Source: Aquificaceae bacterium
Lineage (GTDB): Bacteria; Aquificota; Aquificia; Aquificales; Aquificaceae
Assembly (NCBI GenBank): GCA_027079305.1
Contig: JALWVU010000055.1
Coordinates: 372,001-436,000 of the forward strand
DNA length: 64,000 nt
Direction of reading: 5' to 3'
Shown: one piece after another, positions 1 through 64,000 of the stretch
Layout of the letters: every line of letters begins with the position of its first letter
Position numbering within the stretch: position 1 is the first letter of the stretch
Program-made: the position numbers and the translations under genes
Notes under the pieces: generated by a model
What the model was told of the DNA's origin: nothing
Seen by the model: only the letters and a program-made list of their open reading frames with translations
Databases searched by the model: none

Positions 1-1194
1 AATCTCGCCCACAAGGTAAAGGGAGCCTACCGCACACACGTCCTTCTCAAGAAGCCAGGCATCCCCGGGGGTGTCTATGACCTCCACCTCCCTGAATTTC
101 AGCTCCCTCGCATAGTTATATAAATTTCCCACAGGCTCGCCTCTGTAGTGGCTGACCTGTGTAAGTATTATTCTATCAGAAAACCTCCTTATGAGTTCCA
201 TCGATAGCCTCCACTCCTTCTCCAGAAGGCCTGTAAACAGGATCCACACGTCTCCGAAAAGCCTGAAAACCTCCTTAACCACTTTGGCTATGGCGTAGGG
301 ATTGTGAGAGCCGTCCACCATGAGGAGCGGATCTTTTCTGAGGATCTCCATCCTCCCCTCCCATCTCGTCTCAAGCAGGGCCCTTCTTGCCTTTACCGGG
401 TCAATCTCGCTGAAGATCCTTGCAAGGGTCAGGGCAAAGGAGGCGTTGTCCGCCTGCCACTTTCCCAGAAGCCCGAGGGGAGCTTCTTCCACCCTTAAAT
501 CCAGAAAGCTGTAGTCCCTCAGGAGTGTTTTCCCTTCACAGGACGCACCCGAGTAGGAGTAGTCCAATCCCGCAACCACCAGATCCTCGATACCCATCTC
601 CAGGGCTTTCGTGTATAGGGGATACCTGGCACTTCCGAGAACTAAAGGAGCTCCTTCTCTGTGCAAGTAGAGTTTGTCCTGAGCTATCTCCTCCACATTC
701 TTCCCGAGCCACCTGGTATGATCCCTTTCCGCGTTCGTTATGCCCACCACCTCCGCCTCACAGACCTTCGTTGCATCCCACCTTCCTCCCATCCCCACCT
801 CCATAACCGCCACATCCACTCCTTGATCCCTGAAGTAAAGGAGAGCTATGAGTGTAGCCGCTTCAAAGTAGGTCAGATCGAACCTCTCAAAAACCTTTCT
901 CAGATCCCTTACGTAAGCGGAGAGAACCTCCTCCGGTATCTTCTTTCCGTTTATCCTCCACCTCTCGGTCTCCTCTACAAGATGGGGCGAGACGAACCAG
1001 CCCGTTCTGTGCCCGTGCTCCCTGAGAATCCTTTCCAGAAAGGCACAGGAGGACCCCTTTCCATTAGTTCCACCCACAAGGATCGCGGGGAACTCCCTCT
1101 GGGGATTACCCACGTATCTGACCGCCTTTCTTATCCTCTCAAGGGTAGGCTCTATCTTGTAGTCCCTTCCTTTGTAGAGATCCCAGAGTTTCAT
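1..1194 (-). CDS. folC: Folylpolyglutamate/dihydrofolate synthase, 3' end cut by window edge
   Basis: Mur-ligase-family enzyme that adds glutamate to dihydropteroate and/or reduced folates using ATP, in the cytoplasm. The frame is open from the ATG at 1194 to base 1, giving 398 codons without a stop, so only the C-terminus is missing. The ATP-binding loop GTNGKGS lies near residues 42-48, and ligase-type motifs follow (a segment reading EVGMGGRWDAT around residue 125, and DGSHNP in the C-terminal half). The start was chosen because MKLWDLYKGR begins right at the family's usual N-terminus. The gene is divergent from trpB2 across a 72-base gap. Whether it is mono- or bifunctional cannot be told from what is visible. 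Confidence 0.93.
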   Translation of the reverse strand, partial: MKLWDLYKGRDYKIEPTLERIRKAVRYVGNPQREFPAILVGGTNGKGSSCAFLERILREHGHRTGWFVSPHLVEETERWRINGKKIPEEVLSAYVRDLRKVFERFDLTYFEAATLIALLYFRDQGVDVAVMEVGMGGRWDATKVCEAEVVGITNAERDHTRWLGKNVEEIAQDKLYLHREGAPLVLGSARYPLYTKALEMGIEDLVVAGLDYSYSGASCEGKTLLRDYSFLDLRVEEAPLGLLGKWQADNASFALTLARIFSEIDPVKARRALLETRWEGRMEILRKDPLLMVDGSHNPYAIAKVVKEVFRLFGDVWILFTGLLEKEWRLSMELIRRFSDRIILTQVSHYRGEPVGNLYNYARELKFREVEVIDTPGDAWLLEKDVCAVGSLYLVGEI

Positions 1195-1266
1195 GGGAGA
1201 GAAATTAGGACCGCCTTCACCTTTTTCAAGTTAAAATGAGAGAAACTCATAAGGAGGGCTGAAGCG

Positions 1267-2568
1267 GTGAGAAAGTATGTTCTTTCAGAAGGAGAGATTC
1301 CTAAGAAATGGCTAAACATAGCACCCCTTCTCCCGGAGCCTCTGGAACCTCCGTTGGATCCGGAAACCAAGGAGCCGGTATCACCGGAAAAGCTAACTGT
1401 GATCTTTCCAGAGCCGTTGATAGAACAGGAGGTTTCGGATAAGGAGTGGATAGACATACCGGAAGAGGTCCTGAATATTTACTCCCTCTGGAGACCTACC
1501 CCCCTCCACAGGGCAAAGAATCTGGAGGAGTATCTGGGAACCCCTGCTAAGATCTTTTATAAGAACGAGAGCGTATCCCCTCCGGGATCCCACAAGCCCA
1601 ACACCGCGGTCGCCCAGGCTTACTACAACAAGATCTCGGGAGTCAAGAGACTGACGACCGAAACGGGGGCGGGCCAGTGGGGAAGTGCCCTCTCCTTTGC
1701 TACCCAGTTCTTCGATATAGAATGCAGGGTATACATGGTGAGAGTCAGCTACAACCAGAAGCCCTATAGAAGGATACTGATGGAGACCTGGAAAGGGGAG
1801 GTGATACCCTCACCAAGTCCCTTCACGAACGCGGGTAGGCGGTTCTACGAGAAGGACCCCGAACATCCCGGAAGCTTAGGCATAGCGATAAGCGAAGCTA
1901 TAGAGGAAGCGGCCACAAGGGACGACACAAAGTATTCGCTGGGAAGTGTTCTGAACCACGTCCTGCTACATCAGACGGTTATAGGTCTTGAAGCTAAAAA
2001 GCAGATGGAGGAGGCAGGCTTTTACCCTGACGTTGTGATAGGAGCTGTAGGAGGTGGTTCCAACTTTGCAGGTCTTTCCTTCCCTTTCCTTGCGGATAAG
2101 CTTAGAGGAGACAAGCCCGATTTAGAAGTTATAGCGGTAGAACCTGAAGCCTGCCCAACACTCACCAAGGGTGAATACAGATACGATTTTGGAGACACAG
2201 TGGGTCTAACTCCCCTCATAAAGATGTACACTCTCGGACACGACTTCGTTCCGCCTCCTATACACGCGGGGGGTCTCAGATACCACGGGGATGCTCCGCT
2301 GGTTTGCAAGCTCTACGATCTCGGCTACATATCCGCGGTCGCCTACAAACAGACTGAAGTCTTCGAAGCTGCGGTGACCTTTGCAAGGACCGAAGGGATA
2401 GTTCCCGCTCCCGAGTCCTCCCACGCTATAAAGAAGGCCATAGACGAGGCTCTTAAGTGTAAAGAGACGGGAGAGGAGAAGGTTATCCTCTTCAACCTTT
2501 CAGGACACGGCTACTTCGACCTGTCCGCTTACGACAAGTTCTTGCACGGAGAGCTCGAGGACGGGTAG
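1267..2568 (+). CDS. trpB: Tryptophan synthase beta chain, TrpB2 type
   Basis: PLP enzyme that condenses indole with L-serine to make tryptophan. The 433-residue protein is longer than ordinary TrpB (about 400) and has the extended N-terminus of the TrpB2 subfamily. The PLP-binding lysine is K110 in GSHKPNTA, and the phosphate-binding loop GGGSN lies at 262-266. Translation starts at a GTG preceded by AAGGAGG at 1251-1257, 9 bases upstream. There is no trpA beside it; trpF lies alone at 17757, consistent with dispersed trp genes. TrpB2 enzymes often lack tight coupling to TrpA and may act in indole salvage or as serine deaminases, so a role outside the main pathway is possible. Family call is firm; subfamily rests on length and N-terminus. 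Confidence 0.93.
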
Positions 2569-2573
2569 ATTCT

Positions 2574-3551
2574 TTACCACTGGGAGGTTATCTTAGCCTT
2601 CTTGTTTACGAACTTGTCTACCGCAAGGGCTGCCTTGCACCCGTCCGCGGCCGCTATCACAGCCTGCTTTACGTTGGTGCATAGAACGTCTCCCGCTGCA
2701 AAAACTCCGGGAACTGAGGTCATCATCTCCTCGTTCACCACTATGCAGTTGCCCTCAGTCATCTCCACCTGACCCATGAGGAAGTCCACCGAGGGCTTGG
2801 TCCCGCCGAGGAATATGAAGACACCGTTAACTTCGAGGAGCTTTTCCTCCTGATTGGCAACGTCCTTGAGCCTGAGTCCCTTTACCAGCTGGTCCCCCAC
2901 TATCTCAAGGACCCTGTGCCTGAGCAGGATCTCGACATTTTCCAGACTCTCGAATTCCTCGAGAACCTCCTGAGGAGCCTTTATCTTGCTCCCGGGAACT
3001 ACGAAGTAGACCTTACTGGCAAAGCGTGCTATGAACTCAGCCTCCTCTATTCCATAATCGTCCTCACCTATAACCGCGACGGGCTGGTCCTTGAAGAAGG
3101 CCGCATCACACACACCGCAGTAGGAGACTCCCCTCCCGAGGAACTCTTCCTCCCCCTTAAACTTGTTGGCCCTCTCCATAGCGCCGGAGGCCACTATGAC
3201 CGCCTTCCCCCTGAACTCCCTTCCGTCTATGGTGAAGACCTTCTTGATCTCCTCCGAGAAGTCGGTAGCTATGACCTTGCCCCTTACGAACTGGGCCCCG
3301 AAACTCTTGGCCTGATCCCTCATTATCTTCAGAAGTTCGTAGCCAGAAAGAGGCCCGGGAACACCGGGGTAGTTCTCTATCTGCTGGGTCACACCGAGGG
3401 CTCCATCCGCCTCAGCCCTGTATAGGACGAGTGTTTTTAGGCCGGCCCTCGCTGTGTAGATGGCGGCGGTGGACCCCGCGGGCCCCGCCCCGATTATTAT
3501 CACATCGTATATCTCCTCCGGCTGGTAGTTGAGACCGAAGTTTGCACCCAT
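2574..3551 (-). CDS. trxB: Thioredoxin reductase-family flavoprotein with altered NADPH site
   Basis: FAD disulfide reductase, 325 residues. The FAD motif GAGPAGSTAA is at 21-30, the redox pair CGVC at C145/C148, and a C-terminal GDV FAD segment is present. Two features expected for NADPH use are missing: the usual GGGDSA-type loop reads GEDDYG (162-167), and the HRRxxxR motif that grips the 2'-phosphate reads VPGSKIKAP (185-193). The GGQ after the first FAD strand is also replaced. This pattern resembles ferredoxin-dependent or 'deeply rooted' flavin thioredoxin reductases, so the electron donor may be ferredoxin or NADH rather than NADPH (inference). It lies 44 bases downstream of the peroxiredoxin gene on the same strand, so the two probably form a peroxide-reducing operon. 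Confidence 0.9.
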   Translation of the reverse strand: MGANFGLNYQPEEIYDVIIIGAGPAGSTAAIYTARAGLKTLVLYRAEADGALGVTQQIENYPGVPGPLSGYELLKIMRDQAKSFGAQFVRGKVIATDFSEEIKKVFTIDGREFRGKAVIVASGAMERANKFKGEEEFLGRGVSYCGVCDAAFFKDQPVAVIGEDDYGIEEAEFIARFASKVYFVVPGSKIKAPQEVLEEFESLENVEILLRHRVLEIVGDQLVKGLRLKDVANQEEKLLEVNGVFIFLGGTKPSVDFLMGQVEMTEGNCIVVNEEMMTSVPGVFAAGDVLCTNVKQAVIAAADGCKAALAVDKFVNKKAKITSQW

Positions 3552-3595
3552 ATCCTTACCTCCTCTAAAAGCTCTTTAGCAAAAATCATGCCGTT

Positions 3596-4192
3596 TCATC
3601 GCAGAGCCTCGTAAACCTTACCCACTATCTCCTCAGAAGGTTTTAGAGTCTTTTTACCCGGCTCCCACTTGGCGGGACAGGCTTCCTCCGGATGGCTCAT
3701 CAGGTAAACGTTGGCTTTCATCTTCCTGACGAGCTCTTCCGCGTTCCTTCCCACATTGTAGTAGTTTATCTCAGCTCCAACGAGAATTCCATCTGGGTTT
3801 ATTATGAATGTTCCCCTCAGGGACAGCCCTGTATCCTCATCATACACATCGAACATCCTCGAGACCCTGCCGGTAGGATCCGCCCCCATGGGGAACCTGA
3901 CCTTCTCAAGCAGTTTCTCGGACTGTTGCCAGGCCAGGTGAACGAACTTGGTATCCGTGGAGACCGAGACAACCTCCGCACCCAGATCCACGAGCTCTTC
4001 GTAATGCTCCGCAAGGTCAGCAAGCTCGGTAGGGCAGACAAAGGTAAAGTCCGCAGGATAGAAGAAGAGTATCAGCCACTTTCTCTCTCTCATAACGTCC
4101 TCGAGGGAAATTTTTCCGAAAGAACCCGTTTTGGGATTGTAAACCTCCAGCTCGAAGTTGGGAACTCTCTGACCTACTTTGACCTTTTCCAT
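3596..4192 (-). CDS. 2-Cys peroxiredoxin (AhpC/Prx1 type)
   Basis: Thiol peroxidase that reduces hydrogen and organic peroxides in the cytoplasm. The 198-residue protein has the peroxidatic cysteine C53 in PADFTFVCPTE and a resolving cysteine C172 near the C-terminus in EEACPAKW, as in typical 2-Cys peroxiredoxins. A good ribosome binding site (AAGGAGGT) precedes the ATG at 4192. It is the first gene of a probable operon with the thioredoxin-reductase-like gene, the likely route for regenerating its disulfide. The promoter region carries a Fur/PerR-like operator over the -10 box, which suggests peroxide- or iron-responsive control. Confidence 0.95.
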   Translation of the reverse strand: MEKVKVGQRVPNFELEVYNPKTGSFGKISLEDVMRERKWLILFFYPADFTFVCPTELADLAEHYEELVDLGAEVVSVSTDTKFVHLAWQQSEKLLEKVRFPMGADPTGRVSRMFDVYDEDTGLSLRGTFIINPDGILVGAEINYYNVGRNAEELVRKMKANVYLMSHPEEACPAKWEPGKKTLKPSEEIVGKVYEALR

Positions 4193-4216
4193 CTCACTAC
4201 CTCCTTGAAGTTTTAG

Positions 4217-4253
4217 TTATTGATAATTATTTGCAATTAAAAATATTTGTCAA
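4217..4253 (-). promoter_or_regulatory. Promoter and Fur/PerR-like operator of peroxiredoxin-trxB operon
   Basis: On the minus strand a -35 TTGACA (4253-4248) is followed after 16 bases by a -10 AATAAT (4231-4226), and then by the peroxiredoxin start. An AT-rich element on the plus strand at 4217-4231 (TTATTGATAATTATT) covers the -10. It agrees at 12 of 15 positions with an element over the -35 of the second Fur-family gene (22407-22421). The overlapping TGATAATTATTTGCA (4221-4235) partly fits the 7-1-7 Fur-family consensus. Operator function is inferred. Confidence 0.55.
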
Positions 4254-4264
4254 TATGATCTGCG

Positions 4265-5794
4265 TCAGCAGTTGAGTATCTCGGGTGAGATGAAGGTATC
4301 CCTTCTGAAGACCTCCCTCTCGTAGGGAAAGTCCGACCTGTAGTGGACTCCCCTGCTCTCCTTCCTGGCCAGAGCACCCTCCACGGTGGCCAGGGCTACG
4401 AGTAGTATGTCAAACAGCTGTCTGTTTTCCCTCGTCGGCTCGGAGAGAATTCCTTTTCTCAACCAGTCCTCTACAGTATGCTTAGCTTTCTGGAGGTTGA
4501 TCTCGTCCCTCTCGAGACCTACCCTGCTCCACATCAACGCTTTGAGATCTTCAAAGCTGAACCCTGTTGATCCTGTGCTCTTTCTTGAATTCCTGAAGTT
4601 TGCTCGGGAGGGTTTGAGACCTTTGAGGTCCAGGTAAACCCTGTAGGCTGTTCTGTATCCGAAGACCACACCTTCGAGGAGAGAGTTGGAGGCCAGCCTG
4701 TTGGCTCCATGGACTCCAGTGCAGGCGCACTCACCCACAGCGTAGAGTCCGGTAAAGGAAGTCCTTCCGAAGGTGTCCACCGCAAGCCCCCCTATGTAGT
4801 AGTGGGCGGCTGGAACCACCGGAATAGGCTCTTCGTAGGGATCCATACCTCTTTCCTTCAGAAAACTGAGTATAGTGGGGAATCTCTCCTCGAGCCTTAC
4901 CCCCTTCCTGGCCACAGGTCTCAGATCCAGGAATACCTCCTCTCCGCTCCGGAGCATATTGAAGATGGCCCTTGCGACCACGTCCCTGGGCTGTAGCTCG
5001 TCCACGAACCTCTCTCCTTTAGAGTTGATGAGGATCGCACCCTCTCCCCTCACCGCTTCCGAGATCAGGAGGTTTGTTCCCTTAAGGACGGTAGGATGGA
5101 ACTGAACGAACTCCGGATTCCTTACACTAACACCTGCTCTGAAGGCTATGCCTATCCCGTCCCCCCTGACCTTCGAGGGGTTGGAGGTGTGCCTGAACAT
5201 GGAGGCTGCCCCGCCCGTAGCCAACACGAGAGCAGGGGTTCTGATCAACCTCAACGCGGACCCGTTCCAGTAAATAACACCCGCTACAGCATCATCACCG
5301 AGGATCTCCTGAAGCTCCCCGCTGACTATGGGAATATCCAGGTCCTTCACCTTCTCCAAGAGCTTTGTGTATATCTCTCTCCCCGTGTAGTCTTTTACCT
5401 TCAGAACCCTCGGATAGGAATGACCACCTTCGGTGGTGGTGGAGTAAAACTCCCTTTCCTTATCGAAGTTCACCCCCCACCTCTCGAGGTCCGCTATGCG
5501 CATGACCCCGTCGCTGACCATTATCCGGACAGCTTCCTCGTCGTTAAGGTATCTTCCCGCCCTGAGGGTGTCCAAGAAGTGGACGTAAGGGCTATCCTGA
5601 GGGTGAACCGCTCCCGCTATACCTCCCTGGGAGTAGTAGGTGTTGCCTATACCCCTCGTGAGCAAAACGGGCGAGAGGCCCAGTTCTTTAAGAACTATGG
5701 CGCAGGTCAGACCCGCTATACCGCTCCCGCAGACAAGAACCTGAGCTTCTTCCTCCGGGAGTTTGGAGGTATCAAACTCCAGAAAGTATCTCAT
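4265..5794 (-). CDS. nadB: L-aspartate oxidase
   Basis: Flavoprotein that oxidises L-aspartate to iminoaspartate, the first step of de novo NAD synthesis, in the cytoplasm. The 509-residue protein has the dinucleotide motif GSGIAG (23-28), the SQGGIAGA flavin/substrate segment near residue 55, and AAHYYIGG of the succinate dehydrogenase/fumarate reductase flavoprotein superfamily, followed by a helical C-terminal domain. The acidic residue region and length match NadB rather than SdhA. Its start overlaps the end of yvcK by 23 bases, and it is the last gene of a long minus-strand run. nadA and nadC are not in the window. Confidence 0.94.
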
Positions 5795-6749
5795 TACCTA
5801 TCCTGAGGATCAGGCTGGTGAGTCTGTCGGGGTCGTGCCTTACGAAGCTATCCTTTTCACCTATAAGATCTTCAGCGTAGACGTTTATGCCCCTTTTGGA
5901 TATCCTTCCTACATCTGGAACAACGGGCTCCTGACCTTCGGATACGTATCTCTTGAGTATCTCGTTGGGAGGCATCTTGGTGTTAACCACCACCGCGTCC
6001 ACACTTTCAAGGCCGGAAAATTTAAGGAAAGTGTCCATGTGGTCGTAAGCGGTAAAGCCGTCCGTCTCTCCCGGCTGTGTCATTGCGTTCACTATGTAAA
6101 CCTTTAGGGCCTTAGACCTCTTGACCGCCTCCCTTATGTCCTCTATCAGCATATTGGGAATTATGCTCGTGAAGAGGCTCCCCGGCCCGAAGAGGATCAT
6201 GTCCGCGGTCTCTATCGCAGCTATCGCTTCTATCGGTGCCTTGGCTCCTTCCGGTTCTATCCACATCTCCTCTATCCTAACAGCCTTTTTCTTCCCGTAT
6301 TCGGTTATCTCCTCCTCCCCGCGGACTATCTCTCCGTCCGAGAACTTCGCAACGAGGTGAACGTCCTCAACCGTGGAGGGGATTATCTCTCCCTTGGTCC
6401 TGAGTATCTGAGAGGTCAGTTTGACAGCCTCGAGGAAGTTACCGGTTATATCGGTAAGAGCTGTCAGGAAGAGGTTTCCGAAGGCGTGCCCTTCGAGGCC
6501 ATCCCCTTTAAACCTGTATTGGAAGAGCTCCTGCATTACCTCCTCGCTCTCAGAGAGGGCAACTATGCAGTTCCTGATATCCCCCGGTGCGGGTATGTTG
6601 TATATCTTTCTGAGCCTTCCCGTGCTACCTCCGCTGTCCGCCACCGTAACTATGGCGGTAAGCTCTTCCACGCTGTCACCGACCTCTTTCTTCAAACCCC
6701 TCAGCAGGGTGGAGAGTCCTGTGCCCCCGCCCACCGCAACTATCCTCAT
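5772..6749 (-). CDS. yvcK: YvcK/CofD-like gluconeogenesis factor
   Basis: Cytoplasmic UDP-sugar-binding protein of the YvcK branch of the CofD-like family, needed in other bacteria for growth on gluconeogenic carbon and for cell-wall precursor homeostasis. The start at 6749 gives a protein beginning [18 protein letters not shown], the family's nucleotide-binding N-terminus. It is preceded by a GGAGG-type ribosome binding site and overlaps the upstream stop by the four bases ATGA. An in-frame upstream ATG at 6806 would add 19 residues lying inside the neighbour and is rejected. The protein is about 325 residues, typical for YvcK, and contains the segment [14 protein letters not shown]. It sits between a radical SAM methylase-like gene and nadB. 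Confidence 0.92.
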
Positions 6750-7570
6750 ACCTTCACCTCCTCCATGTATATATCGGAAGATCCGCCTACGGTGAGAGTT
6801 CCGCACCCTCCAAGCCTATCCCTCCTGAACCTCGTGGAGAGGGTAACTCTCACACCCATACTCCTCAGAAATAGGAAAGCTCTCTCGTAGGCCTCCGGAG
6901 AGACGGGCTCAAAGTTCCCAACTCTGTTGTAGTAAAGGAGCGTAATTCCCACACCGAGTTCGAGAGCGAGTATGCCGAGTTTCTTTAGATCCTCCTCCGA
7001 ATCGTTCACCCCCCTGAGCAGTAAGTAGGCGAGACTTATCCTTCTCCTTTTCTTCCTTGTCAGACTCGGTAGCTCCGACTTAAGGAAGTCTACCAGATGG
7101 CCCACATTCCCACAGAAGGGCATCAGCTCCTTTCTGAGGTCGTTGTTGAGAGAATGAAGGGAGATACTCACCCCGTTGTGGGGAAGCCTGAGAAGCTCGG
7201 AGAGTTTTTTCAGAGGAAAACCCGTCGTGTAAAAGGATACCTTAAGACCCTTTGATTTAAAGAACTCGAAGGACTTTTTTACCTCTCCCCAGTTCGCGAG
7301 AGGCTCGCCTATGCCAGCCATAGCTATCCTTTTTACGGGAAAGATACCGTTCGCAATACTATACTGGCTGACTATCTCTTCGTAGCTCAGGTTTCTGAAA
7401 AGTCCGTTCTTTCCGGAGGCGCAAAAGGCACATCTGACGTGACAGCCTACCTGAGTCGATACACAGAGGGTATCTCCCCGGTAGTGGACCGCTTCTATAA
7501 GGTGTCCGTCCTCCAGTTCAAAGGTGAGGAGTTTGTTCAGCTCGCTTTCAGTTATGGAGAGTAATCTCAT
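6746..7570 (-). CDS. Short RlmN/Cfr-family radical SAM methyltransferase-like protein
   Basis: Radical SAM protein of the RlmN/Cfr family, which methylate C2 or C8 of adenine in 23S rRNA (A2503) and, for RlmN, A37 of some tRNAs. Visible catalytic residues are the cluster cysteines C43, C47 and C50 (CX3CX2C in GCHVRCAFC), C36 seven residues earlier (matching RlmN Cys118), and C256 in GGCGTL near the C-terminus (matching the methyl-carrying Cys355). At 274 residues it lacks the roughly 80-residue N-terminal accessory domain of standard RlmN (about 350-400 residues). The ATG at 7570 overlaps ricT by 23 bases, and the stop overlaps the yvcK start. Substrate is uncertain because the missing domain helps bind RNA; a standard RlmN may exist elsewhere. 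Confidence 0.85.
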   Translation of the reverse strand: MRLLSITESELNKLLTFELEDGHLIEAVHYRGDTLCVSTQVGCHVRCAFCASGKNGLFRNLSYEEIVSQYSIANGIFPVKRIAMAGIGEPLANWGEVKKSFEFFKSKGLKVSFYTTGFPLKKLSELLRLPHNGVSISLHSLNNDLRKELMPFCGNVGHLVDFLKSELPSLTRKKRRRISLAYLLLRGVNDSEEDLKKLGILALELGVGITLLYYNRVGNFEPVSPEAYERAFLFLRSMGVRVTLSTRFRRDRLGGCGTLTVGGSSDIYMEEVKV

Positions 7571-8426
7571 GCCCGGTTGCTTCCTCTGAAAACCTCCTAC
7601 AACAACCACCGCATCCCCTACAGGCCTCTATGGCCCTCTCGTAGCCCTTAGGCAGTATCTCCTCCAGGTTCATCTCCCTTTTTCTGTCTTCTATCTGAAG
7701 CAGAACCACGTTCCTAAGGGGATCAACCTCAAGGAGTGTAGCCACCTTTCCATCTATACAGATCTCACTTCCTTTTTCGGGAAGTATGTGCTTTACGAGA
7801 TAGTTATCTTTCTCGAAGGACATACAACACACAAGCCTACCGCAGGGTCCGGTGAACTTGGAGGGAGAGAGGGGAAGGTTCTGCTCCTCTATGTCTCTGA
7901 GGGATATGGAGTCGAACTTCTCCATAAACCTCATACAGCAGGGGACCTCTCCGCAGAGACCTATCCATCCTAGGATCTGGACCGCGTCCCTAACACCCAC
8001 CTGTCTCATCTCTATCCTCTTCTTGAAGATCCTCGCCAGCTCCCTGACCAGCTTTCTGAAGTCTACCCTTTCCTCCGCGGTGTAATAAAAGAAGATCTTT
8101 TTAGCGTTGAGGGGAACGTAAGCCTTGAGAAGGTGCATCTCAAGGCCCTGCTCCTTTATCTTCTCCTTACAGGTCTGAAAGGCTTTCCTGCTCTCTTTCT
8201 CGTTCCTCTCGAGTGTTTTGAGATCCTTCTTCGTAGCCTTCCTGATGAACTTGTATCTTATACCCGAGGGGCTATCCTCCTTGGAGTAGCCGAGGACCCT
8301 GACCACGTCCTCTCCCTTTTCCTCCGAGTCCACAACGACCACCTCGTCCTTCGACACCTCCTCGTCGCAGTCCTCGAGAACACCTATCTTATTGGTGTCC
8401 AGGCTCCTGACCTTTATGTAATTCAT
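7548..8426 (-). CDS. ricT: PSP1-domain protein, RicT/YaaT family
   Basis: Cytoplasmic PSP1-domain protein. In Bacillus, RicT (YaaT) joins RicA and RicF in an Fe-S-containing complex that promotes RNase Y-dependent mRNA processing. This 292-residue protein shows the cysteine-rich core (LCGEVPCC, GPCGRLVCC) plus an extra C-terminal cluster CRGCGGCC, a plausible additional metal or Fe-S ligand set. The start at 8426 has GGAGG 8 bases upstream, inside the end of holB; an ATG at 8441 has no such site. The holB-ricT order is the same as in Bacillus, which supports the call. RicA and RicF homologues are not visible here. Confidence 0.88.
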   Translation of the reverse strand: MNYIKVRSLDTNKIGVLEDCDEEVSKDEVVVVDSEEKGEDVVRVLGYSKEDSPSGIRYKFIRKATKKDLKTLERNEKESRKAFQTCKEKIKEQGLEMHLLKAYVPLNAKKIFFYYTAEERVDFRKLVRELARIFKKRIEMRQVGVRDAVQILGWIGLCGEVPCCMRFMEKFDSISLRDIEEQNLPLSPSKFTGPCGRLVCCMSFEKDNYLVKHILPEKGSEICIDGKVATLLEVDPLRNVVLLQIEDRKREMNLEEILPKGYERAIEACRGCGGCCRRFSEEATGHEITLHN

Positions 8427-8431
8427 CCTTG

Positions 8432-9379
8432 CTACCTCCATAGAGAGTAAAGGGCGTAAAGGGCCAGACCGAAGCGAACACCTCTCCTCAGCCCGGTCCT
8501 GACCTCCTCTATCCTCCTTACCACCATCTCAAATCTATCATAATCTAACTCCTTTCTCAGGAAAGTCTCCCTGATTCTCTCCTCCAGCAGTCTCAAAAAG
8601 AGGAGCTTATCTTCCACGTCTTTCTTATCCATCTCCTGAGCTAACAGGTAGACCTTCTTCGGATCCCCGCTCAGGAACTCCTCAAGAGACCTCAAAAGAT
8701 CGCTCTTCTCTCTCAGCTCCTTGGCTACAGTCAGGCTTCCTTTCGATGCCCTGTAAAGGTCTTCGCTCTCTTCTCCCAGTAGCTCATAAAAGCTCTCCCT
8801 GTCCAAAGGTGAAAATTCCACCTGGTAGGTTCTCGAAATTATGGTGGGGAGTAGGGCTTCCTTTCCTTCCGATACTAGTATGAAGTGAGTATCTGGAGGA
8901 GGCTCTTCGAGAACCTTGAGCAGGGCGTTGGCGGACTCTCTTGTCATCGTATGGGCGTCGTCCATGAGGATAACCTTTCTCTTAGAGAGAGCGGGCTTTC
9001 TATAGGCGAAATCCTTAACAGCCCTTACCTGATCTATCTTCAAGCTCGTTCCGTCAGGAGGGACAAAGATGAAGTCCGGATGCTCACCCGAAAGATACAG
9101 GAAGACCCTCCTCCCGTTTATCTCTTCAAATAGACTGATCTCCTCCCAACTACCACCCAGTATGCTCTCCGTTATGTGCTCCATATGCTGGCAGGAGGGG
9201 CATACACCGCATCCCCAGGGTGTGTTTTCAGTGCACAGAAGCCCTTTGGAAAACTCTAAAGCTCCGGTGGTCTTTCCCACCCCAGGGGGACCATAGAAGA
9301 GTATGGCGTTGGGTATCCTCCCGTGGGAAAAGAGTTTATTCAGGAAGTCCTTTACCCTCTCCTGATCTTTCAGGCGCAT
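8432..9379 (-). CDS. holB: DNA polymerase III delta-prime subunit
   Basis: AAA+ subunit of the clamp loader that places the sliding clamp on primed DNA. The 315-residue protein has Walker A GPPGVGKT at 30-37, a four-cysteine zinc module (C49, C57, C60, C63), the Walker B-like segment VILMDDAHTM, and the NALLKVLEEPP sensor region typical of DnaX/HolB proteins. An intact P-loop is less usual in delta-prime, so a gamma/tau-like short protein is possible, but size and the holB-ricT neighbourhood favour HolB. It ends 6 bases before the ricT start and supplies that gene's ribosome binding site. Confidence 0.88.
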   Translation of the reverse strand: MRLKDQERVKDFLNKLFSHGRIPNAILFYGPPGVGKTTGALEFSKGLLCTENTPWGCGVCPSCQHMEHITESILGGSWEEISLFEEINGRRVFLYLSGEHPDFIFVPPDGTSLKIDQVRAVKDFAYRKPALSKRKVILMDDAHTMTRESANALLKVLEEPPPDTHFILVSEGKEALLPTIISRTYQVEFSPLDRESFYELLGEESEDLYRASKGSLTVAKELREKSDLLRSLEEFLSGDPKKVYLLAQEMDKKDVEDKLLFLRLLEERIRETFLRKELDYDRFEMVVRRIEEVRTGLRRGVRFGLALYALYSLWR

Positions 9380-9394
9380 AACATAAATTTAAGC

Positions 9395-10987
9395 TCACAG
9401 AACCACCTGCTTTACGAAGAGTATCTCGGGTATGCTCCTGAGATCTTCGAGGACGTGTTCGGGAACCTGGTCGTCCAGATTAAGTATACCTAAGGCTATT
9501 CCACCCTTTTTCTCCCTTCCGAGCCTGAAGCCCGCTATGTTTACGTTTGCACTTCCGAGGATGGATCCAATCTTGCCTATGACACCGGGAACGTCCTTGT
9601 TCTCGAACACAAGTAGTATGCCCTCCGGTTCTATGTCCACCCTGTATCTGTCTATCTGAACTATCCTCAGGAGCTGACCCTCGAGCACCGTCCCTGCTAC
9701 CACCTTCTCGCTCCCGTCGGATCTTACAACTACCTTTATATAGTGCTTAAAGTCCGGGGTTTCTTCCGAGGACAACTCCTCGACCTTTATGCCCCTGTCC
9801 TTGGCCACGTAGGTGGCGTTTATTATGTTCACCGGGAAGTCAACGACCTCTTCGAGTATACCTTTGAGAACGGCAGCGGATACAGGGTGGAAGTGCTCGG
9901 ATATATCTCCCCTGACCTCCACGTGAACCTCCCTTATACCCTCCTCCGCCCACTGGACTATGAACCTGCCCATCTTCTCCGCCAGGTCGAGATGGGGCTT
10001 TATGAGGGTCAGGACGGAGAGGTCCGGGAAGGGAGCGTTCACCACATACTCTACCGTTTGCCCTTTGAGTGCCTTTATAACCTGCTGGGCCACTATGACC
10101 GCCACGTTCTCCTGGGACTCGTAGGTGTTGGCTCCTATGTGGGGGGAGAGGGAGACGTTCTCGAACTTCCTGAGCCTGTCTATGAACTCGGGAGGGGGAG
10201 GCTCCTTGGAGTATACGTCCAGGGCAACGCCTCTGACCTTACCGCTCTCGAGGTTCTTTATGAGTGCCTCCTCGTTCACTATCCCTCCCCTGGCACAGTT
10301 GACTATGTATACTCCTTCCTTCATTATCTCGAACTCCCTCTCGCTTATCATGTTCTTAGTTTCGTGTGTCAGGGGTGCGTGTATGGTGAGCACGTCTATC
10401 TCCCGGAGCATGTCGTGCAGGTTGTCCACCAGCTTTACCCCCAGTCTGTCCGCCTTCTCCCTGGGGATGTAGGGATCGTAGGCCATAACCTTCATGCCGA
10501 AGGCCTTCGCCCTTATGGCCACCTGAGAACCTATGTTTCCCAGGCCTATTATCCCGAGGGTTTTCCCGTAAAGCTCCGTTCCCATGAACCTCTTCCTGTC
10601 CCACCTGTGCTCGAGCATGGACTCATGAGCTCTGTGGCCGTTCCTGAGTATGGTTAGCATGTGCATGAGGGTGAGCTCGGTAGCTCCTATGGTGTTGGCA
10701 CCGGGAGTATTGACTACCAGTATCCCCCTCTTCGTAGCCTCCTCTATGTCCACGTTGTCGACGCCCACACCGGCCCTGCCTACCACCTTAAGCTTCTTAG
10801 CTCTGTCCAGAAGCTCCTTGGTGACGGGCGTTCTGCTCCTGGTGATTATGCAATCAAAGTCGGCTACAACCTCCAAAAGTTCCTCGTAGGGAATTTCCGG
10901 CTCGTTGTAGACCTCTATGTCCGGCTCCTTTTCCAGAAGCTCTATGCCTTTGGTGGCTATAGGGTCCGTTATGAGCACCTTATACAA
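9395..10987 (-). CDS. serA: D-3-phosphoglycerate dehydrogenase
   Basis: NAD-dependent enzyme that oxidises 3-phosphoglycerate in the first step of serine synthesis. The 530-residue length is that of the long bacterial form: substrate domain, Rossmann domain with GLGNIGS, an intervening domain, and a C-terminal ACT domain (about the last 75 residues, with FENKDVPGVIGKIGSIL) that usually binds serine for feedback control. The catalytic Arg, Glu and His region is present (ARGGIVNEEAL and SPHIGANT). It lies 15 bases upstream of holB on the same strand and 49 bases downstream of the M16-like gene. Confidence 0.95.
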   Translation of the reverse strand: MYKVLITDPIATKGIELLEKEPDIEVYNEPEIPYEELLEVVADFDCIITRSRTPVTKELLDRAKKLKVVGRAGVGVDNVDIEEATKRGILVVNTPGANTIGATELTLMHMLTILRNGHRAHESMLEHRWDRKRFMGTELYGKTLGIIGLGNIGSQVAIRAKAFGMKVMAYDPYIPREKADRLGVKLVDNLHDMLREIDVLTIHAPLTHETKNMISEREFEIMKEGVYIVNCARGGIVNEEALIKNLESGKVRGVALDVYSKEPPPPEFIDRLRKFENVSLSPHIGANTYESQENVAVIVAQQVIKALKGQTVEYVVNAPFPDLSVLTLIKPHLDLAEKMGRFIVQWAEEGIREVHVEVRGDISEHFHPVSAAVLKGILEEVVDFPVNIINATYVAKDRGIKVEELSSEETPDFKHYIKVVVRSDGSEKVVAGTVLEGQLLRIVQIDRYRVDIEPEGILLVFENKDVPGVIGKIGSILGSANVNIAGFRLGREKKGGIALGILNLDDQVPEHVLEDLRSIPEILFVKQVVL

Positions 10988-11036
10988 TCCCTTTCCTCCG
11001 AAGGTGGTTTAAGAGAACATTATAACTTAGACGGGT

Positions 11037-12296
11037 CTAAGGCTCTACCATAACACAGTGATACGCGTTTATATATCTCGATACCGCATTCTTTACTTCT
11101 TCCGTGCTCACCTTCTCTATCCTCCTCGGAAACTCATCGTCCATGCCCCAACCAAAGCCCATGACCTCGTAAAAACCGGGATACCAGGCCTGCTTTAACC
11201 TCGTCTGGTGGTCGAGCAGGAAGTCCCCCACTATCTTCCTCTTTGCAAGCTCCACGTCCTCTTCCTTCAAATCCGGATTCATAACCAGAGATACCATGTC
11301 CTTCAGAGCCTCCTCCCTCTTTTCGGGGGAAGTTCCTATGTAGGCAAAGAGTCTGGGAGAGGAGACCCTGGTGGGGTAGAAAGCGTATGTGGCGTAGGCA
11401 TAGCCCTTCTTCTCCCTGAGCTCCCTGAAGAGGATCGAGGTCATGCCGTCTCCCAGGGCGCTGGAGAGAACCTTGAAGGCGAAGTAATCTTCCGAGTTCT
11501 TGGGTGGGGCATTGAAAGCGCAAAGTATGGTGGCCTGAGTTCCCTCCCTCTTTACCTTAACTACCTTGCTCTCCTTTACGGGATTTTCCTTGTCCGCAAG
11601 TTCCAGCTTTCCCTCCTCTATCCAGGAAAAAGCCTCTTCAAGCATTTCAAGGAGCTTGCCGGCGGGCATGTCTCCTACCACGCTGACCACTATGTTCCCC
11701 CCCTTTCTGAGATCAGAGAACCTCCTCAGTAGATCCTCTCTCGTTATGTTCGCAACACTCTCCTCCGTTCCCAAAGGCGAGGTTTCGTAAGGTGTTCCCC
11801 TGTAGGTTATCTTTCTGAGGTTTTCCATGGCAAACTCCATACCCCTCTCCCTTTTGGATCTTATTGATACTATGGTGTTCTTCTTCTCCCTCTCTATGTC
11901 CTCCTCCCTAAGAAGTGGTTTCCTCAGTATGTCCTTTATTACACTAAGACCTTCTTCGAGCCCCTCCGTTCTCGTTGCGAAGCCTATCTCGGAGAAGTCG
12001 TCCGCGGAGGAGGAGTAGATGTAGCCACCGTAGTTCTCGAAGGGTAGCGAGATCTCGTAGGAGGTGGGGTAGTTCTCACTCCCCTTAAGGAGCAGGGTGA
12101 ACAAAAGATGCGTCTCACCCTTCTTAAGCTCGCGATGCTGTCCGCCTCGGAAGAAGATAACTCCGGAGACTATGCCCTTACCTTTGGTCTCCTTAACTAT
12201 CAGCTTTACCCCGTTGGGCAGTGTCTTCTCAATCACACGAGCACCTCCGAAGCAGGAACTCAGGAGCAAGAGCACCAGGAGGAGGATATGCATCAT
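11037..12296 (-). CDS. M16-family peptidase-like lipoprotein lacking the zinc motif
   Basis: Insulinase-fold (M16B) protein of 419 residues with an N-terminal signal and a possible lipobox (LLSSC, C15), so probably anchored on the periplasmic face of a membrane. At the place of the zinc motif HxxEH, residues 63-67 read HLLFT: the catalytic Glu and second His are lost, while the surrounding sequence (LLKGSENYP) still aligns with its active partner at 12641-13939. Bacterial M16B enzymes often work as a heterodimer of one active and one inactive subunit, and this gene would supply the inactive one. Its ATG overlaps the stop of the small lipoprotein upstream. Substrate unknown. Confidence 0.88.
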   Translation of the reverse strand: MMHILLLVLLLLSSCFGGARVIEKTLPNGVKLIVKETKGKGIVSGVIFFRGGQHRELKKGETHLLFTLLLKGSENYPTSYEISLPFENYGGYIYSSSADDFSEIGFATRTEGLEEGLSVIKDILRKPLLREEDIEREKKNTIVSIRSKRERGMEFAMENLRKITYRGTPYETSPLGTEESVANITREDLLRRFSDLRKGGNIVVSVVGDMPAGKLLEMLEEAFSWIEEGKLELADKENPVKESKVVKVKREGTQATILCAFNAPPKNSEDYFAFKVLSSALGDGMTSILFRELREKKGYAYATYAFYPTRVSSPRLFAYIGTSPEKREEALKDMVSLVMNPDLKEEDVELAKRKIVGDFLLDHQTRLKQAWYPGFYEVMGFGWGMDDEFPRRIEKVSTEEVKNAVSRYINAYHCVMVEP

Positions 12297-12457
12297 TCCC
12301 CTTTCTCTTTTTCCACCTTTATCTTGTAGCCTTCTTTACCCGCGTAGTATCCCACCGCTCCCCCTGCCACCGCTCCCGCTCCCACGAGCACCACCTCAAC
12401 ACAGGAGGTAAGGAGCAGGCAACCGGCAAGCGATGCCAGTAGCACCACCCTCCTCAT
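12293..12457 (-). CDS. Small Gly-zipper lipoprotein B
   Basis: 54-residue predicted lipoprotein: hydrophobic signal, lipobox LTSC with C19, a glycine/alanine-rich segment (GAGAVAGGAVGYYAG, about 26-40), then a short Lys/Glu-rich tail. It is a clear paralogue of the protein at 12468-12644; both share the block GYYAG followed by a GYK(I/V)KVEKEK tail. The stop TGA overlaps the ATGATG start of the inactive M16 gene. Glycine-zipper segments can insert in membranes or form helical bundles. Function unknown; the position between the two M16 genes suggests it belongs to that system. Confidence 0.75.
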   Translation of the reverse strand: MRRVVLLASLAGCLLLTSCVEVVLVGAGAVAGGAVGYYAGKEGYKIKVEKEKGE

Positions 12458-12467
12458 GGCGAATATT

Positions 12468-12644
12468 TTAATCCTTCTCCTTTTCCTCCTTTTTCTTCTT
12501 TTTCTTTTTCTCCTTCTCTACCTTAACCTTGTATCCCTTCTGACCCGCGTAGTAGCCCGCCGCACCACCTGCGGCAGCACCCACCATGATTGCACAGCTG
12601 GTAAGCAAGAAGCTTCCGGCTATCAAAAGAGCGAGTAGTTTCAT
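12468..12644 (-). CDS. Small Gly-zipper lipoprotein A
   Basis: 58-residue predicted lipoprotein: signal peptide, lipobox LTSC with C17, glycine/alanine zipper (GAAAGGAAGYYAG, about 22-34), then a tail that is almost all Lys and Glu. It is the longer of two tandem paralogues. The ATG overlaps the stop of the active M16 peptidase gene by ATGA, and 10 bases separate its stop from the start of lipoprotein B. The charged tail could contact nucleic acid, lipid headgroups or an acidic partner protein (inference only). No confident family assignment; the zipper resembles small 'glycine zipper' outer-membrane lipoproteins. Confidence 0.75.
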   Translation of the reverse strand: MKLLALLIAGSFLLTSCAIMVGAAAGGAAGYYAGQKGYKVKVEKEKKKKKKKEEKEKD

Positions 12645-13939
12645 CTCTCACCTCCTTTAGGGACCATAAGAACCTCAACGTAATTCTTGCCCTTTATGTA
12701 TCTTTCGTAAAACCTCATCAGGTCTACCTTCCTAACCTTCTTCACGTTGTGCTCAAAGTATCTGTAGAAGTCGAGATCCTTGATCACCGTGTAAGAGTAG
12801 CCTATGTCGTAGGCTTCACCCTCGACCCTCTCCTCTTCGAAAATCCTTGAACTGATGATTCTCTCCTTGGCCTTTTCTACCTCCTCATCGGTAAGTTCTC
12901 TGTAGAGATCTTCCATAAGCTCAATAACCTTTCTCTTTACCTCTTTATACCTTTCAGGATCGAATGTGGCACTTATTACATACATATTGTCCCTCGGTCT
13001 GCCCAGGTCCCCGGTAAAGAAGGAGTAAACAAGGCCCTTTTCTTTGAGTTCTCTATAAAATAGTGAGGTCCTACCGCTTCCCAAGAGTTCGTCGTAGACC
13101 ATAAGTCCGTAGTAGTCTGTTCTTCCTATGGGGGGAACCCTCCAGCCTATTATCCAGTATGCCTTCTGGACCCTCGGGTCTTCCACCTTCTCAAACCTGT
13201 TCTGGGTAAGCTCCGGTTCGGAGGGGATCTGAACCTTGGGGACGGGCCTTCCCTCCTCCTGCCCGAAGGTCCTTAGAACCTCCTCTTCCACCTCTTTAGG
13301 ATCCACATTCCCTACCACCACCACCGCCATGTTTCTGGGCTGGTAGAAGTTTCTGTAGAAGTTAAGAAGCTGTTCCCTTGTGAACTTGCTTATGGTTTCC
13401 TCAAAGCCTATGACCGGAAAGCGGTAGGGAGACACTTTGTAGGCGGTCTTCTCGAAGGTTTCCCAGAGAACTGTGGTGGGATTATCCTTGCCCCTTCTCA
13501 GCTCCTCTATGACTATGGGCTTCTCCTTCTCTATCATCTTCTCATCTAAGATAGCCTTCATGGTCAGCTGGTAGAGAACCTCGAGGGCCTGCCTCCAGTA
13601 GGGAGAGGCTATCTCTATGTGGTAGTAGGTGAAGTCTTTTGACGTTCCCGCGTTTATATTCCCTCCGAGGCTTTCCACTATCCTGTCTATCTCCCCGTAG
13701 GGATACTTCTCCGATCCGTTGAAAAGCATGTGTTCCAAAAAGTGGGCCATACCCTTTTCGTCGTACTTCTCGTATACCGATCCCACCTTAAACCAGACGT
13801 GGAGGGCTACCGCGGAGGTATCCTCCCTCGGTTTGATTATCAACTTCCCCCCGTTGGGGAGATCCCTTACATAAAGCTCTTGAGCTAAGGCCAGTCCCAT
13901 GACAAACACCTCCAGCAGGAGTAGGAGGGCGAGCTTCAT
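12641..13939 (-). CDS. M16B zinc peptidase, active subunit
   Basis: Secreted insulinase/processing-peptidase-like enzyme, 432 residues, with an N-terminal signal (hydrophobic to about residue 19). The inverted zinc motif HFLEH is intact (H66, E69, H70), with the downstream segment NAGTSKDFTYYHIE typical of M16B. The C-terminal half has the substrate-grip R/Y-type segment (GSGRTSLFYRELKEKGLVYS). Length fits a single M16B unit that pairs with a second, inactive unit, supplied by the gene at 11037-12296. Start and stop overlap both neighbours by ATGA, so it is translationally tied to the thioesterase upstream and the small lipoprotein downstream. Natural substrate unknown. Confidence 0.92.
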   Translation of the reverse strand: MKLALLLLLEVFVMGLALAQELYVRDLPNGGKLIIKPREDTSAVALHVWFKVGSVYEKYDEKGMAHFLEHMLFNGSEKYPYGEIDRIVESLGGNINAGTSKDFTYYHIEIASPYWRQALEVLYQLTMKAILDEKMIEKEKPIVIEELRRGKDNPTTVLWETFEKTAYKVSPYRFPVIGFEETISKFTREQLLNFYRNFYQPRNMAVVVVGNVDPKEVEEEVLRTFGQEEGRPVPKVQIPSEPELTQNRFEKVEDPRVQKAYWIIGWRVPPIGRTDYYGLMVYDELLGSGRTSLFYRELKEKGLVYSFFTGDLGRPRDNMYVISATFDPERYKEVKRKVIELMEDLYRELTDEEVEKAKERIISSRIFEEERVEGEAYDIGYSYTVIKDLDFYRYFEHNVKKVRKVDLMRFYERYIKGKNYVEVLMVPKGGER

Positions 13940-14328
13940 ACCCCTATCTCCTCCCTTATCCTGTCCTTTATAAACTGAGGTATGGATACGAGCTTCCCCT
14001 CCTTAAGAATGCAATGCCTGGTTCTCCCCTCAGCCCTCAGCTCCCCATCTACCGTAACTTTATACGAGAACTCGAAGGTGAACCTGTCCATCTTACCGAG
14101 ATGCAGTTCCACCACCACCTCCTCATCGTAGAGGATGGGCTTCTTGTATCTGCAACTGGCCTCGAGAAGGACCACCTCGTAGCCCATGCCCCTTATAACA
14201 CTGTAGGGTATTCCCAGGTTCCTAAGAAACTCTCCCCTCGCCTCTTCGAATATCCTGAAGTGATTGGAATGGTGAACTATCCCCTGAGCGTCCGTTTCGT
14301 AGAACTGGATCCTCCTGCTGTAGAGCAT
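13936..14328 (-). CDS. Hotdog-fold acyl-CoA thioesterase, YbgC-like
   Basis: 130-residue 4-hydroxybenzoyl-CoA thioesterase-family protein that hydrolyses acyl-CoA or acyl-ACP thioesters. The signature YETDAQGIVHHSNHFRIFEEAR lies at residues 10-31, with catalytic Asp13. YbgC proteins in other bacteria are linked to the Tol-Pal envelope system or phospholipid metabolism, which fits an acyl-CoA ligase/acyltransferase fusion two genes upstream. It starts 4 bases after the Fur gene's stop and overlaps the M16 peptidase start by ATGA. Substrate chain length cannot be judged. Confidence 0.9.
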   Translation of the reverse strand: MLYSRRIQFYETDAQGIVHHSNHFRIFEEARGEFLRNLGIPYSVIRGMGYEVVLLEASCRYKKPILYDEEVVVELHLGKMDRFTFEFSYKVTVDGELRAEGRTRHCILKEGKLVSIPQFIKDRIREEIGV

Positions 14329-14332
14329 ATAA

Positions 14333-14785
14333 CTATGTTAATTTACCTCTACACTCGGAACATACGCCGAATATCTCCAGCCTGTGGTGAAGGGGCTGGA
14401 AGCTGTACTCCTCACAGACCTGGTCCTGGAGCTTTTCTATGTCCTCATTTACAAACTCTATGATCTTCCCGCACTCCACGCAGACGAGGTGGTCATGGTG
14501 GGCCTTACCTGCAACGAACTCGTATATGGTTCTGTTGCCCTGCTTTATGACTTCCTTTATAACACCGAACTCCTGGAGGAGCTTTATGGTCCTGTATATG
14601 GTAGACCTCGAGACGCTCCTGTCCGCCTGGGTGGCTATCCAGCTGGCGAGCTCCTCAACCTCGAAGTGCTTCCCGTAGCTGGCTATGAGATCTATCAGGT
14701 TCAGTCTGCTCTGGGTAACCTTCATGTTCTTCTTCTTGAGGAACTTGGTGAACTCCCTCTTTATCTCGTCCAGGCCTACGCCCAT
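14333..14785 (-). CDS. Fur-family transcriptional regulator 1
   Basis: Metal- or peroxide-responsive repressor of 150 residues. An N-terminal winged helix contains the recognition segment SVSRSTIYRTIKLLQEFG (about 57-74). The metal site HHDH is at 96-99, with zinc-binding pairs CVEC (102-105) and CSEC (142-145). Sequence alone does not separate Fur, PerR and Zur. A promoter (TTGTAA, 17 bases, TATATT) lies inside the end of the upstream gene, and the ATG follows the -10 by 8 bases with no ribosome binding site, so the message may be leaderless. Candidate targets in the window are the peroxiredoxin operon, the znu operon and iron genes. Confidence 0.92.
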   Translation of the reverse strand: MGVGLDEIKREFTKFLKKKNMKVTQSRLNLIDLIASYGKHFEVEELASWIATQADRSVSRSTIYRTIKLLQEFGVIKEVIKQGNRTIYEFVAGKAHHDHLVCVECGKIIEFVNEDIEKLQDQVCEEYSFQPLHHRLEIFGVCSECRGKLT

Positions 14786-14793
14786 TAGGGAAT

Positions 14794-14822
14794 AATATAG
14801 TAAGTCTCATTATCATTTACAA
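14794..14822 (-). promoter_or_regulatory. Promoter of Fur-family gene 1
   Basis: Read on the minus strand: -35 TTGTAA (14822-14817), 17-base spacer, -10 TATATT (14799-14794), then ATG at 14785 without a Shine-Dalgarno sequence. A GATAAT half-site of Fur-box type lies in the spacer, but a matching second half is poor. It overlaps the stop codon of the upstream fusion gene. Confidence 0.5.
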
Positions 14823-17275
14823 CCTCTTTTCAAGAGCTTCTCTACCTCAGATCTCAGCTCTGAGGTTATCTCCTCGTAGCTTTTTCCCTCCGGATAAATC
14901 GGCCTTCCTATCCTGACTTTCAACTTAACGGGCTTGAGGAACCTGTCGTGAATCGACATGGCCTCGTAAGTTCCCACAAGACCTACCGGGACCACCGGAA
15001 CATCCAGTTCCTTGGCGAGGATAGCTATACCATTCTTGAACTCTAAAAGCTCTCCTGTTCTCGTTCTCGCCCCCTCCGGAAAGATCACCACAACCTTCCC
15101 TTCCTTAAGAACCCTTGCGGTTTTCTGAAGGGACTCCCTGAGCTTTCTGTTCACGTTCACCGTTATGACATGGGCGAGTCTGCCAAAGAGGGAAGCCACG
15201 GGATTTCTGAAGTAGGTTTCCTCTCCCAGAAAGTATAGATCTTTTCCTACCCTTTCGGGCATCAGGGCGGCTATGAGGAATGCGTCCACGTAGCTGGCAT
15301 GGTTGGGTGCGAGTATGAAGGGTTTCTCAGGCAGGTTCTCTGCACACTCTACCTGGGCCCTGTTGTAGAGCTTGAAGAATATCCTTAGAAACATCCTCCC
15401 GAGTTTGAAAACAAGCGGGTGATCCTCCAGCTCCAAGGGAGGGGCCTGCTCGAGTATCTCTTTCCAGCTGATATCCCTGAGCTCCGCTTTCTTCTTCCTT
15501 TCCCTTACAAGCCCGATGAGATCCTTCACGAGGCTGTGCTTAGAAAGGTCCTCTTCCGTGAGGGAAAGACCGAAGCTCTTTTCCAGAAAGCTGATAAGCT
15601 CCACTTTACCGAGGGAGTCGAGGCCCAGATCCAGCTCTATGTGGTGGGAAGGGAGAACCTCTTTTCCCGTCTCTTTTTCCAAGTACTCCTTTATGAGCGC
15701 ACCCTCTTCCGTGCGGAAGATACTGAGATCTTCCTCTTTCTTGGGCTTCTCCAGAGCTTCCTCGTAGAGTTTGGAGAGCATGAACCTCCTAAGCTTTCCA
15801 AGCCTCGTCTTGGGAAGTTCGGTCGGAGAAAGCCTGAAGCCAACTATCCTTTTCCACTCGGGAAGTCTTCTGTTTACCCTGTCAACAACTTCCCACTTTA
15901 TAGTTTCCTCCAGATTGACCACTCCTTTCTCCCTTACCTTCTCAAGATCTGGATATATTAAGGCGTGGAGCTTGCCCTCCTTTTCAAAGACACCTACCTC
16001 CTTTACGAGGTCGCTCTCCTCAAGAATTAGCTTCTCTATCTCCTCAGGTTGGACGTTCTTCCCCGTTCCGAGGACTATGATCTCTTTTTTCCTACCCGTG
16101 ATGTATAGAAAACCCTCCTCGTCCACGTGGCCCAGGTCTCCCGTGTAGAGCCAGCCCTCCTTGAGAACCTCGGAGGTCTCTTTCGGTTTGTTCCAGTATC
16201 CTTTCATAACGTTCGGACCTCTCACCAGGACCTCACCCTCTTCCGAGATCCTTACTCTTACACCTTTTATAGGAAGGCCGACGGAGCCGAGTTTAGGGTT
16301 GTCCGGAGAGTTAAAGCTCACTATTGGAGAGGTTTCCGTAAGTCCGTATCCCTCGAGTATGGTAAAGCCGAGGGTGGTAAGATCCCTCGCCACTTTGAGG
16401 TCCAGCTTTGCACCACCGCTCACCATGTATTTGATGTTCCCCCCGAAGGCTTCGTGGACCTTGGAGAAAACCTTCCTCCTTAGACCACGGGACTCTATCT
16501 TTTCCATCAGCTTGAAGACGATCTTTGCAAAAAAGTTTCTTTCTATCTCTTCCATTATCCTCTTGTGGAAGAGGCTCAGAAGCCTCGGAACTCCCACGAG
16601 GATGGTTATCCTGTATCTTTTGAGCTTTTCCAGTATGTCCTCTGGCGTGAGCTTATCCAGGAAGACTATCGTAGCTCCCAAATGGAGGGGGAGGAGCAGA
16701 GTTACCATAAGCGGGTAGGAGTGGTGGAAGGGGAGGATCGCGAGGGTGGAATCCTCCTTCCCAGCTATGCCTGCGTCAGCAACACCCTCTATATTGGAGA
16801 GCAGATTTCTGAAGGTAAGCATCACGCCCTTGGGATGTCCCGTTGTTCCCGAAGTGTAGAGTATCAGGGCTATGTCCTGGGGATCCCTGTGGTAGGTCTT
16901 ATCATAAGGTTTTGGGAGGGGAGTCCTGTCGAAGTTAATTATCTCCACCTTTAAGTTCTCGGTTTCCAGAGCCTTCCTGAGGTTCTCCTCCGTCTGGTTG
17001 GAGCAGAAGGCCAGCTTACAGCCCGAGTCTCTGAGTATGTAGGCTATCTCCTCGGGGGTGGACATGAAGTCTATGGGGACCGCTATGGATCCCTTCCTCC
17101 ATATCCCGAAGAGGGCGTAGACCCACTCGGGCCTGTTCTCGGAGATTATGGCCACCCTCTCGTCGGGGAGTGTATCCACGAGGCTGGCGAAGGATCCCAC
17201 GTTTTCTATCAGCTCCGAGTAGCTTATCTCCCTCCCTCCGTGGATGAGGGCGGTCTTGCGGTGATCCCGGATCAT
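14813..17275 (-). CDS. Acyl-CoA/ACP synthetase - acyl carrier domain - PlsC acyltransferase fusion
   Basis: Three-domain lipid enzyme of 820 residues from the ATG at 17275. Residues 1 to about 500 are an AMP-forming ligase with YTSGTTGHPKG at 140-150 and a YTGDLG motif. Residues about 525-590 are an acyl-carrier domain with the phosphopantetheine serine S554 in LGLDSLGKVEL. Residues about 625-820 are a 1-acylglycerol-3-phosphate acyltransferase with NHASYVD (658-664) and FPEGARTR (732-739). A fatty acid could be activated, held on the carrier and passed to a lysophospholipid in one protein. E. coli Aas joins the same two activities in the opposite order and without a carrier. An in-frame ATG at 17353 lies inside the divergent gene and is rejected. 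Confidence 0.92.
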   Translation of the reverse strand: MIRDHRKTALIHGGREISYSELIENVGSFASLVDTLPDERVAIISENRPEWVYALFGIWRKGSIAVPIDFMSTPEEIAYILRDSGCKLAFCSNQTEENLRKALETENLKVEIINFDRTPLPKPYDKTYHRDPQDIALILYTSGTTGHPKGVMLTFRNLLSNIEGVADAGIAGKEDSTLAILPFHHSYPLMVTLLLPLHLGATIVFLDKLTPEDILEKLKRYRITILVGVPRLLSLFHKRIMEEIERNFFAKIVFKLMEKIESRGLRRKVFSKVHEAFGGNIKYMVSGGAKLDLKVARDLTTLGFTILEGYGLTETSPIVSFNSPDNPKLGSVGLPIKGVRVRISEEGEVLVRGPNVMKGYWNKPKETSEVLKEGWLYTGDLGHVDEEGFLYITGRKKEIIVLGTGKNVQPEEIEKLILEESDLVKEVGVFEKEGKLHALIYPDLEKVREKGVVNLEETIKWEVVDRVNRRLPEWKRIVGFRLSPTELPKTRLGKLRRFMLSKLYEEALEKPKKEEDLSIFRTEEGALIKEYLEKETGKEVLPSHHIELDLGLDSLGKVELISFLEKSFGLSLTEEDLSKHSLVKDLIGLVRERKKKAELRDISWKEILEQAPPLELEDHPLVFKLGRMFLRIFFKLYNRAQVECAENLPEKPFILAPNHASYVDAFLIAALMPERVGKDLYFLGEETYFRNPVASLFGRLAHVITVNVNRKLRESLQKTARVLKEGKVVVIFPEGARTRTGELLEFKNGIAILAKELDVPVVPVGLVGTYEAMSIHDRFLKPVKLKVRIGRPIYPEGKSYEEITSELRSEVEKLLKRGCK

Positions 17276-17290
17276 TATCTTAAAAGATAA
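17275..17290. promoter_or_regulatory. 16-bp palindrome between two divergent start codons
   Basis: TTATCTTAAAAGATAA has perfect 7-base arms around AA. It fills the whole gap between the minus-strand ATG at 17275 and the plus-strand ATG at 17291. Neither gene has a Shine-Dalgarno sequence. It could be a shared operator or a pair of overlapping -10 elements for two leaderless messages. Confidence 0.45.
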
Positions 17291-17746
17291 ATGAAGTTCC
17301 TCTTGGAGAACAACCTCTCCAAGCTCGCCAAGTGGCTCAGGTTCCTGGGCCACGATGTCAGGGTCTTAGGGGGTGAGGTAAACCTGAGGGAGCTGGTCAG
17401 GAACCAGGAAAGGATCTTCATAACCACCTCAAGAAGGTGGGAAAGAACCTTAAAAAGGATGGGAATTGAGTATCTTGTAGTCCCCAGACACGACTGGGAG
17501 CTCCAGCTCTGTATGGTGATAAAGCACTTCGGGCTCAGCCCCCGTCTCCTCCTGGACAGGTGTGCTTACTGCGGTGCTAAGTTAGTTCCTGTGGAGAAGG
17601 AAAAGGTAAAGGATAGAGTTCCTCCCAGAGCATACGATACCGCCTACGACTTTACCCTCTGCCCCGAGTGCGGCGCCCTCTTCTGGAAGGGAACCCACTA
17701 CGAGGGCATGCTCAGGAAGCTTGAGGAGGTTCTGAAGAAGTGTTAG
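17291..17746 (+). CDS. Mut7-C RNase-domain protein with zinc ribbon
   Basis: 151-residue protein of the Mut7-C (DUF82) family, a PIN-fold RNase domain often followed by a zinc ribbon. The N-terminus MKFLLENNLSKLAKWLRFLG matches the family signature, and the C-terminal half holds CAYC (about 97-100) and CPEC (about 127-130) as a zinc-ribbon pair. Acidic residues in the first half would bind the catalytic metal. Its RNA target is not known. The gene is divergent from the lipid fusion gene by only 15 bases and 10 bases upstream of trpF. Confidence 0.85.
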   Translation: MKFLLENNLSKLAKWLRFLGHDVRVLGGEVNLRELVRNQERIFITTSRRWERTLKRMGIEYLVVPRHDWELQLCMVIKHFGLSPRLLLDRCAYCGAKLVPVEKEKVKDRVPPRAYDTAYDFTLCPECGALFWKGTHYEGMLRKLEEVLKKC

Positions 17747-17756
17747 ATTAACCGCC

Positions 17757-18368
17757 ATGGTCAGGGTAAAGATATGCGGAATCACGAGGATCGAGGACGC
17801 CCTTCACGCAGTAGAGAGCGATGCGGACTACCTTGGTTTTATCCTCTACCCCAAGAGCCCCCGCTTCCTGCCTCCCGAAAGGCGCAGAGAGATCCTCGGG
17901 GGAGTGAAAGGTGCTTTGAAGGTTGCGGTCATGGTAAATCCTTCGGAGGAGGAGGTTCTGAAGGCCTTCGAGGAGGGCTTCGACCTTGTCCAGCTCCACG
18001 GGGAAGAGAGCTTGGGGCTCGCCCGCAAAGTCGGCATGGATCGGGTCATAAAGGCCTTCAGGGTGAGGGAGGAGACTCCGCAGATAGATGAAGGCTGGAA
18101 GGAGGCCCACGCTATCCTTCTGGACACATACTCGAAAGACGCCTACGGAGGAACAGGCAAAAGTTTCAACTGGGATATAGCAAAAAGGATAAAGGAGAAG
18201 GGCTTTAAGATCTTCCTCTCCGGAGGGCTGAACCCTGAGAATGTCAAAAGGGCAGTAGAGGAGGTTGGACCCTTCGCGGTGGACGTCTCCTCTGGGGTGG
18301 AGATAAAGCCCGGGATAAAGGATAAAATTAAGGTCGAGAGGTTCGTAAAGGAGGCGAAAGGTTTATGA
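17757..18368 (+). CDS. trpF: Phosphoribosylanthranilate isomerase
   Basis: (beta-alpha)8-barrel enzyme of tryptophan synthesis that isomerises N-(5-phosphoribosyl)anthranilate. The 203-residue protein carries the catalytic cysteine in KICGITR (residues 5-11), the catalytic Asp in LLDTYS, and the phosphate-binding loops FLSGGLNPENV and VDVSSGVE. It overlaps the start of era by ATGA. Other trp genes are absent nearby apart from trpB2 16 kb away. Confidence 0.95.
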   Translation: MVRVKICGITRIEDALHAVESDADYLGFILYPKSPRFLPPERRREILGGVKGALKVAVMVNPSEEEVLKAFEEGFDLVQLHGEESLGLARKVGMDRVIKAFRVREETPQIDEGWKEAHAILLDTYSKDAYGGTGKSFNWDIAKRIKEKGFKIFLSGGLNPENVKRAVEEVGPFAVDVSSGVEIKPGIKDKIKVERFVKEAKGL

Positions 18369-19279
18369 AGGTAGGATACGTGACCATAGTGGGCAAGCCC
18401 AACGTGGGGAAATCTACCCTTCTGAACAACCTGCTGGGCAGGAAGGTGTCTATAGTTACCCCCAAGCCGGGAACCACGAGGATAAGGGTCCTCGGAGTGA
18501 AGAACATTCCCGAGACCGCCCAGATAGTCTTCCTCGACACTCCGGGCATATACCAGCCCAAGGGCTCGGACGCTCTGGGCAAGGCCATGAACCAGATGGC
18601 GAGGCAGAGCCTTGAGGACGCGGACGTGATCCTCTTCATGATAGACGCTGAGGAAGGCTGGAGAAAGAGGGATGAGGAGGTCTTCCAGAGCTACGTCAAA
18701 CCCTACTCAGAAGAGAAGCCCGTCTTCCTCGTCATAAACAAGATAGACAAAATCGGCCCCGCCAAGAACGTCCTGCCCATGATAGAGGAGATCCACAAAA
18801 AGCGCCCCGAGTTCAAAGAGATAATTCCCGTGAGCGCTTTGAAGGGGGCGAATCTGGACGAGCTTGAGAAGACGATCCTCAAATACCTCCCCGAAGGGGA
18901 GCCTCTCTTCCCCGAGGACATGATAACGGACCTACCTCTGAGACTCCTGGCCGCGGAGATAGTGCGCGAGAAGGTTATGCTCCTTACGAGGGAAGAGGTT
19001 CCCACCGCGGTGGCGGTCGTGATAACGGAGATAAAACCCGGGGACGCGGACCCCAACGTCCTCGTCATAAAGGGAGAGATAATCGTAGAGAGGGAGAACC
19101 TGAAGCCCATAATCATCGGTAAAAAGGGCCAGAGGCTGAAGCAGATAGGGAAGCTCGCAAGGGAGGAACTGGAGCTTATAACCAACAGGAAGGTGTATCT
19201 GGAGCTCTGGGTCAAGGTAAAGCCCGAGTGGAGGAAGAGGCCCGAGCTTGTGAGGATGTTCGGATACATGATGGAGTGA
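18365..19279 (+). CDS. era: GTPase Era
   Basis: Essential GTPase that binds the 3' end of 16S rRNA during 30S subunit assembly. The 304-residue protein has G1 GKPNVGKST (10-18), G3 DTPG, G4 NKID, and a C-terminal KH domain with the GKKGQRLKQIG loop. Its start overlaps trpF by ATGA. It is followed after 67 bases by a DEAD-type RNA helicase, compatible with a ribosome-assembly or RNA-handling neighbourhood. Confidence 0.96.
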   Translation: MKVGYVTIVGKPNVGKSTLLNNLLGRKVSIVTPKPGTTRIRVLGVKNIPETAQIVFLDTPGIYQPKGSDALGKAMNQMARQSLEDADVILFMIDAEEGWRKRDEEVFQSYVKPYSEEKPVFLVINKIDKIGPAKNVLPMIEEIHKKRPEFKEIIPVSALKGANLDELEKTILKYLPEGEPLFPEDMITDLPLRLLAAEIVREKVMLLTREEVPTAVAVVITEIKPGDADPNVLVIKGEIIVERENLKPIIIGKKGQRLKQIGKLAREELELITNRKVYLELWVKVKPEWRKRPELVRMFGYMME

Positions 19280-19346
19280 GATCCCCTTGCAAAACTTCCC
19301 GGAACAGCTAAATTCAAGGAACTATAAAAACAACAGGAGGAAACAC

Positions 19347-20432
19347 ATGGAGTTCACCTTTTCCCAGCTGAGTCAGAGACTGCAGAGTGCTCTCAGAGAG
19401 ATCGGATTCACCGATCCCACACCCATTCAGAAGGAGGCCATTCCCCTTGCCCTCGAAGGAAGGGATCTCCTCATCCAGGCCAGAACCGGGACGGGAAAGA
19501 CGGGAGCCTTCGGGATCCCGATCATCGAGAGGATTAAGAGAGGTGAGAGAGCTTTAATTTTGGCTCCCACGAGGGAGCTCGCCATACAGATAAGGGATCA
19601 CCTGAGGGATCTCGCCAGGTTCTCCAGAGTGAGCGTCTTCTCCTTTTACGGAGGAATGCCTGTGGCGAGGGATGTGAGCCTCCTCTCCAGGAGGATCCCC
19701 GACGTGGTGGTGGGAACCCCCGGAAGGATAAAGGACCTTATAGAGAGGGATGCTCTGAAGCTCGACACCTTTAAATACCTCGTCCTTGACGAGGTGGACA
19801 TAATGCTCGACATGGGCTTCAGGGAGGACATAGAGTGGATAGTCTCTAAAATGCCCACAGAGAGGCAGACCTTCTTCGTCTCCGCGACCGTTCCCGAGGA
19901 GATAAAGGAGATAGCTAAAAAATTCATGAGGCCCGACTTTACGCACGTGAGCGTGGAGTCTGAAGAGCTGAAGCCCAGGATAAGGGAGATGGTCGTTAAG
20001 ACCCGCTCAGAGATCCACAAGACGGAAAAACTCGAAAGAATTCTGAAAGAGAACGAGAACGAAAAGATAATCGTCTTTGTGAAAATGAAGAGAAACGCCA
20101 AGGAACTTGCCTATCAGTTAAAGAAGAAAGGCTACAACGTAGAGGCCCTCCACGGGGACATGACCCAGAGGAGAAGGGAAGCGGTCATGAAGCTCTTCAG
20201 GAACGGAATGGTAAAGGTTCTCATCGCTACCGATGTGGCATCGAGGGGTCTCGACATAGAAGGGGTATCCCTCATAGTCAACTTCCACCTTCCCGAGGAT
20301 CCGAGGGTCTATACACACAGGATAGGTAGAACGGGAAGGCTCGGAAGGGAAGGGACAGCCATAAGCCTCGTCTCTCCTTCAGAGAAGAAGAACCTCTGGA
20401 GGATAGAAAGATTTAAAGAAAAGTCCGCCTGA
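19347..20432 (+). CDS. DEAD-box-family ATP-dependent RNA helicase with DEVD box
   Basis: Minimal two-domain RNA helicase, 361 residues, without the long C-terminal extensions of CsdA or DbpA. Visible motifs are the Q motif region (about 21-30), motif I ARTGTGKT (45-52), Ib TPGR, motif II reading DEVD (148-151) instead of DEAD, SAT, and motif VI HRIGRTGRLG. The ATG at 19347 has AGGAGG upstream; a longer in-frame start at 19287 lacks a site. The DEVD variant keeps the catalytic DE. Likely role is RNA unwinding in ribosome assembly or mRNA turnover. Confidence 0.92.
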   Translation: MEFTFSQLSQRLQSALREIGFTDPTPIQKEAIPLALEGRDLLIQARTGTGKTGAFGIPIIERIKRGERALILAPTRELAIQIRDHLRDLARFSRVSVFSFYGGMPVARDVSLLSRRIPDVVVGTPGRIKDLIERDALKLDTFKYLVLDEVDIMLDMGFREDIEWIVSKMPTERQTFFVSATVPEEIKEIAKKFMRPDFTHVSVESEELKPRIREMVVKTRSEIHKTEKLERILKENENEKIIVFVKMKRNAKELAYQLKKKGYNVEALHGDMTQRRREAVMKLFRNGMVKVLIATDVASRGLDIEGVSLIVNFHLPEDPRVYTHRIGRTGRLGREGTAISLVSPSEKKNLWRIERFKEKSA

Positions 20433-20447
20433 TGTAAACTTTTCTCC

Positions 20448-21101
20448 GTGGGGGAGCTTGAGGTAGAGGTCCTCTCGCCCGAAGAGAACATGAGGAGGGA
20501 CGAGGAGGCCCTCCTCTCCTTCGAAGAGAACCCAGAATCAGAACCCCGAGTGAGACTCTACAGGTGGGATCGGGTATGTCTGAGTCTCGGTCACTTCCAG
20601 AAGGAGAAGCCCTTCTCGAAACTTCCTACGGTGAGAAGGCCCACGGGAGGCGGAGCGCTTCTGCATGGATGGGACATTTCCTTTTCTATCGTAGATCTGA
20701 GGAGTAGATGGGGCGGAACGCCATCAAGGATATACAGGAGAGTTTCGGAAATCTTTATAAGGACCTTCTCAAACCTTGGTGTGGAGGTGCGTTTAGAGCG
20801 CTTCAGGGGAAGATATTTGGATAGGTTCTACTGCTTTTGGGTTCCCACTCTGGGAGAGCTCACTTTCGAAGGGAGGAAGGTGGTATCCATGGCGATGAGG
20901 ACCCTGAGGAAGAGTTTTCTCGTTCACGGAAGTGTTTACACTGAGTTCGATTATGCAAAGGTGCAGGAACTGCTCGGAATTTCTGAGAAAGCTCTGAGGG
21001 AAAGGATAGTATCCTTGAAAGAGCTGGGCCTGGAAGAAAAGGAGCTTATAACCACCTTGGGGAGAGCTCTGAAGACTGCTGGTTCTAAAAACTTGCCGTA
21101 A
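20448..21101 (+). CDS. Lipoate/biotin protein ligase-family protein
   Basis: 217-residue member of the BPL/LplA family, which attach or transfer lipoyl or octanoyl groups to carrier proteins such as GcvH or 2-oxoacid dehydrogenase E2. The signature RRPTGGGALLHGWDIS is present near residues 64-79, with a conserved lysine later (EGRKVVSMAMR). The GTG at 20448 is the likely start because the NMRRDEEALL block, close to the family N-terminus, begins at residue 14; the next ATG would cut this off. Short length fits an octanoyltransferase (LipM-like) or a single-domain ligase. gcvT at 34544 shows a glycine cleavage system that would need lipoylation. Confidence 0.82.
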   Translation: MGELEVEVLSPEENMRRDEEALLSFEENPESEPRVRLYRWDRVCLSLGHFQKEKPFSKLPTVRRPTGGGALLHGWDISFSIVDLRSRWGGTPSRIYRRVSEIFIRTFSNLGVEVRLERFRGRYLDRFYCFWVPTLGELTFEGRKVVSMAMRTLRKSFLVHGSVYTEFDYAKVQELLGISEKALRERIVSLKELGLEEKELITTLGRALKTAGSKNLP

Positions 21102-21131
21102 AATATTTCTCTCTCACCAGAGGAGGTTCGG

Positions 21132-22400
21132 ATGGAAAGCACACAGGTGAGCCTGCTAAAAGAGTTCAATCCTTACATAGACCTGAAAGACGATCAGCTG
21201 TTCCTGGAAGGTGTATCCCTGAAAGATCTGGCGCGGGAGTTCGGAACGCCTCTCTACGTCTACAGCGCTTCCTACATAAGGGACAGGATAAGAGCCTACC
21301 GGGAAGCCTTCCCAGGAGCGCTTATATGTTACGCGGTGAAGGCCAATTTCAATCCCGAGGTTATAAGGGTCGCAGGGGAGGAGGGTGCTGGAGCGGACAT
21401 AGTCTCGGGCGGGGAACTCATCGCTGCCCTCAGGGGAGGTATAGATCCCTCCAAGATAGTCTATGCGGGAGTAGGGAAGACCGTTCCTGAGCTGGAGCTG
21501 GCTGTAGAAAAAGAGATACTCATGTTCAACGTAGAGTCCAGAGACGAGTTGTATGTGCTGAACGATATAGCGGGGAGGCTCGGTAAGAAGGCGAGGATAG
21601 CCATAAGGGTAAATCCGGACGTGGATCCCAAAACACATCCTTACATCTCAACAGGTATGAAGAAAAGCAAGTTCGGTGTGGACTTTGAGACCGCAAGGGA
21701 GGAATACAGACTCGCCAGGGAGCTTAAAAACCTCGAAGTAGTGGGGATACATTGCCATATAGGATCCCAGCTCTTAGATGTATCGCCCTACAGGGAAGCA
21801 GTCCAGAAGGTGGTAGAGCTTTATAAGGATCTAACAAGGGAAGGTTTCGAGATCAGATATCTGGATATAGGTGGAGGACTGGGGATAAAGTATAAGCCCG
21901 AGGACAGGGAACCTACTCCGGAGGACCTCGCAAGGGAGGTGCTTCCTCTGCTTAAAGACGTGGACGCTCAGCTGATTCTCGAACCCGGAAGATCTATAAC
22001 GGGAAACGCGGGCATACTCATAGCCCAGGTCCAGTTCCTAAAGGATAAGGAGGTCAAGCACTTCATAATAGTGGATGCAGGCATGAACGACCTCGTCAGA
22101 CCCGCCATATACGACGCCTACCACCACGTAGTTCCCGTTGAAAGCAAGGGAAGGGAACACATAATAGCGGACATAGTGGGCCCCATCTGTGAGACAGGAG
22201 ACTTCCTCGCCAAGGACAGGAGGATAGAGTGGCTCGAGAGGGGAGACTACATAGCGGTTCTATCCGCGGGAGCTTACGGATTTGCCATGGCCTCCCACTA
22301 CAACGTAAGACCGAGGCCCGCTGAAATCTTGGTGGAGAAAGGCTCCTACAGGCTCATAAGGAGGAGGGAGAGCTACGACTATATACTCAATATCAGCTGA
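21132..22400 (+). CDS. lysA: Diaminopimelate decarboxylase
   Basis: PLP enzyme that makes L-lysine from meso-diaminopimelate, the last step of lysine synthesis. The 422-residue fold type III protein has the PLP lysine K70 in CYAVKANFNPE, the glycine-rich phosphate loop LDIGGGLG, the H-x-G-S segment (GIHCHIGSQ), and the catalytic C-terminal motif GPICETGDFLA. A GAGG-type site precedes the ATG. It stands just before a separately promoted Fur-family gene. Confidence 0.96.
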   Translation: MESTQVSLLKEFNPYIDLKDDQLFLEGVSLKDLAREFGTPLYVYSASYIRDRIRAYREAFPGALICYAVKANFNPEVIRVAGEEGAGADIVSGGELIAALRGGIDPSKIVYAGVGKTVPELELAVEKEILMFNVESRDELYVLNDIAGRLGKKARIAIRVNPDVDPKTHPYISTGMKKSKFGVDFETAREEYRLARELKNLEVVGIHCHIGSQLLDVSPYREAVQKVVELYKDLTREGFEIRYLDIGGGLGIKYKPEDREPTPEDLAREVLPLLKDVDAQLILEPGRSITGNAGILIAQVQFLKDKEVKHFIIVDAGMNDLVRPAIYDAYHHVVPVESKGREHIIADIVGPICETGDFLAKDRRIEWLERGDYIAVLSAGAYGFAMASHYNVRPRPAEILVEKGSYRLIRRRESYDYILNIS

Positions 22401-22405
22401 AAAGC

Positions 22406-22438
22406 ATTATTGAAAAGTAATCTTAACCCGTTTATATT
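22406..22438 (+). promoter_or_regulatory. Promoter with palindromic operator for Fur-family gene 2
   Basis: -35 TTGAAA (22411-22416), 16-base spacer, -10 TATATT (22433-22438). The imperfect palindrome ATTATTGAAAAGTAAT (22406-22421) covers the -35 and shares 12 of 15 bases with the element over the peroxiredoxin -10 (4217-4231). This suggests autoregulation and one regulator for both promoters. Confidence 0.55.
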
Positions 22439-22445
22439 AATAGGC

Positions 22446-22886
22446 ATGGAGCTTAAGGAAGGTATGCTTGAAAACTTCATAGAGAAGTGTAGGCAGGCGG
22501 GATTGAAGATCACTCCCCAGAGGGTTGCGGTCTACGAAATACTCCTCAGCTCACCCAACCACCCAACGGTCGAGGAGATATACGAGGAGGTGAAAAAAAG
22601 GTATCCCTTCGTGTCCCTGGCTACCGTATACAGGACCGTTGAGACCCTCGAGCAGATGGGTCTTGCCAAGAAGGTTTGCTACTGGGGAAGCTCCGCCAGA
22701 TACGATGCAAACATGGACGAGCATCACCACCTCATATGTGTAAGCTGCGGAGCCATAAGGGACATATACATGGACGAGGAGATAGACATTCCTAAGGAAC
22801 TTGAAGGTTTTGAAACCTCGGGATACTCGGTGAACATATACGGCCTGTGCCCAGAGTGCAGGAATAAGGCTCAAGCCTCCTCGTAA
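22446..22886 (+). CDS. Fur-family transcriptional regulator 2 (PerR-like candidate)
   Basis: 146-residue Fur-family protein: winged helix with TPQRVAVYEIL and SLATVYRTVETLEQMGLAKKV, metal site DEHHHL, and zinc-binding pairs CVSC and CPEC. The start is uncertain: the ATG at 22446 lies about 7 bases after the -10, while the ATG at 22464 is preceded closely by AAGGAAGG; a TTG at 22410 falls inside the promoter. The operator at its own promoter matches that of the peroxiredoxin operon, which makes PerR-type function plausible. The 3' end overlaps convergent accA by 16 bases. Confidence 0.9.
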   Translation: MELKEGMLENFIEKCRQAGLKITPQRVAVYEILLSSPNHPTVEEIYEEVKKRYPFVSLATVYRTVETLEQMGLAKKVCYWGSSARYDANMDEHHHLICVSCGAIRDIYMDEEIDIPKELEGFETSGYSVNIYGLCPECRNKAQASS

Positions 22887-23821
22887 ACGCCCATACCTTT
22901 AAACTTCCTAAGCCGTGCCTCGAGAAGGCTATCCAAACTCAGTCTGCAGAGTTTACCTAAACATCTCTTCAGGAAGTAACCTACCACCAAGGCGCTCCTC
23001 CGGTGGTCCCAGTGAGCGGCTCCAAAGGGTTCCGGAATGATGCAGTCCACAACACCGAGTCTCTTCAGATCTCCCGCTGTGAGCCTGAGAGCTTTTGCCG
23101 CTTCCTTCACCTTCTCCTGCTCCTTCCAGAGTATAGCAGCGCATCCCTCCGGAGATATAACCGAGTAGTAGGCGTTCTCCATTATGCAGACCATATCCGC
23201 CACACCCAAAGCCAAAGCACCTCCGCTACCGCCCTCACCTATGACCACAGCCACCGTCGGGACCTTGAGACTTCCCATAGTAAGCATACTCTCCGCTATC
23301 GCCTCTGACTGCCCTCTCTCTTCAGCCCCTATCCCCGGGTAGGCTCCCGGTGTGTCTATGAAGGTTATGACAGGCATTCTGAACCTCTCCGCCAGCTTCA
23401 TTACCCTTATGGCCTTTCTGTATCCCTCCGGATGGGGCATTCCGAAGTTTCTCTCTATCTTCTCCTGAGTTCCTCTACCCTTCTCGTGTCCGATCACACA
23501 GACGGGCTGATTTCTGAAATAACCGAAGCCGGCAATTATAGCCCTGTCGTCGCCGAAGCGTCTGTCCCCATGAAGCTCGACGAAGTCCTTTATTAGATAC
23601 TTTATGTAGTCGGACGTATGGGGTCTTTTTGGATGCCTTGCCAGACGGACCCTATCCCAAGGGGATAGATCCGAGTAAACTTTCTTGGCCCTCTCTCTGA
23701 ACTCCTTCTGAAGGGATCTCAGCTCCTTCTCCACATCCCTGTTTCCGGTCCTGTAGAGGGCATTGAGGTTTTCTATCCTTTCTTTGAGTTCGAGGAGCTT
23801 CTTCTCGTATTCCAAATACAT
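22871..23821 (-). CDS. accA: Acetyl-CoA carboxylase carboxyltransferase subunit alpha
   Basis: Half of the carboxyltransferase that moves CO2 from biotin to acetyl-CoA, giving malonyl-CoA for fatty acid synthesis. The 316-residue protein shows the N-terminal helical region, then a crotonase-fold domain with GDRRFGDDRAI, IGHEKGRGT, FIDTPGAYPG and IGEGGSGGALA. Length and motifs match AccA. accB, accC and accD are not nearby. The ATG at 23821 follows a GGGGAAG site; the gene converges on Fur-family gene 2. Confidence 0.96.
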   Translation of the reverse strand: MYLEYEKKLLELKERIENLNALYRTGNRDVEKELRSLQKEFRERAKKVYSDLSPWDRVRLARHPKRPHTSDYIKYLIKDFVELHGDRRFGDDRAIIAGFGYFRNQPVCVIGHEKGRGTQEKIERNFGMPHPEGYRKAIRVMKLAERFRMPVITFIDTPGAYPGIGAEERGQSEAIAESMLTMGSLKVPTVAVVIGEGGSGGALALGVADMVCIMENAYYSVISPEGCAAILWKEQEKVKEAAKALRLTAGDLKRLGVVDCIIPEPFGAAHWDHRRSALVVGYFLKRCLGKLCRLSLDSLLEARLRKFKGMGVYEEA

Positions 23822-23888
23822 AACATCTTCCCCTTTGGGTCCGTTAATTATACTTCAGAGGAGGAACCGGCCCGTATTGAGTATAGTC

Positions 23889-23917
23889 TTGTCATATTAT
23901 CTAAGCAGGGATATATT
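23889..23917 (+). promoter_or_regulatory. Promoter of TPR gene
   Basis: TTGTCA at 23889-23894, 17-base spacer, TATATT at 23912-23917, followed by a GGAGGAG site and the ATG at 23938. It lies in the 116-base gap divergent to accA. Confidence 0.55.
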
Positions 23918-23937
23918 AATAAGCGGAGGAGCTGAAG

Positions 23938-24417
23938 ATGGAGTATACGGAGAAGGAAGCCCAAAGGCTCTTTGAGGAAGCTTACAACTACCACATGGTG
24001 GGCGAGATAGACAAGGCGATAGAGCTGTACAAGCAGTCTATAGAGATAAAACCAACCGCCAAGGCTTACACCTTTCTCGGGTGGGCTTACAGCATGAAAG
24101 GAGACTATGAGAAGGCAATAGAGTCCTGCAAGAAAGCGATAGAGATAGATCCCGACTTTGGCAATCCGTATAACGATATAGGTGCCTATCTGATAGAGAT
24201 GGGAAGGTATGAGGAGGCGATCCCCTGGTTAAAGCAGGCTATCGTTGCTAAGAACTATGAACCGAGGCACTTTCCCCACATGAACCTGGCGAGGGCATAC
24301 ATGGCTATGGGGAAGCTCTACGATGCTCTGAGGGAGGTAGAGACCGCCCTTGAGATAGAGCCGGACTATAAACCTGCTCACGTTATAAAACACCAGATAC
24401 TCGGTATGCTGAACTGA
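23938..24417 (+). CDS. TPR-repeat protein
   Basis: 159-residue soluble protein made almost wholly of tetratricopeptide repeats. Three clear units start near residues 10, 42 and 76, with the usual W/L-G-Y-A-P pattern (for example EKAIESCKKAIEIDPDF), and a fourth, weaker unit lies near the end. No signal peptide or catalytic domain is seen. TPR arrays bind partner proteins; the neighbour 38 bases downstream is a membrane serine proteinase, so an adaptor role for it is possible but unproven. Confidence 0.85.
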   Translation: MEYTEKEAQRLFEEAYNYHMVGEIDKAIELYKQSIEIKPTAKAYTFLGWAYSMKGDYEKAIESCKKAIEIDPDFGNPYNDIGAYLIEMGRYEEAIPWLKQAIVAKNYEPRHFPHMNLARAYMAMGKLYDALREVETALEIEPDYKPAHVIKHQILGMLN

Positions 24418-24455
24418 AGGGCTGTATTATAATGCCTTCATAAGGAGGTAGGGAT

Positions 24456-25331
24456 ATGCCCGCTTACGATCCGTTTTCTTACATGTTCAACCTTCTCTGG
24501 TTCATGTTCATCTTCTTCCTGATACTCAGCCCCTGGTTTAAGAAGATGTCCCTTCATAGGGCGAGGGAGGCTGCCATAAGGACCATAGAGGAGAAGAGAA
24601 AGAGCAGGGTCATTACCATGATCCACAGACAGGAAGCTATGGGCTTCTTAGGAATCCCCATCTTCAGGTTCATAAACATAGAGGATTCGGAGAGAGTTCT
24701 CAGGGCAATAAGGATGACTCCGGACGATATGCCAATAGACTTTATAATCCACACTCCGGGAGGGCTTGCCCTCGCCGCCACTCAGATAGCAAACGCCCTC
24801 GCAAAGCACAAGGCTCCCGTCAGGGTGATAGTCCCCCACTACGCCATGTCCGGAGGCACGCTCATAGCCCTCGCTGCTGACGAGATAATAATGGATCCGA
24901 ACGCGGTCCTCGGTCCGGTAGATCCCCAGATAGGGCAGATGCCCGCCGCATCTATACTCAAGGTTTTAGAACAGAAAGATCCTAAGGACATAGACGACCA
25001 GACCCTTATACTCGCGGACGTTTCAAAGAAAGCCATAGAGCAGATGAAGAACTACCTTACCAGTCTCCTAACATCAAAAGGAATGGATAAGGAGAAAGCC
25101 CAAAGAATTGCGGAAGAGCTTGCGATAGGTAAGTTCACCCACGATTATCCGCTGACCGTAGACTACCTGAAGGAGCTGGGCCTTCCGGTAAACACGAACG
25201 TTCCTGAAGAGGTATACGCCCTCATGGAGCTTTACGAGCAACCTATGGGAGCACAGCCCCCATCGGTCCAGTACATACCTGTTCCTTACAAGCAGGCGGG
25301 TCAGAACTCGGGCAACACTAAAGCCTCTTAG
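24456..25331 (+). CDS. Membrane-anchored SDH-type (ClpP/SppA-clan) serine proteinase
   Basis: 291-residue member of the 'serine dehydrogenase proteinase' family (PF01972), relatives of ClpP and signal peptide peptidase A. One N-terminal membrane segment lies at about residues 12-27, followed by a crotonase-like protease domain with the likely nucleophile S132 in HYAMSGGTL, and the conserved GPVDPQIGQMPA. A strong AAGGAGGT site precedes the ATG. Probably degrades membrane or signal-peptide remnants at the cytoplasmic membrane. The 3' end overlaps the convergent permease gene by 14 bases. Confidence 0.88.
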   Translation: MPAYDPFSYMFNLLWFMFIFFLILSPWFKKMSLHRAREAAIRTIEEKRKSRVITMIHRQEAMGFLGIPIFRFINIEDSERVLRAIRMTPDDMPIDFIIHTPGGLALAATQIANALAKHKAPVRVIVPHYAMSGGTLIALAADEIIMDPNAVLGPVDPQIGQMPAASILKVLEQKDPKDIDDQTLILADVSKKAIEQMKNYLTSLLTSKGMDKEKAQRIAEELAIGKFTHDYPLTVDYLKELGLPVNTNVPEEVYALMELYEQPMGAQPPSVQYIPVPYKQAGQNSGNTKAS

Positions 25332-26058
25332 CTATTATCCGCAGGGCGGTTCTGTAGCTTGTGTAGAGCATTACAACGCTTCCCAGCAATCCCGCGAAGA
25401 CGAGAGCGTAAAGAATGACTATCTGAAAGAGTATTGCTCTCATTGGGTCAGCTCCAGCCATGAGCATTCCCACCGCCACGCCGGGTATATGAACGAGGCC
25501 CGCAGCCTTCATGAAATTGATCTTGGGAATTAGGGAAGTCCTCAGGCTGTCCGCAAAGGCCTCTCGCATGGCAAATCTGAGACTTGCCCCGAGGGCCACC
25601 TTAGCCTCTATCTCCTCTATCCTATTTCCGACCTCTCCCAGGAGCCTGTCGAAGGCAAGGGTTATGGAATTGAGAGTATTTCCCACTATCAGACCTCCGA
25701 AGGGTATAAGCTGGTGGGCCTGAGGCTTGAGCAACCCTATCAGCATGAGAGGCAGTAGGGTGGCTAAGGTTGACAGAGTTATAGATATGAGGCTCGTGAG
25801 GAGCACCTCCCTGTGTCTTATCCTCTCGTAAGCTATCAGCGAGGATATGAGGGCCATCCCCAGTATGACAGAGAAAAGCTCAATAGGAGAGTCAAGCTTC
25901 AGAAGATACCTCAGTATGTATCCCAGTAGAACAAGCTGGATGGCGGTCCTGATGGATGAGAGTAGAAGATCTCTCTCGTTTTTTAGCCCTTCCTTCCAGG
26001 CGATTAGAACGGATACGACAACGAGCGAATAGGAAAGCAGGAAAGGGACGTAGTCCAT
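25318..26058 (-). CDS. UPF0014/FetB-like ABC transporter permease
   Basis: 246-residue membrane protein of the UPF0014 family with about seven hydrophobic segments. The E. coli member FetB, with ATPase FetA, exports iron and protects against peroxide. The family segment EAKVALGASLRFAMREAF is present near the middle. No ATPase gene is adjacent, so it must pair with one encoded elsewhere or work differently. Iron export would fit the ferritin and Fur genes in the window. Confidence 0.85.
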   Translation of the reverse strand: MDYVPFLLSYSLVVVSVLIAWKEGLKNERDLLLSSIRTAIQLVLLGYILRYLLKLDSPIELFSVILGMALISSLIAYERIRHREVLLTSLISITLSTLATLLPLMLIGLLKPQAHQLIPFGGLIVGNTLNSITLAFDRLLGEVGNRIEEIEAKVALGASLRFAMREAFADSLRTSLIPKINFMKAAGLVHIPGVAVGMLMAGADPMRAILFQIVILYALVFAGLLGSVVMLYTSYRTALRIIAKRL

Positions 26059-26109
26059 AAGGACTTAAGGATAAAGGATTCAAACAGCTTATGTAAAACC
26101 CACAAAAAA

Positions 26110-26313
26110 TCACATCATCTGCTGTTGTTTCTTGAGGGCTTTCAGTATCCTCTTCCTTCTCGCCCTCTCACGTTTCTTCTTGCGTTCGCTGGGTTTCTCG
26201 TAATACTCTCTTCTCTTGACCTCTGTAAGTATCTGCTCCTGATCTACCAGCCTCTTAAACCTCTTTAGCACCTTCTCGAGGGGTTCTCCTTCGTGGACTA
26301 TAACTACCGCCAA
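26110..26313 (-). CDS. rpsU: 30S ribosomal protein S21
   Basis: 67-residue basic protein of the small ribosomal subunit, bound near the 16S rRNA 3' end. The sequence begins AVVIVHEGEPLEKVLKRFKR after the start residue and has the Arg/Lys-rich C-terminal helix of S21. Translation starts at TTG (26313-26311), four bases after a very long Shine-Dalgarno match read on the minus strand (AAGGAGGTGAT, 26328-26318). S21 in other bacteria modulates Shine-Dalgarno use, so this extended site is notable. Confidence 0.95.
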   Translation of the reverse strand: MAVVIVHEGEPLEKVLKRFKRLVDQEQILTEVKRREYYEKPSERKKKRERARRKRILKALKKQQQMM

Positions 26314-26317
26314 CTAC

Positions 26318-26328
26318 ATCACCTCCTT
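26318..26328 (-). promoter_or_regulatory. Extended Shine-Dalgarno of rpsU
   Basis: AAGGAGGTGAT on the minus strand matches the 16S anti-Shine-Dalgarno tail over its full length and decides the TTG start of rpsU. A TAG between it and the TTG rules out a GTG or ATG start within the site. Confidence 0.7.
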
Positions 26329-26363
26329 TAACCGGAGAGAAGATTTTAACATATTCCTGAGGG

Positions 26364-27122
26364 ATGGTAGTAGCTCTACTGACGGACTTTGGAACTCAGG
26401 ACGGCTTTGTGGGAGCCATGAAGGGGGTTATCCTATCGATAAACCCGGGCGCTGTGGTGGTGGATATATCCCACGAGGTTCAGCCCTTCAACATACTCGA
26501 GGGTGCCCTGCTTCTGAAAGCTCACTACAGATACTTTCCTCGGGGGACCGTGTTCCTTGCAGTGGTAGATCCCGGCGTCGGGTCCGAAAGAAAGCCCATA
26601 GCTGTCAGGTGCGGGGATTACTTTTTTGTGGGGCCTGACAACGGCATATTTGATCTTGTGATAAGGGAGCTTGAAGGACCGCCTTCGGCGGTGATCCTTG
26701 AAAAGAAAGAGCTTCAGCTCCCCAGGGTAAACAACACATTCCACGGGAGGGACATATTCGCCCCCACCGCAGGCTATCTCAGCAGAGGTGTTCCCCTGAG
26801 TGCCTTCGGAAGGAAAGCAGAATACACTTACAGGCTCGATTTTCCTGAAGCTCGGTTCGAGGGAGACAGGGTCAGAGGAAAGATCCTTTACTTCGACAGG
26901 TTCGGGAACGCAATCACAAACGTTCCCTGCGGTGATTACTCTCATGGAGAGTTCAGAGGGGAGAATATAAGGGTCGTCCCCTACTTTCAGGCGGGCGACA
27001 GAGGAAAACTTAACCTGATCTGTGGAAGTTTTGGTTTTATGGAACTCTTCACACCAATGGCTAACGCAAGAGAGAGGTTCGACCTCAGGCTTGGTGAGGA
27101 GGTCCTTCTTTGGAAGCTCTGA
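26364..27122 (+). CDS. S-adenosyl-L-methionine hydrolase (DUF62, SAM hydroxide adenosyltransferase)
   Basis: 252-residue member of the fluorinase/chlorinase-like family whose common members hydrolyse SAM to adenosine and methionine. Motifs seen: the N-terminal LLTDFGTQDGFVGAMKG, DISHEVQPFNILEGA, VVDPGVGSER and FVGPDNGIF, including the Asp, Arg and His residues that position water. The long loop of true halogenases is not apparent. The 3' end overlaps a small membrane protein gene by 13 bases. Confidence 0.93.
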   Translation: MVVALLTDFGTQDGFVGAMKGVILSINPGAVVVDISHEVQPFNILEGALLLKAHYRYFPRGTVFLAVVDPGVGSERKPIAVRCGDYFFVGPDNGIFDLVIRELEGPPSAVILEKKELQLPRVNNTFHGRDIFAPTAGYLSRGVPLSAFGRKAEYTYRLDFPEARFEGDRVRGKILYFDRFGNAITNVPCGDYSHGEFRGENIRVVPYFQAGDRGKLNLICGSFGFMELFTPMANARERFDLRLGEEVLLWKL

Positions 27123-27418
27123 AGCTGTACATCCATCTGATTATCTCCACTCTTATCGTCCTCGTCATACACATAATCACACCCATTGTTGTTCTGAACA
27201 CCGTAGCCCGAATACTCGGAGGTCCCCTATGGTTACAGATAACTCCCCTGATTTCCATAGTTGTGGGCTACTGGATAGCCTTTACTTACCTGAAAACTTT
27301 AAAGATCGACCACCCGAGGAGAAAAGCGCTTGTAGCTGCCATAACCGGCACAGTCCTCTTCTGGGGATCGTGCTTAGCCTTTGTCTGCTCCCTCGCCAAC
27401 CAGCCGATGGGGTGGTAA
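27110..27418 (+). CDS. Small membrane protein of unknown function
   Basis: 102 residues with three predicted membrane segments (about 8-30, 40-60 and 77-95) and a short charged loop (KIDHPRRK). The TTG at 27110 is supported by GAGGAGG at 27096-27102 inside the SAM hydrolase gene. I do not recognise a family. Translational overlap with the SAM hydrolase suggests co-expression, but no function can be named. Confidence 0.65.
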   Translation: MEALKLYIHLIISTLIVLVIHIITPIVVLNTVARILGGPLWLQITPLISIVVGYWIAFTYLKTLKIDHPRRKALVAAITGTVLFWGSCLAFVCSLANQPMGW

Positions 27419-27463
27419 ACTTCAGAGCGATTATATTCTTAAAGTTCTTGATTCTCATTAGTA

Positions 27464-27492
27464 TTGAAAATTGGGCTATACTGCCCGATAAT
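27464..27492 (+). promoter_or_regulatory. Promoter of prepilin gene
   Basis: TTGAAA at 27464-27469, 17-base spacer, GATAAT at 27487-27492, and a 40-base leader with GGGAGG before the ATG at 27532. The leader is one of the few clear untranslated regions in the window. Confidence 0.5.
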
Positions 27493-27531
27493 ATTTAATA
27501 CCAACGTTTCGCATAGCTTGGGAGGTTGGCC

Positions 27532-28170
27532 ATGAGGAGAGCACGTGGTTTCACACTAATTGAGTTGGCTATAGTCCTTGTTATAATCGGCATAATCTTG
27601 GGTGCGGTTCTTAAAGGACAGGAACTGATAAACAACGCTAAGGTGAAGAGAGTTCAGAACGACATGAGAGGTTTTGAAGCTTTAATCTGGACCTTCTACG
27701 ACAGATACGGCAAGTTTCCAGGGGATTGTAACGGGGATGGATTGATCAATCCATATATACATTACCCTTTAGATAACAACCCTACAGCATCTTCTCTCTG
27801 CACGGGAACAGGTCCGGATCCGGATTACCCATTTAATGATATGAAGTATGCAGGTCTTCTCCCAGGAGAAGCGGACAACAGGGATATAGCAAGGCATGCT
27901 TTCAACGGCCAATTTAAAATAGGAAGAGCTGTTCCACAGGGATCTACTACAAACTACAATGTTATAGCTATATCTGGCATACCCTGCTTTGCCGCTCAGG
28001 CTATAGACAGGTCTGTTGACGGTGTTGTTCATTCCGGTAGGGGAAGGATAAGAAGATGGGTAACGTCCTACCAGTTCAGGGATAATGCTTCTGACGATTG
28101 GAGTTCTGTTTGCACGTCTCCTCAAACGACTACAAGTATAGTTTACCTTTTCGATAAAGCACCCAACTGA
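27532..28170 (+). CDS. Type IV prepilin-like protein
   Basis: 212-residue pseudopilin or pilin. A class III signal is clear: MRRARG is cut before FTLIELAIVLVIIG, with Glu at +5 and a hydrophobic helix. The C-terminal globular domain has two cysteine pairs (near 58/82 and 149/193), probably disulfides. The ATG at 27532 has GGGAGG upstream; a TTG two codons earlier is less likely. It precedes pilB and pilC with 57 bases between, so it is likely the substrate of that assembly machine. Base use is somewhat AT-richer than in neighbouring metabolic genes. Confidence 0.9.
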   Translation: MRRARGFTLIELAIVLVIIGIILGAVLKGQELINNAKVKRVQNDMRGFEALIWTFYDRYGKFPGDCNGDGLINPYIHYPLDNNPTASSLCTGTGPDPDYPFNDMKYAGLLPGEADNRDIARHAFNGQFKIGRAVPQGSTTNYNVIAISGIPCFAAQAIDRSVDGVVHSGRGRIRRWVTSYQFRDNASDDWSSVCTSPQTTTSIVYLFDKAPN

Positions 28171-28227
28171 CAGTGAACGGTGTGGGCCTGTATACCTGCC
28201 CGGCTTTTTACAACTTAACTTTATGAT

Positions 28228-29886
28228 ATGGCCCGCAAGAAACTCGGGGAACTCTTAGAGGAGCTTGGTTATCTCTCGAAAGATCAGCTTGAGATAGCTC
28301 TTGAGGTTCAGAGATTAGAAGGCAAGAGCTTAGGTGAGATCCTCGTAGAGCTTTCCTTCGTGTCTCCGCAGGAACTTGCCCAGGCGATAGCCTACCAGGC
28401 GGGAAAAGAGTTCATAGATCTCTCTCTATACAACCCTTCTCTTGAAGCTCTGAAACTTCTCGACAAGAACACAGCCCTCCAACTTGAAGCTATACCGATA
28501 GAGCTGAAAGGAGAAGTGCTAAGGGTGGCGGTTTCAGATCCCTTTAACATAAACGTGGTGGACATAATCAAGAAGAGAACTGGGAAGGATGTGGATATTC
28601 TCGTCTCGGACAGGGAGAGTATCCTCAGGAGCATAGAAATATACTACGAACAGCTTACAAGCCCGATAGAGGACCATGTGAAAAGGTTAATCTTAGAGTC
28701 AAGGCAGAACCAGGCCAATATTCCCCAGCTTATAGATCTTATCCTGAACCACGCCATAATAGACAGGGCGACGGACATACACATATCACCTGAGACAGTT
28801 GCTTCTCACGCTTTCTTTAGAATAGACGGTGTTTTGCACCACTACTACTCGATCCCCAGGGAGATCCATCCCGCCGTTGTCTCCAGGGTAAAGATAATCA
28901 GCGGTATGGATATATCCGAGCAGAGGCTTCCTCAGGACGGGGGATTCACCTACACCTTCCTTGGCGAGAGCTACGACGTAAGGGTCTCCACCGTTCCCAC
29001 CGCCTACGGCGAGAACGTGGTTATGAGACTCCTTCCCAAAAATCTTTCCCTGTTCAACCTGAAGAACCTGGGCTTCGAGAAGGATACCCTCAGGGACTTT
29101 GAGGAGGTTATATCCAAGCCTTACGGTATGGTGCTTGTCACAGGACCCACCGGCTCCGGGAAGACTACAACCTTATACGCAGCTCTAAGGAGGATAAACT
29201 TCCTGAGAAAGAACGTCTTAACCGTGGAGGACCCTATAGAATACAAGTTTCCCTTCATAAAACAAACTCAGGTAAACGAGAAAGCGGGATACACCTTTGC
29301 AAGGGCCATAAGGCACTTCCTCAGGCAGGATCCGGACGTTATCCTCGTTGGAGAGATAAGGGATGAGGAGACCGCGGAGATGGGAGTGAGGGCCGCTATA
29401 ACGGGCCACTTGGTCCTTTCCACCCTCCACACGAACGATGCGGTCAGCACCATACCGAGGCTCATAGACCTGAAGGTAAAGGAGTATATGGTAGCCTCGG
29501 GAGTCCTCGCCATCTCCGCCCAGAGGCTTGTCAGGAAGATATGCGCCTTTTGCAAGGAGGATTACATAACGGAGAAAGACTACCTCCTCAGGTTCGGTTT
29601 CGATAAAGAGTCCTTAGACAGGTTCGTCAGAGGTAGCAAGGTAAAGCTGGCGAAGGGAAGGGGATGTGAGCACTGCAGGGGGACCGGTTATCTGGGAAGG
29701 GTGGCGGTCGTAGAGCTTCTAAAGATAGACGAGGAGATAGGGGATATGATAGTCAGAGGTTATCCGCCCCTTGCTATACTTCAGAGGGCAAGGGAGAAGG
29801 GAATGAGAACGCTCAAAGAGGATGGCCTTGTGAAGGTTCTTAAAGGTATAACCACACCCGAAGAAATCGTCAGGGTGGTGGGCTGA
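28228..29886 (+). CDS. pilB: Type IV pilus/type II secretion assembly ATPase
   Basis: Hexameric ATPase that drives pilin polymerisation from the cytoplasmic face. 552 residues: an N-terminal GspE/MshE-type domain (1 to about 140), then the N2 domain, then the motor domain with Walker A GPTGSGKTT (306-314), the Asp box (VEDPIEYK), Walker B VGEIRDEETA, the His box and a zinc module (CAFC...CEHC). The four-cysteine site separates it from PilT, which lacks it. It overlaps pilC by one base (TGATG). Confidence 0.94.
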   Translation: MARKKLGELLEELGYLSKDQLEIALEVQRLEGKSLGEILVELSFVSPQELAQAIAYQAGKEFIDLSLYNPSLEALKLLDKNTALQLEAIPIELKGEVLRVAVSDPFNINVVDIIKKRTGKDVDILVSDRESILRSIEIYYEQLTSPIEDHVKRLILESRQNQANIPQLIDLILNHAIIDRATDIHISPETVASHAFFRIDGVLHHYYSIPREIHPAVVSRVKIISGMDISEQRLPQDGGFTYTFLGESYDVRVSTVPTAYGENVVMRLLPKNLSLFNLKNLGFEKDTLRDFEEVISKPYGMVLVTGPTGSGKTTTLYAALRRINFLRKNVLTVEDPIEYKFPFIKQTQVNEKAGYTFARAIRHFLRQDPDVILVGEIRDEETAEMGVRAAITGHLVLSTLHTNDAVSTIPRLIDLKVKEYMVASGVLAISAQRLVRKICAFCKEDYITEKDYLLRFGFDKESLDRFVRGSKVKLAKGRGCEHCRGTGYLGRVAVVELLKIDEEIGDMIVRGYPPLAILQRAREKGMRTLKEDGLVKVLKGITTPEEIVRVVG

Positions 29887-31109
29887 TGCCCTACTACGTG
29901 GTAAAAGCAATAGACAACGCGGGAAAGGAAATAACGAGGAGCTTTGAGGCGGAAGACGAGGTTCATCTCCTCTCTTTTTTAGAGTTTTTGAATTTAACAC
30001 CTCTAAAGATATCCAAGAGACCCGAGTTTCTTGGAAGGATATCGAGAACTCTCCACTTCAGGAAGATAAAGCGAAAGGATCTTATAGATCTCTTTGAAAA
30101 CCTGCACCTTCTTGCCCAGTCCGGGGTCCCGTTGGGAGTTGGTCTATGGGACCTGGCGGAGGATGTAGACAATCCAGCCATAAGGGATATGCTTCACGAT
30201 GTAGCCTACAGAGTCCAGTCGGGACTATCCATATCCTCAGCGATGGCACGTTACGAGAACGTTCTCGGTCCGATTGCGGTCAATCTAATTCGGATAGGTG
30301 AGGAGACCGGGAGTCTCGACAGGGTTTTTAAGGACATAGCGGACCACTACGCAAGGATAGAAGAGTTTGTAAGCAAGGTAAGACAGGCCCTCATATATCC
30401 CGCCTTCGCCCTCGTAACCATAACGGGTGCTCTCATATTTTGGTTGGTGTATGTCCTGCCCAAGCTTGAGGAATTCTTCAAAGGTCTCAATGTCCAGCTT
30501 CCTGGGATAACCCTCTTCGTTCTGAGTATGTCCAATTTTGTTCAGAAATATTTAATCCTGGTCTTCACAAGTATAATAGCTTTTGTAATCCTGATAGCTG
30601 TTCTTAGAAAGAAAAGCGAGCGCTTCAGATATATGACGGATAAACTGCTCCTCAGCATTCCCATAATTAAGATGGTTCTGGAAAACTTCAACTTTGCCTT
30701 CTTCTCCGAGTACATGAGGTTAATGGTAAATGCGGGTATTTCCTTTTATGATGCCCTTGAGATACTTCAGGACTCTATAAACAACAGAGTTTTCAAGAGG
30801 GCTGTTGCCATCATAAAGAAGCACGTTTCCACCGGAGGTTCAATAAGCTCCGGGATGCGAATGACCGGCGTATTTCCCTCACTCATGGTCAGGATGGTAG
30901 CGGTAGGTGAGGAGACCGGCGGACTCGACGAACAGCTCAATTACCTTGCAAGATACTACTACAATAAGCTCGACTACATAACCCAGAACATCGCCAAGAT
31001 AATAGAGCCTGTGATAATTATAACGGTTGGTTTGTTTATGGCTCTTATAATGGTCAGTCTGCTTCTGCCTATCTACGACCTCATATCCCAGATTGGAAGG
31101 CAGTTTTAG
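29886..31109 (+). CDS. pilC: Type IV pilus/type II secretion inner-membrane platform protein
   Basis: 407-residue polytopic protein that anchors the assembly ATPase and the growing pilus in the inner membrane. It has two GspF domains (about 70-190 and 275-395), each with the signature G-x-E-x-G (RIGEETGSLDRV and AVGEETGGLDEQ), and membrane helices near 165-190, 220-240 and 375-400. No secretin, PilM-N-O or prepilin peptidase gene is close by; those must be elsewhere. The stop overlaps the convergent secD gene by 4 bases. Confidence 0.94.
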   Translation: MPYYVVKAIDNAGKEITRSFEAEDEVHLLSFLEFLNLTPLKISKRPEFLGRISRTLHFRKIKRKDLIDLFENLHLLAQSGVPLGVGLWDLAEDVDNPAIRDMLHDVAYRVQSGLSISSAMARYENVLGPIAVNLIRIGEETGSLDRVFKDIADHYARIEEFVSKVRQALIYPAFALVTITGALIFWLVYVLPKLEEFFKGLNVQLPGITLFVLSMSNFVQKYLILVFTSIIAFVILIAVLRKKSERFRYMTDKLLLSIPIIKMVLENFNFAFFSEYMRLMVNAGISFYDALEILQDSINNRVFKRAVAIIKKHVSTGGSISSGMRMTGVFPSLMVRMVAVGEETGGLDEQLNYLARYYYNKLDYITQNIAKIIEPVIIITVGLFMALIMVSLLLPIYDLISQIGRQF

Positions 31110-32602
31110 ATCCTTAGCAGTCTCCTCTTGGAAAGGAAGTCCAGAAAAACTTTGGCGTAGTAAACGTTCGAGATAAAGCTCGCTATCGTTCCTATGGCGA
31201 GGGTGGTCGCAAAACCCTTAACAGGTCCGCTCCCAAACTGAAAGAGTATCAGGGAGGCAACCAGCAGGGTGACGTGGGTGTCCCAGACCGCACTGAGGGT
31301 CTTCCGGTAGCCGAGCTCTATAGCCTTCCTGACCGTGTTCCCAAGTCTGAGCTCTTCCTTTACCCTTTCGAATATCAGAACGTTAGAGTCAACCGCAATA
31401 CCCATATTGAGAATAATCCCCGCTATGCCGGGAAGTGTGAGGGTAGCCCCAAGACCCGCGAGACCTGCCCATAGAAGTAGTGCGTTCATTAGTATGGATA
31501 CCGTAGCGGAAACGCCCGCTATCTTGTATCTGGCTATTACTATAACAACGAGGAGAGCAAAACCGAGGATACCCGCCTTTATACCCTGTTCTATCGCGTC
31601 CTTTCCGAGGGAGGGGCCCACAACCTTCTCCTGAAGTATCCTTACACTCGTGGGAAGGGCACCCGTTCTAAGTATTAAGGCGAGATCCCTGACCTCCTCC
31701 GGCGTAAAGTTCCCCGTTATCTGACCCCTGTCAGAGATCCTGCTCCTTATAACGGGAGCGGAGACCACCTTTTCCTCTAAAACTATCGCCAATCTCCTTC
31801 CCACATTTTTGGAGGTAAACTCCGCAAACTTTGAAGCGGACTCACTCTTTAGCTCAAAGCCCACCGCGGGACGGCCGAACTCATCCTGGGATATGTAAGC
31901 GGTCTTCAGATCTGAACCTGATATCACGGGAACCTTGTCCAGAAGAAACCACTCCCCACCCTCTCTCGAGGGAAGTATCTCCGTGTCCTTTGTCAGTTTC
32001 TTCTCAAGCTCTCCCTTAGAGTAGGAGCTGTCCACAACCAGACGAAGTTCCAAAGAAGCGGTGCTACCTATTATCCTCTTGGCTCTTTCTATGTCGAGAA
32101 ACCCGGGGAGCTCTATCAGGACCCTATCCCCACCTATCTTAGTGACCACAGGCTGAGCCACACCGAGGCTGTCTATCCTGTTCCTCAGGACCTCTATCGT
32201 CTGGTCCAGGATGTCCTTCTTGAGCTGGTCTATGTATCTCTCTGAGAACTTCACCAGCAGTATCCCCTCCTGGGGACGTTCGAAGACCACCTCCTGGAGG
32301 AGTTTCCTGATCTCAGACTCTATCTTTGGAAGTTCAGACTCTTCAAGATACTCCACCTCCACCCTGTCCTCGTGCGCCAAGACATCGAGGATCCTCAGGC
32401 CTTTATCCCTGAGCGTCTTTTCTATGAGTCTTGCGGATCTCTCGTATTCATGCTTTATGGCCTTTGAATAGTCAGGTTCCAGAACCATAGATATACCGCC
32501 CTTGAGGTCGAGTCCAAGGTTTACGGGCTTGTAGAGGACGAGGACTATAGACAAAACCACCAGGACGAGGAATCCTAAGAGGTTGTAGGTAGTGTTCTTC
32601 AT
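31106..32602 (-). CDS. secD: Protein translocase subunit SecD
   Basis: Membrane protein that helps the Sec channel release exported proteins using the proton gradient. 498 residues: first membrane helix at 7-25, the LDLKGG motif, a large periplasmic P1 domain to about residue 325, then five membrane helices with the SecD signature GMAVDSNVLIFERVKEEL (here GIAVDSN). The usual partner secF does not follow; convergent pilC lies there instead, so secF must be elsewhere. The start overlaps the phosphatase gene by ATGA. Confidence 0.94.
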   Translation of the reverse strand: MKNTTYNLLGFLVLVVLSIVLVLYKPVNLGLDLKGGISMVLEPDYSKAIKHEYERSARLIEKTLRDKGLRILDVLAHEDRVEVEYLEESELPKIESEIRKLLQEVVFERPQEGILLVKFSERYIDQLKKDILDQTIEVLRNRIDSLGVAQPVVTKIGGDRVLIELPGFLDIERAKRIIGSTASLELRLVVDSSYSKGELEKKLTKDTEILPSREGGEWFLLDKVPVISGSDLKTAYISQDEFGRPAVGFELKSESASKFAEFTSKNVGRRLAIVLEEKVVSAPVIRSRISDRGQITGNFTPEEVRDLALILRTGALPTSVRILQEKVVGPSLGKDAIEQGIKAGILGFALLVVIVIARYKIAGVSATVSILMNALLLWAGLAGLGATLTLPGIAGIILNMGIAVDSNVLIFERVKEELRLGNTVRKAIELGYRKTLSAVWDTHVTLLVASLILFQFGSGPVKGFATTLAIGTIASFISNVYYAKVFLDFLSKRRLLRI

Positions 32603-33519
32603 CTTTTGGTATCTATTATACGAAGAAGCTCCCTGACTATGAGGCCCTGCTTAACTCCCCAGTCGCTCACCCTCAATTTATCTTTCTCAAAGATATCGAG
32701 AATTTTGATAAACATAGCTATGCCTGCCAGGATGACCTCCGCCCTCCTGTCCTCTATCTGTTTGTAAAGGCCACTCCTTTCTTTAGAAGGTATGGCGGAT
32801 AATTTATCGAACCATCTCTCCAACGCATCAATACTTATCTCCCTGCCCTGAACTTTTTGGGGATCGTAAGGGTATATGTCGTATTCGAGTGCTACGAGGG
32901 TGGTTATCGTTCCACCGAGACCTATTATCTCTTCTACATCTCTCTTGAGGGGTTTTATATGATCTTCCAGAAAATCCATCAGGGACTTTATCTCCTCACC
33001 TTCCGGAGGATCGTGCTTTAAGAAACTCTCCGTAAGGTTAACTATTCCCAAGGGGAGAGAGGTTATCTCCTCAACACGGAAGTCTTTTCCGAATATGAAC
33101 TCGGTGGACCCGCCCCCCTGGTCTATCACAAGAACCTTACCTTTAGGCCTTAGAGCGTAGGAGGCACCCAAGAAGGCGAGTTCTCCCTCCTCGTAGGGTG
33201 TTATTACCTTAACCTCCAAACCTGTTTTCTCTCTAACGAGCTTCAAGAACTCCTCCGAATTACTCGCCCTTCTTATCGCCTCCGTGGCGACCGCAAGGAC
33301 CCTCTGAACTTTCAGCTCCTCTATATCCTTCCTATACTCCTTCAGAACCTCTAAGGTTTCTTCTATCCTGTCCTTTCTGAGCCTGCCCTCCTCCTTTACA
33401 CCGCTTCCGAGGGAGGTTATCCTGCCCTTCTCCAAGATTATCCTTATATCTTCTCCATCTATCTCCGCCACTGTCAGCCTGACGGAATAAGAGCCTATGT
33501 CTATCGCGGCTACCCTCAT
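32599..33519 (-). CDS. Ppx/GppA-family phosphatase
   Basis: 306-residue ASKHA-fold enzyme of the exopolyphosphatase/guanosine pentaphosphate phosphatase family. Motifs: AIDIGSYSVRL (5-15), DQGGGSTEF (near 134-142), and a second phosphate loop GLGGTITT. Length is that of the short GppA-like form without the C-terminal HD domain. In Aquifex a protein of this type has been studied as a combined Ppx/GppA, so both polyphosphate and pppGpp are possible substrates. It overlaps gcvT and secD by ATGA on either side. Confidence 0.9.
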   Translation of the reverse strand: MRVAAIDIGSYSVRLTVAEIDGEDIRIILEKGRITSLGSGVKEEGRLRKDRIEETLEVLKEYRKDIEELKVQRVLAVATEAIRRASNSEEFLKLVREKTGLEVKVITPYEEGELAFLGASYALRPKGKVLVIDQGGGSTEFIFGKDFRVEEITSLPLGIVNLTESFLKHDPPEGEEIKSLMDFLEDHIKPLKRDVEEIIGLGGTITTLVALEYDIYPYDPQKVQGREISIDALERWFDKLSAIPSKERSGLYKQIEDRRAEVILAGIAMFIKILDIFEKDKLRVSDWGVKQGLIVRELLRIIDTKR

Positions 33520-34544
33520 TTCCTCCTCCCTTTGACGAAGGGATAGGATCTCAGAACTGCCCTGATACGCTTCCCTCTGATTTCAAGATCGACCTCATTT
33601 CCCTCACTTCTGTGTTTTACGTCTACAAAGCAAAGGGCTATTCCCTTTCCGAGAGTTGGAGAGAAGGTTCCGCTCGAAACCACTCCTACTTCCTCCTCAC
33701 CTTTGTAGATCCTGTAGCCTTCCCTCGGAACGCCTTTGGTTGTAAGTTCGAGACCAAACAACTTTCTCTTTACTCCTTTAGATAGCATGGCCTCCTTTCC
33801 GAGGAAATCCTTAGAGAGGTCCACGAACCTGTCAAGGTTGGCTTCGAGGGGTGTTATATCCTCGGAGATCTCGTGTCCGTAAAGCGGGAAACCCGCCTCT
33901 ATTCTCAAAACATCCCTCGCCCCGAGACCGCACGGCACCGCCTCTTTCAGGAGTTCGTTAAAGAGATCTCTGCCCTCTTCAACGGGGGCGTATATCTCAA
34001 AGCCGTCCTCTCCCGTATAGCCCGTCCTCGACACTATGGTGTTCCCGAATACCTTAAAGCGATAGTATCTTAAGTCCGACACGTCGAAAAACTTTGCCAG
34101 AACCCTTTCACTCTCTTTCCCCTGAAGCGCTATCTGGACAGTCCTGTCGGAGACATCTTCGACAGCTGTGAATTTGCCAAGCCACTCCTTTATCTTTCCC
34201 CTGTTCCCTGCGTTCACACATATGAAGAATCTATCTTCCCCGAACATGTAGATGGTAACGTCATCCTTCACACCCCCTCTCTCGTTGGTGAAAAGGTTGT
34301 ATTGGACCCTGCCCGGTGAGAGTTTTTTTAAGTCGTTTGTAGTTAGGTTTTGAAGAGTGTCTAACACACCTTTGCCCGATACGAAGAATCGCCCCATATG
34401 GGATATATCGAACACGCCCACACCATCTCTTACAGCCTTTACCTCCTCAACGATGCTTGAATACTGAATGGGCATCTCCCAACCGTGGAACTCTGTAAAT
34501 CTTGCTCCGAGCTTTTTGTGTATGCTGTGCAGAGGAGTTTTCAT
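33516..34544 (-). CDS. gcvT: Aminomethyltransferase (glycine cleavage T protein)
   Basis: T protein of the glycine cleavage system: moves the methylene group from lipoyl-GcvH to tetrahydrofolate, releasing ammonia. 342 residues with folate-binding motifs near the N-terminus (HSIHKKLGARFTEFHGWEMP split around residue 15), YNLFTNERGGVKDDVT, and SRTGYTGEDGFEIY. The ATG at 34544 follows TACAAT by 7 bases and lacks a Shine-Dalgarno site, so the message may be leaderless. Other gcv genes are absent here. In autotrophs the system may run in the glycine-forming direction. Confidence 0.94.
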   Translation of the reverse strand: MKTPLHSIHKKLGARFTEFHGWEMPIQYSSIVEEVKAVRDGVGVFDISHMGRFFVSGKGVLDTLQNLTTNDLKKLSPGRVQYNLFTNERGGVKDDVTIYMFGEDRFFICVNAGNRGKIKEWLGKFTAVEDVSDRTVQIALQGKESERVLAKFFDVSDLRYYRFKVFGNTIVSRTGYTGEDGFEIYAPVEEGRDLFNELLKEAVPCGLGARDVLRIEAGFPLYGHEISEDITPLEANLDRFVDLSKDFLGKEAMLSKGVKRKLFGLELTTKGVPREGYRIYKGEEEVGVVSSGTFSPTLGKGIALCFVDVKHRSEGNEVDLEIRGKRIRAVLRSYPFVKGRRK

Positions 34545-34573
34545 TCTAAGTATTGTATCAGCCTGTTGGAGTT

Positions 34574-34708
34574 CAGTGGCGGGCCCGGGAGGACTTGAAC
34601 CACTGATCCGGGGATGGAAGAGTTTAATCCAGAGAGTCCGTTAGAAATCCTCTAAAAATTGAACCACAGGATCGATACGGTAATCCGGATGCTCCCCGAG
34701 TTGATCAG
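34574..34708 (-). other. Structured intergenic element with tRNA 3'-end-like sequence
   Basis: Between mrdA and gcvT lies a set of nested inverted repeats: CTGATC/GATCAG (34603-34608 with 34703-34708), GGGGA/TCCCC (34610-34614 with 34693-34697), CCGT/ACGG (34638-34641 with 34677-34680) and ATCCT/AGGAT (34647-34651 with 34668-34672). A further stem CAGTGG/CCACTG (34574-34579 with 34600-34605) shares bases with the outer stem, so the two exclude each other. Read on the minus strand, GGTTCAAGTCC followed by a GC-rich run and GCCA looks like a tRNA T-arm and acceptor end, but no matching 5' acceptor strand (GGGCCCG) exists and the T-stem has mismatches. It is not a recognisable tRNA or riboswitch; it may be a tRNA remnant or a small structured RNA. 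Confidence 0.4.
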
Positions 34709-34720
34709 AAGATAACTTTT

Positions 34721-36490
34721 TCAAAGCTCTCTGTTTAAGCCCTCTATGTATATCCTCTCCATGATCTTCCTCGCTATGGGGGCTGCGGTTCTACCTCCGG
34801 ACTCCCCGTGTTCCACGAGGACCCCTATCACAAAGAGGGGATCCCTGTAGGGAGCAAAGCCCACGAACCAGGCGTGATCTCTGAGCCTCCAGGGAAGCTT
34901 CTTTTTCTTCTTTCCTCTCCTTATGAAAGCGACCTGGGCGGTTCCCGTTTTACCTGCCATGTCCACTATGGTGGAGAAGGCTCTCGCTCCCGTCCCCCTC
35001 CTTACAGCTTCCCTGAGGCCTCTCCTGATTATGGCAAAGTATTCCTGTCTTCCCTTTACAACCTTCCAGACCTTTTTCCTGTTTTTCCACAGGACCTTGC
35101 CAGAAGGATCCCTTATCTCCCTGAGGAGCGTGGGCCTGTATATGACCCCGTTGTTCACGATCCCCATCATCATGAGGGTCTGCTCTAAGAGAGTGGAAAG
35201 CATGTAGCCCTGACCTATGCTAAGGTTCACCGTGTCCCCGTCATACCAGGGCTGGCCGAAGCGTCTCCTCTTCCATTCGGGTGTGGGTAAAAAGCCTCTT
35301 TTCGCCTGTATTTCTAAGGGTATCCTCTCCCCGTATCCGAACTTTCTTGCATATCTGATTATGGTGGAGGGTCCCATCTCGTATCCGTAGGTATAGTAGT
35401 AAACATCGCAGGAGTCTTGGAGGGCCTTTATCATGTTCACCTGTCCGTGCCCGTATACGTTCCAGCAGAAAAATCTCCTGTTCCCGAGGAAGAAACTCCC
35501 GGTGCAGAGGACCTTCTCCCAAGGAGAAGCGGTCTTTGTCTCAAGGATGGCATAAGAGACGGGAACCTTGAGAACCGAGGCGGGCGGGTATCTTCCGTTT
35601 GTAGCCCTGTTGAACATGGGTTTCAGCTTGTTCTTTCTTAGCTTCTTCCAGTCCTTGTAAACCCTGTTGGGGTCGTAGCCGGGTATGCTCGCCAGAGCCA
35701 GGATCTCCCCCGTCTTAGCGTTCATAAGGATCACAGCACCCGCAGGCTGGCCGGACTCGTAGAAGACGTCCTCCACTATCCTCTGCATCCGGAGATCTAT
35801 CGTAAGGACGAGACTGTTCCCCTTTATCGGTTCCTCCCGTTTGAGGGTTTTCAGGATCTTTCCGACCGCGTTGACCATGACCTCTTCCCTTCCGAGCTGT
35901 CCCAGAAGAACGTGATCCATGCTCCTCTCTATGCCCAGCTTACCCACAAAGCTCCTCGGAGCTATCCTCTCCCCGAACTTCCTGAGTTCTCTCTTCGAAG
36001 GGTAGCCCACGTAGCCTATAACGTGGCAGAGCCTCTTCCCGTGGGGATAAACCCTTTTGGGGACCACTTCAACGAAAACGCCGGGAAGCTTGTAGCTGTT
36101 GGCGTAGAACAGGCTCAGTTCCTCCTGGGATAGATCTTCCTTTATCCTTATCGGCTCTACTCCTCCCGGGTTCTCTTTTATAATCTCCCCGAGATCTATC
36201 TTGAACAGTTTCTTCAAGTTCCTCTCAAGCACACTGAGTTCCTTTCTGCTTAGTCTGTGGTAGTCGAGACTGAGAACGTAGCGAGGCTCGTCGTAGGCGA
36301 GCTTTTCTCCTCTTCTGTCGTATATGTCACCCCTCGGTGGATAGAGCTTTCTGACTCTCAGATAGTTCCTCCTGGAAAGCTCCCTGTATTTATCCCCCCT
36401 GAGAACCTGGATCTGGAATAGCCTTCCCACTATGAGCAGAAAGACTCCCAGGAGGCCAGAAAGCAGTAGGATAAAGAGACGCCTGCTCAT
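34721..36490 (-). CDS. mrdA: Penicillin-binding protein 2 (elongasome transpeptidase)
   Basis: Cross-links peptidoglycan during side-wall growth. 589 residues from the ATG at 36490: a membrane anchor at about 5-25, a dimerisation/pedestal domain with the RGDIYDRRG motif, then a transpeptidase domain with the active-site serine S305 and K308 in ASVLK, SCD in the SxN position, and KTGTAQ. The start overlaps the mreD stop by ATGA; an earlier in-frame ATG at 36550 lies inside mreD and is rejected. rodA is not next to it. Confidence 0.94.
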   Translation of the reverse strand: MSRRLFILLLSGLLGVFLLIVGRLFQIQVLRGDKYRELSRRNYLRVRKLYPPRGDIYDRRGEKLAYDEPRYVLSLDYHRLSRKELSVLERNLKKLFKIDLGEIIKENPGGVEPIRIKEDLSQEELSLFYANSYKLPGVFVEVVPKRVYPHGKRLCHVIGYVGYPSKRELRKFGERIAPRSFVGKLGIERSMDHVLLGQLGREEVMVNAVGKILKTLKREEPIKGNSLVLTIDLRMQRIVEDVFYESGQPAGAVILMNAKTGEILALASIPGYDPNRVYKDWKKLRKNKLKPMFNRATNGRYPPASVLKVPVSYAILETKTASPWEKVLCTGSFFLGNRRFFCWNVYGHGQVNMIKALQDSCDVYYYTYGYEMGPSTIIRYARKFGYGERIPLEIQAKRGFLPTPEWKRRRFGQPWYDGDTVNLSIGQGYMLSTLLEQTLMMMGIVNNGVIYRPTLLREIRDPSGKVLWKNRKKVWKVVKGRQEYFAIIRRGLREAVRRGTGARAFSTIVDMAGKTGTAQVAFIRRGKKKKKLPWRLRDHAWFVGFAPYRDPLFVIGVLVEHGESGGRTAAPIARKIMERIYIEGLNREL

Positions 36491-36969
36491 TCTCTCCTTC
36501 TGAGGTATATAAAGTATACGACCACGACGAGGAGAACTTCGACCAGCCAAGCGACAGCGAAAGTCTTAAAGGAGGCCTCGAAGGAGAACTTGGACTTCAT
36601 CATGAGCAGGGCAAGCAGTTTCTTCAAAAGCAGGATTACCGATGAGGGAAGAACAAAGACCAGAACGCTCCTGAAGAAAAACCTCTCCGAGAAGAGAATA
36701 AACAGGTAAACGGACAATGTGTAGAGAGCCAGGTTTAAACCTATCGTGTCGGTAAGTATGTCCAGCGTAGATCCTCCAAGTATGGCCCATAGGACCGCAT
36801 CTCTGCCTATGAGGTAGGCCCTCGCGAGCAGGGCTATAAGCAGAGCGTCCGGGGCTAAAAAGCCCGGCCTGAAGAGTCCGTGCAGGAAGACCACCTGCAG
36901 GAAGATGATCAGGAAAAAGAGAAGGAAATACCTCAACCTGCCCCGGTTAACCGAACCGTATGATTTCAC
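36487..36969 (-). CDS. mreD: Rod-shape-determining protein MreD
   Basis: 160-residue inner-membrane protein with about five hydrophobic segments, of MreD type by size, pattern (GGSTLDILTDTIGLNLALYTL) and position before mrdA. It belongs to the elongasome with MreB, MreC, RodA and PBP2. The GTG at 36969 has no ribosome binding site; a TTG at 36936 (protein starting at RYFLLFF) with GGGGCAGG before it is a reasonable alternative. mreB and mreC are absent nearby, unlike the usual mreBCD order. Confidence 0.82.
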   Translation of the reverse strand: MKSYGSVNRGRLRYFLLFFLIIFLQVVFLHGLFRPGFLAPDALLIALLARAYLIGRDAVLWAILGGSTLDILTDTIGLNLALYTLSVYLFILFSERFFFRSVLVFVLPSSVILLLKKLLALLMMKSKFSFEASFKTFAVAWLVEVLLVVVVYFIYLRRRE

Positions 36970-37155
36970 AGCTCGGTGCCGGGCTACTTATACCCCGCCT
37001 CTTCAGGGTGCCCACGGACCCGGCGGGCGGCATTTGGACACCCATGGATCTCCGTCCCTCTTCCTTGCTTCCGGCTTTCTCGGTTTCCCTCCTCAGAAAT
37101 TATAATCTGATCAATATCCTTTCGAAAGCGGGCCGGGAGCGGTTAGAATACCTCC
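36970..37155. other. GC-rich divergent intergenic region with inverted repeats
   Basis: 186 bases between mreD (minus) and hemY (plus). An AT-rich core, AAATTATAATC at 37097-37107, contains overlapping TATAAT-like -10 boxes for both strands (plus 37101-37106; minus 37104-37099). The mreD-side half is GC-rich and can fold, for example CCCGCC with GGCGGG and GGGTG with CACCC on the minus strand. If transcribed it would form a structured leader of about 100 bases for mreD-mrdA. A 33-codon minus-strand frame is open here, but it has no recognisable homology or composition that marks it as a gene. Confidence 0.4.
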
Positions 37156-38460
37156 ATGCTCGACGTAGTGATAGTCGGCTCAGGTATATCGGGACTGTCC
37201 ACCGCCTTCAGGCTTAAGAAACTCGGTCTCGATCTCGTTGTTTTCGAGAAGGACGATCAGATAGGCGGGAACATAAAGACCGTCTCCCAGGAGGGCTACA
37301 CCTTCGAGCTCGGTCCTCAGACTGTCCTCGCGGACGAGGAGGTCCTGAGCTTCTTTCGGGAGGTAGGGGTAGATCCTATCGTGGCAAGTCCCTCATCGAA
37401 GAACAGATACATATACAAAAAGGGCAAACTCATACCGCTCCCCATGAGTCCTTTGGCCTTTCTCTTTTCGCCCCTTCTCTCCCTGTCGGGGAAGTTCAAA
37501 GTCCTCAGGGAACCCTGGGCACCTGCCCCGGTTAAAGAGGAAGAGAGTATAGCGGAGTTCGTCAGGAGGAGGCTGGGGCAGGAGTTCCTGGACTACATCG
37601 TTGCTCCCTTCGTCTCAGGTGTTTACGCGGGGGATCCCGAGAAGCTTTCTGTGAAGCACGCCACCCGCAGGATTTACGAGCTCGAGAGGGAGTTCGGTAG
37701 CCTTATAAGAGGGGCTATCAAGAAAAAGGCCCTGGGCCCGAGAGGGAAGCTCATATCCTTTGAGGGAGGACTTTTCAGGCTTGTGGAGAAGCTCTCCGAG
37801 AAGGTGGAAATCAGAAAAGAAAACGTGGTTTTGAGGATAAGGAAGAAAGATGAGAGGTTTATCCTCGACACAAGGGAGGGAAAGGTGGAGGCCAGAGTGG
37901 TGGTCATATCATCTCCCGCTTACACCTCCTCCTACCTTCTCAAGGATCTTTCCTGGAGCGCTTCTCTGGAGTTTGACAAGATAGACTACGTTCCCCTCGT
38001 GGTCGTGAACGTGGGCGTGAAGTCAGGATACGTTCCCGAAGGCTTCGGTATGCTCGTCCCCCGCAGGGAAGGAAAGAGGATCTTAGGTGTTATCTTCTCC
38101 TCCAAGCTGTTCCCCGGAAGAGCACCCGAGGGAAAGGACCTGCTCACCGTATACCTCGGCGGTGCAACGGACAGGGATGTTATAGATCTCCCGGAGGAGG
38201 AGATCCTCGATACGGTCGAGAGAGAGCTCAAGGATATATTCAGCATCCCGGGTTTTGACTTCGCTCACGTGAAGAAGTGGAAGAGAGCTATACCCCAGTA
38301 TACGATCCGCTATCAGAAGTATCTGGACCTTGCCAAGGAGATGGAGGAGATCCACAGGGGTCTCTTCCTGACGGGGAACTACCTGAGCGGGGTCTCTGTC
38401 GCGGACTGCATAAGGTATTCTTCCCTTAAGGCGAGGGAGGTGGCAGAGTTTCTGAAATGA
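37156..38460 (+). CDS. hemY: Protoporphyrinogen oxidase (HemY/PPOX type)
   Basis: FAD enzyme of heme synthesis that oxidises protoporphyrinogen (or coproporphyrinogen) six electrons. 434 residues: dinucleotide motif VIVGSGISGLSTA at 5-17, EKDDQIGGNIKT, ELGPQTV, and a C-terminal FAD segment LFLTGNYLSGVSVADCI. HemY proteins need an oxygen-type acceptor or act on coproporphyrinogen, which fits an organism using oxygen at low level. It overlaps the downstream ferritin-VIT1 gene by ATGA, linking heme and iron handling. Confidence 0.92.
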   Translation: MLDVVIVGSGISGLSTAFRLKKLGLDLVVFEKDDQIGGNIKTVSQEGYTFELGPQTVLADEEVLSFFREVGVDPIVASPSSKNRYIYKKGKLIPLPMSPLAFLFSPLLSLSGKFKVLREPWAPAPVKEEESIAEFVRRRLGQEFLDYIVAPFVSGVYAGDPEKLSVKHATRRIYELEREFGSLIRGAIKKKALGPRGKLISFEGGLFRLVEKLSEKVEIRKENVVLRIRKKDERFILDTREGKVEARVVVISSPAYTSSYLLKDLSWSASLEFDKIDYVPLVVVNVGVKSGYVPEGFGMLVPRREGKRILGVIFSSKLFPGRAPEGKDLLTVYLGGATDRDVIDLPEEEILDTVERELKDIFSIPGFDFAHVKKWKRAIPQYTIRYQKYLDLAKEMEEIHRGLFLTGNYLSGVSVADCIRYSSLKAREVAEFLK

Positions 38461-39449
38461 AAGGTGTCGTAGATCTTGCGAAGGAGTTTTACATAAACGA
38501 GATAAACGACTACAGGCTATACAAGGAACTATCTAAGAAAGCCAATAGGGAAGATCTAAGGAGAACCTTAGAGCACATAGCCAACATGGAAAAGGGCCAT
38601 TCTAAATTCTGGAAAAGATTCCTCGAAAGCAGAGGGATAGACCCTCCTAAGGAGAGAAGGAGAATTTTTCAGAGCTTCGTTCTCTTTCTAGGAAGATTTA
38701 TCAATCCCCTGATGCTGGTATCCTTCTTGGAACTGGGAGAGTCTAACGCCTACGCCCAATACTACAGGTTTCTAAAGCAGGGAGCCGGTGAGCTTTCGGA
38801 AGAGGAAATAGAAAAGCTAAAGGGAATAATACTGGACGAGCTTTCACACGAAAGCACCTTCAGGGAAGAGATGGAGAGGCTGGGACTCTCCAACGTCAGG
38901 GACATGATCCTTGGTATGAACGACGGCCTCGTGGAGCTTCTGGGTGTGGTAGCCGGCCTTTCAGCGGTCTACAGGGGTGATCCCTTCATGGTGGGGGTGA
39001 GCGGTGTGGTGGTGGGCGTTGCGGGAGCCATATCCATGGGTGCGGGAGCCTTCATCTCCGTCAGATCCCAGAGGCAGGTTAACGAGGCCATCAGAGAGAA
39101 AGAGAGGATAATCTCGGAGCTGACGGGTAAAGAAAGCTTAAAAGAGAAAGAAGTGGAGGAGAACGAGATCCGTTCCGCTCTATTTACGGGACTTTCCTAC
39201 CTGATCGGTGTGGTCTTTCCCGTATCTCCATTCTTTTTGGTGAATAACTCTGCGGTAGCTCTGTCCTTCTCTCTCCTGCTTGCCCTTCTTGTTCTCGTGT
39301 TTGTGGGAAGTTTTGTAGCCCTCGCCTCAGGCATATCTGTAAAGAAGAAGGTTCTTGAGATGCTTCTGACCGCCTCCTTTGCAGCGGGAGCAAGCTATGG
39401 TGTGGGGAGTTTTGTAAAGGCTTTGCTGGGTGTTGATCTTGAGGGGTAA
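38457..39449 (+). CDS. Membrane-bound ferritin-like protein (rubrerythrin-VIT1 fusion, MbfA type)
   Basis: 330-residue two-domain protein. Residues 1 to about 135 are a ferritin-like four-helix domain with di-iron ligand motifs EKGH and DELSH (both ExxH) plus further Glu residues (E14 region and ELGESNAY). Residues about 140-325 are a VIT1/CCC1-type transporter domain with five or so membrane helices and the MGAGAFISVRSQ motif. In Rhizobiales MbfA exports iron and is controlled by iron-responsive repressors. Here it is translationally coupled to hemY. Iron or manganese export, or storage at the membrane, is the likely role. Confidence 0.9.
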   Translation: MKGVVDLAKEFYINEINDYRLYKELSKKANREDLRRTLEHIANMEKGHSKFWKRFLESRGIDPPKERRRIFQSFVLFLGRFINPLMLVSFLELGESNAYAQYYRFLKQGAGELSEEEIEKLKGIILDELSHESTFREEMERLGLSNVRDMILGMNDGLVELLGVVAGLSAVYRGDPFMVGVSGVVVGVAGAISMGAGAFISVRSQRQVNEAIREKERIISELTGKESLKEKEVEENEIRSALFTGLSYLIGVVFPVSPFFLVNNSAVALSFSLLLALLVLVFVGSFVALASGISVKKKVLEMLLTASFAAGASYGVGSFVKALLGVDLEG

Positions 39450-39516
39450 ATTTCCCTTCTGGGAAATGTGTGTATAATATAACCTCATTAGAGAAATTAC
39501 TGGGGAGGTGGTAATC

Positions 39517-41910
39517 ATGAGTCGCCTGATGAGCTTTTTCAGCCTACTGGCTATTCTGTCCGCCTTTATACTCTCCTCCTGCGGACACGATCACGGAGGA
39601 GGGGAAACAACTGCTGTATTGAAAGTCGAAGAGGTAAGCGTATCGGGAACTGTGCTTGCAGATGGGTCGCCCCCCTCGAATACGGTTTTTAGCGTTGAGA
39701 TAGTCTCCCTTTCGTCGGATGGAAAATCCATAGACAGGCAGACCACGCAGACAGCTTTAAGTCAGCAAAATCTGTCAGTTAACGGGAGCTTCTCTGCAAA
39801 GGTCAAAGCTGTGGTGGGTGGAAAGATAATAGTAAAGGCTTCCGCGCCAGGATACACTGAGCCCATCAAGACTCTGAACTACAAAGGAGGGAATACTATT
39901 TCAATAACACTTGATGCCCAATCGGTTCAGGTTCAAACTGTGAGTGTTCAGGATGGACTCGTCATAAACTCTTCTGGACGGAGATACGTTAGGATAGCCT
40001 TTACCAAAGACGGAAACGGCACAAAGCCGGTTCTTGGCATTCAGGCGGTGAATGCAAATTCTAAGTTGATAGATCTCGCTATTCCTGTAGATGCTCTTCA
40101 GAGTGATACTATAACGGTAAGCTACAGAGCCTACAATCCCTCTAACCCTGATGACTACCAGAACTTCCCGGGAGATGAAAGGGAGGACGGAAACAGACTC
40201 GTCTCCATAGGTTTTGACTACCTGAAGATAGAGGATGAGAACGGCAATAACCCCTTTGTTCAGGGTCTAAGAGCACAGCTCGTGAACGGTGAATATTACA
40301 GGATCCTCAGATCCGTAGATTGTGCGCAGATAAACAGCATAAGGAGTTCTGTAGGTAGCCTTGACGAAGACCCCAACAAGGCCGGCGTCCAACTGACCTT
40401 CTACGCCTTCGATTCCGATAGGGGAGTCTGGGTAGAGGCAGGCCAGGGAACCTTTGTAGATAACAACACAATAGACTTTATGAACTCCGAGTGGGATACG
40501 ATAGTCCAGAATGGCTGTGATCCGAATCAGACCTCAAACGATCCAAACGACGGTATAGCCTCATGTTCCGAGTATGGGATATTCACTAATGAAGATGATA
40601 TATGCCCTGACAACCTTTCAGAAGCTTTTGTAGTTGTAAGCGTAACCAACCCGGCCTTAGAGTGGAAGAACCTGGACTACGTTATACCTGCTGGATCTAC
40701 GGTGTCCTGCAGGATCAGGGTCGTTGACGAGAACAATCAGCCCGTTGCAGGTGCCTGGGTATACGCCAGCGCTTCCTGTATGGCTTATATAAACGGCATG
40801 ACGGATACAAACGGTGAAGTGGTTCTGGAAACCATAGGCTACAACGATCCCTGCACAGCTACCGTAGAAACATGGCGCTTTGGCTATATAGCATCTGGCA
40901 CTGCGAACTTCGATTCTGGAGATCAGTGTCAGCTTACGCTTCAGATCCAGGATCCCTTCGACTGTTATGTGGAAGGTAGAGTTGTCGACGACAGCAATCA
41001 GCCTGTGGACGGTATAACCGTTTACACCTTTGACTACGTAGGAGAAATACCCCGTGTCGGTGTAGGAGTTACAGATTCTCAGGGAAGGTTCTCCATAAAG
41101 ACAGCATGCAATCAAGACATGGTCGTATCGGTTAAATACATCCTCAGGGGATACAATGTGAATGGAACTGTGGATCAAGACACATTCCATTACGAGATAA
41201 GCGACAACGGAACTACAGTGGATGTGGGAACAATCCAGATAGTCAATGAACCGCCTTACGGTTATATAAACAGCGCCACAGATCCTCAGCTCGGGAGTCC
41301 CATGAGCCTGGCCGTATGTGCCTGGGATTACGAAAACGACTATCCTATAAGCTACACCGTTAGCGTAAACGGCAGTCAGCTCGACCAGGGCCAGATTACT
41401 CAGACCTCCCTTTGTGCAGGAGCTTCCTATACGCCCTCCACCCCAGGTCAGTATGCCTTTACCGCCCAGTTTGCGGACAGCGATGGAAGGGCTTCCACTT
41501 CGAACACGGATCTCGTATTTTACATAGAGAATAACCACTACATCAGGACGGAAATATACGCTACAGGATATCGCGACGATTACGGAAACAATCAGGCTAT
41601 GGCATATGTATATATATCGATTTATGCATTCGATAGCGACAACACACACACTCTTTCACAAAGCGCCTCTTACACCTGTTATGACCAGAATGGCACTCAG
41701 GTAGCAAGCGGGACTCTGATAGATAACGGATGGAACTACATACTCTGTAGTGATATATGGTGTGATGGCACTATACCTGGGAACACCTCTTACTGCGATA
41801 TAGATATAACTATAACGGACGGAACCGCCACCATAAACCATACCAAGAGGGTAAACCTGATAGAGGCTCCTTATCCTCCCCCGACTGAGTTGATCATAGG
41901 TTCAAACTGA
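39517..41910 (+). CDS. Large surface lipoprotein with carboxypeptidase-regulatory-like domains
   Basis: 797-residue predicted lipoprotein: signal ending in the lipobox LSSC, mature N-terminus CGHDHGGGE. It has an N-terminal beta-rich region (with an SGTVLADG... unit), then two carboxypeptidase-regulatory-like Ig-type domains, starting near CRIRVVDENNQPVAGAWV and CYVEGRVVDDSNQPVDGI, and further C-terminal beta domains with repeated Asn/Thr/Tyr. Cysteines recur in pairs (for example C263, C338/C352, C362), suggesting disulfides. Base use is AT-richer than its neighbours. GGGGAGG precedes the ATG. A strong terminator follows. The role is probably surface adhesion or binding; the exact function is unknown. 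Confidence 0.75.
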   Translation: MSRLMSFFSLLAILSAFILSSCGHDHGGGETTAVLKVEEVSVSGTVLADGSPPSNTVFSVEIVSLSSDGKSIDRQTTQTALSQQNLSVNGSFSAKVKAVVGGKIIVKASAPGYTEPIKTLNYKGGNTISITLDAQSVQVQTVSVQDGLVINSSGRRYVRIAFTKDGNGTKPVLGIQAVNANSKLIDLAIPVDALQSDTITVSYRAYNPSNPDDYQNFPGDEREDGNRLVSIGFDYLKIEDENGNNPFVQGLRAQLVNGEYYRILRSVDCAQINSIRSSVGSLDEDPNKAGVQLTFYAFDSDRGVWVEAGQGTFVDNNTIDFMNSEWDTIVQNGCDPNQTSNDPNDGIASCSEYGIFTNEDDICPDNLSEAFVVVSVTNPALEWKNLDYVIPAGSTVSCRIRVVDENNQPVAGAWVYASASCMAYINGMTDTNGEVVLETIGYNDPCTATVETWRFGYIASGTANFDSGDQCQLTLQIQDPFDCYVEGRVVDDSNQPVDGITVYTFDYVGEIPRVGVGVTDSQGRFSIKTACNQDMVVSVKYILRGYNVNGTVDQDTFHYEISDNGTTVDVGTIQIVNEPPYGYINSATDPQLGSPMSLAVCAWDYENDYPISYTVSVNGSQLDQGQITQTSLCAGASYTPSTPGQYAFTAQFADSDGRASTSNTDLVFYIENNHYIRTEIYATGYRDDYGNNQAMAYVYISIYAFDSDNTHTLSQSASYTCYDQNGTQVASGTLIDNGWNYILCSDIWCDGTIPGNTSYCDIDITITDGTATINHTKRVNLIEAPYPPPTELIIGSN

Positions 41911-41918
41911 GAAGTTAT

Positions 41919-41948
41919 GGGGGCACCTCCTGCCCCCTTTCAATTTTT
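41919..41948 (+). terminator. Rho-independent terminator after surface lipoprotein gene
   Basis: Perfect 7-base stem GGGGGCA (41919-41925) and TGCCCCC (41931-41937) with loop CCTCC, followed by the T-rich run TTTCAATTTTT. It closes the lipoprotein unit before sdhB. Confidence 0.85.
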
Positions 41949-41974
41949 CCTTTAAGTCTTATACTTATATTCCC

Positions 41975-42673
41975 ATGAAGCTCAAGCTCAGAGTCTTCCG
42001 CTACGATCCCGAGAACGGGAAGAAAGGTTACGACAATTTCGAGCTGGACTACGAGGAGGGGATGACCTTTCTGACAGCCTTCCACAGGATAAAGGAGAGT
42101 TTAGATCCCACCTTCACCTTCAGGCACTTCTGCAGGGCGGGGATATGCGGGACCTGCACGGTCTTCATAAACGGCTTTCCCAAGCTCGCTTGCAAGGAGC
42201 AGGTTCTTCCCTATGTCCTCACGGGAGAGGAGGTGCTCGTGGAGCCCCTCGACAAGTTTCCCGTGATAAAGGACCTTGCGGTGGATCACGAGAGCGTCAT
42301 AGAGAGGATGAAAAGATTCCACACCTGGATAAGGGAGTTCAGGGGGGAGGTCAGGATACCCCCTCATATAAGCAGGAGGATAGAGAAGGCCGCGGACTGT
42401 ATTCTCTGCTCCGCCTGCCAGTCCTACTGCCCTCAGGTTCTGGAAGAGGAGTATGCGGGGCCCCTCTTCTTTGCCAAGATATACCGCTTCTTGGAAGATC
42501 CGAGGGACGGAGATAAAGAGTTCAGGCTCAGGGAAGCTTTGGTGGAAGGGCATCTATACCACTGCCTCTCCTGTGACAAGTGCAACTCCTCCTGTCCCAA
42601 GGAGGTGGAGCCTGCAACCCTCATAAGGGAGCTCATGACCTACGCCGGGAGCGATGGCGAAGGAAAGAGTTAA
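41975..42673 (+). CDS. sdhB: Succinate dehydrogenase/fumarate reductase iron-sulfur subunit
   Basis: 232-residue electron-transfer subunit. A plant-type 2Fe-2S site lies near residue 50 (CRAGICGTC, then a fourth Cys in KLACKE), and two bacterial ferredoxin-type sites follow (CILCSACQSYCP and CLSCDKCNSSCP) for the 4Fe-4S and 3Fe-4S clusters. In the reductive TCA cycle it would serve fumarate reduction. SdhA is not nearby. -10 TATACT at 41960-41965 is 9 bases before the ATG and there is no ribosome binding site, so it may be leaderless. It overlaps radA by 20 bases. Confidence 0.93.
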   Translation: MKLKLRVFRYDPENGKKGYDNFELDYEEGMTFLTAFHRIKESLDPTFTFRHFCRAGICGTCTVFINGFPKLACKEQVLPYVLTGEEVLVEPLDKFPVIKDLAVDHESVIERMKRFHTWIREFRGEVRIPPHISRRIEKAADCILCSACQSYCPQVLEEEYAGPLFFAKIYRFLEDPRDGDKEFRLREALVEGHLYHCLSCDKCNSSCPKEVEPATLIRELMTYAGSDGEGKS

Positions 42674-43979
42674 ATACGTCTGCCAGTCCTGCGGTTATCA
42701 ATCGGTCAAGTGGAAGGGTAGGTGCCCCTCCTGCGGGGAGTGGAACACCCTCGTAGAGGAGCTTGTGGAAAGAGGAGCTTTTTCTGTGAGGACTGAATCC
42801 AGAGTTCTTCCCCTGAGCGAGTGGGAGGAGGAGAGCTTTGAGAGATTGTCCACAGGCTTTTCCAACCTCGACCTCGCCCTCGGGGGAGGCCTCGTTCCCG
42901 GACAGGTGGTTCTGATAGCGGGAGAGCCGGGGATAGGCAAGTCTACACTCCTTCTTCAGGTCTCTGAAAGGTTTGAGGGAAAGGTCTTATACGTTTCAGG
43001 TGAGGAGTCGGGATCCCAGATAGCCCTCAGAGGGAGAAGGCTGGGCCTCTCGGGAAAAGACATACTCCTCTATCCGGAGACCCTGTTCGAAAGGGTTCTC
43101 GAGGTCCTGGAGAGGGAAGGCCCCGATCTGCTCATAGTGGACTCTATCCAGACCCTGTATTCGGAGAGGCTCGAGTCCTCCGCCGGGTCCGTCTCCCAGG
43201 TGAGGGAGGTTACCTTCAGGATAACGGAGGTCTGCAAGGAGAGAGGGATCCCCTGCTTCATAGTGGGGCAGATCACCAAGGAGGGTGCGATAGCTGGTCC
43301 CAAGGTTCTGGAGCACATAGTGGACACGGTCCTCCAGTTCGAGGGGGAGAGGTTCAACTTCTACAGGATAGTGAAGGTGGTCAAGAACAGGTTCGGCTCC
43401 ACGGGGGAGGTGGCGGTCTTCAGGATGACGGACTCGGGTCTGGAAGAGGTTCCCGAACCCTCCGCCTTCTTCATAAGCGAGAAGGTGAGCGCCCCGGGGA
43501 GCGTGGTTTTCCCCTACACGGAGGGGAGCAAGCCCATACTGGTGGAGATACAGGCCCTCGTCCTCCCCGCTCTATACACCACTCCCCAGAGGAGGACCCA
43601 GGGCTTCGACGTGAACAGGCTTTCCCTGCTTCTGGCCATACTCGAGAAGGAGGCGAACGTCTTTACCAAGGACTCGGACGTGTTCGTCAACGTGGCGGGG
43701 GGCATTTCGGTCAGGGAGCCCGCCGCGGACCTGGCTGTGGCGCTGGCGATAGTCTCTTCCAAGAAGGAGAAGCCCGTGCCCGAGGACGTGATCGTGTTCG
43801 GGGAGCTGGGGCTCGCGGGAGAGGTGAGGGCGGTTCACTTCGGTGAGCAGAGGATAATGGAGGCCAAGAGGTTCGGCTTCAAGAAAGCGGTGATCCCCTC
43901 AAGTCAGGACATAGAGATCGAGGGGATTGAGACCGTCCCCGTTTCCACGCTGAAGGAGGCGGTAGAGCTCCTGCTTTAA
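42654..43979 (+). CDS. radA: DNA repair protein RadA
   Basis: RecA-like helicase that helps branch migration and processing of recombination intermediates. 441 residues: zinc finger C10/C13/C24/C27, Walker A GEPGIGKST near residue 90, the RadA-specific KNRFGSTGE, and a C-terminal Lon-protease-like domain (LAGEVRAV) without protease activity. It overlaps sdhB at the start and converges with ylxP by 4 bases at the end. The zone is clearly richer in GC than the lipoprotein upstream. Confidence 0.96.
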   Translation: MAKERVKYVCQSCGYQSVKWKGRCPSCGEWNTLVEELVERGAFSVRTESRVLPLSEWEEESFERLSTGFSNLDLALGGGLVPGQVVLIAGEPGIGKSTLLLQVSERFEGKVLYVSGEESGSQIALRGRRLGLSGKDILLYPETLFERVLEVLEREGPDLLIVDSIQTLYSERLESSAGSVSQVREVTFRITEVCKERGIPCFIVGQITKEGAIAGPKVLEHIVDTVLQFEGERFNFYRIVKVVKNRFGSTGEVAVFRMTDSGLEEVPEPSAFFISEKVSAPGSVVFPYTEGSKPILVEIQALVLPALYTTPQRRTQGFDVNRLSLLLAILEKEANVFTKDSDVFVNVAGGISVREPAADLAVALAIVSSKKEKPVPEDVIVFGELGLAGEVRAVHFGEQRIMEAKRFGFKKAVIPSSQDIEIEGIETVPVSTLKEAVELLL

Positions 43980-44263
43980 ACTCTGAAGAGCTCAACGCCG
44001 ATCTCGAGGATCAGGTGGGGCCAGTTCCTCTCCAGGAACTCCCTTATCCTGTCCATCGTCTCCTGAACCAGGACCGTATCGCTACCAGCGACCGCTATCC
44101 CCAGACTTCCCCTGTTCCATAGATCCTGATTCTCCACCTCCGCCACGGAAACGTTGAAGCTCCTCCTGAGCCTATCCTTTATGGAGCGAAGCTCCCTCCT
44201 CTTCTCTTTAAGGGATCCCGCCCCGTGGATGTAAAGCTCCACCCTGAGAACTCCCACTATCAT
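43976..44263 (-). CDS. YlxP-like DUF503 protein
   Basis: 95-residue small alpha/beta protein of the DUF503/YlxP family, usually found near rbfA, infB and truB and thought to affect ribosome maturation. Signature: LYIHGAGSLKEKRRELRSIKDRL with NVSVAEVE. Here it is coupled to tadA by ATGA instead. Function inferred from family context only. Confidence 0.88.
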   Translation of the reverse strand: MIVGVLRVELYIHGAGSLKEKRRELRSIKDRLRRSFNVSVAEVENQDLWNRGSLGIAVAGSDTVLVQETMDRIREFLERNWPHLILEIGVELFRV

Positions 44264-44700
44264 CTTCTCTCCCTGAAGAAGTCTTTAAGGAGCTTCGAGC
44301 ACTCTTCGGTGGGAAGGTATACCCACCTTACCCTGTGGTTGAGCCTCGGATCGTCGAGGATGTTGTAAAGGCTCATCACCCCACCGTGCTTCTCGTCCAG
44401 AGCTCCGAATACCACCTCCCTCACCCTTGCAAGGACGAGAGCGTAGGAACACATGATACAGGGTTCCAAGGTAACGTATAAGGTGCAGTCCTCCAGCCAC
44501 TTCCTGCCCAGCTTACCGAAGGCCTCCCTCAGAGCAAGCATCTCCGCGTGGGCGGTGGGATCCTTCAGCTCTTCCACCCTGTTGTGGGACCGCGAGATTA
44601 CCTCTTCGTCCTTCACGAGGACACAACCCACGGGCACCTCGGAGAGTTTGTAGGCCTTTTCAGCCTCCTTTATGGCCTCCTTCATGAATAGTTCTCTCAT
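44260..44700 (-). CDS. tadA: tRNA-specific adenosine deaminase
   Basis: Zinc deaminase that turns A34 of tRNA-Arg(ACG) into inosine. 146 residues with the catalytic HAEM (His ligand and proton-shuttling Glu) and PCIMC (two Cys ligands) motifs. The start is either ATG 44700 or ATG 44685; both overlap the end of the upstream MscS gene. It overlaps ylxP by ATGA. Confidence 0.94.
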   Translation of the reverse strand: MRELFMKEAIKEAEKAYKLSEVPVGCVLVKDEEVISRSHNRVEELKDPTAHAEMLALREAFGKLGRKWLEDCTLYVTLEPCIMCSYALVLARVREVVFGALDEKHGGVMSLYNILDDPRLNHRVRWVYLPTEECSKLLKDFFRERR

Positions 44701-46381
44701 CGATTTCCACCCTGAGAGGGTTTTTAAACCAGACGTCCCTTTGGGGAAAGGGTATTTCTATACCTTCCTTCTTCAGCTCCTCCCAAGCCCTGAAGTATAT
44801 CTCACTCCTGAGTGCCCTCATCCTCCAGAACTTCCTGATATCCACCCAGACGAGCAGATAGAAGATCAGGGCACTGTCTCCCATCTCGTAGAACCAGACC
44901 CTTGGCGGAGGATCCTTAAGAACGTCCTTGGCCTCCTTTGCAACCCTCAGGAGAACCTCCTTAACCTTTTTAGGATCGGATTGGTAGGATACCCCGAAGG
45001 GTATTCGGACCCTGACCTTGGGATCACTCAGGGAGTAATTGATTATCCTACCCGAAACGAACTCGGAGTTTGGTATGGCTATCTCGAAGTTGTCGTTTGT
45101 CCTTATAACGGTGGTCAGAACGTTTATGTTGACCACTTTACCGAATATGGTTTCCCCGCTCCTTCCTATCGCCCTGCCCGCGCTCCCCTCCAGCTCTACG
45201 AGGTCCCCCACCTTGATGTTTTTGCTGAGCAGGAGGATAAATCCGCTCACGTAGTTGTTGAATATGGTCTGAAGGCCGAAGCCCAAACCTATTCCCAAGG
45301 CACCCGCGAGGGGGAAGAGAACTTTCCAGGTTATACCCAGGTGAACGAGGGCTATAACCAGGGCAAGGAATATACCCACGTTGGAAGCGAGCGCTCCGAA
45401 AGAGCCGGCCTCCACCTCCATGCCTTTCCTCTGAAAGTAAACGGAGATTAAATCCCTCAGGAGCTGTGTAAGGGCAAGTAGCAGGACGAAGAGGTAAACA
45501 CTTTCGAGAATGGATAGTAATGAAATTTTCACAAGTTCCGTGTCCACTATGTGTATGCCCGAAAGGAAACTCTTTATACTCCCTGTATCGAAGAGTAGAT
45601 CCAGACCTTTGAAGAGGACGAAAACGGAGAATACACCCATGAATCTTCTTATACTTCTCTTTAAAGCATCCGCCTCATGTCCCAGGTGTTTCTCCACCGA
45701 AGTGGCCAGGTAGACCTGCAGGAGGAAGTAGGCCACGAGCGCTCCGGTAAGGGACACCACCCTCACAACCGTATCCTGGGAAAGGCTTACAGTCCCCAAG
45801 ACCCAGGCCAGGGCGAGGATCAGATAGAGCAACAGGAGGACGGGAGAGGCCCTTCTTATGACCCTCTTCGGAAACTCCCTCCCGATGGAATTTAAGAGGT
45901 GGGAATGGACATTCAAAAGTATTACGCTCAGCATCAGAACCACCGAGAACTTGAAAAGGGAGGAGTAAAACCTTTCATCTCCCCTCGATAGATCTTGAAG
46001 GAAGAGAGCCAGAGCGTTCAAAAGAAGGGATAACTTGAAGATCCACCTCGAAACATTCCCGAAACTGAGAAACTCGCCCAGGAACTCAAAGAGGACCCAT
46101 ACCACCGAAAGGTAGAGGAGTATGAGAGCTATATCGAGAGATCTTATCTGAGAAAAGACCGAATGGAGATGCGACGTAAGGACATAGGATCCTAAGTATA
46201 GAGCAAGCTCTACCGCAAGCCTCAGCCTGCGGGAGGTTCCCTCCAGAGCCTTCCTGATCGCAACCCTGGCCAAGATGTAGGTAAGCAGGAACAGAAGGAG
46301 GGCGGTTATTTCGGCAGTAAGGTTCTCCGTCAGATCCAAGAGGAACGACCTCAGCAGGGCGAGGGTATTTTCCTGTATCAT
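44660..46381 (-). CDS. MscS-family mechanosensitive ion channel
   Basis: 573-residue membrane protein. The N-terminal two thirds has about eight to ten hydrophobic helices (an extended sensor region, unlike the short E. coli MscS). It then has the pore helix and beta domain: GALGIGLGFGLQTIFNNYVSGFILL, IKVGDLVE and GKVVNINVLTTVIRT. The C-terminal alpha/beta domain ends in a charged tail that overlaps tadA. It would release solutes on osmotic downshift. The long N-terminus resembles MscK/YbdG-like relatives. Confidence 0.92.
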   Translation of the reverse strand: MIQENTLALLRSFLLDLTENLTAEITALLLFLLTYILARVAIRKALEGTSRRLRLAVELALYLGSYVLTSHLHSVFSQIRSLDIALILLYLSVVWVLFEFLGEFLSFGNVSRWIFKLSLLLNALALFLQDLSRGDERFYSSLFKFSVVLMLSVILLNVHSHLLNSIGREFPKRVIRRASPVLLLLYLILALAWVLGTVSLSQDTVVRVVSLTGALVAYFLLQVYLATSVEKHLGHEADALKRSIRRFMGVFSVFVLFKGLDLLFDTGSIKSFLSGIHIVDTELVKISLLSILESVYLFVLLLALTQLLRDLISVYFQRKGMEVEAGSFGALASNVGIFLALVIALVHLGITWKVLFPLAGALGIGLGFGLQTIFNNYVSGFILLLSKNIKVGDLVELEGSAGRAIGRSGETIFGKVVNINVLTTVIRTNDNFEIAIPNSEFVSGRIINYSLSDPKVRVRIPFGVSYQSDPKKVKEVLLRVAKEAKDVLKDPPPRVWFYEMGDSALIFYLLVWVDIRKFWRMRALRSEIYFRAWEELKKEGIEIPFPQRDVWFKNPLRVEIDERTIHEGGHKGG

Positions 46382-46417
46382 ATGTTCCGTTATATTTTAA
46401 TCTTCTGGAGGAACGGT

Positions 46418-47092
46418 ATGAAACTTCAAACCTTGATAGAATCGGAAAGCAAAATAGAAGACATACCTTCCTTTTTGAAGGAAAGGTATCCGGATAGATA
46501 CGCCCTTCTGGAAAACTGGGAGGAGCTTACACCTTCCTTCGATGCGGTAGAGCTCGGCGAGGGAAGATACTTGATCTTCCTTGAAGTTCCAGAGAAGGAT
46601 TTTGAGAGGCTGACCAGCATATTTCCCTCAAAAGAGGAGGCCATGGGGGCCTTTTTAACCACAGCGGTAGAGGCAGGGTGGGAGGAGGTTCCCGAATCTT
46701 ACGTTATATACCACGCGGACTTCGACGGAGACAAGCTGATCGCAGCCATAAAGACGGAGGAGGGTGTTCTCAAGTTTGACCAGCTTCACTTGGAAGAAAT
46801 GATAAGGAGAATGCTCAGGTATCCGAGAATCATAACCTATTCGAGTGACGTTCTCACTTACATAAAGGATGTGTATCCCGAAGTGGACTCCAAAGCCTAC
46901 GTCATCTCAAGAGAGATAGCAAAGGTCAGGGGAAAGGCTCCCGATCTCGAAGATCTTGGAAAGATATACGGTGTAGACACCTCCACCCTCGAAGGAAAGC
47001 TACAGCTCTTGGAGGAGCTCCTTAAAAATCCTGTAAAGCTTCCTGACGGGGAGGTAAACCTTAGGCCCTACTACTATCCTCTGGAGACATGA
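46418..47092 (+). CDS. Conserved-looking protein of unknown function upstream of RlpA
   Basis: 224-residue soluble protein from the ATG at 46418, chosen because GGAGGAACG precedes it; an in-frame ATG at 46382 adds residues without a site. No signal peptide or membrane segment. The middle has YHADFDGDKL and a Tyr/Ile-rich beta stretch, followed by a helical C-terminus (DLEDLGKIYGVDTSTLEGK...LPDGEVNLRPYYY). I see weak likeness to 3'-5' exonuclease-type folds but no conserved acidic set, so I do not name a function. It overlaps rlpA by ATGA. Confidence 0.7.
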   Translation: MKLQTLIESESKIEDIPSFLKERYPDRYALLENWEELTPSFDAVELGEGRYLIFLEVPEKDFERLTSIFPSKEEAMGAFLTTAVEAGWEEVPESYVIYHADFDGDKLIAAIKTEEGVLKFDQLHLEEMIRRMLRYPRIITYSSDVLTYIKDVYPEVDSKAYVISREIAKVRGKAPDLEDLGKIYGVDTSTLEGKLQLLEELLKNPVKLPDGEVNLRPYYYPLET

Positions 47093-47634
47093 TTAGAGCA
47101 ATACTTTTAATACTCCTTGCGGGTGTGGTGCTCGGAAGTGAGAGGCTAAGCTTAGACATAAGCTTTAAGAAGAAAAAGGGTTTGCCCGAGATAAAGGAGT
47201 TCAGGGAGATGGTAAGGGAACTTCTTGAAGAGGAGTTCGTAGAAGTGGCTCCGGGGATAAAGGTCAGAAAAGGATGTAAGGTGGAAAGGGGTATAGCTTC
47301 CTGGTATGGTGGTAGATTTCACGGAAGGAAGACCGCCAACGGCGAGATATACGATCTCTTCAAGTTCACCGCTGCCTCAAGGACACTTCCCCTGGGAACT
47401 TATGTGCTCGTCAGAAACGAGGAGAACGGGAAGGTCATAACGGTGAGGATAAACGACAGAGGACCCTACGTGGACGGAAGAATAATAGACCTTTCCCAGG
47501 CTGCCGCCTACAAGCTGGGCATGATGCTGGATGGGATAGCCATGGTTCAGGTTATACCATTAAGATGCTTGTCTCCAGACTCCCTATCAAGGTTTTACGA
47601 CGAGATAATTCTCGACATAGCCAACACCTACTGA
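47089..47634 (+). CDS. rlpA: RlpA-like septal lytic transglycosylase
   Basis: 181-residue secreted double-psi beta-barrel protein with signal peptide (about 1-16, ending VVLGS). The barrel has GIASWYGGRFHGRKTANGE, LPLGTYVLVRN and INDRGPYVDGRIIDLS, keeping the Asp and His/Glu-type residues of active RlpA. It cleaves or binds denuded peptidoglycan glycan strands at the division site. No C-terminal SPOR domain and no lipobox, so targeting differs from the E. coli protein. It is coupled by ATGA to an unknown protein and converges with another unknown. Confidence 0.9.
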   Translation: MIRAILLILLAGVVLGSERLSLDISFKKKKGLPEIKEFREMVRELLEEEFVEVAPGIKVRKGCKVERGIASWYGGRFHGRKTANGEIYDLFKFTAASRTLPLGTYVLVRNEENGKVITVRINDRGPYVDGRIIDLSQAAAYKLGMMLDGIAMVQVIPLRCLSPDSLSRFYDEIILDIANTY

Positions 47635-48137
47635 GAAGAACTGAGGAATTTGAACCTCAGATCCTTTATCCTCTCTAAGTTACTCAGGACGAGATCTTCC
47701 AGGTATGGGTTGAAAGATACCACCACCACGTCCTTCCCGAAACCAGTCTCCTCGAGGGTGTTCCTGGCTGTGTTCAAGAACTCTCTGAGAACGTCGTCCT
47801 CCTCTATCTCGAAGGGTGCACCCAGGAAGTGGTGGCTCATTCCCAGGTAGCTCCCGGGTTTCATACGGACCATAAGCCTTATGGGATTCAGGGTATCTAT
47901 GAGCTTCTGAGTATCGTAAGAATACTGGAGTCCGAACATGAGCATGGCGTCCGTTATTATGTATCTGGAGGATAATGATACGAACTGGCGGAAACCGCTC
48001 TCTCTGAAGTCGAGCTTCAGGTGGTCTCTTGATGTCTCTACCCAGTGGGGGTGTGGTTTGGAGATCAGCCAGAAGACTTTATCGGGGGAAAAGCTCTCCT
48101 CGTCCATCTCCCCCCACATCATCAGGAGGTCAGCCAT
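47628..48137 (-). CDS. Protein of unknown function
   Basis: 169 residues from the ATG at 48137 (starting ADLLMMWGEMD). The longer open frame up to 48263 reads as non-coding-like sequence. No ribosome binding site is visible; TATATT lies 6 bases before the ATG, so it may be leaderless. It looks like a soluble alpha/beta protein with several Met and His residues (PHPHW, GMSHHFLG), and I recognise no family. It converges with rlpA by 7 bases. Confidence 0.6.
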   Translation of the reverse strand: MADLLMMWGEMDEESFSPDKVFWLISKPHPHWVETSRDHLKLDFRESGFRQFVSLSSRYIITDAMLMFGLQYSYDTQKLIDTLNPIRLMVRMKPGSYLGMSHHFLGAPFEIEEDDVLREFLNTARNTLEETGFGKDVVVVSFNPYLEDLVLSNLERIKDLRFKFLSSSQ

Positions 48138-48378
48138 AGAATTAATATAGCGACCGGCCCGCCTGAGAACGTTTGAATTACATAGAAGTGAGCAAGTATA
48201 TTGCAAAGGAAGCCGTAAGAGGTAATTACTGTTCTCGGATTGTTGCTCAGGCTTTTGGTGCATGTTTGACAGTCTTGTGTTTCAGTGTAAAGAAAACTTT
48301 TCCAACAGGCTCCGTAAAGCTTGACACCATCCCTATTAACCTTAAATTGAACAAATCAAACTTTAAAGGAGTTGCGTT
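48138..48378. other. Intergenic region with two promoter-like elements and an inverted repeat
   Basis: 241 bases between the unknown minus-strand gene and slyD, AT-richer than the flanks. TGAGCAA (48189-48195) and TTGCTCA (48243-48249) form a 7-base inverted repeat around 47 bases. Two plus-strand -35 boxes TTGACA occur, at 48266-48271 (with TAAAGA at 48288-48293) and 48321-48326. The first promoter and the hairpin could belong to a small RNA; nothing in the sequence is recognisable as a known RNA family. Confidence 0.35.
48321..48348 (+). promoter_or_regulatory. Promoter of slyD
   Basis: TTGACA (48321-48326), 16-base spacer, TAAATT (48343-48348), then an AAAGGAG ribosome binding site before the ATG at 48379. 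Confidence 0.55.
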
Positions 48379-48873
48379 ATGGCACAGTCGGTTGAAAAGA
48401 ACACGGTCGTCTCCTTCCACTACACACTCAAGGACAAGGAGACGGGAAGCGTTATCGAGTCGAGCAGGGAGGGTGGACAGCCCGTAACCTTCCTGGTAGG
48501 AGCTGGGGAGATAATCCCGGGCCTGGAAAGCAGGATGCTGGGTATGACTCAAGGGGAAGTTAAGGAGATCGAGGTCCCTGCGGAGGAAGCCTACGGCCCC
48601 AGAAATCCCGAGCTTGTTCAGAAGGCGCCCAGAGAGTATTTCCAGAACGTTCCTCTTGAAAAAGGGCTTCCGCTTCAGGCCCAGACACCGGAGGGAAGGA
48701 TCATAAACATGATCGTGGTGGACTTCGACGATCAGACCGTAACGGTGGACATGAACCATCCCCTTGCGGGAAGGGATCTTGTCTTCGAGGTGGAGATTCT
48801 GAGTGTCAGGGAGGCAACCCCCGAGGAGATCCTACACAGGCACGCCCACGGCCCGGGCGAGGTACAGCACTAA
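48379..48873 (+). CDS. slyD: FKBP-type peptidyl-prolyl isomerase SlyD
   Basis: 164-residue folding helper with prolyl isomerase and chaperone (insert-in-flap) parts. The FKBP domain starts at VSFHYTLKDKETG, the IF domain spans about 70-125, and MNHPLAGRDLVFEVEI returns to the FKBP fold. The C-terminal tail is short with scattered His (HRHAHGPGEVQH), a reduced form of the metal-binding tail that in E. coli feeds nickel to hydrogenases. Convergent with znuB by 4 bases. Confidence 0.95.
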   Translation: MAQSVEKNTVVSFHYTLKDKETGSVIESSREGGQPVTFLVGAGEIIPGLESRMLGMTQGEVKEIEVPAEEAYGPRNPELVQKAPREYFQNVPLEKGLPLQAQTPEGRIINMIVVDFDDQTVTVDMNHPLAGRDLVFEVEILSVREATPEEILHRHAHGPGEVQH

Positions 48874-49670
48874 GGCCCGAATACTTTTTTCAAAAAGGCT
48901 CCCCCGAAGAGGAGTATCATGCTTCCCACTATGGCTCCGCTCGGGGGAAGGTCGTAGTAAAAGGCGAGCCACATTCCGGAAAGAACAGAGACTAGGGACA
49001 CAACCACAGCTATCAGGATAGCTCCCCCGAAGGATCTTGAGATAAGGAGGGCTGTAAGGGCTGGCACCACTATCATCGAGGAGGCGAGGATTATACCCAC
49101 CGCCTTTATGGAGAGGACCACAACGAGGGAGGCAACCGATATGAGCATGTGGTTCATCAGCCTTATGTTCACGCCTCTCAGCTTGGCGAGTTCCTCACTG
49201 AAGGTCAGAAGGAGCAGTTTCCTGTAAAAGAGTCCGAAAAATAGGAGGACGAGAAGAAATGAGACGGAGGTGAGCAAGAGCTCGGATCCGCTCACCATCA
49301 GAATGTTTCCAAACAGATATCCGAAGAGATACTCGTTAAAACCCTTGGCTATACCGAGCACGAGAACCGCAAGGGCCACACCCCCTGAAAAGACGAGGGC
49401 TATGGCCGCGTCTCCGGGCACCCTTCTCTTGGAAGAAATCAGCTGAACCAGATTCCCGATTCCGAGAGTAAAAAGGGCGGTGAAGAGAAAGGGATCCAGA
49501 TCGAAGAGCATACTTAGAGCTATCCCTCCGAAGGCCGCGTGGGAAAGACCGGCTCCCAGAAAAGCCATCCTCCTCAGTATGAGGAAAACCCCCGCAACCG
49601 CGGAGGCGACACCAACCATAAGACCCGCAAGGATGCCCCTCTGGACAAAGTCATAGCCGAGAAGCTCCAT
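48870..49670 (-). CDS. znuB: Zinc/manganese ABC transporter permease
   Basis: 266-residue membrane subunit of a ZnuB/MntB-type importer with about eight hydrophobic segments and the family block FLGAGLSHAAFGG near the N-terminus. The ATG at 49670 (MELLGYDFVQRG) is chosen; the longer frame to 49760 lies inside the ATPase gene. Two bases separate it from znuC. Metal specificity cannot be fixed from the permease. Confidence 0.93.
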   Translation of the reverse strand: MELLGYDFVQRGILAGLMVGVASAVAGVFLILRRMAFLGAGLSHAAFGGIALSMLFDLDPFLFTALFTLGIGNLVQLISSKRRVPGDAAIALVFSGGVALAVLVLGIAKGFNEYLFGYLFGNILMVSGSELLLTSVSFLLVLLFFGLFYRKLLLLTFSEELAKLRGVNIRLMNHMLISVASLVVVLSIKAVGIILASSMIVVPALTALLISRSFGGAILIAVVVSLVSVLSGMWLAFYYDLPPSGAIVGSMILLFGGAFLKKVFGP

Positions 49671-49672
49671 CC

Positions 49673-50353
49673 TCACACCCTTCTTATTCCGAAGATCTCT
49701 TCTATGGTTTCCACCGCACCTTCTGGATCTCCCGAATAGCACACCGTTCTGCTGAGGCATACAACTCTATCCACATTTTTCAGAACAAGACCTATATCGT
49801 GAGAGATCATAACCACGGTCCTGCCCTCGTTGGCGGAGAGATCCCTCAAGATTTCAACTATGTGGGTTTGGGAGTGAAGATCAAGGCCTGCTGTAGGTTC
49901 ATCAAGCAGAAGGAGGTCAGGGGCTGAGGCAAGAGCCATCCCGAGCAGAACGAGCTGTTGCTGTCCCCCCGAAAGCCTGAGAAACTGCCTGTCCATGAAT
50001 AGATCTATATGGAGGTAGGAGGCTATCTCTCTGATCCTATCTTCGTCCGCTACGGACCTAAGGAGCTCCTCCACCGTCGCGGGGAAGCTCTGCTCTATAC
50101 TGAGTTTCTGGGGGACGTATCCCACCCTGTTCCACTCTTTGAAATCCCTCAGATCCTTACCAAACAGCCTCACTCTGCCCTTGGTTGGTCTGAGGAACCC
50201 CAGGATTATCCGGAAAAGGGTGGTTTTCCCCGCCCCGTTTGGACCAACTATACCTACGAACTCTCCTTCCCGCACCTTAAAGTTCACCCCTTCCAAAACG
50301 CTTATCCTTCCCTCGTAGGAAAAGTGGAGATCCTCGACCTCTATCACATACAT
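49673..50353 (-). CDS. znuC: Zinc/manganese ABC transporter ATPase
   Basis: 226-residue ABC ATPase with Walker A GPNGAGKTT, signature LSGGQQQ, Walker B LLLLDEPTAGLD, and switch His (MISHD). It energises import with the znuB permease just downstream and the binding protein gene that overlaps its start by 10 bases. Confidence 0.94.
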   Translation of the reverse strand: MYVIEVEDLHFSYEGRISVLEGVNFKVREGEFVGIVGPNGAGKTTLFRIILGFLRPTKGRVRLFGKDLRDFKEWNRVGYVPQKLSIEQSFPATVEELLRSVADEDRIREIASYLHIDLFMDRQFLRLSGGQQQLVLLGMALASAPDLLLLDEPTAGLDLHSQTHIVEILRDLSANEGRTVVMISHDIGLVLKNVDRVVCLSRTVCYSGDPEGAVETIEEIFGIRRV

Positions 50354-51177
50354 CGGAGAGCTTTCCTCAGAACCGAGAGATTGAACTCCATTACGCTGAA
50401 GTAGTCGGGCGTATCCTTAGTTGGGAGGATCTTGACGTTTATCTCGTAAACCTTCAGGTTGTACTCATTCTTTAGCACCTCCACCTCTTTGGAGGGAGAA
50501 CCTTTAACTGTTAGGATAAAGTCTATACCCCTACTCCTAAGCTCCTTTACAAAGCTCAGTAGGCCCTTTGGCATCAGTCCGCCGTGGACGTGGCCTCCGG
50601 AAAGGTAGATCTGCTTTAGGCGGTAATCCCTGGCCAGATATCCTAAGGAGGGATGTATAACCGGGAGTGTCCTGATCCTACATTTGGAGAGAGTTTCCGA
50701 GTACAGCCTGTCGAGCTTATCGAGCTTCTTCAGAACCCTTTCAAGATTGTCTTCAAATACCCTCTTTCCTTTTGGGTCTACTTCAACAAAGCCCATGTAG
50801 GAGTTTCTCGCAACCAGCTTCATCCTCTTGGGAGAAAGCCAGAGGTGCGGGTCAGCCCCTATTCGTCCGAACTTTATAAGCTCGATATTCCTTGAAAGTT
50901 TTACCACCTTACCTTTCGTCAGGCTTCCGAGCTTTCTTTCCCACCCTCCGAGAGGAACCCCGCTCACGAAGACCACCTTGGCCTTTGAAACTTTAAGGAT
51001 GTCCCCCGGGGTGAGTTCGTAGTGGTGGTAGTCCGCCCTCGGAGGTATAAGGACCTCCGTTTTAAACCTACCCTTGCCTATCTCCTTGATCAGGTCGTAA
51101 AAGGGATACACGCTCACGAGGGCGGTATCCACCGCAAGGGATACTGACAGAATTGAAAGAAGAAGTATGAGGATCAC
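50344..51177 (-). CDS. znuA: Zinc/manganese ABC transporter substrate-binding protein
   Basis: 277-residue periplasmic cluster A-I (TroA/ZnuA-like) binding protein with a signal peptide (about 1-16). Metal-ligand candidates are the HH of DYHHYELTPGD, the His of GADPHLWLSP, the His of VIHPSLGY and an acidic residue near the end. The His-rich acidic loop of E. coli ZnuA is short here (GGHVHGG). It overlaps the upstream PfpI-like gene by ATGA and znuC by 10 bases. Confidence 0.9.
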   Translation of the reverse strand: MILILLLSILSVSLAVDTALVSVYPFYDLIKEIGKGRFKTEVLIPPRADYHHYELTPGDILKVSKAKVVFVSGVPLGGWERKLGSLTKGKVVKLSRNIELIKFGRIGADPHLWLSPKRMKLVARNSYMGFVEVDPKGKRVFEDNLERVLKKLDKLDRLYSETLSKCRIRTLPVIHPSLGYLARDYRLKQIYLSGGHVHGGLMPKGLLSFVKELRSRGIDFILTVKGSPSKEVEVLKNEYNLKVYEINVKILPTKDTPDYFSVMEFNLSVLRKALRCM

Positions 51178-51698
51178 CTGGCGTCCTCTTCTTCCTTAGA
51201 GAGCTTGGATATTATAACCTTCATCATCTGAAGCATGGACTGGGGATCGGTGGCGGTGATGAGGTTCTTGTCCGCCTCCACGGGCTCTCCCGTGTATACA
51301 GCCCCGGCGTTCTCCAGATCGTCCTTTATGGCGGAAAAGCCCGTAACCCTTCTCCCCTCGACTATCTTGGCTGAGATCAGGACCCAAGGACCGTGGCAGA
51401 CCGCGCAGACCAGCTTGCCCTCCTCATAGTGCCTCTTCACAAGGGAGAGGATCTCTGTATACCTTCTGAGCCTATCGGGAGCGTATCCACCCGGTATGAA
51501 AACGCAGTCGAAGGTGTCGTGGACCACCTCCTTCATAGGGACATCCGGCCTGAAGGTCATACCCTTTTTACCCCTGTATTCCGCCAGCTTGGGAGCCGCG
51601 GAGATAACTTCGAAGCCCTCCTCCTTGAATCTCAGGTATGGATATATAAACTCCACATCCTCTACGAGATCTTCCAAGAGTATCAGAACCCTCCTCAT
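51174..51698 (-). CDS. DJ-1/PfpI-family protein
   Basis: 174-residue DJ-1/PfpI-superfamily protein with the nucleophile cysteine in VCAVCHGPWVL (elbow CHG) and an upstream Glu in the usual place. Members act as glyoxalase/deglycase-like or stress-response enzymes, some as oligomeric proteases. The ATG at 51698 fits the family N-terminus (RRVLILLEDL); the longer frame to 51830 overlaps the divergent gene. It is the first gene of a probable operon with znuABC. The link to metal uptake is unexplained. Confidence 0.88.
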   Translation of the reverse strand: MRRVLILLEDLVEDVEFIYPYLRFKEEGFEVISAAPKLAEYRGKKGMTFRPDVPMKEVVHDTFDCVFIPGGYAPDRLRRYTEILSLVKRHYEEGKLVCAVCHGPWVLISAKIVEGRRVTGFSAIKDDLENAGAVYTGEPVEADKNLITATDPQSMLQMMKVIISKLSKEEEDAR

Positions 51699-51716
51699 GG
51701 TGTTAAATTTTACTTC

Positions 51717-52844
51717 ATGCGGGACGCCTTCATTCTCCTTTTCCTGATAGTCTCTTACAACTTCCTCCTCTGGTATATAACCTGGACTGGTCTTTCTCCC
51801 GTCCCACTTTTCCCGAAAGATCCTTATCATACTGTTCTTGTTCTATCTTACAACTCCGCCTTATATATCAGTTGGCTTTTCGGGGAAAGACATAAGGCGG
51901 TTCAGTGGATAGGTTATCTATTTGTCATTCAAATAATAGCCTTGAGCGTATACTCCGAGGATATAAGAGTAATATTAAAGGACCTTTCCCCCGTAATACT
52001 TACCTTTGCCCTTGTAGTCCTATTTGAATCCCCGACCGAGAAAAGGATTAAGAGCGTCGAGAAGGAAAGGGAGGCATTACTTAGGGAGATAGACAGGGTC
52101 AGAAAGGAGAGGGAGAAGGTAGAGGTTCACCTTAGAATGCTCAAAAGTGAGATAGAGGAGCTGGAGAAGGAGAAGGAAAAGGGCTCCAAGGAGCTGGAGG
52201 AGAGGCTTGCCCAGCTTCAGAGGGAACTTGAAGAGTATAAGGAGAAGGAGAGCAGGCTTCTCGAAACCAACAGGAAGCTCTTCCAGCTCCTTGAGATGAT
52301 GAGGGAGGATACAGAACCCGTGGGTGGGAAAGAGGAGCTCGCAAGTCTCAGAAGGGAGAGGAAGAGACTCGTTAAGGAGATAATAGGACTTCAGGAGCTT
52401 CTGGACGTATACGTGGACGAAAATGAGAAGCTGAAGGAAGATAACGCCAGGCTCAGAAGGAAGGTAGAGGAGCTGAACATAAAGCTCGGGAAGATGGAGA
52501 TTGAAAGAAAAACCTCCGATTCCCAAAAGGAAATTTACAGAGATATCTTAGAGGACCTGTTTCAGCTTAAGTTCTCCGAAAGGGTGGTGGAGGAGCTTCT
52601 CAGACTCCCTTCTCAGAAGAGGAAAGTCTTTCTTAAAGAACTTCTCAGATTCTCCCAGAGGGAGGGGCAGGAGAACGTGGAACCTCTATCTACCGTTCCC
52701 GGTATATACAAGCTCCGCTTCTCGGGCGGAAGGATCTACCTGAGAAAGAAGGACGGCTCCTGGGAGGTGGTGGGAGTTCTGGGATCGGAGGACGACAAGG
52801 AGAAGGATAGGTATATAAGAAACGTTTTGAGTAAAATAGATTAA
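51717..52844 (+). CDS. Membrane-anchored coiled-coil protein with RelE-like C-terminal domain
   Basis: 375 residues from the ATG at 51717. Residues 1-115 hold three or four hydrophobic helices. Residues about 120-300 are a long Glu/Lys/Arg coiled coil with leucine heptads. The last 70 residues (STVPGIYKLRF, then GGRIYLRKKDGSWEVVGVL) have the strand pattern of the RelE/ParE toxin fold. The catalytic residues of RelE cannot be mapped with confidence, so this may be a structural or ribosome-contacting domain rather than a toxin. The gene is divergent from the PfpI gene by 18 bases without a ribosome binding site and 32 bases upstream of the baeRF gene. Not a family I recognise as a whole. Confidence 0.72.
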   Translation: MRDAFILLFLIVSYNFLLWYITWTGLSPVPLFPKDPYHTVLVLSYNSALYISWLFGERHKAVQWIGYLFVIQIIALSVYSEDIRVILKDLSPVILTFALVVLFESPTEKRIKSVEKEREALLREIDRVRKEREKVEVHLRMLKSEIEELEKEKEKGSKELEERLAQLQRELEEYKEKESRLLETNRKLFQLLEMMREDTEPVGGKEELASLRRERKRLVKEIIGLQELLDVYVDENEKLKEDNARLRRKVEELNIKLGKMEIERKTSDSQKEIYRDILEDLFQLKFSERVVEELLRLPSQKRKVFLKELLRFSQREGQENVEPLSTVPGIYKLRFSGGRIYLRKKDGSWEVVGVLGSEDDKEKDRYIRNVLSKID

Positions 52845-52876
52845 AGATTTCCATAACACCCACAGGAGGAAAATAA

Positions 52877-54100
52877 ATGGCAAACCTGAGAGAAACGCTG
52901 GAAAATCTCGCCTCCTTCAGGCCCGAGGGAGCGCTGGTAACATCCCTGTATCTGCACCTCAGACCCGAGGAAAGGCAGGACAGGAAGTATCTGAGGATCT
53001 ACAAGGACATGGTGAAGGAGAAAAAGCTCGAGCTCGGGAGGAGGGAGCTTCCGAAAGATGTTCTGGACTCGATCGAGAAGGATTTTGAGACCATAGGAGA
53101 GTTCCTCTCAGATCCTAAAAACCTGGAAGGGTGCAGGGGCATAGCGGTCTTCTCCTGCTCGAAAGAGAAGTTCTTCCAGGTCGTGAAGCTCCCCTACGTC
53201 TACAGGAGCAGACTGATGGTTGCCCCCGATCCACTCATAAGGGAGATAGCGGCCATAGACGAGGAGTTCGGAAGGGTAGGTGTCCTCCTCGTGGATAGGA
53301 AGCACGTAAGGTTCTTCCTCATGGACATAGAGAGCGTGACCGAGAGCGTGGACTTCCTCGAACCTCTCGCCACGCGGGCCCACAGGTTCCACAGCGGTGG
53401 AAGCGGACTCAAAGGTGCGGAGGGAACCTTCCAGCTGAAGATGCCTTCCCGTGGAGCGGCCCCCAACATGGTCCAGCACTCCTACGGAGAGTGGCGCTTC
53501 CACATGAGGATACAGGAGGAGTGGCACAGGATCCTAAAGCTGGCCGCGGACGCCGCCTTCGAGGACTGGAAGAGGAGCAAGTTCGACAGACTCGTTGTGG
53601 GAGGCTTCGTAGAGGAGGGCCTGAGGGATATAGAGAACCACCTCCACGCCTATTTAAAGGAGAGGCTGGTGGGATACATAGAGATCAACCCTTCCGAGGC
53701 CAGGCCCCACGAGGTTGCGGAGAAGGTTCTGAATCTCCTCTGGGAGAAGGACAGGGAGCAGGAAAAAGAGCTTATATCCGAGCTTCAGGAGCTTATCGGA
53801 AAGGGCCTTGCGGTGAACGGAACCTCTAAGGTCCTCGAGATGCTCTCCATAGGCAACGTGAGGACGATCCTTATACCCGAGGACTTCGAGAAGCCAGGAT
53901 ATCTCTGTCCTGAGACTCACCTCGTATTCCTCAAGCCCGAGTGCCCCATCGAGGGAGAGGAGCCCATCCAGATAGAGGACATAGTGGACGAGGTGATAGA
54001 GGAGGCCCTGGAGCAGAGGGCGAGCGTTGAGGTGATAGTGGACAAGGAGCTTCAGAAGAAGGTGGACGGACTCGCCGCTTTCCTTAGATTTAGCCTATGA
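52877..54100 (+). CDS. baeRF-family (bacterial eRF1-like) protein
   Basis: 407-residue protein resembling archaeo-eukaryotic release factor 1 in its three-part layout: an N-terminal alpha/beta region, a central domain with VGVLLVDRKHVRFFLMD leading into a helical block (AADAAFEDWKRSKFDRLVVGGF), and a C-terminal L7Ae-like domain ending SVEVIVDKELQKKVDGLAAFLRF. The GGQ tripeptide is not present; the equivalent loop reads HSGGSGLKG...QHSYGEW. baeRF proteins are proposed to act in ribosome rescue or translation-linked conflict. AGGAGG precedes the ATG. It overlaps the NYN RNase gene by ATGA, a suggestive pairing. Confidence 0.82.
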   Translation: MANLRETLENLASFRPEGALVTSLYLHLRPEERQDRKYLRIYKDMVKEKKLELGRRELPKDVLDSIEKDFETIGEFLSDPKNLEGCRGIAVFSCSKEKFFQVVKLPYVYRSRLMVAPDPLIREIAAIDEEFGRVGVLLVDRKHVRFFLMDIESVTESVDFLEPLATRAHRFHSGGSGLKGAEGTFQLKMPSRGAAPNMVQHSYGEWRFHMRIQEEWHRILKLAADAAFEDWKRSKFDRLVVGGFVEEGLRDIENHLHAYLKERLVGYIEINPSEARPHEVAEKVLNLLWEKDREQEKELISELQELIGKGLAVNGTSKVLEMLSIGNVRTILIPEDFEKPGYLCPETHLVFLKPECPIEGEEPIQIEDIVDEVIEEALEQRASVEVIVDKELQKKVDGLAAFLRFSL

Positions 54101-54693
54101 ACGAAGAGAGGCTGATGATCTTCATCGACGGCTCCAATCTGTTCCACGGGATAAGGTATCTCAACATAAAGATAGACTACACCAAGCTGGTGGAGTTCCT
54201 GAGAGAGAGCAGGAGGCTGGTGAGGGCCTACTTCTACACCGCGGTCCCTCAGGACAGGGACGTGAAGAAAGGAACACCAGAGTGGGAGAGCCTGGTGAGG
54301 CAGAAGAGGTTCTTGGAAGAGCTCGCCCTCTCGGGCATAAAGGTTAAGCTCGCCAAGCTCAGAAGGCTCCCCTCGGGGGAGTTCGTGGAGAAAGAGGTGG
54401 ACATAATGCTCGCCACCGACATGCTCTCTCTGGCCTTCCAGGACGCCTACGACACCGCAGTCCTCGTGAGCGGGGACAGCGACTTCATATACACGGTGGA
54501 GGAGGTCCAGAGGATAGGAAAGAGGGTCGAGAACGCCACCTTCAAGAAGACGAGCTCCTACAACCTCAGGAAAGTATGTGACAGGTTCATACTACTGGAC
54601 AACTTCATAGACCGCTTCACCTACGAGGATAAACCCGCCCTCTACGAGGAGGTGGGCTTCTGGGCCAAGATAAAGAGCCTCTGGAAGAGATGA
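54097..54693 (+). CDS. NYN-domain (LabA/DUF88) RNase-like protein
   Basis: 198-residue PIN-like nuclease domain protein. Acidic residues expected at the metal site are visible: FIDGSNLFHG (D10), KEVDIMLATDM (D103, D109) and VSGDSDF (D125, D127). These proteins are predicted to cut RNA. It overlaps the baeRF gene by ATGA and the pyrophosphatase gene by 4 bases, so all three are probably co-expressed. Its target RNA is unknown; a stalled ribosome mRNA or tRNA is an inference from the baeRF partner. Confidence 0.88.
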   Translation: MNEERLMIFIDGSNLFHGIRYLNIKIDYTKLVEFLRESRRLVRAYFYTAVPQDRDVKKGTPEWESLVRQKRFLEELALSGIKVKLAKLRRLPSGEFVEKEVDIMLATDMLSLAFQDAYDTAVLVSGDSDFIYTVEEVQRIGKRVENATFKKTSSYNLRKVCDRFILLDNFIDRFTYEDKPALYEEVGFWAKIKSLWKR

Positions 54694-55292
54694 AGATACT
54701 GGTGGCCACAACTAACCGGGGGAAGCTCGAGGAGATAAGGAGGATCCTGAACCCCCTCGGATACGAGGTGATGGAACCTCCCGAAAAGCTGGAGGTAGAG
54801 GAGAGGGGAACGACCTTCTTGGAGAACGCCTATCTGAAGGCCAGAGCTTACTACGAGAGGTTCAAGGTTCCCTCCCTTGCGGACGACTCGGGCCTGGTGG
54901 TGGATGCATTCGGAGGCTATCCCGGGGTGTTCTCGAGCAGGTTCCACTCTATTGAGTTCGGAGGAAGGGAGGACCTCAGAGACTCTGTGGACGAGGCCAA
55001 CGTCAGAAAGCTCCTAAGACTCTTGAAGGGGAAAGAAAACAGGAGGGCCAGCTTCGTAGCCTGCGTGGTCCTTTACTTGGGAGACGGAGGCCTCTTTGCG
55101 GAGGGAGAGTGCAGGGGAAGCGTAGCGGAGTTCCCGAGGGGATCCGGAGGCTTCGGATACGATCCGGTCTTCGTTCCCGAGGGCTACGATAGAACCATGG
55201 CCCAGCTTAGCCCCGAGGAGAAGGACAGGATATCTCACAGGGGCAGGGCCCTCAGGAAGCTGGCGGATCTTTTAAAGAGATGTGATCTGTAG
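54690..55292 (+). CDS. rdgB: Inosine/xanthosine triphosphate pyrophosphatase (RdgB/HAM1)
   Basis: 200-residue nucleotide house-cleaning enzyme that removes ITP, XTP and dITP. Motifs: TTNRGKLEEIRRIL at the N-terminus, TTFLENAYLKARAYY, LADDSGLVVDA, GGFGYDPVFVPEG and SHRGRALRKL. It overlaps NYN by 4 bases and the downstream gamma-like gene by one base (TAGTG). Confidence 0.95.
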   Translation: MKILVATTNRGKLEEIRRILNPLGYEVMEPPEKLEVEERGTTFLENAYLKARAYYERFKVPSLADDSGLVVDAFGGYPGVFSSRFHSIEFGGREDLRDSVDEANVRKLLRLLKGKENRRASFVACVVLYLGDGGLFAEGECRGSVAEFPRGSGGFGYDPVFVPEGYDRTMAQLSPEEKDRISHRGRALRKLADLLKRCDL

Positions 55293-56473
55293 TGGAGATA
55301 GGGAAGAAAATAAGAACCTTCGAGGCCCTCAGGAGCACCCTGAACCTCTGGGAGGTCCTTGCGGTAAACAGATACAAAAAATACAGCTCCCTCGTGGGTG
55401 CCCAGCTCCCGTATTTTCTGAGGCTACAGGAGGTTCTCGAACACCTCTGCGCCCTCTACCCGGGAACCAGGAGCGACCTCCTGCGGGTCAGGGAGGAAAG
55501 GAGCGTGGACCTTCTCATACTCACCTCCGACAGAGGCTATCTGGGAGACTTCATCCCGAGAATCCTCAGGAAGGCGGAGGATTTCATTGAGGCCAGAAGG
55601 GAAATCAAGATAAGTCTCTTCCTGGCGGGAAGGAGGGGAGCTTTGAGGAAATACATGGAAGGGGGAGCTGTCCTCTTCGAGGAGGTCCTCACAAAGGACG
55701 TGAGCTGGGAAGTGGTGGAGAAGATCAGGAACACCTTGGTGGAACGCTACAGGAAAGGGATGAGCGACGCCTGCTACGTTATCTTCCAGAGGCCGAGAGT
55801 GGAGGGAGGCAGGTTCTTAGAGCTGGAGAGGAGGGAGAGAAGGGAAGCGGTTTTGGAAGGGAGCCCTTTCTTCTACACCGGCTTCAGCGAGGTTCTCAAG
55901 CTGGAGCCAAAACGTATGGTGGAGACGGGAGGATACGGGCCCGTGGTGGTGAGGTTCCTGCCTCCTGAAATAAAGGGAAGGTATACCAAAAAATTTGTCC
56001 TTAATTTGGAGGTCCCTGAGGAGGAGCTGATAGAAAGTCTTCTGGAACTCTATCTCAACTTCTTCATGAGGGAAATCTTCTTAGAGCACTTTGCCTCCCT
56101 GAACTTTGCCAGATACAGAACCGTATCCCGAATTCTCGAAAACATAGACAGGAAGCTGAGAACATACAGGCTACTTGTGAACAAGCTCAGGCAGGAGAAG
56201 ATAACGAAGGAGATACAGGATATAGTGTTCTCTCTGATAGCTACCGAGGGAAAAGAGTTCAGATCCTATCAAGAAAATCTTTGGACTCTGGAGGTGGACC
56301 TTCACATAGATGAGGATGTTGTTAAGTATCTGATAGACAGACTCAAAAACCTCGGTTTTACCGTGGGAGGGGTGGAGAGGAGGAACCTCTTAGGCGGTTT
56401 CAAACTGCTGAAACCCGGAAGGGCTATCGATCTCTCCATAGCAGGACTTCTGAACAGCCTGAAGCGGTTATAA
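55292..56473 (+). CDS. ATP synthase gamma-like protein fused to a delta-like C-terminal domain
   Basis: 393 residues against about 290 for ordinary F1 gamma. Residues 1-316 align by eye with gamma: N-terminal helix with IGKKIRTFEALRS, the LTSDRGYLGDF strand (78-87), an alpha/beta middle, and the C-terminal helix with LVNKLRQEKITKEIQDIV (295-312), matching the usual NKARQAxITxEIxEIV. Residues about 330-393 match the C-terminal domain of subunit delta (OSCP), including RRNLLGGFKL and AIDLSIAGLLNSLKRL. Start is GTG, overlapping rdgB by one base. No other ATP synthase genes are in the window. It could be the real gamma/stalk subunit, a specialised paralogue, or a protein with a new role. Confidence 0.75.
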   Translation: MEIGKKIRTFEALRSTLNLWEVLAVNRYKKYSSLVGAQLPYFLRLQEVLEHLCALYPGTRSDLLRVREERSVDLLILTSDRGYLGDFIPRILRKAEDFIEARREIKISLFLAGRRGALRKYMEGGAVLFEEVLTKDVSWEVVEKIRNTLVERYRKGMSDACYVIFQRPRVEGGRFLELERRERREAVLEGSPFFYTGFSEVLKLEPKRMVETGGYGPVVVRFLPPEIKGRYTKKFVLNLEVPEEELIESLLELYLNFFMREIFLEHFASLNFARYRTVSRILENIDRKLRTYRLLVNKLRQEKITKEIQDIVFSLIATEGKEFRSYQENLWTLEVDLHIDEDVVKYLIDRLKNLGFTVGGVERRNLLGGFKLLKPGRAIDLSIAGLLNSLKRL

Positions 56474-56482
56474 TTTAACGGG

Positions 56483-57010
56483 ATGGCGGTAGTAAAACCC
56501 TACAAGGGTGTTTTCCCAAAAGTTCATCCATCGGTTTACCTTTCGGATAACGTTTATGTGATAGGGGATGTGGAGATAGGGGAGGACTCCTCCGTATGGT
56601 TCGGAAGCGTGATAAGGGGAGACGTTAACTACATAAAGATAGGCAAGAGGACCAATATACAGGACAACTCGGTGGTTCACGTTACCCACGATACCCATCC
56701 CACCATAGTAGGGGACAACGTAACGGTTGGACACAGGGTTATCCTACACGGGTGCCTTCTGGGAAACAACATCCTCGTGGGTATGGGTGCGGTAATAATG
56801 GACGGTGTGGAGATAGAAGATTACGTGCTGGTGGGGGCGGGCGCTCTTATAACTCCCAACAAAAAGATACCGTCGGGCGTGCTCGTTGCCGGTGTTCCCG
56901 CAAAGATCGTAAGAGATCTCAGGGAGGAGGAGATAAAGCTGATAGAGGAGTCCGCAGAGAACTACGTTAGGTATAAGAACGAGTATTTGAACACTCAAGG
57001 GCTTACTTGA
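56483..57010 (+). CDS. Gamma-carbonic-anhydrase-family hexapeptide protein
   Basis: 175-residue left-handed beta-helix protein of the YrdA/PaaY/CaiE type, related to Cam gamma carbonic anhydrase. Three metal-ligand His candidates are present in HVTHDTHPT and GHRVILHGC. Hexapeptide repeats ([LIV]-G-x4) run from about residue 28 to 150, followed by a short C-terminal helix. It may hydrate CO2 for carbon fixation or be an inactive scaffold. No acidic loop of the Cam type is evident. Confidence 0.9.
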   Translation: MAVVKPYKGVFPKVHPSVYLSDNVYVIGDVEIGEDSSVWFGSVIRGDVNYIKIGKRTNIQDNSVVHVTHDTHPTIVGDNVTVGHRVILHGCLLGNNILVGMGAVIMDGVEIEDYVLVGAGALITPNKKIPSGVLVAGVPAKIVRDLREEEIKLIEESAENYVRYKNEYLNTQGLT

Positions 57011-57075
57011 TACTCTTTTACGGAGGGTCAGGACCGGGGATTGAGATCTGTTTATAAATAAATGGAGGTAGGGAG

Positions 57076-57546
57076 ATGTTCAGAGAGCTGGCTGTGCCAG
57101 AGGAAGTAGGGGACAGAGAGGTAAGGGATATTTTCAAACTTCTCCTCGAAATGAGTTCCGAGGTCTACGGTGAGCTTGGCGCGGGATTTCCCGAAGACAT
57201 CTACCAGAAGGCCCTTCAGGTAGAAATGAGACAGAGAGGTATAAGGTTCCAGAGGGAGGTGAACATAGAGATCTTTTACAAGCAGATACCTATAGGTTTC
57301 GACAGGCCTGACTTTATAATAAGGCCCTTCTCCAACGGTAGCATGCACCTATCTAAACCCGTGGTGGTTGAACTTAAGGCGGTAAAGAAGATAGAGGAAA
57401 AGCACAAGGTCCAGGCAAGAACATACCTGATTTCCCTTCCTCATTCCTCCGATGGAGAACTGAACGAGTGCAGGCACTGTTTTCTTGTGAACTTTCCCTC
57501 AAATGGGGCTGATAGCATTGATATTCTACTAATAGAAAAATCATGA
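57076..57546 (+). CDS. GxxExxY protein (PDDEXK nuclease-like fold)
   Basis: 156-residue member of the GxxExxY family (PF13366), with the name motif at G37-E40-Y43 and nuclease-fold residues in RPDFII and VVVELKAV (ExK). Family members are common in bacteria, but function is not established. GGAGG precedes the ATG at 57076. It overlaps dcd by ATGA, so it is part of a short operon with nucleotide metabolism. Confidence 0.85.
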   Translation: MFRELAVPEEVGDREVRDIFKLLLEMSSEVYGELGAGFPEDIYQKALQVEMRQRGIRFQREVNIEIFYKQIPIGFDRPDFIIRPFSNGSMHLSKPVVVELKAVKKIEEKHKVQARTYLISLPHSSDGELNECRHCFLVNFPSNGADSIDILLIEKS

Positions 57547-58079
57547 TACTGAGCGACAGGACGATCAAGGAGCTTATAGACAAGGGCGACCTTGTGGTAG
57601 ATCCGTTCGATGAGTCCCAGGTTCAGTGTTCTTCCCTTGACCTCAGGTTAGGAGACGAGTTCGTCAGATTCAAAGGATCCGGGACAATAGATGTAAGGGA
57701 AGGTGTTAAGGACATAGAAAAAGAGGTGGTGAGCGAGTGTATAGAGATAGGCCCGAAAGAGTTCCTGCTCGCAACTACAGTCGAATACATAAAGCTTCCA
57801 CCCCACATAACCGCCTTCGTGGAGGGTAGATCTTCTCTCGGTAGACTCGGTCTCTTCATAGAGAACGCGGGGTGGGTGGATGCAGGCTTCGAGGGACAGA
57901 TAACCTTGGAGCTATATAACGCCAACAGCGTTCCTATCAGACTTTACGTAGGTATGAGGGTATGCCAGCTCGTCTTTGCAAAGCTTGACAGAACTCCGGA
58001 GAAGGTATACAGCGGTAAATACAGAGGTCAGAGAGGAGTCACCCCATCAAAGATAGAGATGGACAGGGAGCTGAAATGA
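57543..58079 (+). CDS. dcd: dCTP deaminase
   Basis: 178-residue trimeric enzyme that converts dCTP to dUTP (or dUMP in bifunctional forms) for dTTP synthesis. Motifs: ILSDRTIKELI, CSSLDLRLGDEF, EGRSSLGRLGLF (catalytic Ser/Arg) and NAGWVDAGFEGQITLEL (catalytic Glu). Overlaps by ATGA on both sides. Confidence 0.95.
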   Translation: MILSDRTIKELIDKGDLVVDPFDESQVQCSSLDLRLGDEFVRFKGSGTIDVREGVKDIEKEVVSECIEIGPKEFLLATTVEYIKLPPHITAFVEGRSSLGRLGLFIENAGWVDAGFEGQITLELYNANSVPIRLYVGMRVCQLVFAKLDRTPEKVYSGKYRGQRGVTPSKIEMDRELK

Positions 58080-58495
58080 AGTTCTTGCTACTGGCAGTCA
58101 TCCTCTTCCTTTCCTCGTGCGCTCAAAAGGTGGACCGTCATGCGGAGACGAAGGGACCCATTTACTATCCTCCCGTTAAAGGAAGCGTAGAAAATATGGG
58201 AAGGGGACTCTTCATAAAGTCGAGATGCGGTGATTATGTTAGGGCGGTGGAGACGGGCAGGGTGGTTTATTCAGGGAGGGATTTGGAGAACTACGGATGG
58301 GTGGTTATAATCGAGCAGAAGGACGGATACATCTCGGTTTACGGTAAGATGGGCAAACCCTGGGTAAAGACCGGGGAAAAGGTGAAAGTTCGTCAGGTCA
58401 TAGGCAAGGTAGGAAGAAGGAGGGGCATATGCGGACTGTATTACGAGCTGAGGAGAAAGGATGGGCAACCGGTAAAGCCTTCCATAAGGTGGTAG
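58076..58495 (+). CDS. Degenerate LytM (M23-like) lipoprotein
   Basis: 139-residue lipoprotein with lipobox LSSC (C15) and one LytM/M23-like beta domain (about 40-139). The catalytic histidines of M23 are missing: where HxH is expected the sequence reads YYELR, and VYAHL appears as VYGKM. Such inactive LytM proteins (EnvC/NlpD type) activate amidases rather than cut peptidoglycan. It overlaps dcd by ATGA and the small Cys-rich gene by 7 bases. Confidence 0.82.
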   Translation: MKFLLLAVILFLSSCAQKVDRHAETKGPIYYPPVKGSVENMGRGLFIKSRCGDYVRAVETGRVVYSGRDLENYGWVVIIEQKDGYISVYGKMGKPWVKTGEKVKVRQVIGKVGRRRGICGLYYELRRKDGQPVKPSIRW

Positions 58496-58743
58496 GACTG
58501 CTCCTTATACTGCTGATCGCGGGTGAGGGTTTCTCTCTTGACGTTCTCGACAGGTGTGAGGTGAAATACAAAAGGTGCGCCTTCGATTGTGTTCAAGAGT
58601 TTCCCTTAGATAAGGAGAAGAGAGGGGGATGTTTGACGAGGTGCAAGTTCAACAAGGGTCTGTGCAAAGCCAAGGAGGGGGCGGAAAAAACAATAAATAG
58701 CATTAAGAAGTTCCTCGAGGGCTTTTCTAAGGAAGGGAAGTGA
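58489..58743 (+). CDS. Small secreted protein with twin CX3C motifs
   Basis: 84 residues from the GTG at 58489 (an ATG at 58429 adds residues inside the preceding gene). It has a signal peptide to about residue 16. The mature part has six cysteines (C23, C30, C34, C48, C52, C59) with symmetric spacing CX6C-X3-C ... CX3C-X6-C, and a Lys-rich helical tail. The twin CX3C layout is that of disulfide-linked helical hairpins such as mitochondrial small Tims. No bacterial family is recognised; a periplasmic chaperone or binder is speculative. Confidence 0.62.
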   Translation: MVGLLLILLIAGEGFSLDVLDRCEVKYKRCAFDCVQEFPLDKEKRGGCLTRCKFNKGLCKAKEGAEKTINSIKKFLEGFSKEGK

Positions 58744-58784
58744 TCATCACCTTAGAACAAGCGCTCTTCAGGGGGATTAAGGTC

Positions 58785-58813
58785 TTGACGCTCCCTCACC
58801 ATCAATGTATAAT
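58785..58813 (+). promoter_or_regulatory. Promoter of tRNA-Glu (and probably apgM)
   Basis: TTGACG at 58785-58790, exact 17-base spacer, consensus TATAAT at 58808-58813, 23 bases before the tRNA. It is the strongest sigma-70-type promoter seen in the window. Confidence 0.8.
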
Positions 58814-58836
58814 AAACTCCCAGCTACGGAAAGGCA

Positions 58837-58914
58837 GCCCCCATCGTCTAGCCTGGCCTAGGACGCCGGCCTTTCACGCCGGAAACGCGGGTTCAAATCC
58901 CGCTGGGGGTGCCA
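58837..58914 (+). tRNA. tRNA-Glu (anticodon TTC)
   Basis: Cloverleaf complete: acceptor strands GCCCCCA and TGGGGGT (first pair G-T), a D arm, anticodon stem CCGGC/GCCGG with loop CTTTCAC giving anticodon TTC (58872-58874), T arm GCGGG/CCCGC around TTCAAAT, discriminator G and an encoded CCA at 58912-58914. Confidence 0.96.
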
Positions 58915-58927
58915 TCTCCCTTCCAAA

Positions 58928-60145
58928 ATGATCGAGAATCTACTGCACAGAAACGACTCCAAAATTCTCCTGATAGTTCTGGATGGACTCGGAGGACTTC
59001 CAGTAAAGGATGGAAAGACGGAGCTTGAGATAGCGAATACGCCTAACCTTGATAACCTCGCAAAGGTATCCGCCCTCGGCATGCACATACCGGTGGACTA
59101 CGGCATAACACCCGGAAGCGGTCCGGGACACCTCGGCCTCTTCGGATACGATCCTCTGAAGTATCAGATAGGAAGAGGAATACTCGAGGCACTGGGCCTC
59201 GGGCTTGAGGTCAGACACACGGACATAGCCATAAGGGGTAACTACGCCACTGTGGAGTACGTGAACGACAGACCGATAGTAAAGGACAGGAGGGCGGGCA
59301 GGATACCCACTGAGGAGAACAGAAGGATAACTAAGAAGCTACAAGAAAGCCTGAGGGAGATAGACGGTGTTCAGGTGATCATAGCTCCGGGTATGGAGCA
59401 CAGGGTCGCGATAGTTCTGAGGTTTCCCGAAGAGCTTCCGGAGGGCAGTGACGAGATCAACGACACCGATCCTCAAGAGGTAGGAAAGGAACCTCTAAAG
59501 CCCGTGGGGAGGAATCCAAACGCTGAAAGGGTGGCGCGTGTTGTGGAGAAGTTTGTAGAAAAGGTCTCTCAGCTTTTGAAGGAAGAGCCCAAGGCTAACT
59601 ACCTTCTCCTGAGAGGTTTTGCCCAGAAGCCAAGAATTCCCACCATGGAAGAGAGGTTCGGCGTAAAGCCCTGCTGTATAGCTGTATATCCCATGTATAA
59701 GGGGCTCGCGAGCCTTGTAGGCATGGACATTATAAAGTTCGAAGGGAACACCATACAGGGTGAGATAAACACCCTTAAGAAAGTCTGGAGCGACTACGAC
59801 TTCTTCTTCGTCCACATAAAGAAGACGGACTCCTACGGGGAAGACGGCAACTGGGAGGGGAAAGTTTCCGTCATAGAGGACTTCGACAGGCATCTGCCCC
59901 AGTTTTTAGAGCTTAAGCCCGACGTCCTCGCCATAACCGGGGACCACTCTACACCTTCCAAGCTCAAGGGCCACTCATGGCATCCTGTTCCGCTCTTAAT
60001 AAACTCTCCCTATGTTTTGGGAGGGACCTCTGAGAGGTTCACCGAAAGAGAATGCCTGAAGGGAGAACTCGGTATTCTGCCCGCCCAGAAGATAATGAAC
60101 CTTCTCCTTGCGAACGCCCTAAGGCTCAAAAAGTTCGGAGCCTGA
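58928..60145 (+). CDS. apgM: 2,3-bisphosphoglycerate-independent phosphoglycerate mutase, archaeal type
   Basis: Alkaline-phosphatase-superfamily enzyme interconverting 3- and 2-phosphoglycerate. 405 residues, close to archaeal ApgM. Motifs: [10 protein letters not shown] (metal Asp), NLDNLA, the phospho-Ser loop [18 protein letters not shown], and [18 protein letters not shown] with [14 protein letters not shown] (metal ligands) toward the C-terminus. The ATG lies 13 bases after the tRNA-Glu CCA with no ribosome binding site or own promoter, so it probably shares the tRNA transcript. Confidence 0.94.
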
Positions 60146-60295
60146 TATTTTGAGGAATGAAAAGGACTCTCAGATAGCCCTCGCGGGGGCGTAGCTTACT
60201 TTTCTGATTTGTTAAAATCCTATCCAGTATTTAAAACAAAGGGCGACAAGATAACTCTCCACTCACTTTATACTATATCGAATATGGGCAGAACC
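60146..60295 (+). promoter_or_regulatory. Intergenic region before mtnA
   Basis: 150 bases. A weak hairpin with stem GCCC/GGGC at about 60176-60190 may end the apgM message. TTGTTA (60209-60214), a 17-base spacer and TAAAAC (60232-60237) could be the mtnA promoter; TATACT at 60269-60274 is a second -10 candidate. Nothing else is evident. Confidence 0.35.
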
Positions 60296-61279
60296 ATGGA
60301 AGTTAAAGCCTTCCACTGGAAAGGGGATCACCTCCTGCTTCTGGATCAGAGAAGGCTTCCTCACGAGGAGGTCTGGCTCGAGCTGAAGGATCACATACAG
60401 GTGGCGGAAGCTATAAAAGATATGGCTGTGAGAGGAGCTCCGGCCATAGGTTGCACCGCCGCCTACGGATTCGTGCTCGGTATTAAGTCCGGAGAAAGGC
60501 CGGAAAGGGTGTATGAAGTCCTCAGAAACACCAGGCCTACAGCCTACAACCTCTTCTGGGCCCTCGACAGGATGATGAATGCTATTAGGTCTGGAAGAGA
60601 TCTGGAGAAGGAGGCAGTATCAATAGAGAGGGAGGATTACGAAGCCAATAAGAGGATGGGAGAGCTCGGGAACGAGCTTATACCGAAAGTAGCCAGGATA
60701 CTGACCCACTGCAACACAGGAGCGCTCGCCACCGCGGGATGGGGAACCGCCCTCGGAGTGATAAGGAGCGCCCACTACTCTGGTAAGAGGATCCAAGTAT
60801 GGGTGGACGAAACGAGGCCCTATCTCCAGGGAGCGAGGCTTACCGCCTGGGAGCTTTTAAAAGAGGGCATCCCCCACAGGCTTATAACGGACTCCACAGC
60901 AGGATTTCTGATGAAGAAAGGACTTGTGGACCTTGTAATAGTGGGGGCGGACCGAATAACAGCGAAGGGAGACGTGGCCAACAAGATAGGGACCTACGCC
61001 CTTTCTGTCCTCGCCAAAGAACACGGCGTCCCCTTTTACGTAGCCGCTCCCTCCTCTACCTTTGATCTCTCGGTAAAAAGCGGAGAGGAGATACCAATAG
61101 AAGAGAGGAGTGAGGAGGAGCTTAAGAACTGCCTCGGGTGCCCGATAGCTCCTGAAGAGACACCCGCTCTCCACATAGCTTTCGACGTAACTCCCGCGGA
61201 GAACGTCACCGCGATAATTACCGAAAGAGGCGTGATAAAACCAGTCAACGAAGAGAATATAAGAAGATGTCTCTCCTGA
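60296..61279 (+). CDS. mtnA: Methylthioribose-1-phosphate isomerase
   Basis: Methionine salvage enzyme converting MTR-1-phosphate to MTRu-1-phosphate; eIF2B-like fold. 327 residues from the ATG at 60296, chosen because the family begins with K-x-FxWKGDxLxLLDQRxLP. Motifs: RGAPAIG, catalytic Cys in [12 protein letters not shown], catalytic Asp in [18 protein letters not shown]. In-frame starts at 60209 and 60284 are less likely. Its 3' end overlaps bioW by 13 bases. It would recycle SAM-derived methylthioribose. Confidence 0.94.
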
Positions 61280-62004
61280 GTGTCCGCATGAGGGCTTCCT
61301 TAAAGGGGAAGCATGTCTCCGGAGCGGAGAGGATAGTCCAGGAAGAAGATATACCTCTGACTCTATGTGAGCTTCTGAAAAGGCCGGGGGAACACGACTT
61401 TCTCAAACTGACCGTTGAGAGGCTGGAGGAGGTTGAAGAGCTGGAGTTCGACCTTCCCGTAAGCTCTCACCGTTTTGAAAGTGTTAAGGAAGGGAGGGAG
61501 TTTGCCTTAGCCAAATTGGTAGAATCCGGTGTTCCCGAACGGATAGCGAGGGAAGGTGTAGGGCTTCTTTCCAAGGGAGCGAATCCGAAAGGTGGTAACA
61601 TGAGGGGGGCTGTTCTCCTGGACGTGGAAACAGGTAAGAGACTCGAACCTGATCCGGAAAGAGGTATAAGGACAGTTAGGGTGGACTGGAAGGACCGCTC
61701 CGCGGTGAGAGAGGGTCTTCTGAAGAGGGGCTTTACCGAGAGAACTCTCGACGCTCTGGCCATAGCCTTCAAAAACCTCCACTGCGGGGTTCTGGCGGAG
61801 CTTTGCTGGAGCGACGATCCGGACTACATTACAGGCTACGTGGCCTCAAGAAAGCTCGGCTACGTGAGGATAACTCCTCTGAAAGAAGAGGGAGACCCTC
61901 TCGGGGGAAGGGTATACTTTATCAGAAGAGAAGGGATCGGGGAGATAATAAAATGTCTGGAAGAAAGAGCGGTCTTGATAAAATCGTTGCCCTCTTTATT
62001 GTAA
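61267..62004 (+). CDS. bioW: 6-carboxyhexanoate-CoA ligase
   Basis: Activates pimelate to pimeloyl-CoA with ATP, feeding biotin synthesis. 245 residues with the BioW signature [19 protein letters not shown] at 5-23, [18 protein letters not shown] and the GGRVYFI segment. Other bio genes are absent here. It overlaps mtnA upstream and the membrane protein downstream. Confidence 0.93.
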
Positions 62005-62633
62005 TCCTGCTCAGCCCCATCGTCTTCTTCGGTATCCCTACAAGAGTAGCCTTCAACGAGTGGTTCATAGACTGGGAGTACTCCAAGGCGGACTTTCCGA
62101 AAGACAGATACGGCCTACCCGATGAATACAGAAAGTATCTGGCCAAGCTCGGTCTGAGGGCGGTCCTTTCCGACGAGGGTATGGAGGAGTTCAAAAGAGC
62201 TACGCTACCTGACGGAAGGCTCGCCTTCAACCACAGAGAGATAAAGCATATGGAGGATGTAAAGAACTTTCTATCCGTATTCTTCCCCATAGTCTACGGA
62301 GCCACTATACTTTCGGTCTTGGCCCTTATCTATCTCAGAGACCTTAGGCTTGTAGGAAAGGCTCTTATAGGAGCTTCTATCTTTTCCTTCGTGCTCACGG
62401 TGGCTTCAGCGATATTCTCCGTGGTAAACTACGATCTTGCCTTTGAGCTTTTCCATAACTACGTCTTTGATCCCTACTCCTGGAGGTTCAGTTACAGGGA
62501 CACGCTTCTGAGGATATACCCCATGAAGTTTTGGTTCGATGGAACCGTATTCGTGATAGCGGGCGCGGGTGCTCTCTGTTTCCTTTCCTTCGTAGCGGGG
62601 CTCTTCCTGCTCAGATATAGGAGATCGTCTTGA
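61953..62633 (+). CDS. DUF1461 integral membrane protein (TIGR01906 family)
   Basis: 226 residues, about four membrane helices (12-30, 105-125, 135-160, 195-220) with an extracytoplasmic domain between the first two. The family block LAFNHREIKHMEDVKN is clear near residues 90-105. Function unknown. The ATG at 61953 overlaps bioW by 52 bases, which is long, so a downstream start is possible; convergent with the cNMP-binding regulator by 23 bases. Confidence 0.82.
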   Translation: MSGRKSGLDKIVALFIVILLSPIVFFGIPTRVAFNEWFIDWEYSKADFPKDRYGLPDEYRKYLAKLGLRAVLSDEGMEEFKRATLPDGRLAFNHREIKHMEDVKNFLSVFFPIVYGATILSVLALIYLRDLRLVGKALIGASIFSFVLTVASAIFSVVNYDLAFELFHNYVFDPYSWRFSYRDTLLRIYPMKFWFDGTVFVIAGAGALCFLSFVAGLFLLRYRRSS

Positions 62634-63315
62634 GGTAAGACTTTATCTGCTGTGGATCCGCGGTAAGCTCCGCAACAGTTCTCTTCTCCTCACCCTCTCC
62701 TTCTCCTTCACGAACCTCTTCTATGAGCTTGTAATCGTGTATCACTCCCGCCTTTGCCAGGTTGTTGAGAGCTGTAACCACCTTCTCTATATCGAGTCCC
62801 GTCTCGAGTGCGGCGGTAGAGAGATCAAAGGTCAGTTTCTCTCCTCCCATGGGATCCGCGTCCCTGAGCTTATCTATTATGTAGTTCCCCATCACTATCA
62901 TCAGCTTGGAGTTTATGGCGTTTATGAGCCTTCTGTTGAGGTTATAGAGTCTCTTTGTAAGCACGCTTATGATGTAGGCAGAGACCTCGGGGACGCTACT
63001 GACCACTTCCAGAAACTCATCCTTTCCGAAGCTAACCGCCTTGAGGTCCGAGACCGCCCTCACCGTTGCGGTCCTCTCGATCCCCATAAAGACACCCATC
63101 TCGCCTATTATTGATCCCGGTCCTGCGGTCCCTATAAGGACATCGTTCCCCATGGGATCCTTCTTGGTCACGTTTACGTAGCCCTTTTCGATCACGTAAA
63201 TTTTGTCCGATTCCTGCCCCTCTTCCATGAGGATGTCCCCCAGCTTGAAGCTCTCTTCTTTTCCCCTGCTTTTTAGCAGGCCTACCAGCTCCTCGCTTAG
63301 CTTTGTCGGTTCCAT
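62611..63315 (-). CDS. Crp/Fnr-family cyclic-nucleotide-binding regulator
   Basis: 234 residues: an N-terminal cyclic-nucleotide-binding beta-roll (about 20-120, with PGSIIGEMGVFMGIERTATVRA, the phosphate-binding cassette region), a dimer helix, and a C-terminal domain that should hold the HTH (TAALETGLDIEKVVTALNNLAKAG). The cassette contains G-E but the following Arg is in the form ERTATV, matching the cAMP/cGMP ligand pattern. It lies directly after the start of a cyclic-nucleotide phosphodiesterase on the same strand, which supports real cNMP signalling. Confidence 0.85.
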   Translation of the reverse strand: MEPTKLSEELVGLLKSRGKEESFKLGDILMEEGQESDKIYVIEKGYVNVTKKDPMGNDVLIGTAGPGSIIGEMGVFMGIERTATVRAVSDLKAVSFGKDEFLEVVSSVPEVSAYIISVLTKRLYNLNRRLINAINSKLMIVMGNYIIDKLRDADPMGGEKLTFDLSTAALETGLDIEKVVTALNNLAKAGVIHDYKLIEEVREGEGEGEEKRTVAELTADPQQIKSYLKTISYI

Positions 63316-63334
63316 GATTCCCTCCTCTTTAAAG

Positions 63335-64000
63335 CTATATTATAATTTCGTCGCCATCCTCGAGAACTTTTACCTGAGGGAGCACCTCTCTTATCTCTTT
63401 TTTTAACTCCTCTATGGCGTTGGGCTTGAGGTGCATAACGAATATATCTATGTCTCTTTCAAGGTTTTCCAGTTCCTCCTTCAGAGTTTTTGGTGTATGG
63501 TGCTTGCTCACCTCCGCCAGATTGTGCATGTAGCTGGGGTAAGATACTTCCGTTATCAGAGCCTTTATCTCTTCGTCCTCGTTTATTATCTCCCACACCC
63601 TTGGATTCTTGTAGGTATCTCCTGTGATCAGAACTCCTCTGTCCCCCTTCTTCACCACATAGCTCAGGGTGGTTATGGTGTGGTTGCTGGGGAAGGTTTT
63701 TATCCTCAGGCCGTCGATTTCTATCTCCTTATAAGGCTCTATCTCCACGTAGCTTACAGCGTAGTCTCCAGAGTTTATCAGCCTTATGGAGCTGAACTCG
63801 GGCCATATGTTCCAGTTCATTATGTAATCCCTGAGGGCCTCGAGGGTTTCTCCGTGGCCGTATATGTTGAGAGGTTTTTCCCTGAACCTGAAGGTGTAGT
63901 CGATCATGAAGGGTATGTCAACTATGTGATCCAGGTGGGCGTGGGTCAGAAAAACGTGATCTATCTTCAGGCACTCCTCACCCAGCGCCCTCATAACGTT
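63335..64000 (-). CDS. Class II 3',5'-cyclic-nucleotide phosphodiesterase-like metallo-beta-lactamase-fold enzyme, 5' end cut by window edge
   Basis: The visible 222 codons (to base 64000, frame open) read as the C-terminal part of an MBL-fold hydrolase with HAHLDH (HxHxDH), GHGETLEALRDY, SNHTITTLSY (His), ITGDTYKNP (Asp), EVSYPS and FVMHLKPN (His). The spacing and HLDHI...DIPF block match PDE class II (yeast PDE1 type) more than ribonuclease Z or glyoxalase II. The N-terminus is beyond the window. Its neighbour is a cNMP-binding regulator 19 bases downstream. Confidence 0.82.
   Translation of the reverse strand, partial: NVMRALGEECLKIDHVFLTHAHLDHIVDIPFMIDYTFRFREKPLNIYGHGETLEALRDYIMNWNIWPEFSSIRLINSGDYAVSYVEIEPYKEIEIDGLRIKTFPSNHTITTLSYVVKKGDRGVLITGDTYKNPRVWEIINEDEEIKALITEVSYPSYMHNLAEVSKHHTPKTLKEELENLERDIDIFVMHLKPNAIEELKKEIREVLPQVKVLEDGDEIII

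Follow-up and report, generated by a model that had tools for sequence, protein, structure and literature searches.

What is the role of three closely packed genes that encode, in this order, a membrane-anchored coiled-coil protein with a RelE-like tail, a relative of the release factor eRF1 and a NYN-domain nuclease? The arrangement was noticed in the genome of an Aquificaceae bacterium, in a 64 000-nucleotide stretch of contig JALWVU010000055.1 (hereafter, the window), and was interpreted, in a reading of the sequence only, as a ribosome-linked module that might detect stalled ribosomes at the membrane. The identity of the three proteins, the conservation of their linkage across the phylum and the features that would be expected of a functional unit are considered here in turn.

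The likely operon and its RelE-like membrane protein

Genes A (51717..52844, 375 aa), B (52877..54100, 407 aa) and C (54097..54693, 198 aa) lie on the plus strand, as do all features described below unless indicated otherwise, at the positions given in the sequence-only reading; the 32 bases between A and B and the overlap of the B stop codon with the C start codon, which were reported there as well, can be read directly. An AGGAGG Shine-Dalgarno sequence of gene B is located at 52864..52869, and the ATGA at 54097..54100 that joins B and C is likely to provide for translational coupling, with the same -4 spacing recurring in most of the relatives. The overlapping genes run on from C into rdgB/Ham1 (XTP/dITP pyrophosphatase, 54690..55292), through another ATGA at 54690, and from there into a gene for a 393-aa F1-ATPase gamma-like paralogue (55292..56473), the first base of which is the last base of rdgB (55292), so that the trio is not the whole of the likely operon of this genome. 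The likely composition of this operon is A-B-C-rdgB-gamma-like, and the last two genes are a probable extension in two of the Aquificaceae genera (g1 and g2; the genera and families are numbered hereafter). Upstream of A, a DJ-1/PfpI gene diverges, followed by metal ABC-transporter genes on the minus strand; scans of the sequence for sigma-70 promoters and terminators yielded no more matches than those of shuffled sequences. The gamma-like gene, which is kept after rdgB in g1 and g2, matches the gamma family only as two weaker pieces, and an ordinary atpG is separately present on another contig (G000:C45:15438-16283).

The protein encoded by A consists of three parts. The N-terminal residues 1-102 (51717..52022) include four transmembrane helices (2-24, 36-54, 58-80 and 84-102) predicted from the AlphaFold2 model and hydropathy, with 19-residue means of 2.02, 1.00, 1.73 and 2.19, respectively, compared with at most 0.38 in the remainder of the protein. 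Residues 106-282 (52032..52562) are modeled as three coiled-coil helices (106-153, 158-199 and 207-282) that gave only coiled-coil-type profile matches, and scans of A against Pfam, NCBIfam and PADLOC likewise returned nothing beyond coiled-coil noise. The basic stretch that follows the fourth transmembrane helix suggests that the coil faces the cytoplasm. The full-length model, built on 20 aligned homologues, has a pTM of 0.40, and accordingly, was used for local structure only, with the packing of the coil left uninterpreted.

The C-terminal residues 283-375 (52563..52841) comprise the RelE-like domain that had been proposed by eye, an assignment on which structure prediction, structural comparison and profile searches converge. 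The AlphaFold2 model of the tail (108 residues, 21 sequences) has a pLDDT of 89 and shows the RelE order of structural elements. In a Foldseek search of the PDB, the leading matches are toxins of the RelE/HigB/ParE superfamily, the best being Thermus RelE (2khe, E 1.4e-3, TM 0.61/0.73), and the VIA-align list is filled by chains of the RelE superfamily, with the best Z of 10.2 to RelE1 (9g12_B; rmsd 2.3 over 79 residues). Profile comparison of the tail came out RelE-like, too: when the 21 tails were compared with the PDB using hmmsearch, four E. coli RelE entries led the list, with a weak E of about 0.01 (0.011), and the PHROG profile of RelE-like toxins matched the single A sequence with an E of 3.5e-5. 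This weak to moderate sequence evidence, which is independent of the structure, points to the same fold. The tail is undetected by Pfam and NCBIfam profiles, and ParE_toxin (PF05016) has no match anywhere in the window genome, which implies that this model, too, is blind to the A tail.

In E. coli RelE, R61, R81 and Y87 are important for cleavage, and K52 and K54 have an auxiliary role (PMC2807027). Alignment of the A tails with the RelE of E. coli K-12, on which three MAFFT modes agree, places K332, R/K334, R339, K361 and K363 of A opposite K52, K54, R61, R81 and R83, respectively. Each of these five basic active-site positions is kept in 20 or 21 of the 21 tails: invariant lysine at the K52 position, arginine or lysine at K54, invariant arginine at R61, lysine or arginine in 20 of the 21 at R81, and invariant lysine at R83. 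Lysine in place of R81 is seen in HigB1 as well, as K95 (mapping in PMC12620021). The column of Y87 contains I, A or T, with a Y, F or H residue found one position earlier, in the C-terminal helix, where the correspondence is given by MAFFT only and lies outside the HMMER alignment. A shares with the RelE mRNA interferases of the RelBE toxin-antitoxin systems the fold and the basic active-site positions but differs from them in that the domain is borne by a membrane-anchored coiled coil, Y87 is unmatched, no antitoxin gene is found beside A, either in the window or in the maps of the relatives, and A appears as a stable gene of its lineage rather than part of a mobile pair.

An eRF1-like protein and a NYN nuclease

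The assignment of B to the baeRF/eRF1-like proteins holds above the Pfam cut-offs, with 75.5 bits against 27.7 for baeRF_family12 (PF18856) and 32.8 bits against 25.8 for eRF1_3 (PF03465). The model of the ribosome hibernation factor MSMEG_1130 aligns with nearly the entire protein (residues 20-405 of the 407, E 8.1e-15), and a profile search of the PDB retrieves, with the C-terminal part of B, archaeal and eukaryotic release factors along with Balon (8v9j). In scores against the NCBIfam families of the Balon type, B remains under the curated cut-offs (54.7 against 480 bits for MSMEG_1130 and 61.4 against 330 bits for another family).

The loop of B at the site of the GGQ motif is long, with a conserved HSGG..LKGAEG at the start and GE.RF..R at the end, and none of the 18 homologues of B contains a GGQ ahead of the R-F helix. 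The only glutamine of the loop that is close to the helix, Q200, occurs in 13 of the 18 homologues, with A, R or K in the others. By-eye matching of the R-F pair that follows places it three residues off the GGQ position, and the position that does correspond to GGQ is variable and mostly hydrophobic. Because Q200 is neither conserved nor in register, B is unlikely to release the peptide by the usual chemistry. These features of the loop bear on the possibility that B, as a factor of the baeRF family 10 type, rescues ribosomes through active peptide release, with A and C cleaning up the mRNA. Indeed, B also matches baeRF_family10, with 55 bits, and PMC6514570 suggests that family 10 keeps a catalytic glutamine, but the loop alignment, in which B is without a conserved catalytic glutamine, led us to reject this candidate, which we consider very improbable.

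Balon proteins, too, are without GGQ and bind the A site (PMC10901736), and such baeRF proteins have been proposed by Burroughs and Aravind to act like Dom34 or together with the hibernation factor HPF (PMC6514570). With the Balon/baeRF proteins (the MSMEG_1130, Rv2629 and AOC03_06830 families), B shares the organization of the aeRF1 superfamily and the eRF1_3 domain, and it likewise lacks GGQ, but it scores far under the curated cut-off, is not found beside HPF/RaiA, and has A and the NYN gene as its partners; term searches of PMC6514570 and PMC10901736 turned up no mention of such partners for baeRF or Balon. HPF is encoded in nearly all Aquificota genomes, but at sites away from B. In the two closest relatives of B from Acidobacteria, the baeRF gene directly follows a gene for a fusion of HPF/S30AE with sigma-70 region 4 (L117, 6795-7928; L118, 1081-2262).

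The third protein was correctly recognized as a member of the NYN domain family. NYN (PF01936) is the only Pfam profile that matches C at E up to 1, with 111 bits, and the nearest solved structure is VPA0982 (2qip). The aspartates D11, D102, D127 and D129 are invariant. These four residues and the NYN domain are shared by C with the NYN/LabA-type RNases and with Rae1/YacP, a ribosome-dependent RNase of Bacillus subtilis; the Pfam family of YacP/Rae1, in contrast, does not match C at E up to 1. PADLOC relates C to generic NYN entries (HEC-09, NYN), with no convincing defense family for A or B. In one draft genome (L074, G034, 2662-3246), an in-frame TAA interrupts C, through either sequencing error or decay.

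Taken together, the properties of A and B give rise to a serious rival explanation, that of membrane-linked ribosome hibernation without RNA cutting, whereby A would serve as a catalytically inactive tether that engages the A site to keep idle ribosomes at the membrane, B would be a Balon-type factor, and C a housekeeping RNase that happens to be co-translated with B. The greater closeness of B to hibernation factors than to active release factors, the unmatched Y87, and the missing antitoxin, normally necessary for keeping a RelE nuclease in check, are all compatible with this explanation, but the five basic positions kept in A are more than a simple tether seems to require, and, on balance, we regard it as somewhat unlikely.

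Linkage and loss in Aquificota

The comparison of gene neighborhoods shows that the trio is conserved in the genera g1, g2, g3, g6 and g9, and in part of g8, as expected under the sequence-only reading. Among the 136 Aquificota genomes, B was found in 52 and A, with strong matches, in about 60; 45 genomes have B adjacent to C and 33 have A adjacent to B, with typical gaps of 24 to 38 bases between A and B and -4 to +2 between B and C. No more than six genes away from C, B is encountered in nine genera and A in seven. Between genera, A-B-C is preserved while the gene ahead of A and those behind C vary, with rdgB downstream of B-C in g1, g2, g10 and g11, and ribF in g3, g5, g6, g8 and g9. Given this recurrence in many genera of Aquificaceae, the linkage of the trio is not due to chance.

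The phyletic distribution of A among the 136 genomes is limited to Aquificaceae (f1) and the related family f3, and that of B is the same save for a single B gene in Sulfurihydrogenibium; in the other Aquificota families, the A profile retrieved only coiled-coil matches and, in 297 Acidobacteriota genomes, nothing at E 1e-6, in a search that had no positive control there. C is encoded nearly throughout the phylum, also in genomes without B: both main families and f3 have close orthologues, and most genomes contain an additional, more divergent paralogue. In f3, all three genes are present, on different contigs; f2 possesses C without A and B, in the contexts of TGT, a deacetylase and a Mur ligase; and the genus g4, lacking both A and B, kept C. 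Within Aquificaceae, the linkage of A to B-C is missing from g10, g11 and most of g8. Among 88 genomes with a completeness of at least 90% and no more than 5% contamination, 39 encode both A and B, 44 neither, and only five are discordant, three with A only (G043, G062 and G107) and two with B only (G061 and G106); this tally ignores shared ancestry, which explains much of the co-occurrence.

Two records stand apart. The Sulfurihydrogenibium gene, from S. yellowstonense SS-5 (L093/L067, 540-1760), is 71% identical to the B of a g8 genome (G051) and is found on a 3.8-kb contig with no A or C beside it, which could reflect either lateral gene transfer or a contaminated draft assembly. A record titled Acidobacteria bacterium J001 (L105) contains the Aquificaceae order A-B-C-ribF, with a B protein 59% identical to that of the window, and is probably mis-binned.

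In six genomes (G012, G014, G019, G034, G043 and G047), A and C are directly adjacent without B, and in another genome (G054; L121, about 6868-7125), a large in-frame deletion of the middle has left a remnant of B that consists of the N-terminal part fused to the final 36 residues. The absence of B is scattered over the tree of C, with at least four changes forced by well-supported branches and seven within Aquificaceae under parsimony; these counts are to be read with the long branch of G034 and the weak placement of some genomes in mind. B, then, looks like a dispensable part, and the A-C linkage persists without it. The conception of a three-gene module is therefore upheld with respect to the domain assignments and the conserved linkage but not as an obligate unit, B being lost and A unlinked in places.

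These findings also bear on the other serious rival, an ordinary mixed operon, in which A, B, C, rdgB or ribF and further genes would be co-expressed while performing unrelated jobs, in an inherited gene order. The attachment of the unrelated rdgB or ribF to B-C within groups of genera fits this explanation, as do the separation of A from B-C in several genera and the different contexts of C in f2. Less easily accommodated are the persistence of A-B-C while the flanking genes change between genera, the adjacency of A and C after the loss of B in six genomes, and the RNA- or ribosome-related folds of all three proteins. We consider this explanation unlikely.

A putative translation-stress module

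The reading that we favor, tentatively and with a probability of roughly 40%, is that the three proteins act together on stalled or idle ribosomes, A as an RNase tethered to the membrane, B as a factor that occupies the A site and C as another RNase, and so would constitute a lineage-specific translation-stress module of Aquificaceae. Under this scenario, A would be polytopic in the membrane, with its cytoplasmic coiled coil bearing a RelE-type domain able to enter the ribosomal A site, where it would probably cut the mRNA or else bind it. Having lost the conserved glutamine of peptide release, B may, like Balon or Dom34/Pelota, fill the A site when a ribosome is stalled or idle, and hold or clear that ribosome but leave the peptide unreleased, and C, translated in overlap with B, might degrade RNA that thereby becomes accessible. 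Because the RelE domain of A and B would compete for one site, the two would have to act sequentially or on different states of the ribosome. The RelE fold and basic positions of A, the likeness of B to hibernation factors, the aspartates of C, the linkage that withstands changing flanks and the largely concordant presence of A and B in the 88 genomes all argue for joint action of the three proteins; the dispensability of B, the unlinking of A from B-C in several genera, the near-universality of C without B, the unmatched Y87, the inability of A and B to share the A site and the location of HPF, the usual baeRF neighbor, elsewhere in the genome argue against it.

A more specific version, which we deem improbable, is a membrane counterpart of no-go decay, in which the tethered RelE domain would cut mRNA in ribosomes stalled near the membrane, Dom34-like B would take the emptied A site, and the co-translated NYN RNase would destroy the fragments. 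The possible common logic with no-go decay rescue, which involves SmrB in E. coli, MutS2 in B. subtilis and Dom34 in eukaryotes, is the combination of a nuclease with a non-releasing aeRF1 relative on stalled ribosomes (for SmrB and MutS2, PMC10897456). The likeness is in logic only, given that no SMR domain was found in A, B or C.

For the incorporation of a RelE-like domain into a larger protein that binds the ribosome, Cami1, a CRISPR-linked CARF-RelE RNase activated by cA4, offers a precedent; its cA4-bound ribosome complex (8phj) is among the VIA-align matches of the A tail, with a Z of 8.6. A differs from Cami1 in having membrane helices and a coiled coil, and no cA4-binding domain.

The families to which the parts of A, B and C belong are all already known. 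Searches of the available profile libraries, of the 297 Acidobacteriota genomes and of Aquificota outside f1 and f3 did not retrieve the architecture that combines four helices, a coiled coil and a RelE-like domain, and the open-access literature searched yielded nothing relevant on a membrane-anchored RelE or a NYN-baeRF pair and no described system with the trio, in agreement with the initial impression of novelty. Naturally occurring strains that differ in the presence of B lend themselves to direct comparison. If the favored reading is true, baeRF/Balon proteins would gain partners other than HPF, the RelE domain would be seen as a membrane-anchored housekeeping tool rather than a toxin-antitoxin component, and the trio would suggest a route of ribosome rescue or hibernation in a thermophilic lineage.

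Follow-up and report, generated by a model that had tools for sequence, protein, structure and literature searches.

To our knowledge, the parts of the rotor and of the stator are separate in every F-type ATP synthase known. In the window, as we call the whole stretch of 64,000 nucleotides of Aquificaceae DNA that was analysed, a single gene joins the two: its product begins like gamma, a part of the rotor, and ends like delta (OSCP), a part of the stator. Such a gene raises a chain of questions: whether both parts are what they appear to be, whether the gene stands in for a normal subunit or beside it, whether it is a true gene at all, and what a protein of this kind might do in the cell.

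A gamma backbone and a delta domain in one chain

The gene is read from a GTG that shares one nucleotide with the stop codon of the upstream gene, rdgB, at a TAGTG junction. The features of the gene and its product, in window coordinates, are:

55292..56473, + strand: coding sequence of the gamma-delta(CTD) fusion, 393 amino acids, one intact in-frame ORF from GTG start to stop
55298..55456, + strand: gamma N-terminal helix, residues 3-55, with the ITxAM motif lost (AF2 model)
55502..55798, + strand: gamma foot, a Rossmann-like domain, residues 71-169, resuming at 214-223 (AF2 model, PF00231)
55799..55930, + strand: family-specific insert, residues 170-213, predicted to be disordered (AF2 model, alignment)
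56018..56278, + strand: single, long C-terminal gamma helix, residues 243-329 (AF2 model)
56189..56212, + strand: tether/sleeve motif RQEKITKE, residues 300-307, its invariant positions kept in 19 of 19 fusions
56282..56467, + strand: delta/OSCP C-terminal domain, residues 331-392, built as strand-helix-three strands-helix

The gamma-like backbone that the initial annotation had read from the sequence is borne out by profile and by structure. The Pfam family ATP-synt (PF00231) matches the protein with an E-value of 8.2e-33, solved gamma chains align by sequence to residues 2-168 and 231-314, and a Foldseek search with the AF2 model of the whole protein (pLDDT 81.9) returned gamma chains as the best PDB matches (E 1e-17, TM up to 0.83 on the target). 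The NCBIfam gamma models also match the fusion, all of them far below their curated cut-offs (best 124.9 versus 445 bits). The model lays out the two-helix shaft and the foot of gamma, a disordered stretch at about 172-211, the unbroken helix over 243-329 and a terminal alpha/beta domain over 331-392. The initial domain map, which was right about the fusion, had overlooked the insert of about 40 residues in the foot; this insert has no counterpart in canonical gammas and is modelled at a pLDDT of about 40 at residues 172-211. Within it, the tyrosine of FFY (Y195; residues 193-195, window positions 55868-55876) is invariant in alignment A1 and preceded by an aromatic or aliphatic residue, as in a putative short binding motif.

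The profile check that had been proposed for the C-terminal residues failed on the window protein by itself, which gives no Pfam OSCP match even at E<=10, and succeeded through homologues, profile-profile comparison and structure. A genome search with PF00213, made from DNA and without reference to the fusion, matched the C-termini of fusions, best in genome G023 (E 6.5e-6, over the curated cut-off), then in G004 (1.6e-4), G002 (3.5e-4) and G016 (5.0e-4), and more weakly in G001, G005, G010 and G015; an OSCP match at E<=0.1 was found in five of the 23 rows of alignment A2, 19 of which are fusions. A profile of 21 C-terminal-domain sequences, compared with a profile of 26 canonical Aquificales deltas, aligned over 61 columns with a probability of 94.9 and a P of 4.5e-8, and landed exactly on the C-terminal domain of delta; the best P of 60 column-shuffled controls was 0.024, the reversed profile gave 0.006 and eleven unrelated families gave at least 0.076. 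Modelled alone, the 72-residue domain reached a pLDDT of 84.7, and in Foldseek the first seven places among its PDB matches go to chains of delta, OSCP or b-delta, with the delta-like FliH (5b0o) next; the E-values, about 0.007-0.04 at a probability of 0.98-1.0, are modest, as is usual for a domain of 72 residues. The delta domain had been placed at residues 325-393, and its presence stands while its boundaries move to about 331-392. The N-terminal helical domain of delta is absent from the fusion, where gamma fills residues 1-329. With one in-frame ORF, the gamma match and these three lines of evidence for the delta part, it is close to certain that a gamma backbone and the C-terminal domain of delta share one chain, as had first been claimed.

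A paralogue beside the canonical enzyme

The window's own genome (G000) also encodes a complete canonical F1Fo, with two genes for b and one each for alpha, beta, gamma, delta, epsilon, a and c, and the fusion is a paralogue. The separate atpG and atpH genes that the initial annotation had asked for are both present, canonical gamma with beta on contig C45 and canonical delta with the two b genes and epsilon on C73, so the fusion was rejected as a replacement for either subunit. Alpha lies on C75, and a and c on C70. As even these canonical genes are spread across four contigs, the location of the fusion outside any ATP synthase operon, once offered as an argument, carries little weight. Four proteins of the genome belong to PF00006, namely alpha, beta, FliI and Rho (the last by elimination and length), and a second alpha/beta pair was not found with this profile. 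We therefore rejected a second F1 complex equipped with a separate ring, and the suggestion of an unusual ATPase, taken as one with its own catalytic ring, is disfavoured. FliI above the cut-off is absent from four fusion-bearing genomes of the Hydrogenobacter group, each 99% complete (G021, G036, G065 and G066), and for this reason the export ATPase was rejected as the general partner of the fusion. Nor is there support for a fusion that makes up for an epsilon lacking the inhibitory C-terminal domain, since epsilon is of like size with and without the fusion (ORFs of about 130-150 aa, except for a few fragments and some longer frames, including that of the window's genome).

Twenty-one Aquificaceae genomes carry the fusion: ten of g1, the window's own genus, six of g4 (the Aquifex group), four of g6 (the Hydrogenobacter group) and one of g8. 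It is intact in 18 of these, and two of the carriers are single-contig genomes (G006 and G066). Pairwise dN/dS values of 0.10-0.15 (five pairs) indicate purifying selection. An assembly join, a frameshift or a decaying pseudogene, which had been named as the outcome that could undo the claim, is consequently almost inconceivable: two draft genomes do hold a broken copy, one interrupted by Ns (G016) and one by a frameshift (G035), and against them stand the 18 intact copies, a further copy cut only by a contig end (G001), the closed genomes, the low dN/dS and a single clade that branches by genus. In G015 (L071:5810-8356, minus strand), the fusion reads without a stop into a bioA-like aminotransferase, giving an ORF of 848-854 residues, which is either a genuine further fusion or the result of a stop codon lost in a draft genome.

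When about 85,000 species were scanned for the tip motif KxRQE[KR]I[NT]xE, a search that fusions elsewhere could escape, no fusion from another lineage turned up among the best 80 of 229 relatives. Eleven of these 80 loci have a long tail of 79-97 residues (in one case continuing into a further gene), and all eleven come from MAGs named Aquificaceae, Aquificota, Aquifex or Hydrogenobacter; in the remaining 69, the motif is followed by 5-19 residues. The conservation across Aquificales, which had been proposed as a check, holds within limits, those of the family Aquificaceae with its 21 genomes. In a phylogenetic tree, the fusions form one clade (support 100/100) that is nested among the order's gammas (95/99) and has a stem 2.14 changes per site long. 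Within the clade, g6 branches first, then g8, then g4 and g1, whose join is only moderately supported; constraining the fusions together with the Aquificaceae gammas gave an AU p of 0.33. The fusion is missing, for example, from G029 (g6), G030 (g8) and G013 (g1), the last of which still has the upstream genes. All this is most simply read as a single event of duplication and fusion, no later than the ancestor of g1, g4, g6 and g8, with losses afterwards.

The genes that precede the fusion in the window form a closely spaced run:

51393..52844, + strand: coiled-coil protein with a hydrophobic N-terminus, without a Pfam family
52877..54100, + strand: baeRF/eRF1-like protein (baeRF_family12 E 7.9e-21, eRF1_3 E 1.1e-7)
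54097..54693, + strand: NYN-domain protein (PF01936 E 8.1e-32)
54690..55292, + strand: rdgB, Ham1-like pyrophosphatase, next upstream with a 1-nt overlap (PF01725 E 8.8e-60)

Homologues of the 51393..52844 ORF begin further downstream than its first start codon. In g1 and g4, the genes ahead of the fusion are those for a coiled-coil membrane-type protein, a baeRF/eRF1-like protein and an NYN protein, and then rdgB. In g6 the fusion comes after tyrS, and in g8 its neighbour is an nnr-like gene. The run at 51393-54693 (coiled-coil/membrane, baeRF and NYN) is kept in most Aquificaceae genera, well beyond the fusion, and in family f2 the baeRF gene at least is conserved; a link between this run and ribosome rescue or hibernation deserves a look. 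The eRF1-like superfamily includes the ribosome hibernation factor Balon (PMC10901736), and a PDB sequence search with the baeRF-like neighbour gave a weak eRF1 match and did not find Balon. The relation of baeRF to Balon is a weak hint at a dormancy theme for the fusion. The hibernation-operon argument as such was set aside, given that many genomes have the baeRF-NYN run but no fusion, that the fusion lies elsewhere in g6 and g8, and that Balon was not matched. In g4 (L077:7823-8701 on the minus strand, L078 and L079), the next gene after the fusion is convergent with it, overlaps it slightly and encodes a KaiC-family ATPase; a supposed link to subunit a in Aquifex was dropped once the convergent neighbour proved to be this KaiC-like ATPase. 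Some 1 kb downstream of the fusion, the window carries a gene for dCTP deaminase (57543-58079), another lies near the tyrS-fusion pair in g6 (L075/L076/L276), and this shared proximity may be old synteny.

Ring-facing residues and a possible role

The retention of canonical residues was scored in an alignment of 19 fusions, 24 canonical Aquificaceae gammas and E. coli gamma, at sites invariant in the canonical gammas and shared with E. coli. The fusions retain the canonical residue in 80% of cases at the tip (11 sites) and in 31% over the rest of the coiled coil, with permutation p-values of 1.4e-4 for this comparison and 3.8e-4 for the tip against all other sites, values that are indicative only, the sites being non-independent. 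Along the N-terminal helix, 27% of the 21 canonical-invariant sites are retained, and T17, I20, T21 and Q36 (E. coli numbering with Met) are kept in none of the 19 fusions. Nor does any of them keep the canonical tyrosine Y206 of that numbering, which is Y205 in the literature numbering used from here on and is a contact with the c-ring loop. At the tip, the equivalents of R268, Q269, I272 and E275 (R300, Q301, I304 and E307 of the window protein) are invariant in all 19, and the position of T273 is occupied by T in 7, N in 11 and D in 1. In E. coli, R268 and Q269 tether gamma to the beta catch loop, and T273 and E275 are the sole polar groups within the hydrophobic sleeve (PMC9447477). We read this pattern of residues as that of a ring-facing tip which would still be under selection, and of a canonical foot which would not. 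Since there is one alpha/beta pair, and FliI is missing from four fusion-bearing genomes, the likely partner of the fusion is the ordinary alpha3-beta3 ring.

In F1, the C-terminus of gamma points up through the sleeve to the crown, where delta sits. In the AF2 model, the long helix of the fusion goes on for about 22 residues after E307, the glutamate of the sleeve, and is followed by the delta domain, so the chain can follow the axis of the enzyme to the stalk site, and the arrangement is sterically sensible. On the mechanism that we propose, the gamma-like C-terminal helix would thread into a normal alpha3-beta3 ring and be held there by the same tip residues as gamma; the helix would continue through the top of the ring, and the delta-like domain would rest on the crown, the site of delta and the peripheral stalk. 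An F1 so occupied would not couple to the membrane rotor, because its shaft would be tied to a stator-type domain and its foot lacks the canonical residues. The same tie and the altered foot argue for a non-rotating F1, whether capped, stored or locked, or else for an assembly intermediate, and the most likely use would be capping, storing or locking F1 while the cell makes no ATP.

Our preferred reading, to which we give a probability of roughly 0.4, is accordingly a tentative one: an accessory gamma paralogue of the Aquificaceae that would bind F1 as a gamma mimic and cap, store or lock it. It draws on the invariant tip, the single alpha/beta pair, the gaps in FliI, the helix that leads straight into the delta fold, the loss at the Y205 position, the foot insert and the low dN/dS. 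Against it, the tip may have been conserved through structural inheritance, 12 of the 19 fusions have N or D in place of T273, and the N-terminal domain of delta, by which delta holds alpha in the real enzyme, is the very part that the fusion lacks; the function is dispensable, since related genomes have lost the gene, and the genomic context is non-F1 and differs between genera. A role as a regulator, one of those suggested at the outset, is a plausible candidate. The specific form in which the gamma mimic would fill the shaft of F1 and engage the peripheral stalk through its delta domain, stapling rotor to stator and so locking the ring mechanically, we consider doubtful; if true, it would be a shut-off mode of the ATP synthase unlike those of epsilon, zeta and IF1.

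The results fit locking, chaperoning and an alternative rotor alike, and the locking role is put forward as a hypothesis. The tip residues and the helix model that speak for a lock speak as much for an assembly factor, a placeholder gamma which would nucleate alpha3-beta3 and later be replaced by gamma-epsilon and delta; its delta-like domain could recruit the b/b' stalk, and the need for it could be confined to some lineages. No result here sets this role apart from the lock model, however, and relatives with the same canonical enzyme manage without the fusion, and we hold it to be unlikely. Rather less probable is a soluble complex of alpha3-beta3 and the fusion that would hydrolyse ATP and drive a target other than the c-ring, with the delta domain and the insert as adaptors. 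The retained catch-loop tether, a torque-giving motif in E. coli (PMC9447477), the conserved tyrosine in the disordered insert and the precedent of mycoplasma F1-like ATPases without Fo (PMC12994834) favour such a rotor, yet the mycoplasma systems own their alpha and beta copies whereas here there is one pair, no partner gene adjoining the fusion is conserved across genera, and the N-terminal helix has mostly diverged. The protein might also have left F1 to bind another ring or a partner in translation or nucleotide metabolism, its tip residues merely inherited, as its fast evolution and its close, overlapping arrangement with baeRF, NYN and rdgB in two genera could suggest. This, too, seems improbable to us: the ring-facing residues are the best retained while the remainder diverged, the neighbourhood varies and the baeRF-NYN run occurs elsewhere without the fusion, and FliI cannot be a general partner.

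Comparison with known systems

No published description of a gamma-delta(CTD) fusion was found in the open-licence full-text literature, and as far as we have searched the fusion is real, conserved and undescribed. A rotor-stator fusion that is under selection, spans genera and keeps the residues that grip the ring would point either to a novel means of stopping or storing F1 or to an F1 at work other than as a proton-driven motor. It is also open to experiment, being present in the Aquifex and Hydrogenobacter lineages, which include cultured members.

With F1 gamma (PF00231), the fusion shares the fold, full-length homology and the catch-loop tether and sleeve residues; it differs in its added delta C-terminal domain and 40-residue foot insert, in the loss of most N-terminal-helix invariants and of the tyrosine at the Y205 position, and in being a second copy beside a normal gamma. 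With delta/OSCP (PF00213), it has in common the fold of the C-terminal domain and the GGF...D.S pattern, without the N-terminal helical domain. The flagellar export ATPase likewise has a gamma-like part, FliJ, and a delta-like domain in FliH (Foldseek 5b0o), but there the two are separate proteins, and FliI is absent from the four fusion-bearing genomes named above. The F1-like X0 ATPases of mycoplasmas (types 2 and 3) also place a paralogous gamma-like subunit beside a normal ATP synthase, in a cluster with its own alpha, beta and epsilon, whereas the gamma-delta fusion is a single gene (PMC12994834).

In the genomes searched, OSCP matches also fall in ORFs of about 250-277 aa (G002:C143, G012:C84, G040:C11, G046:C2, G052:C6 and G054:C2), several of them near a second, divergent gamma, and these are probably b-delta fusions of an alternate F1Fo in some Aquificales. 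Such fusions, like the stalk subunit of mycobacteria, are also natural cases of a delta domain put to use in a joined chain; they link stator to stator, whereas the gamma-delta fusion links rotor to stator.
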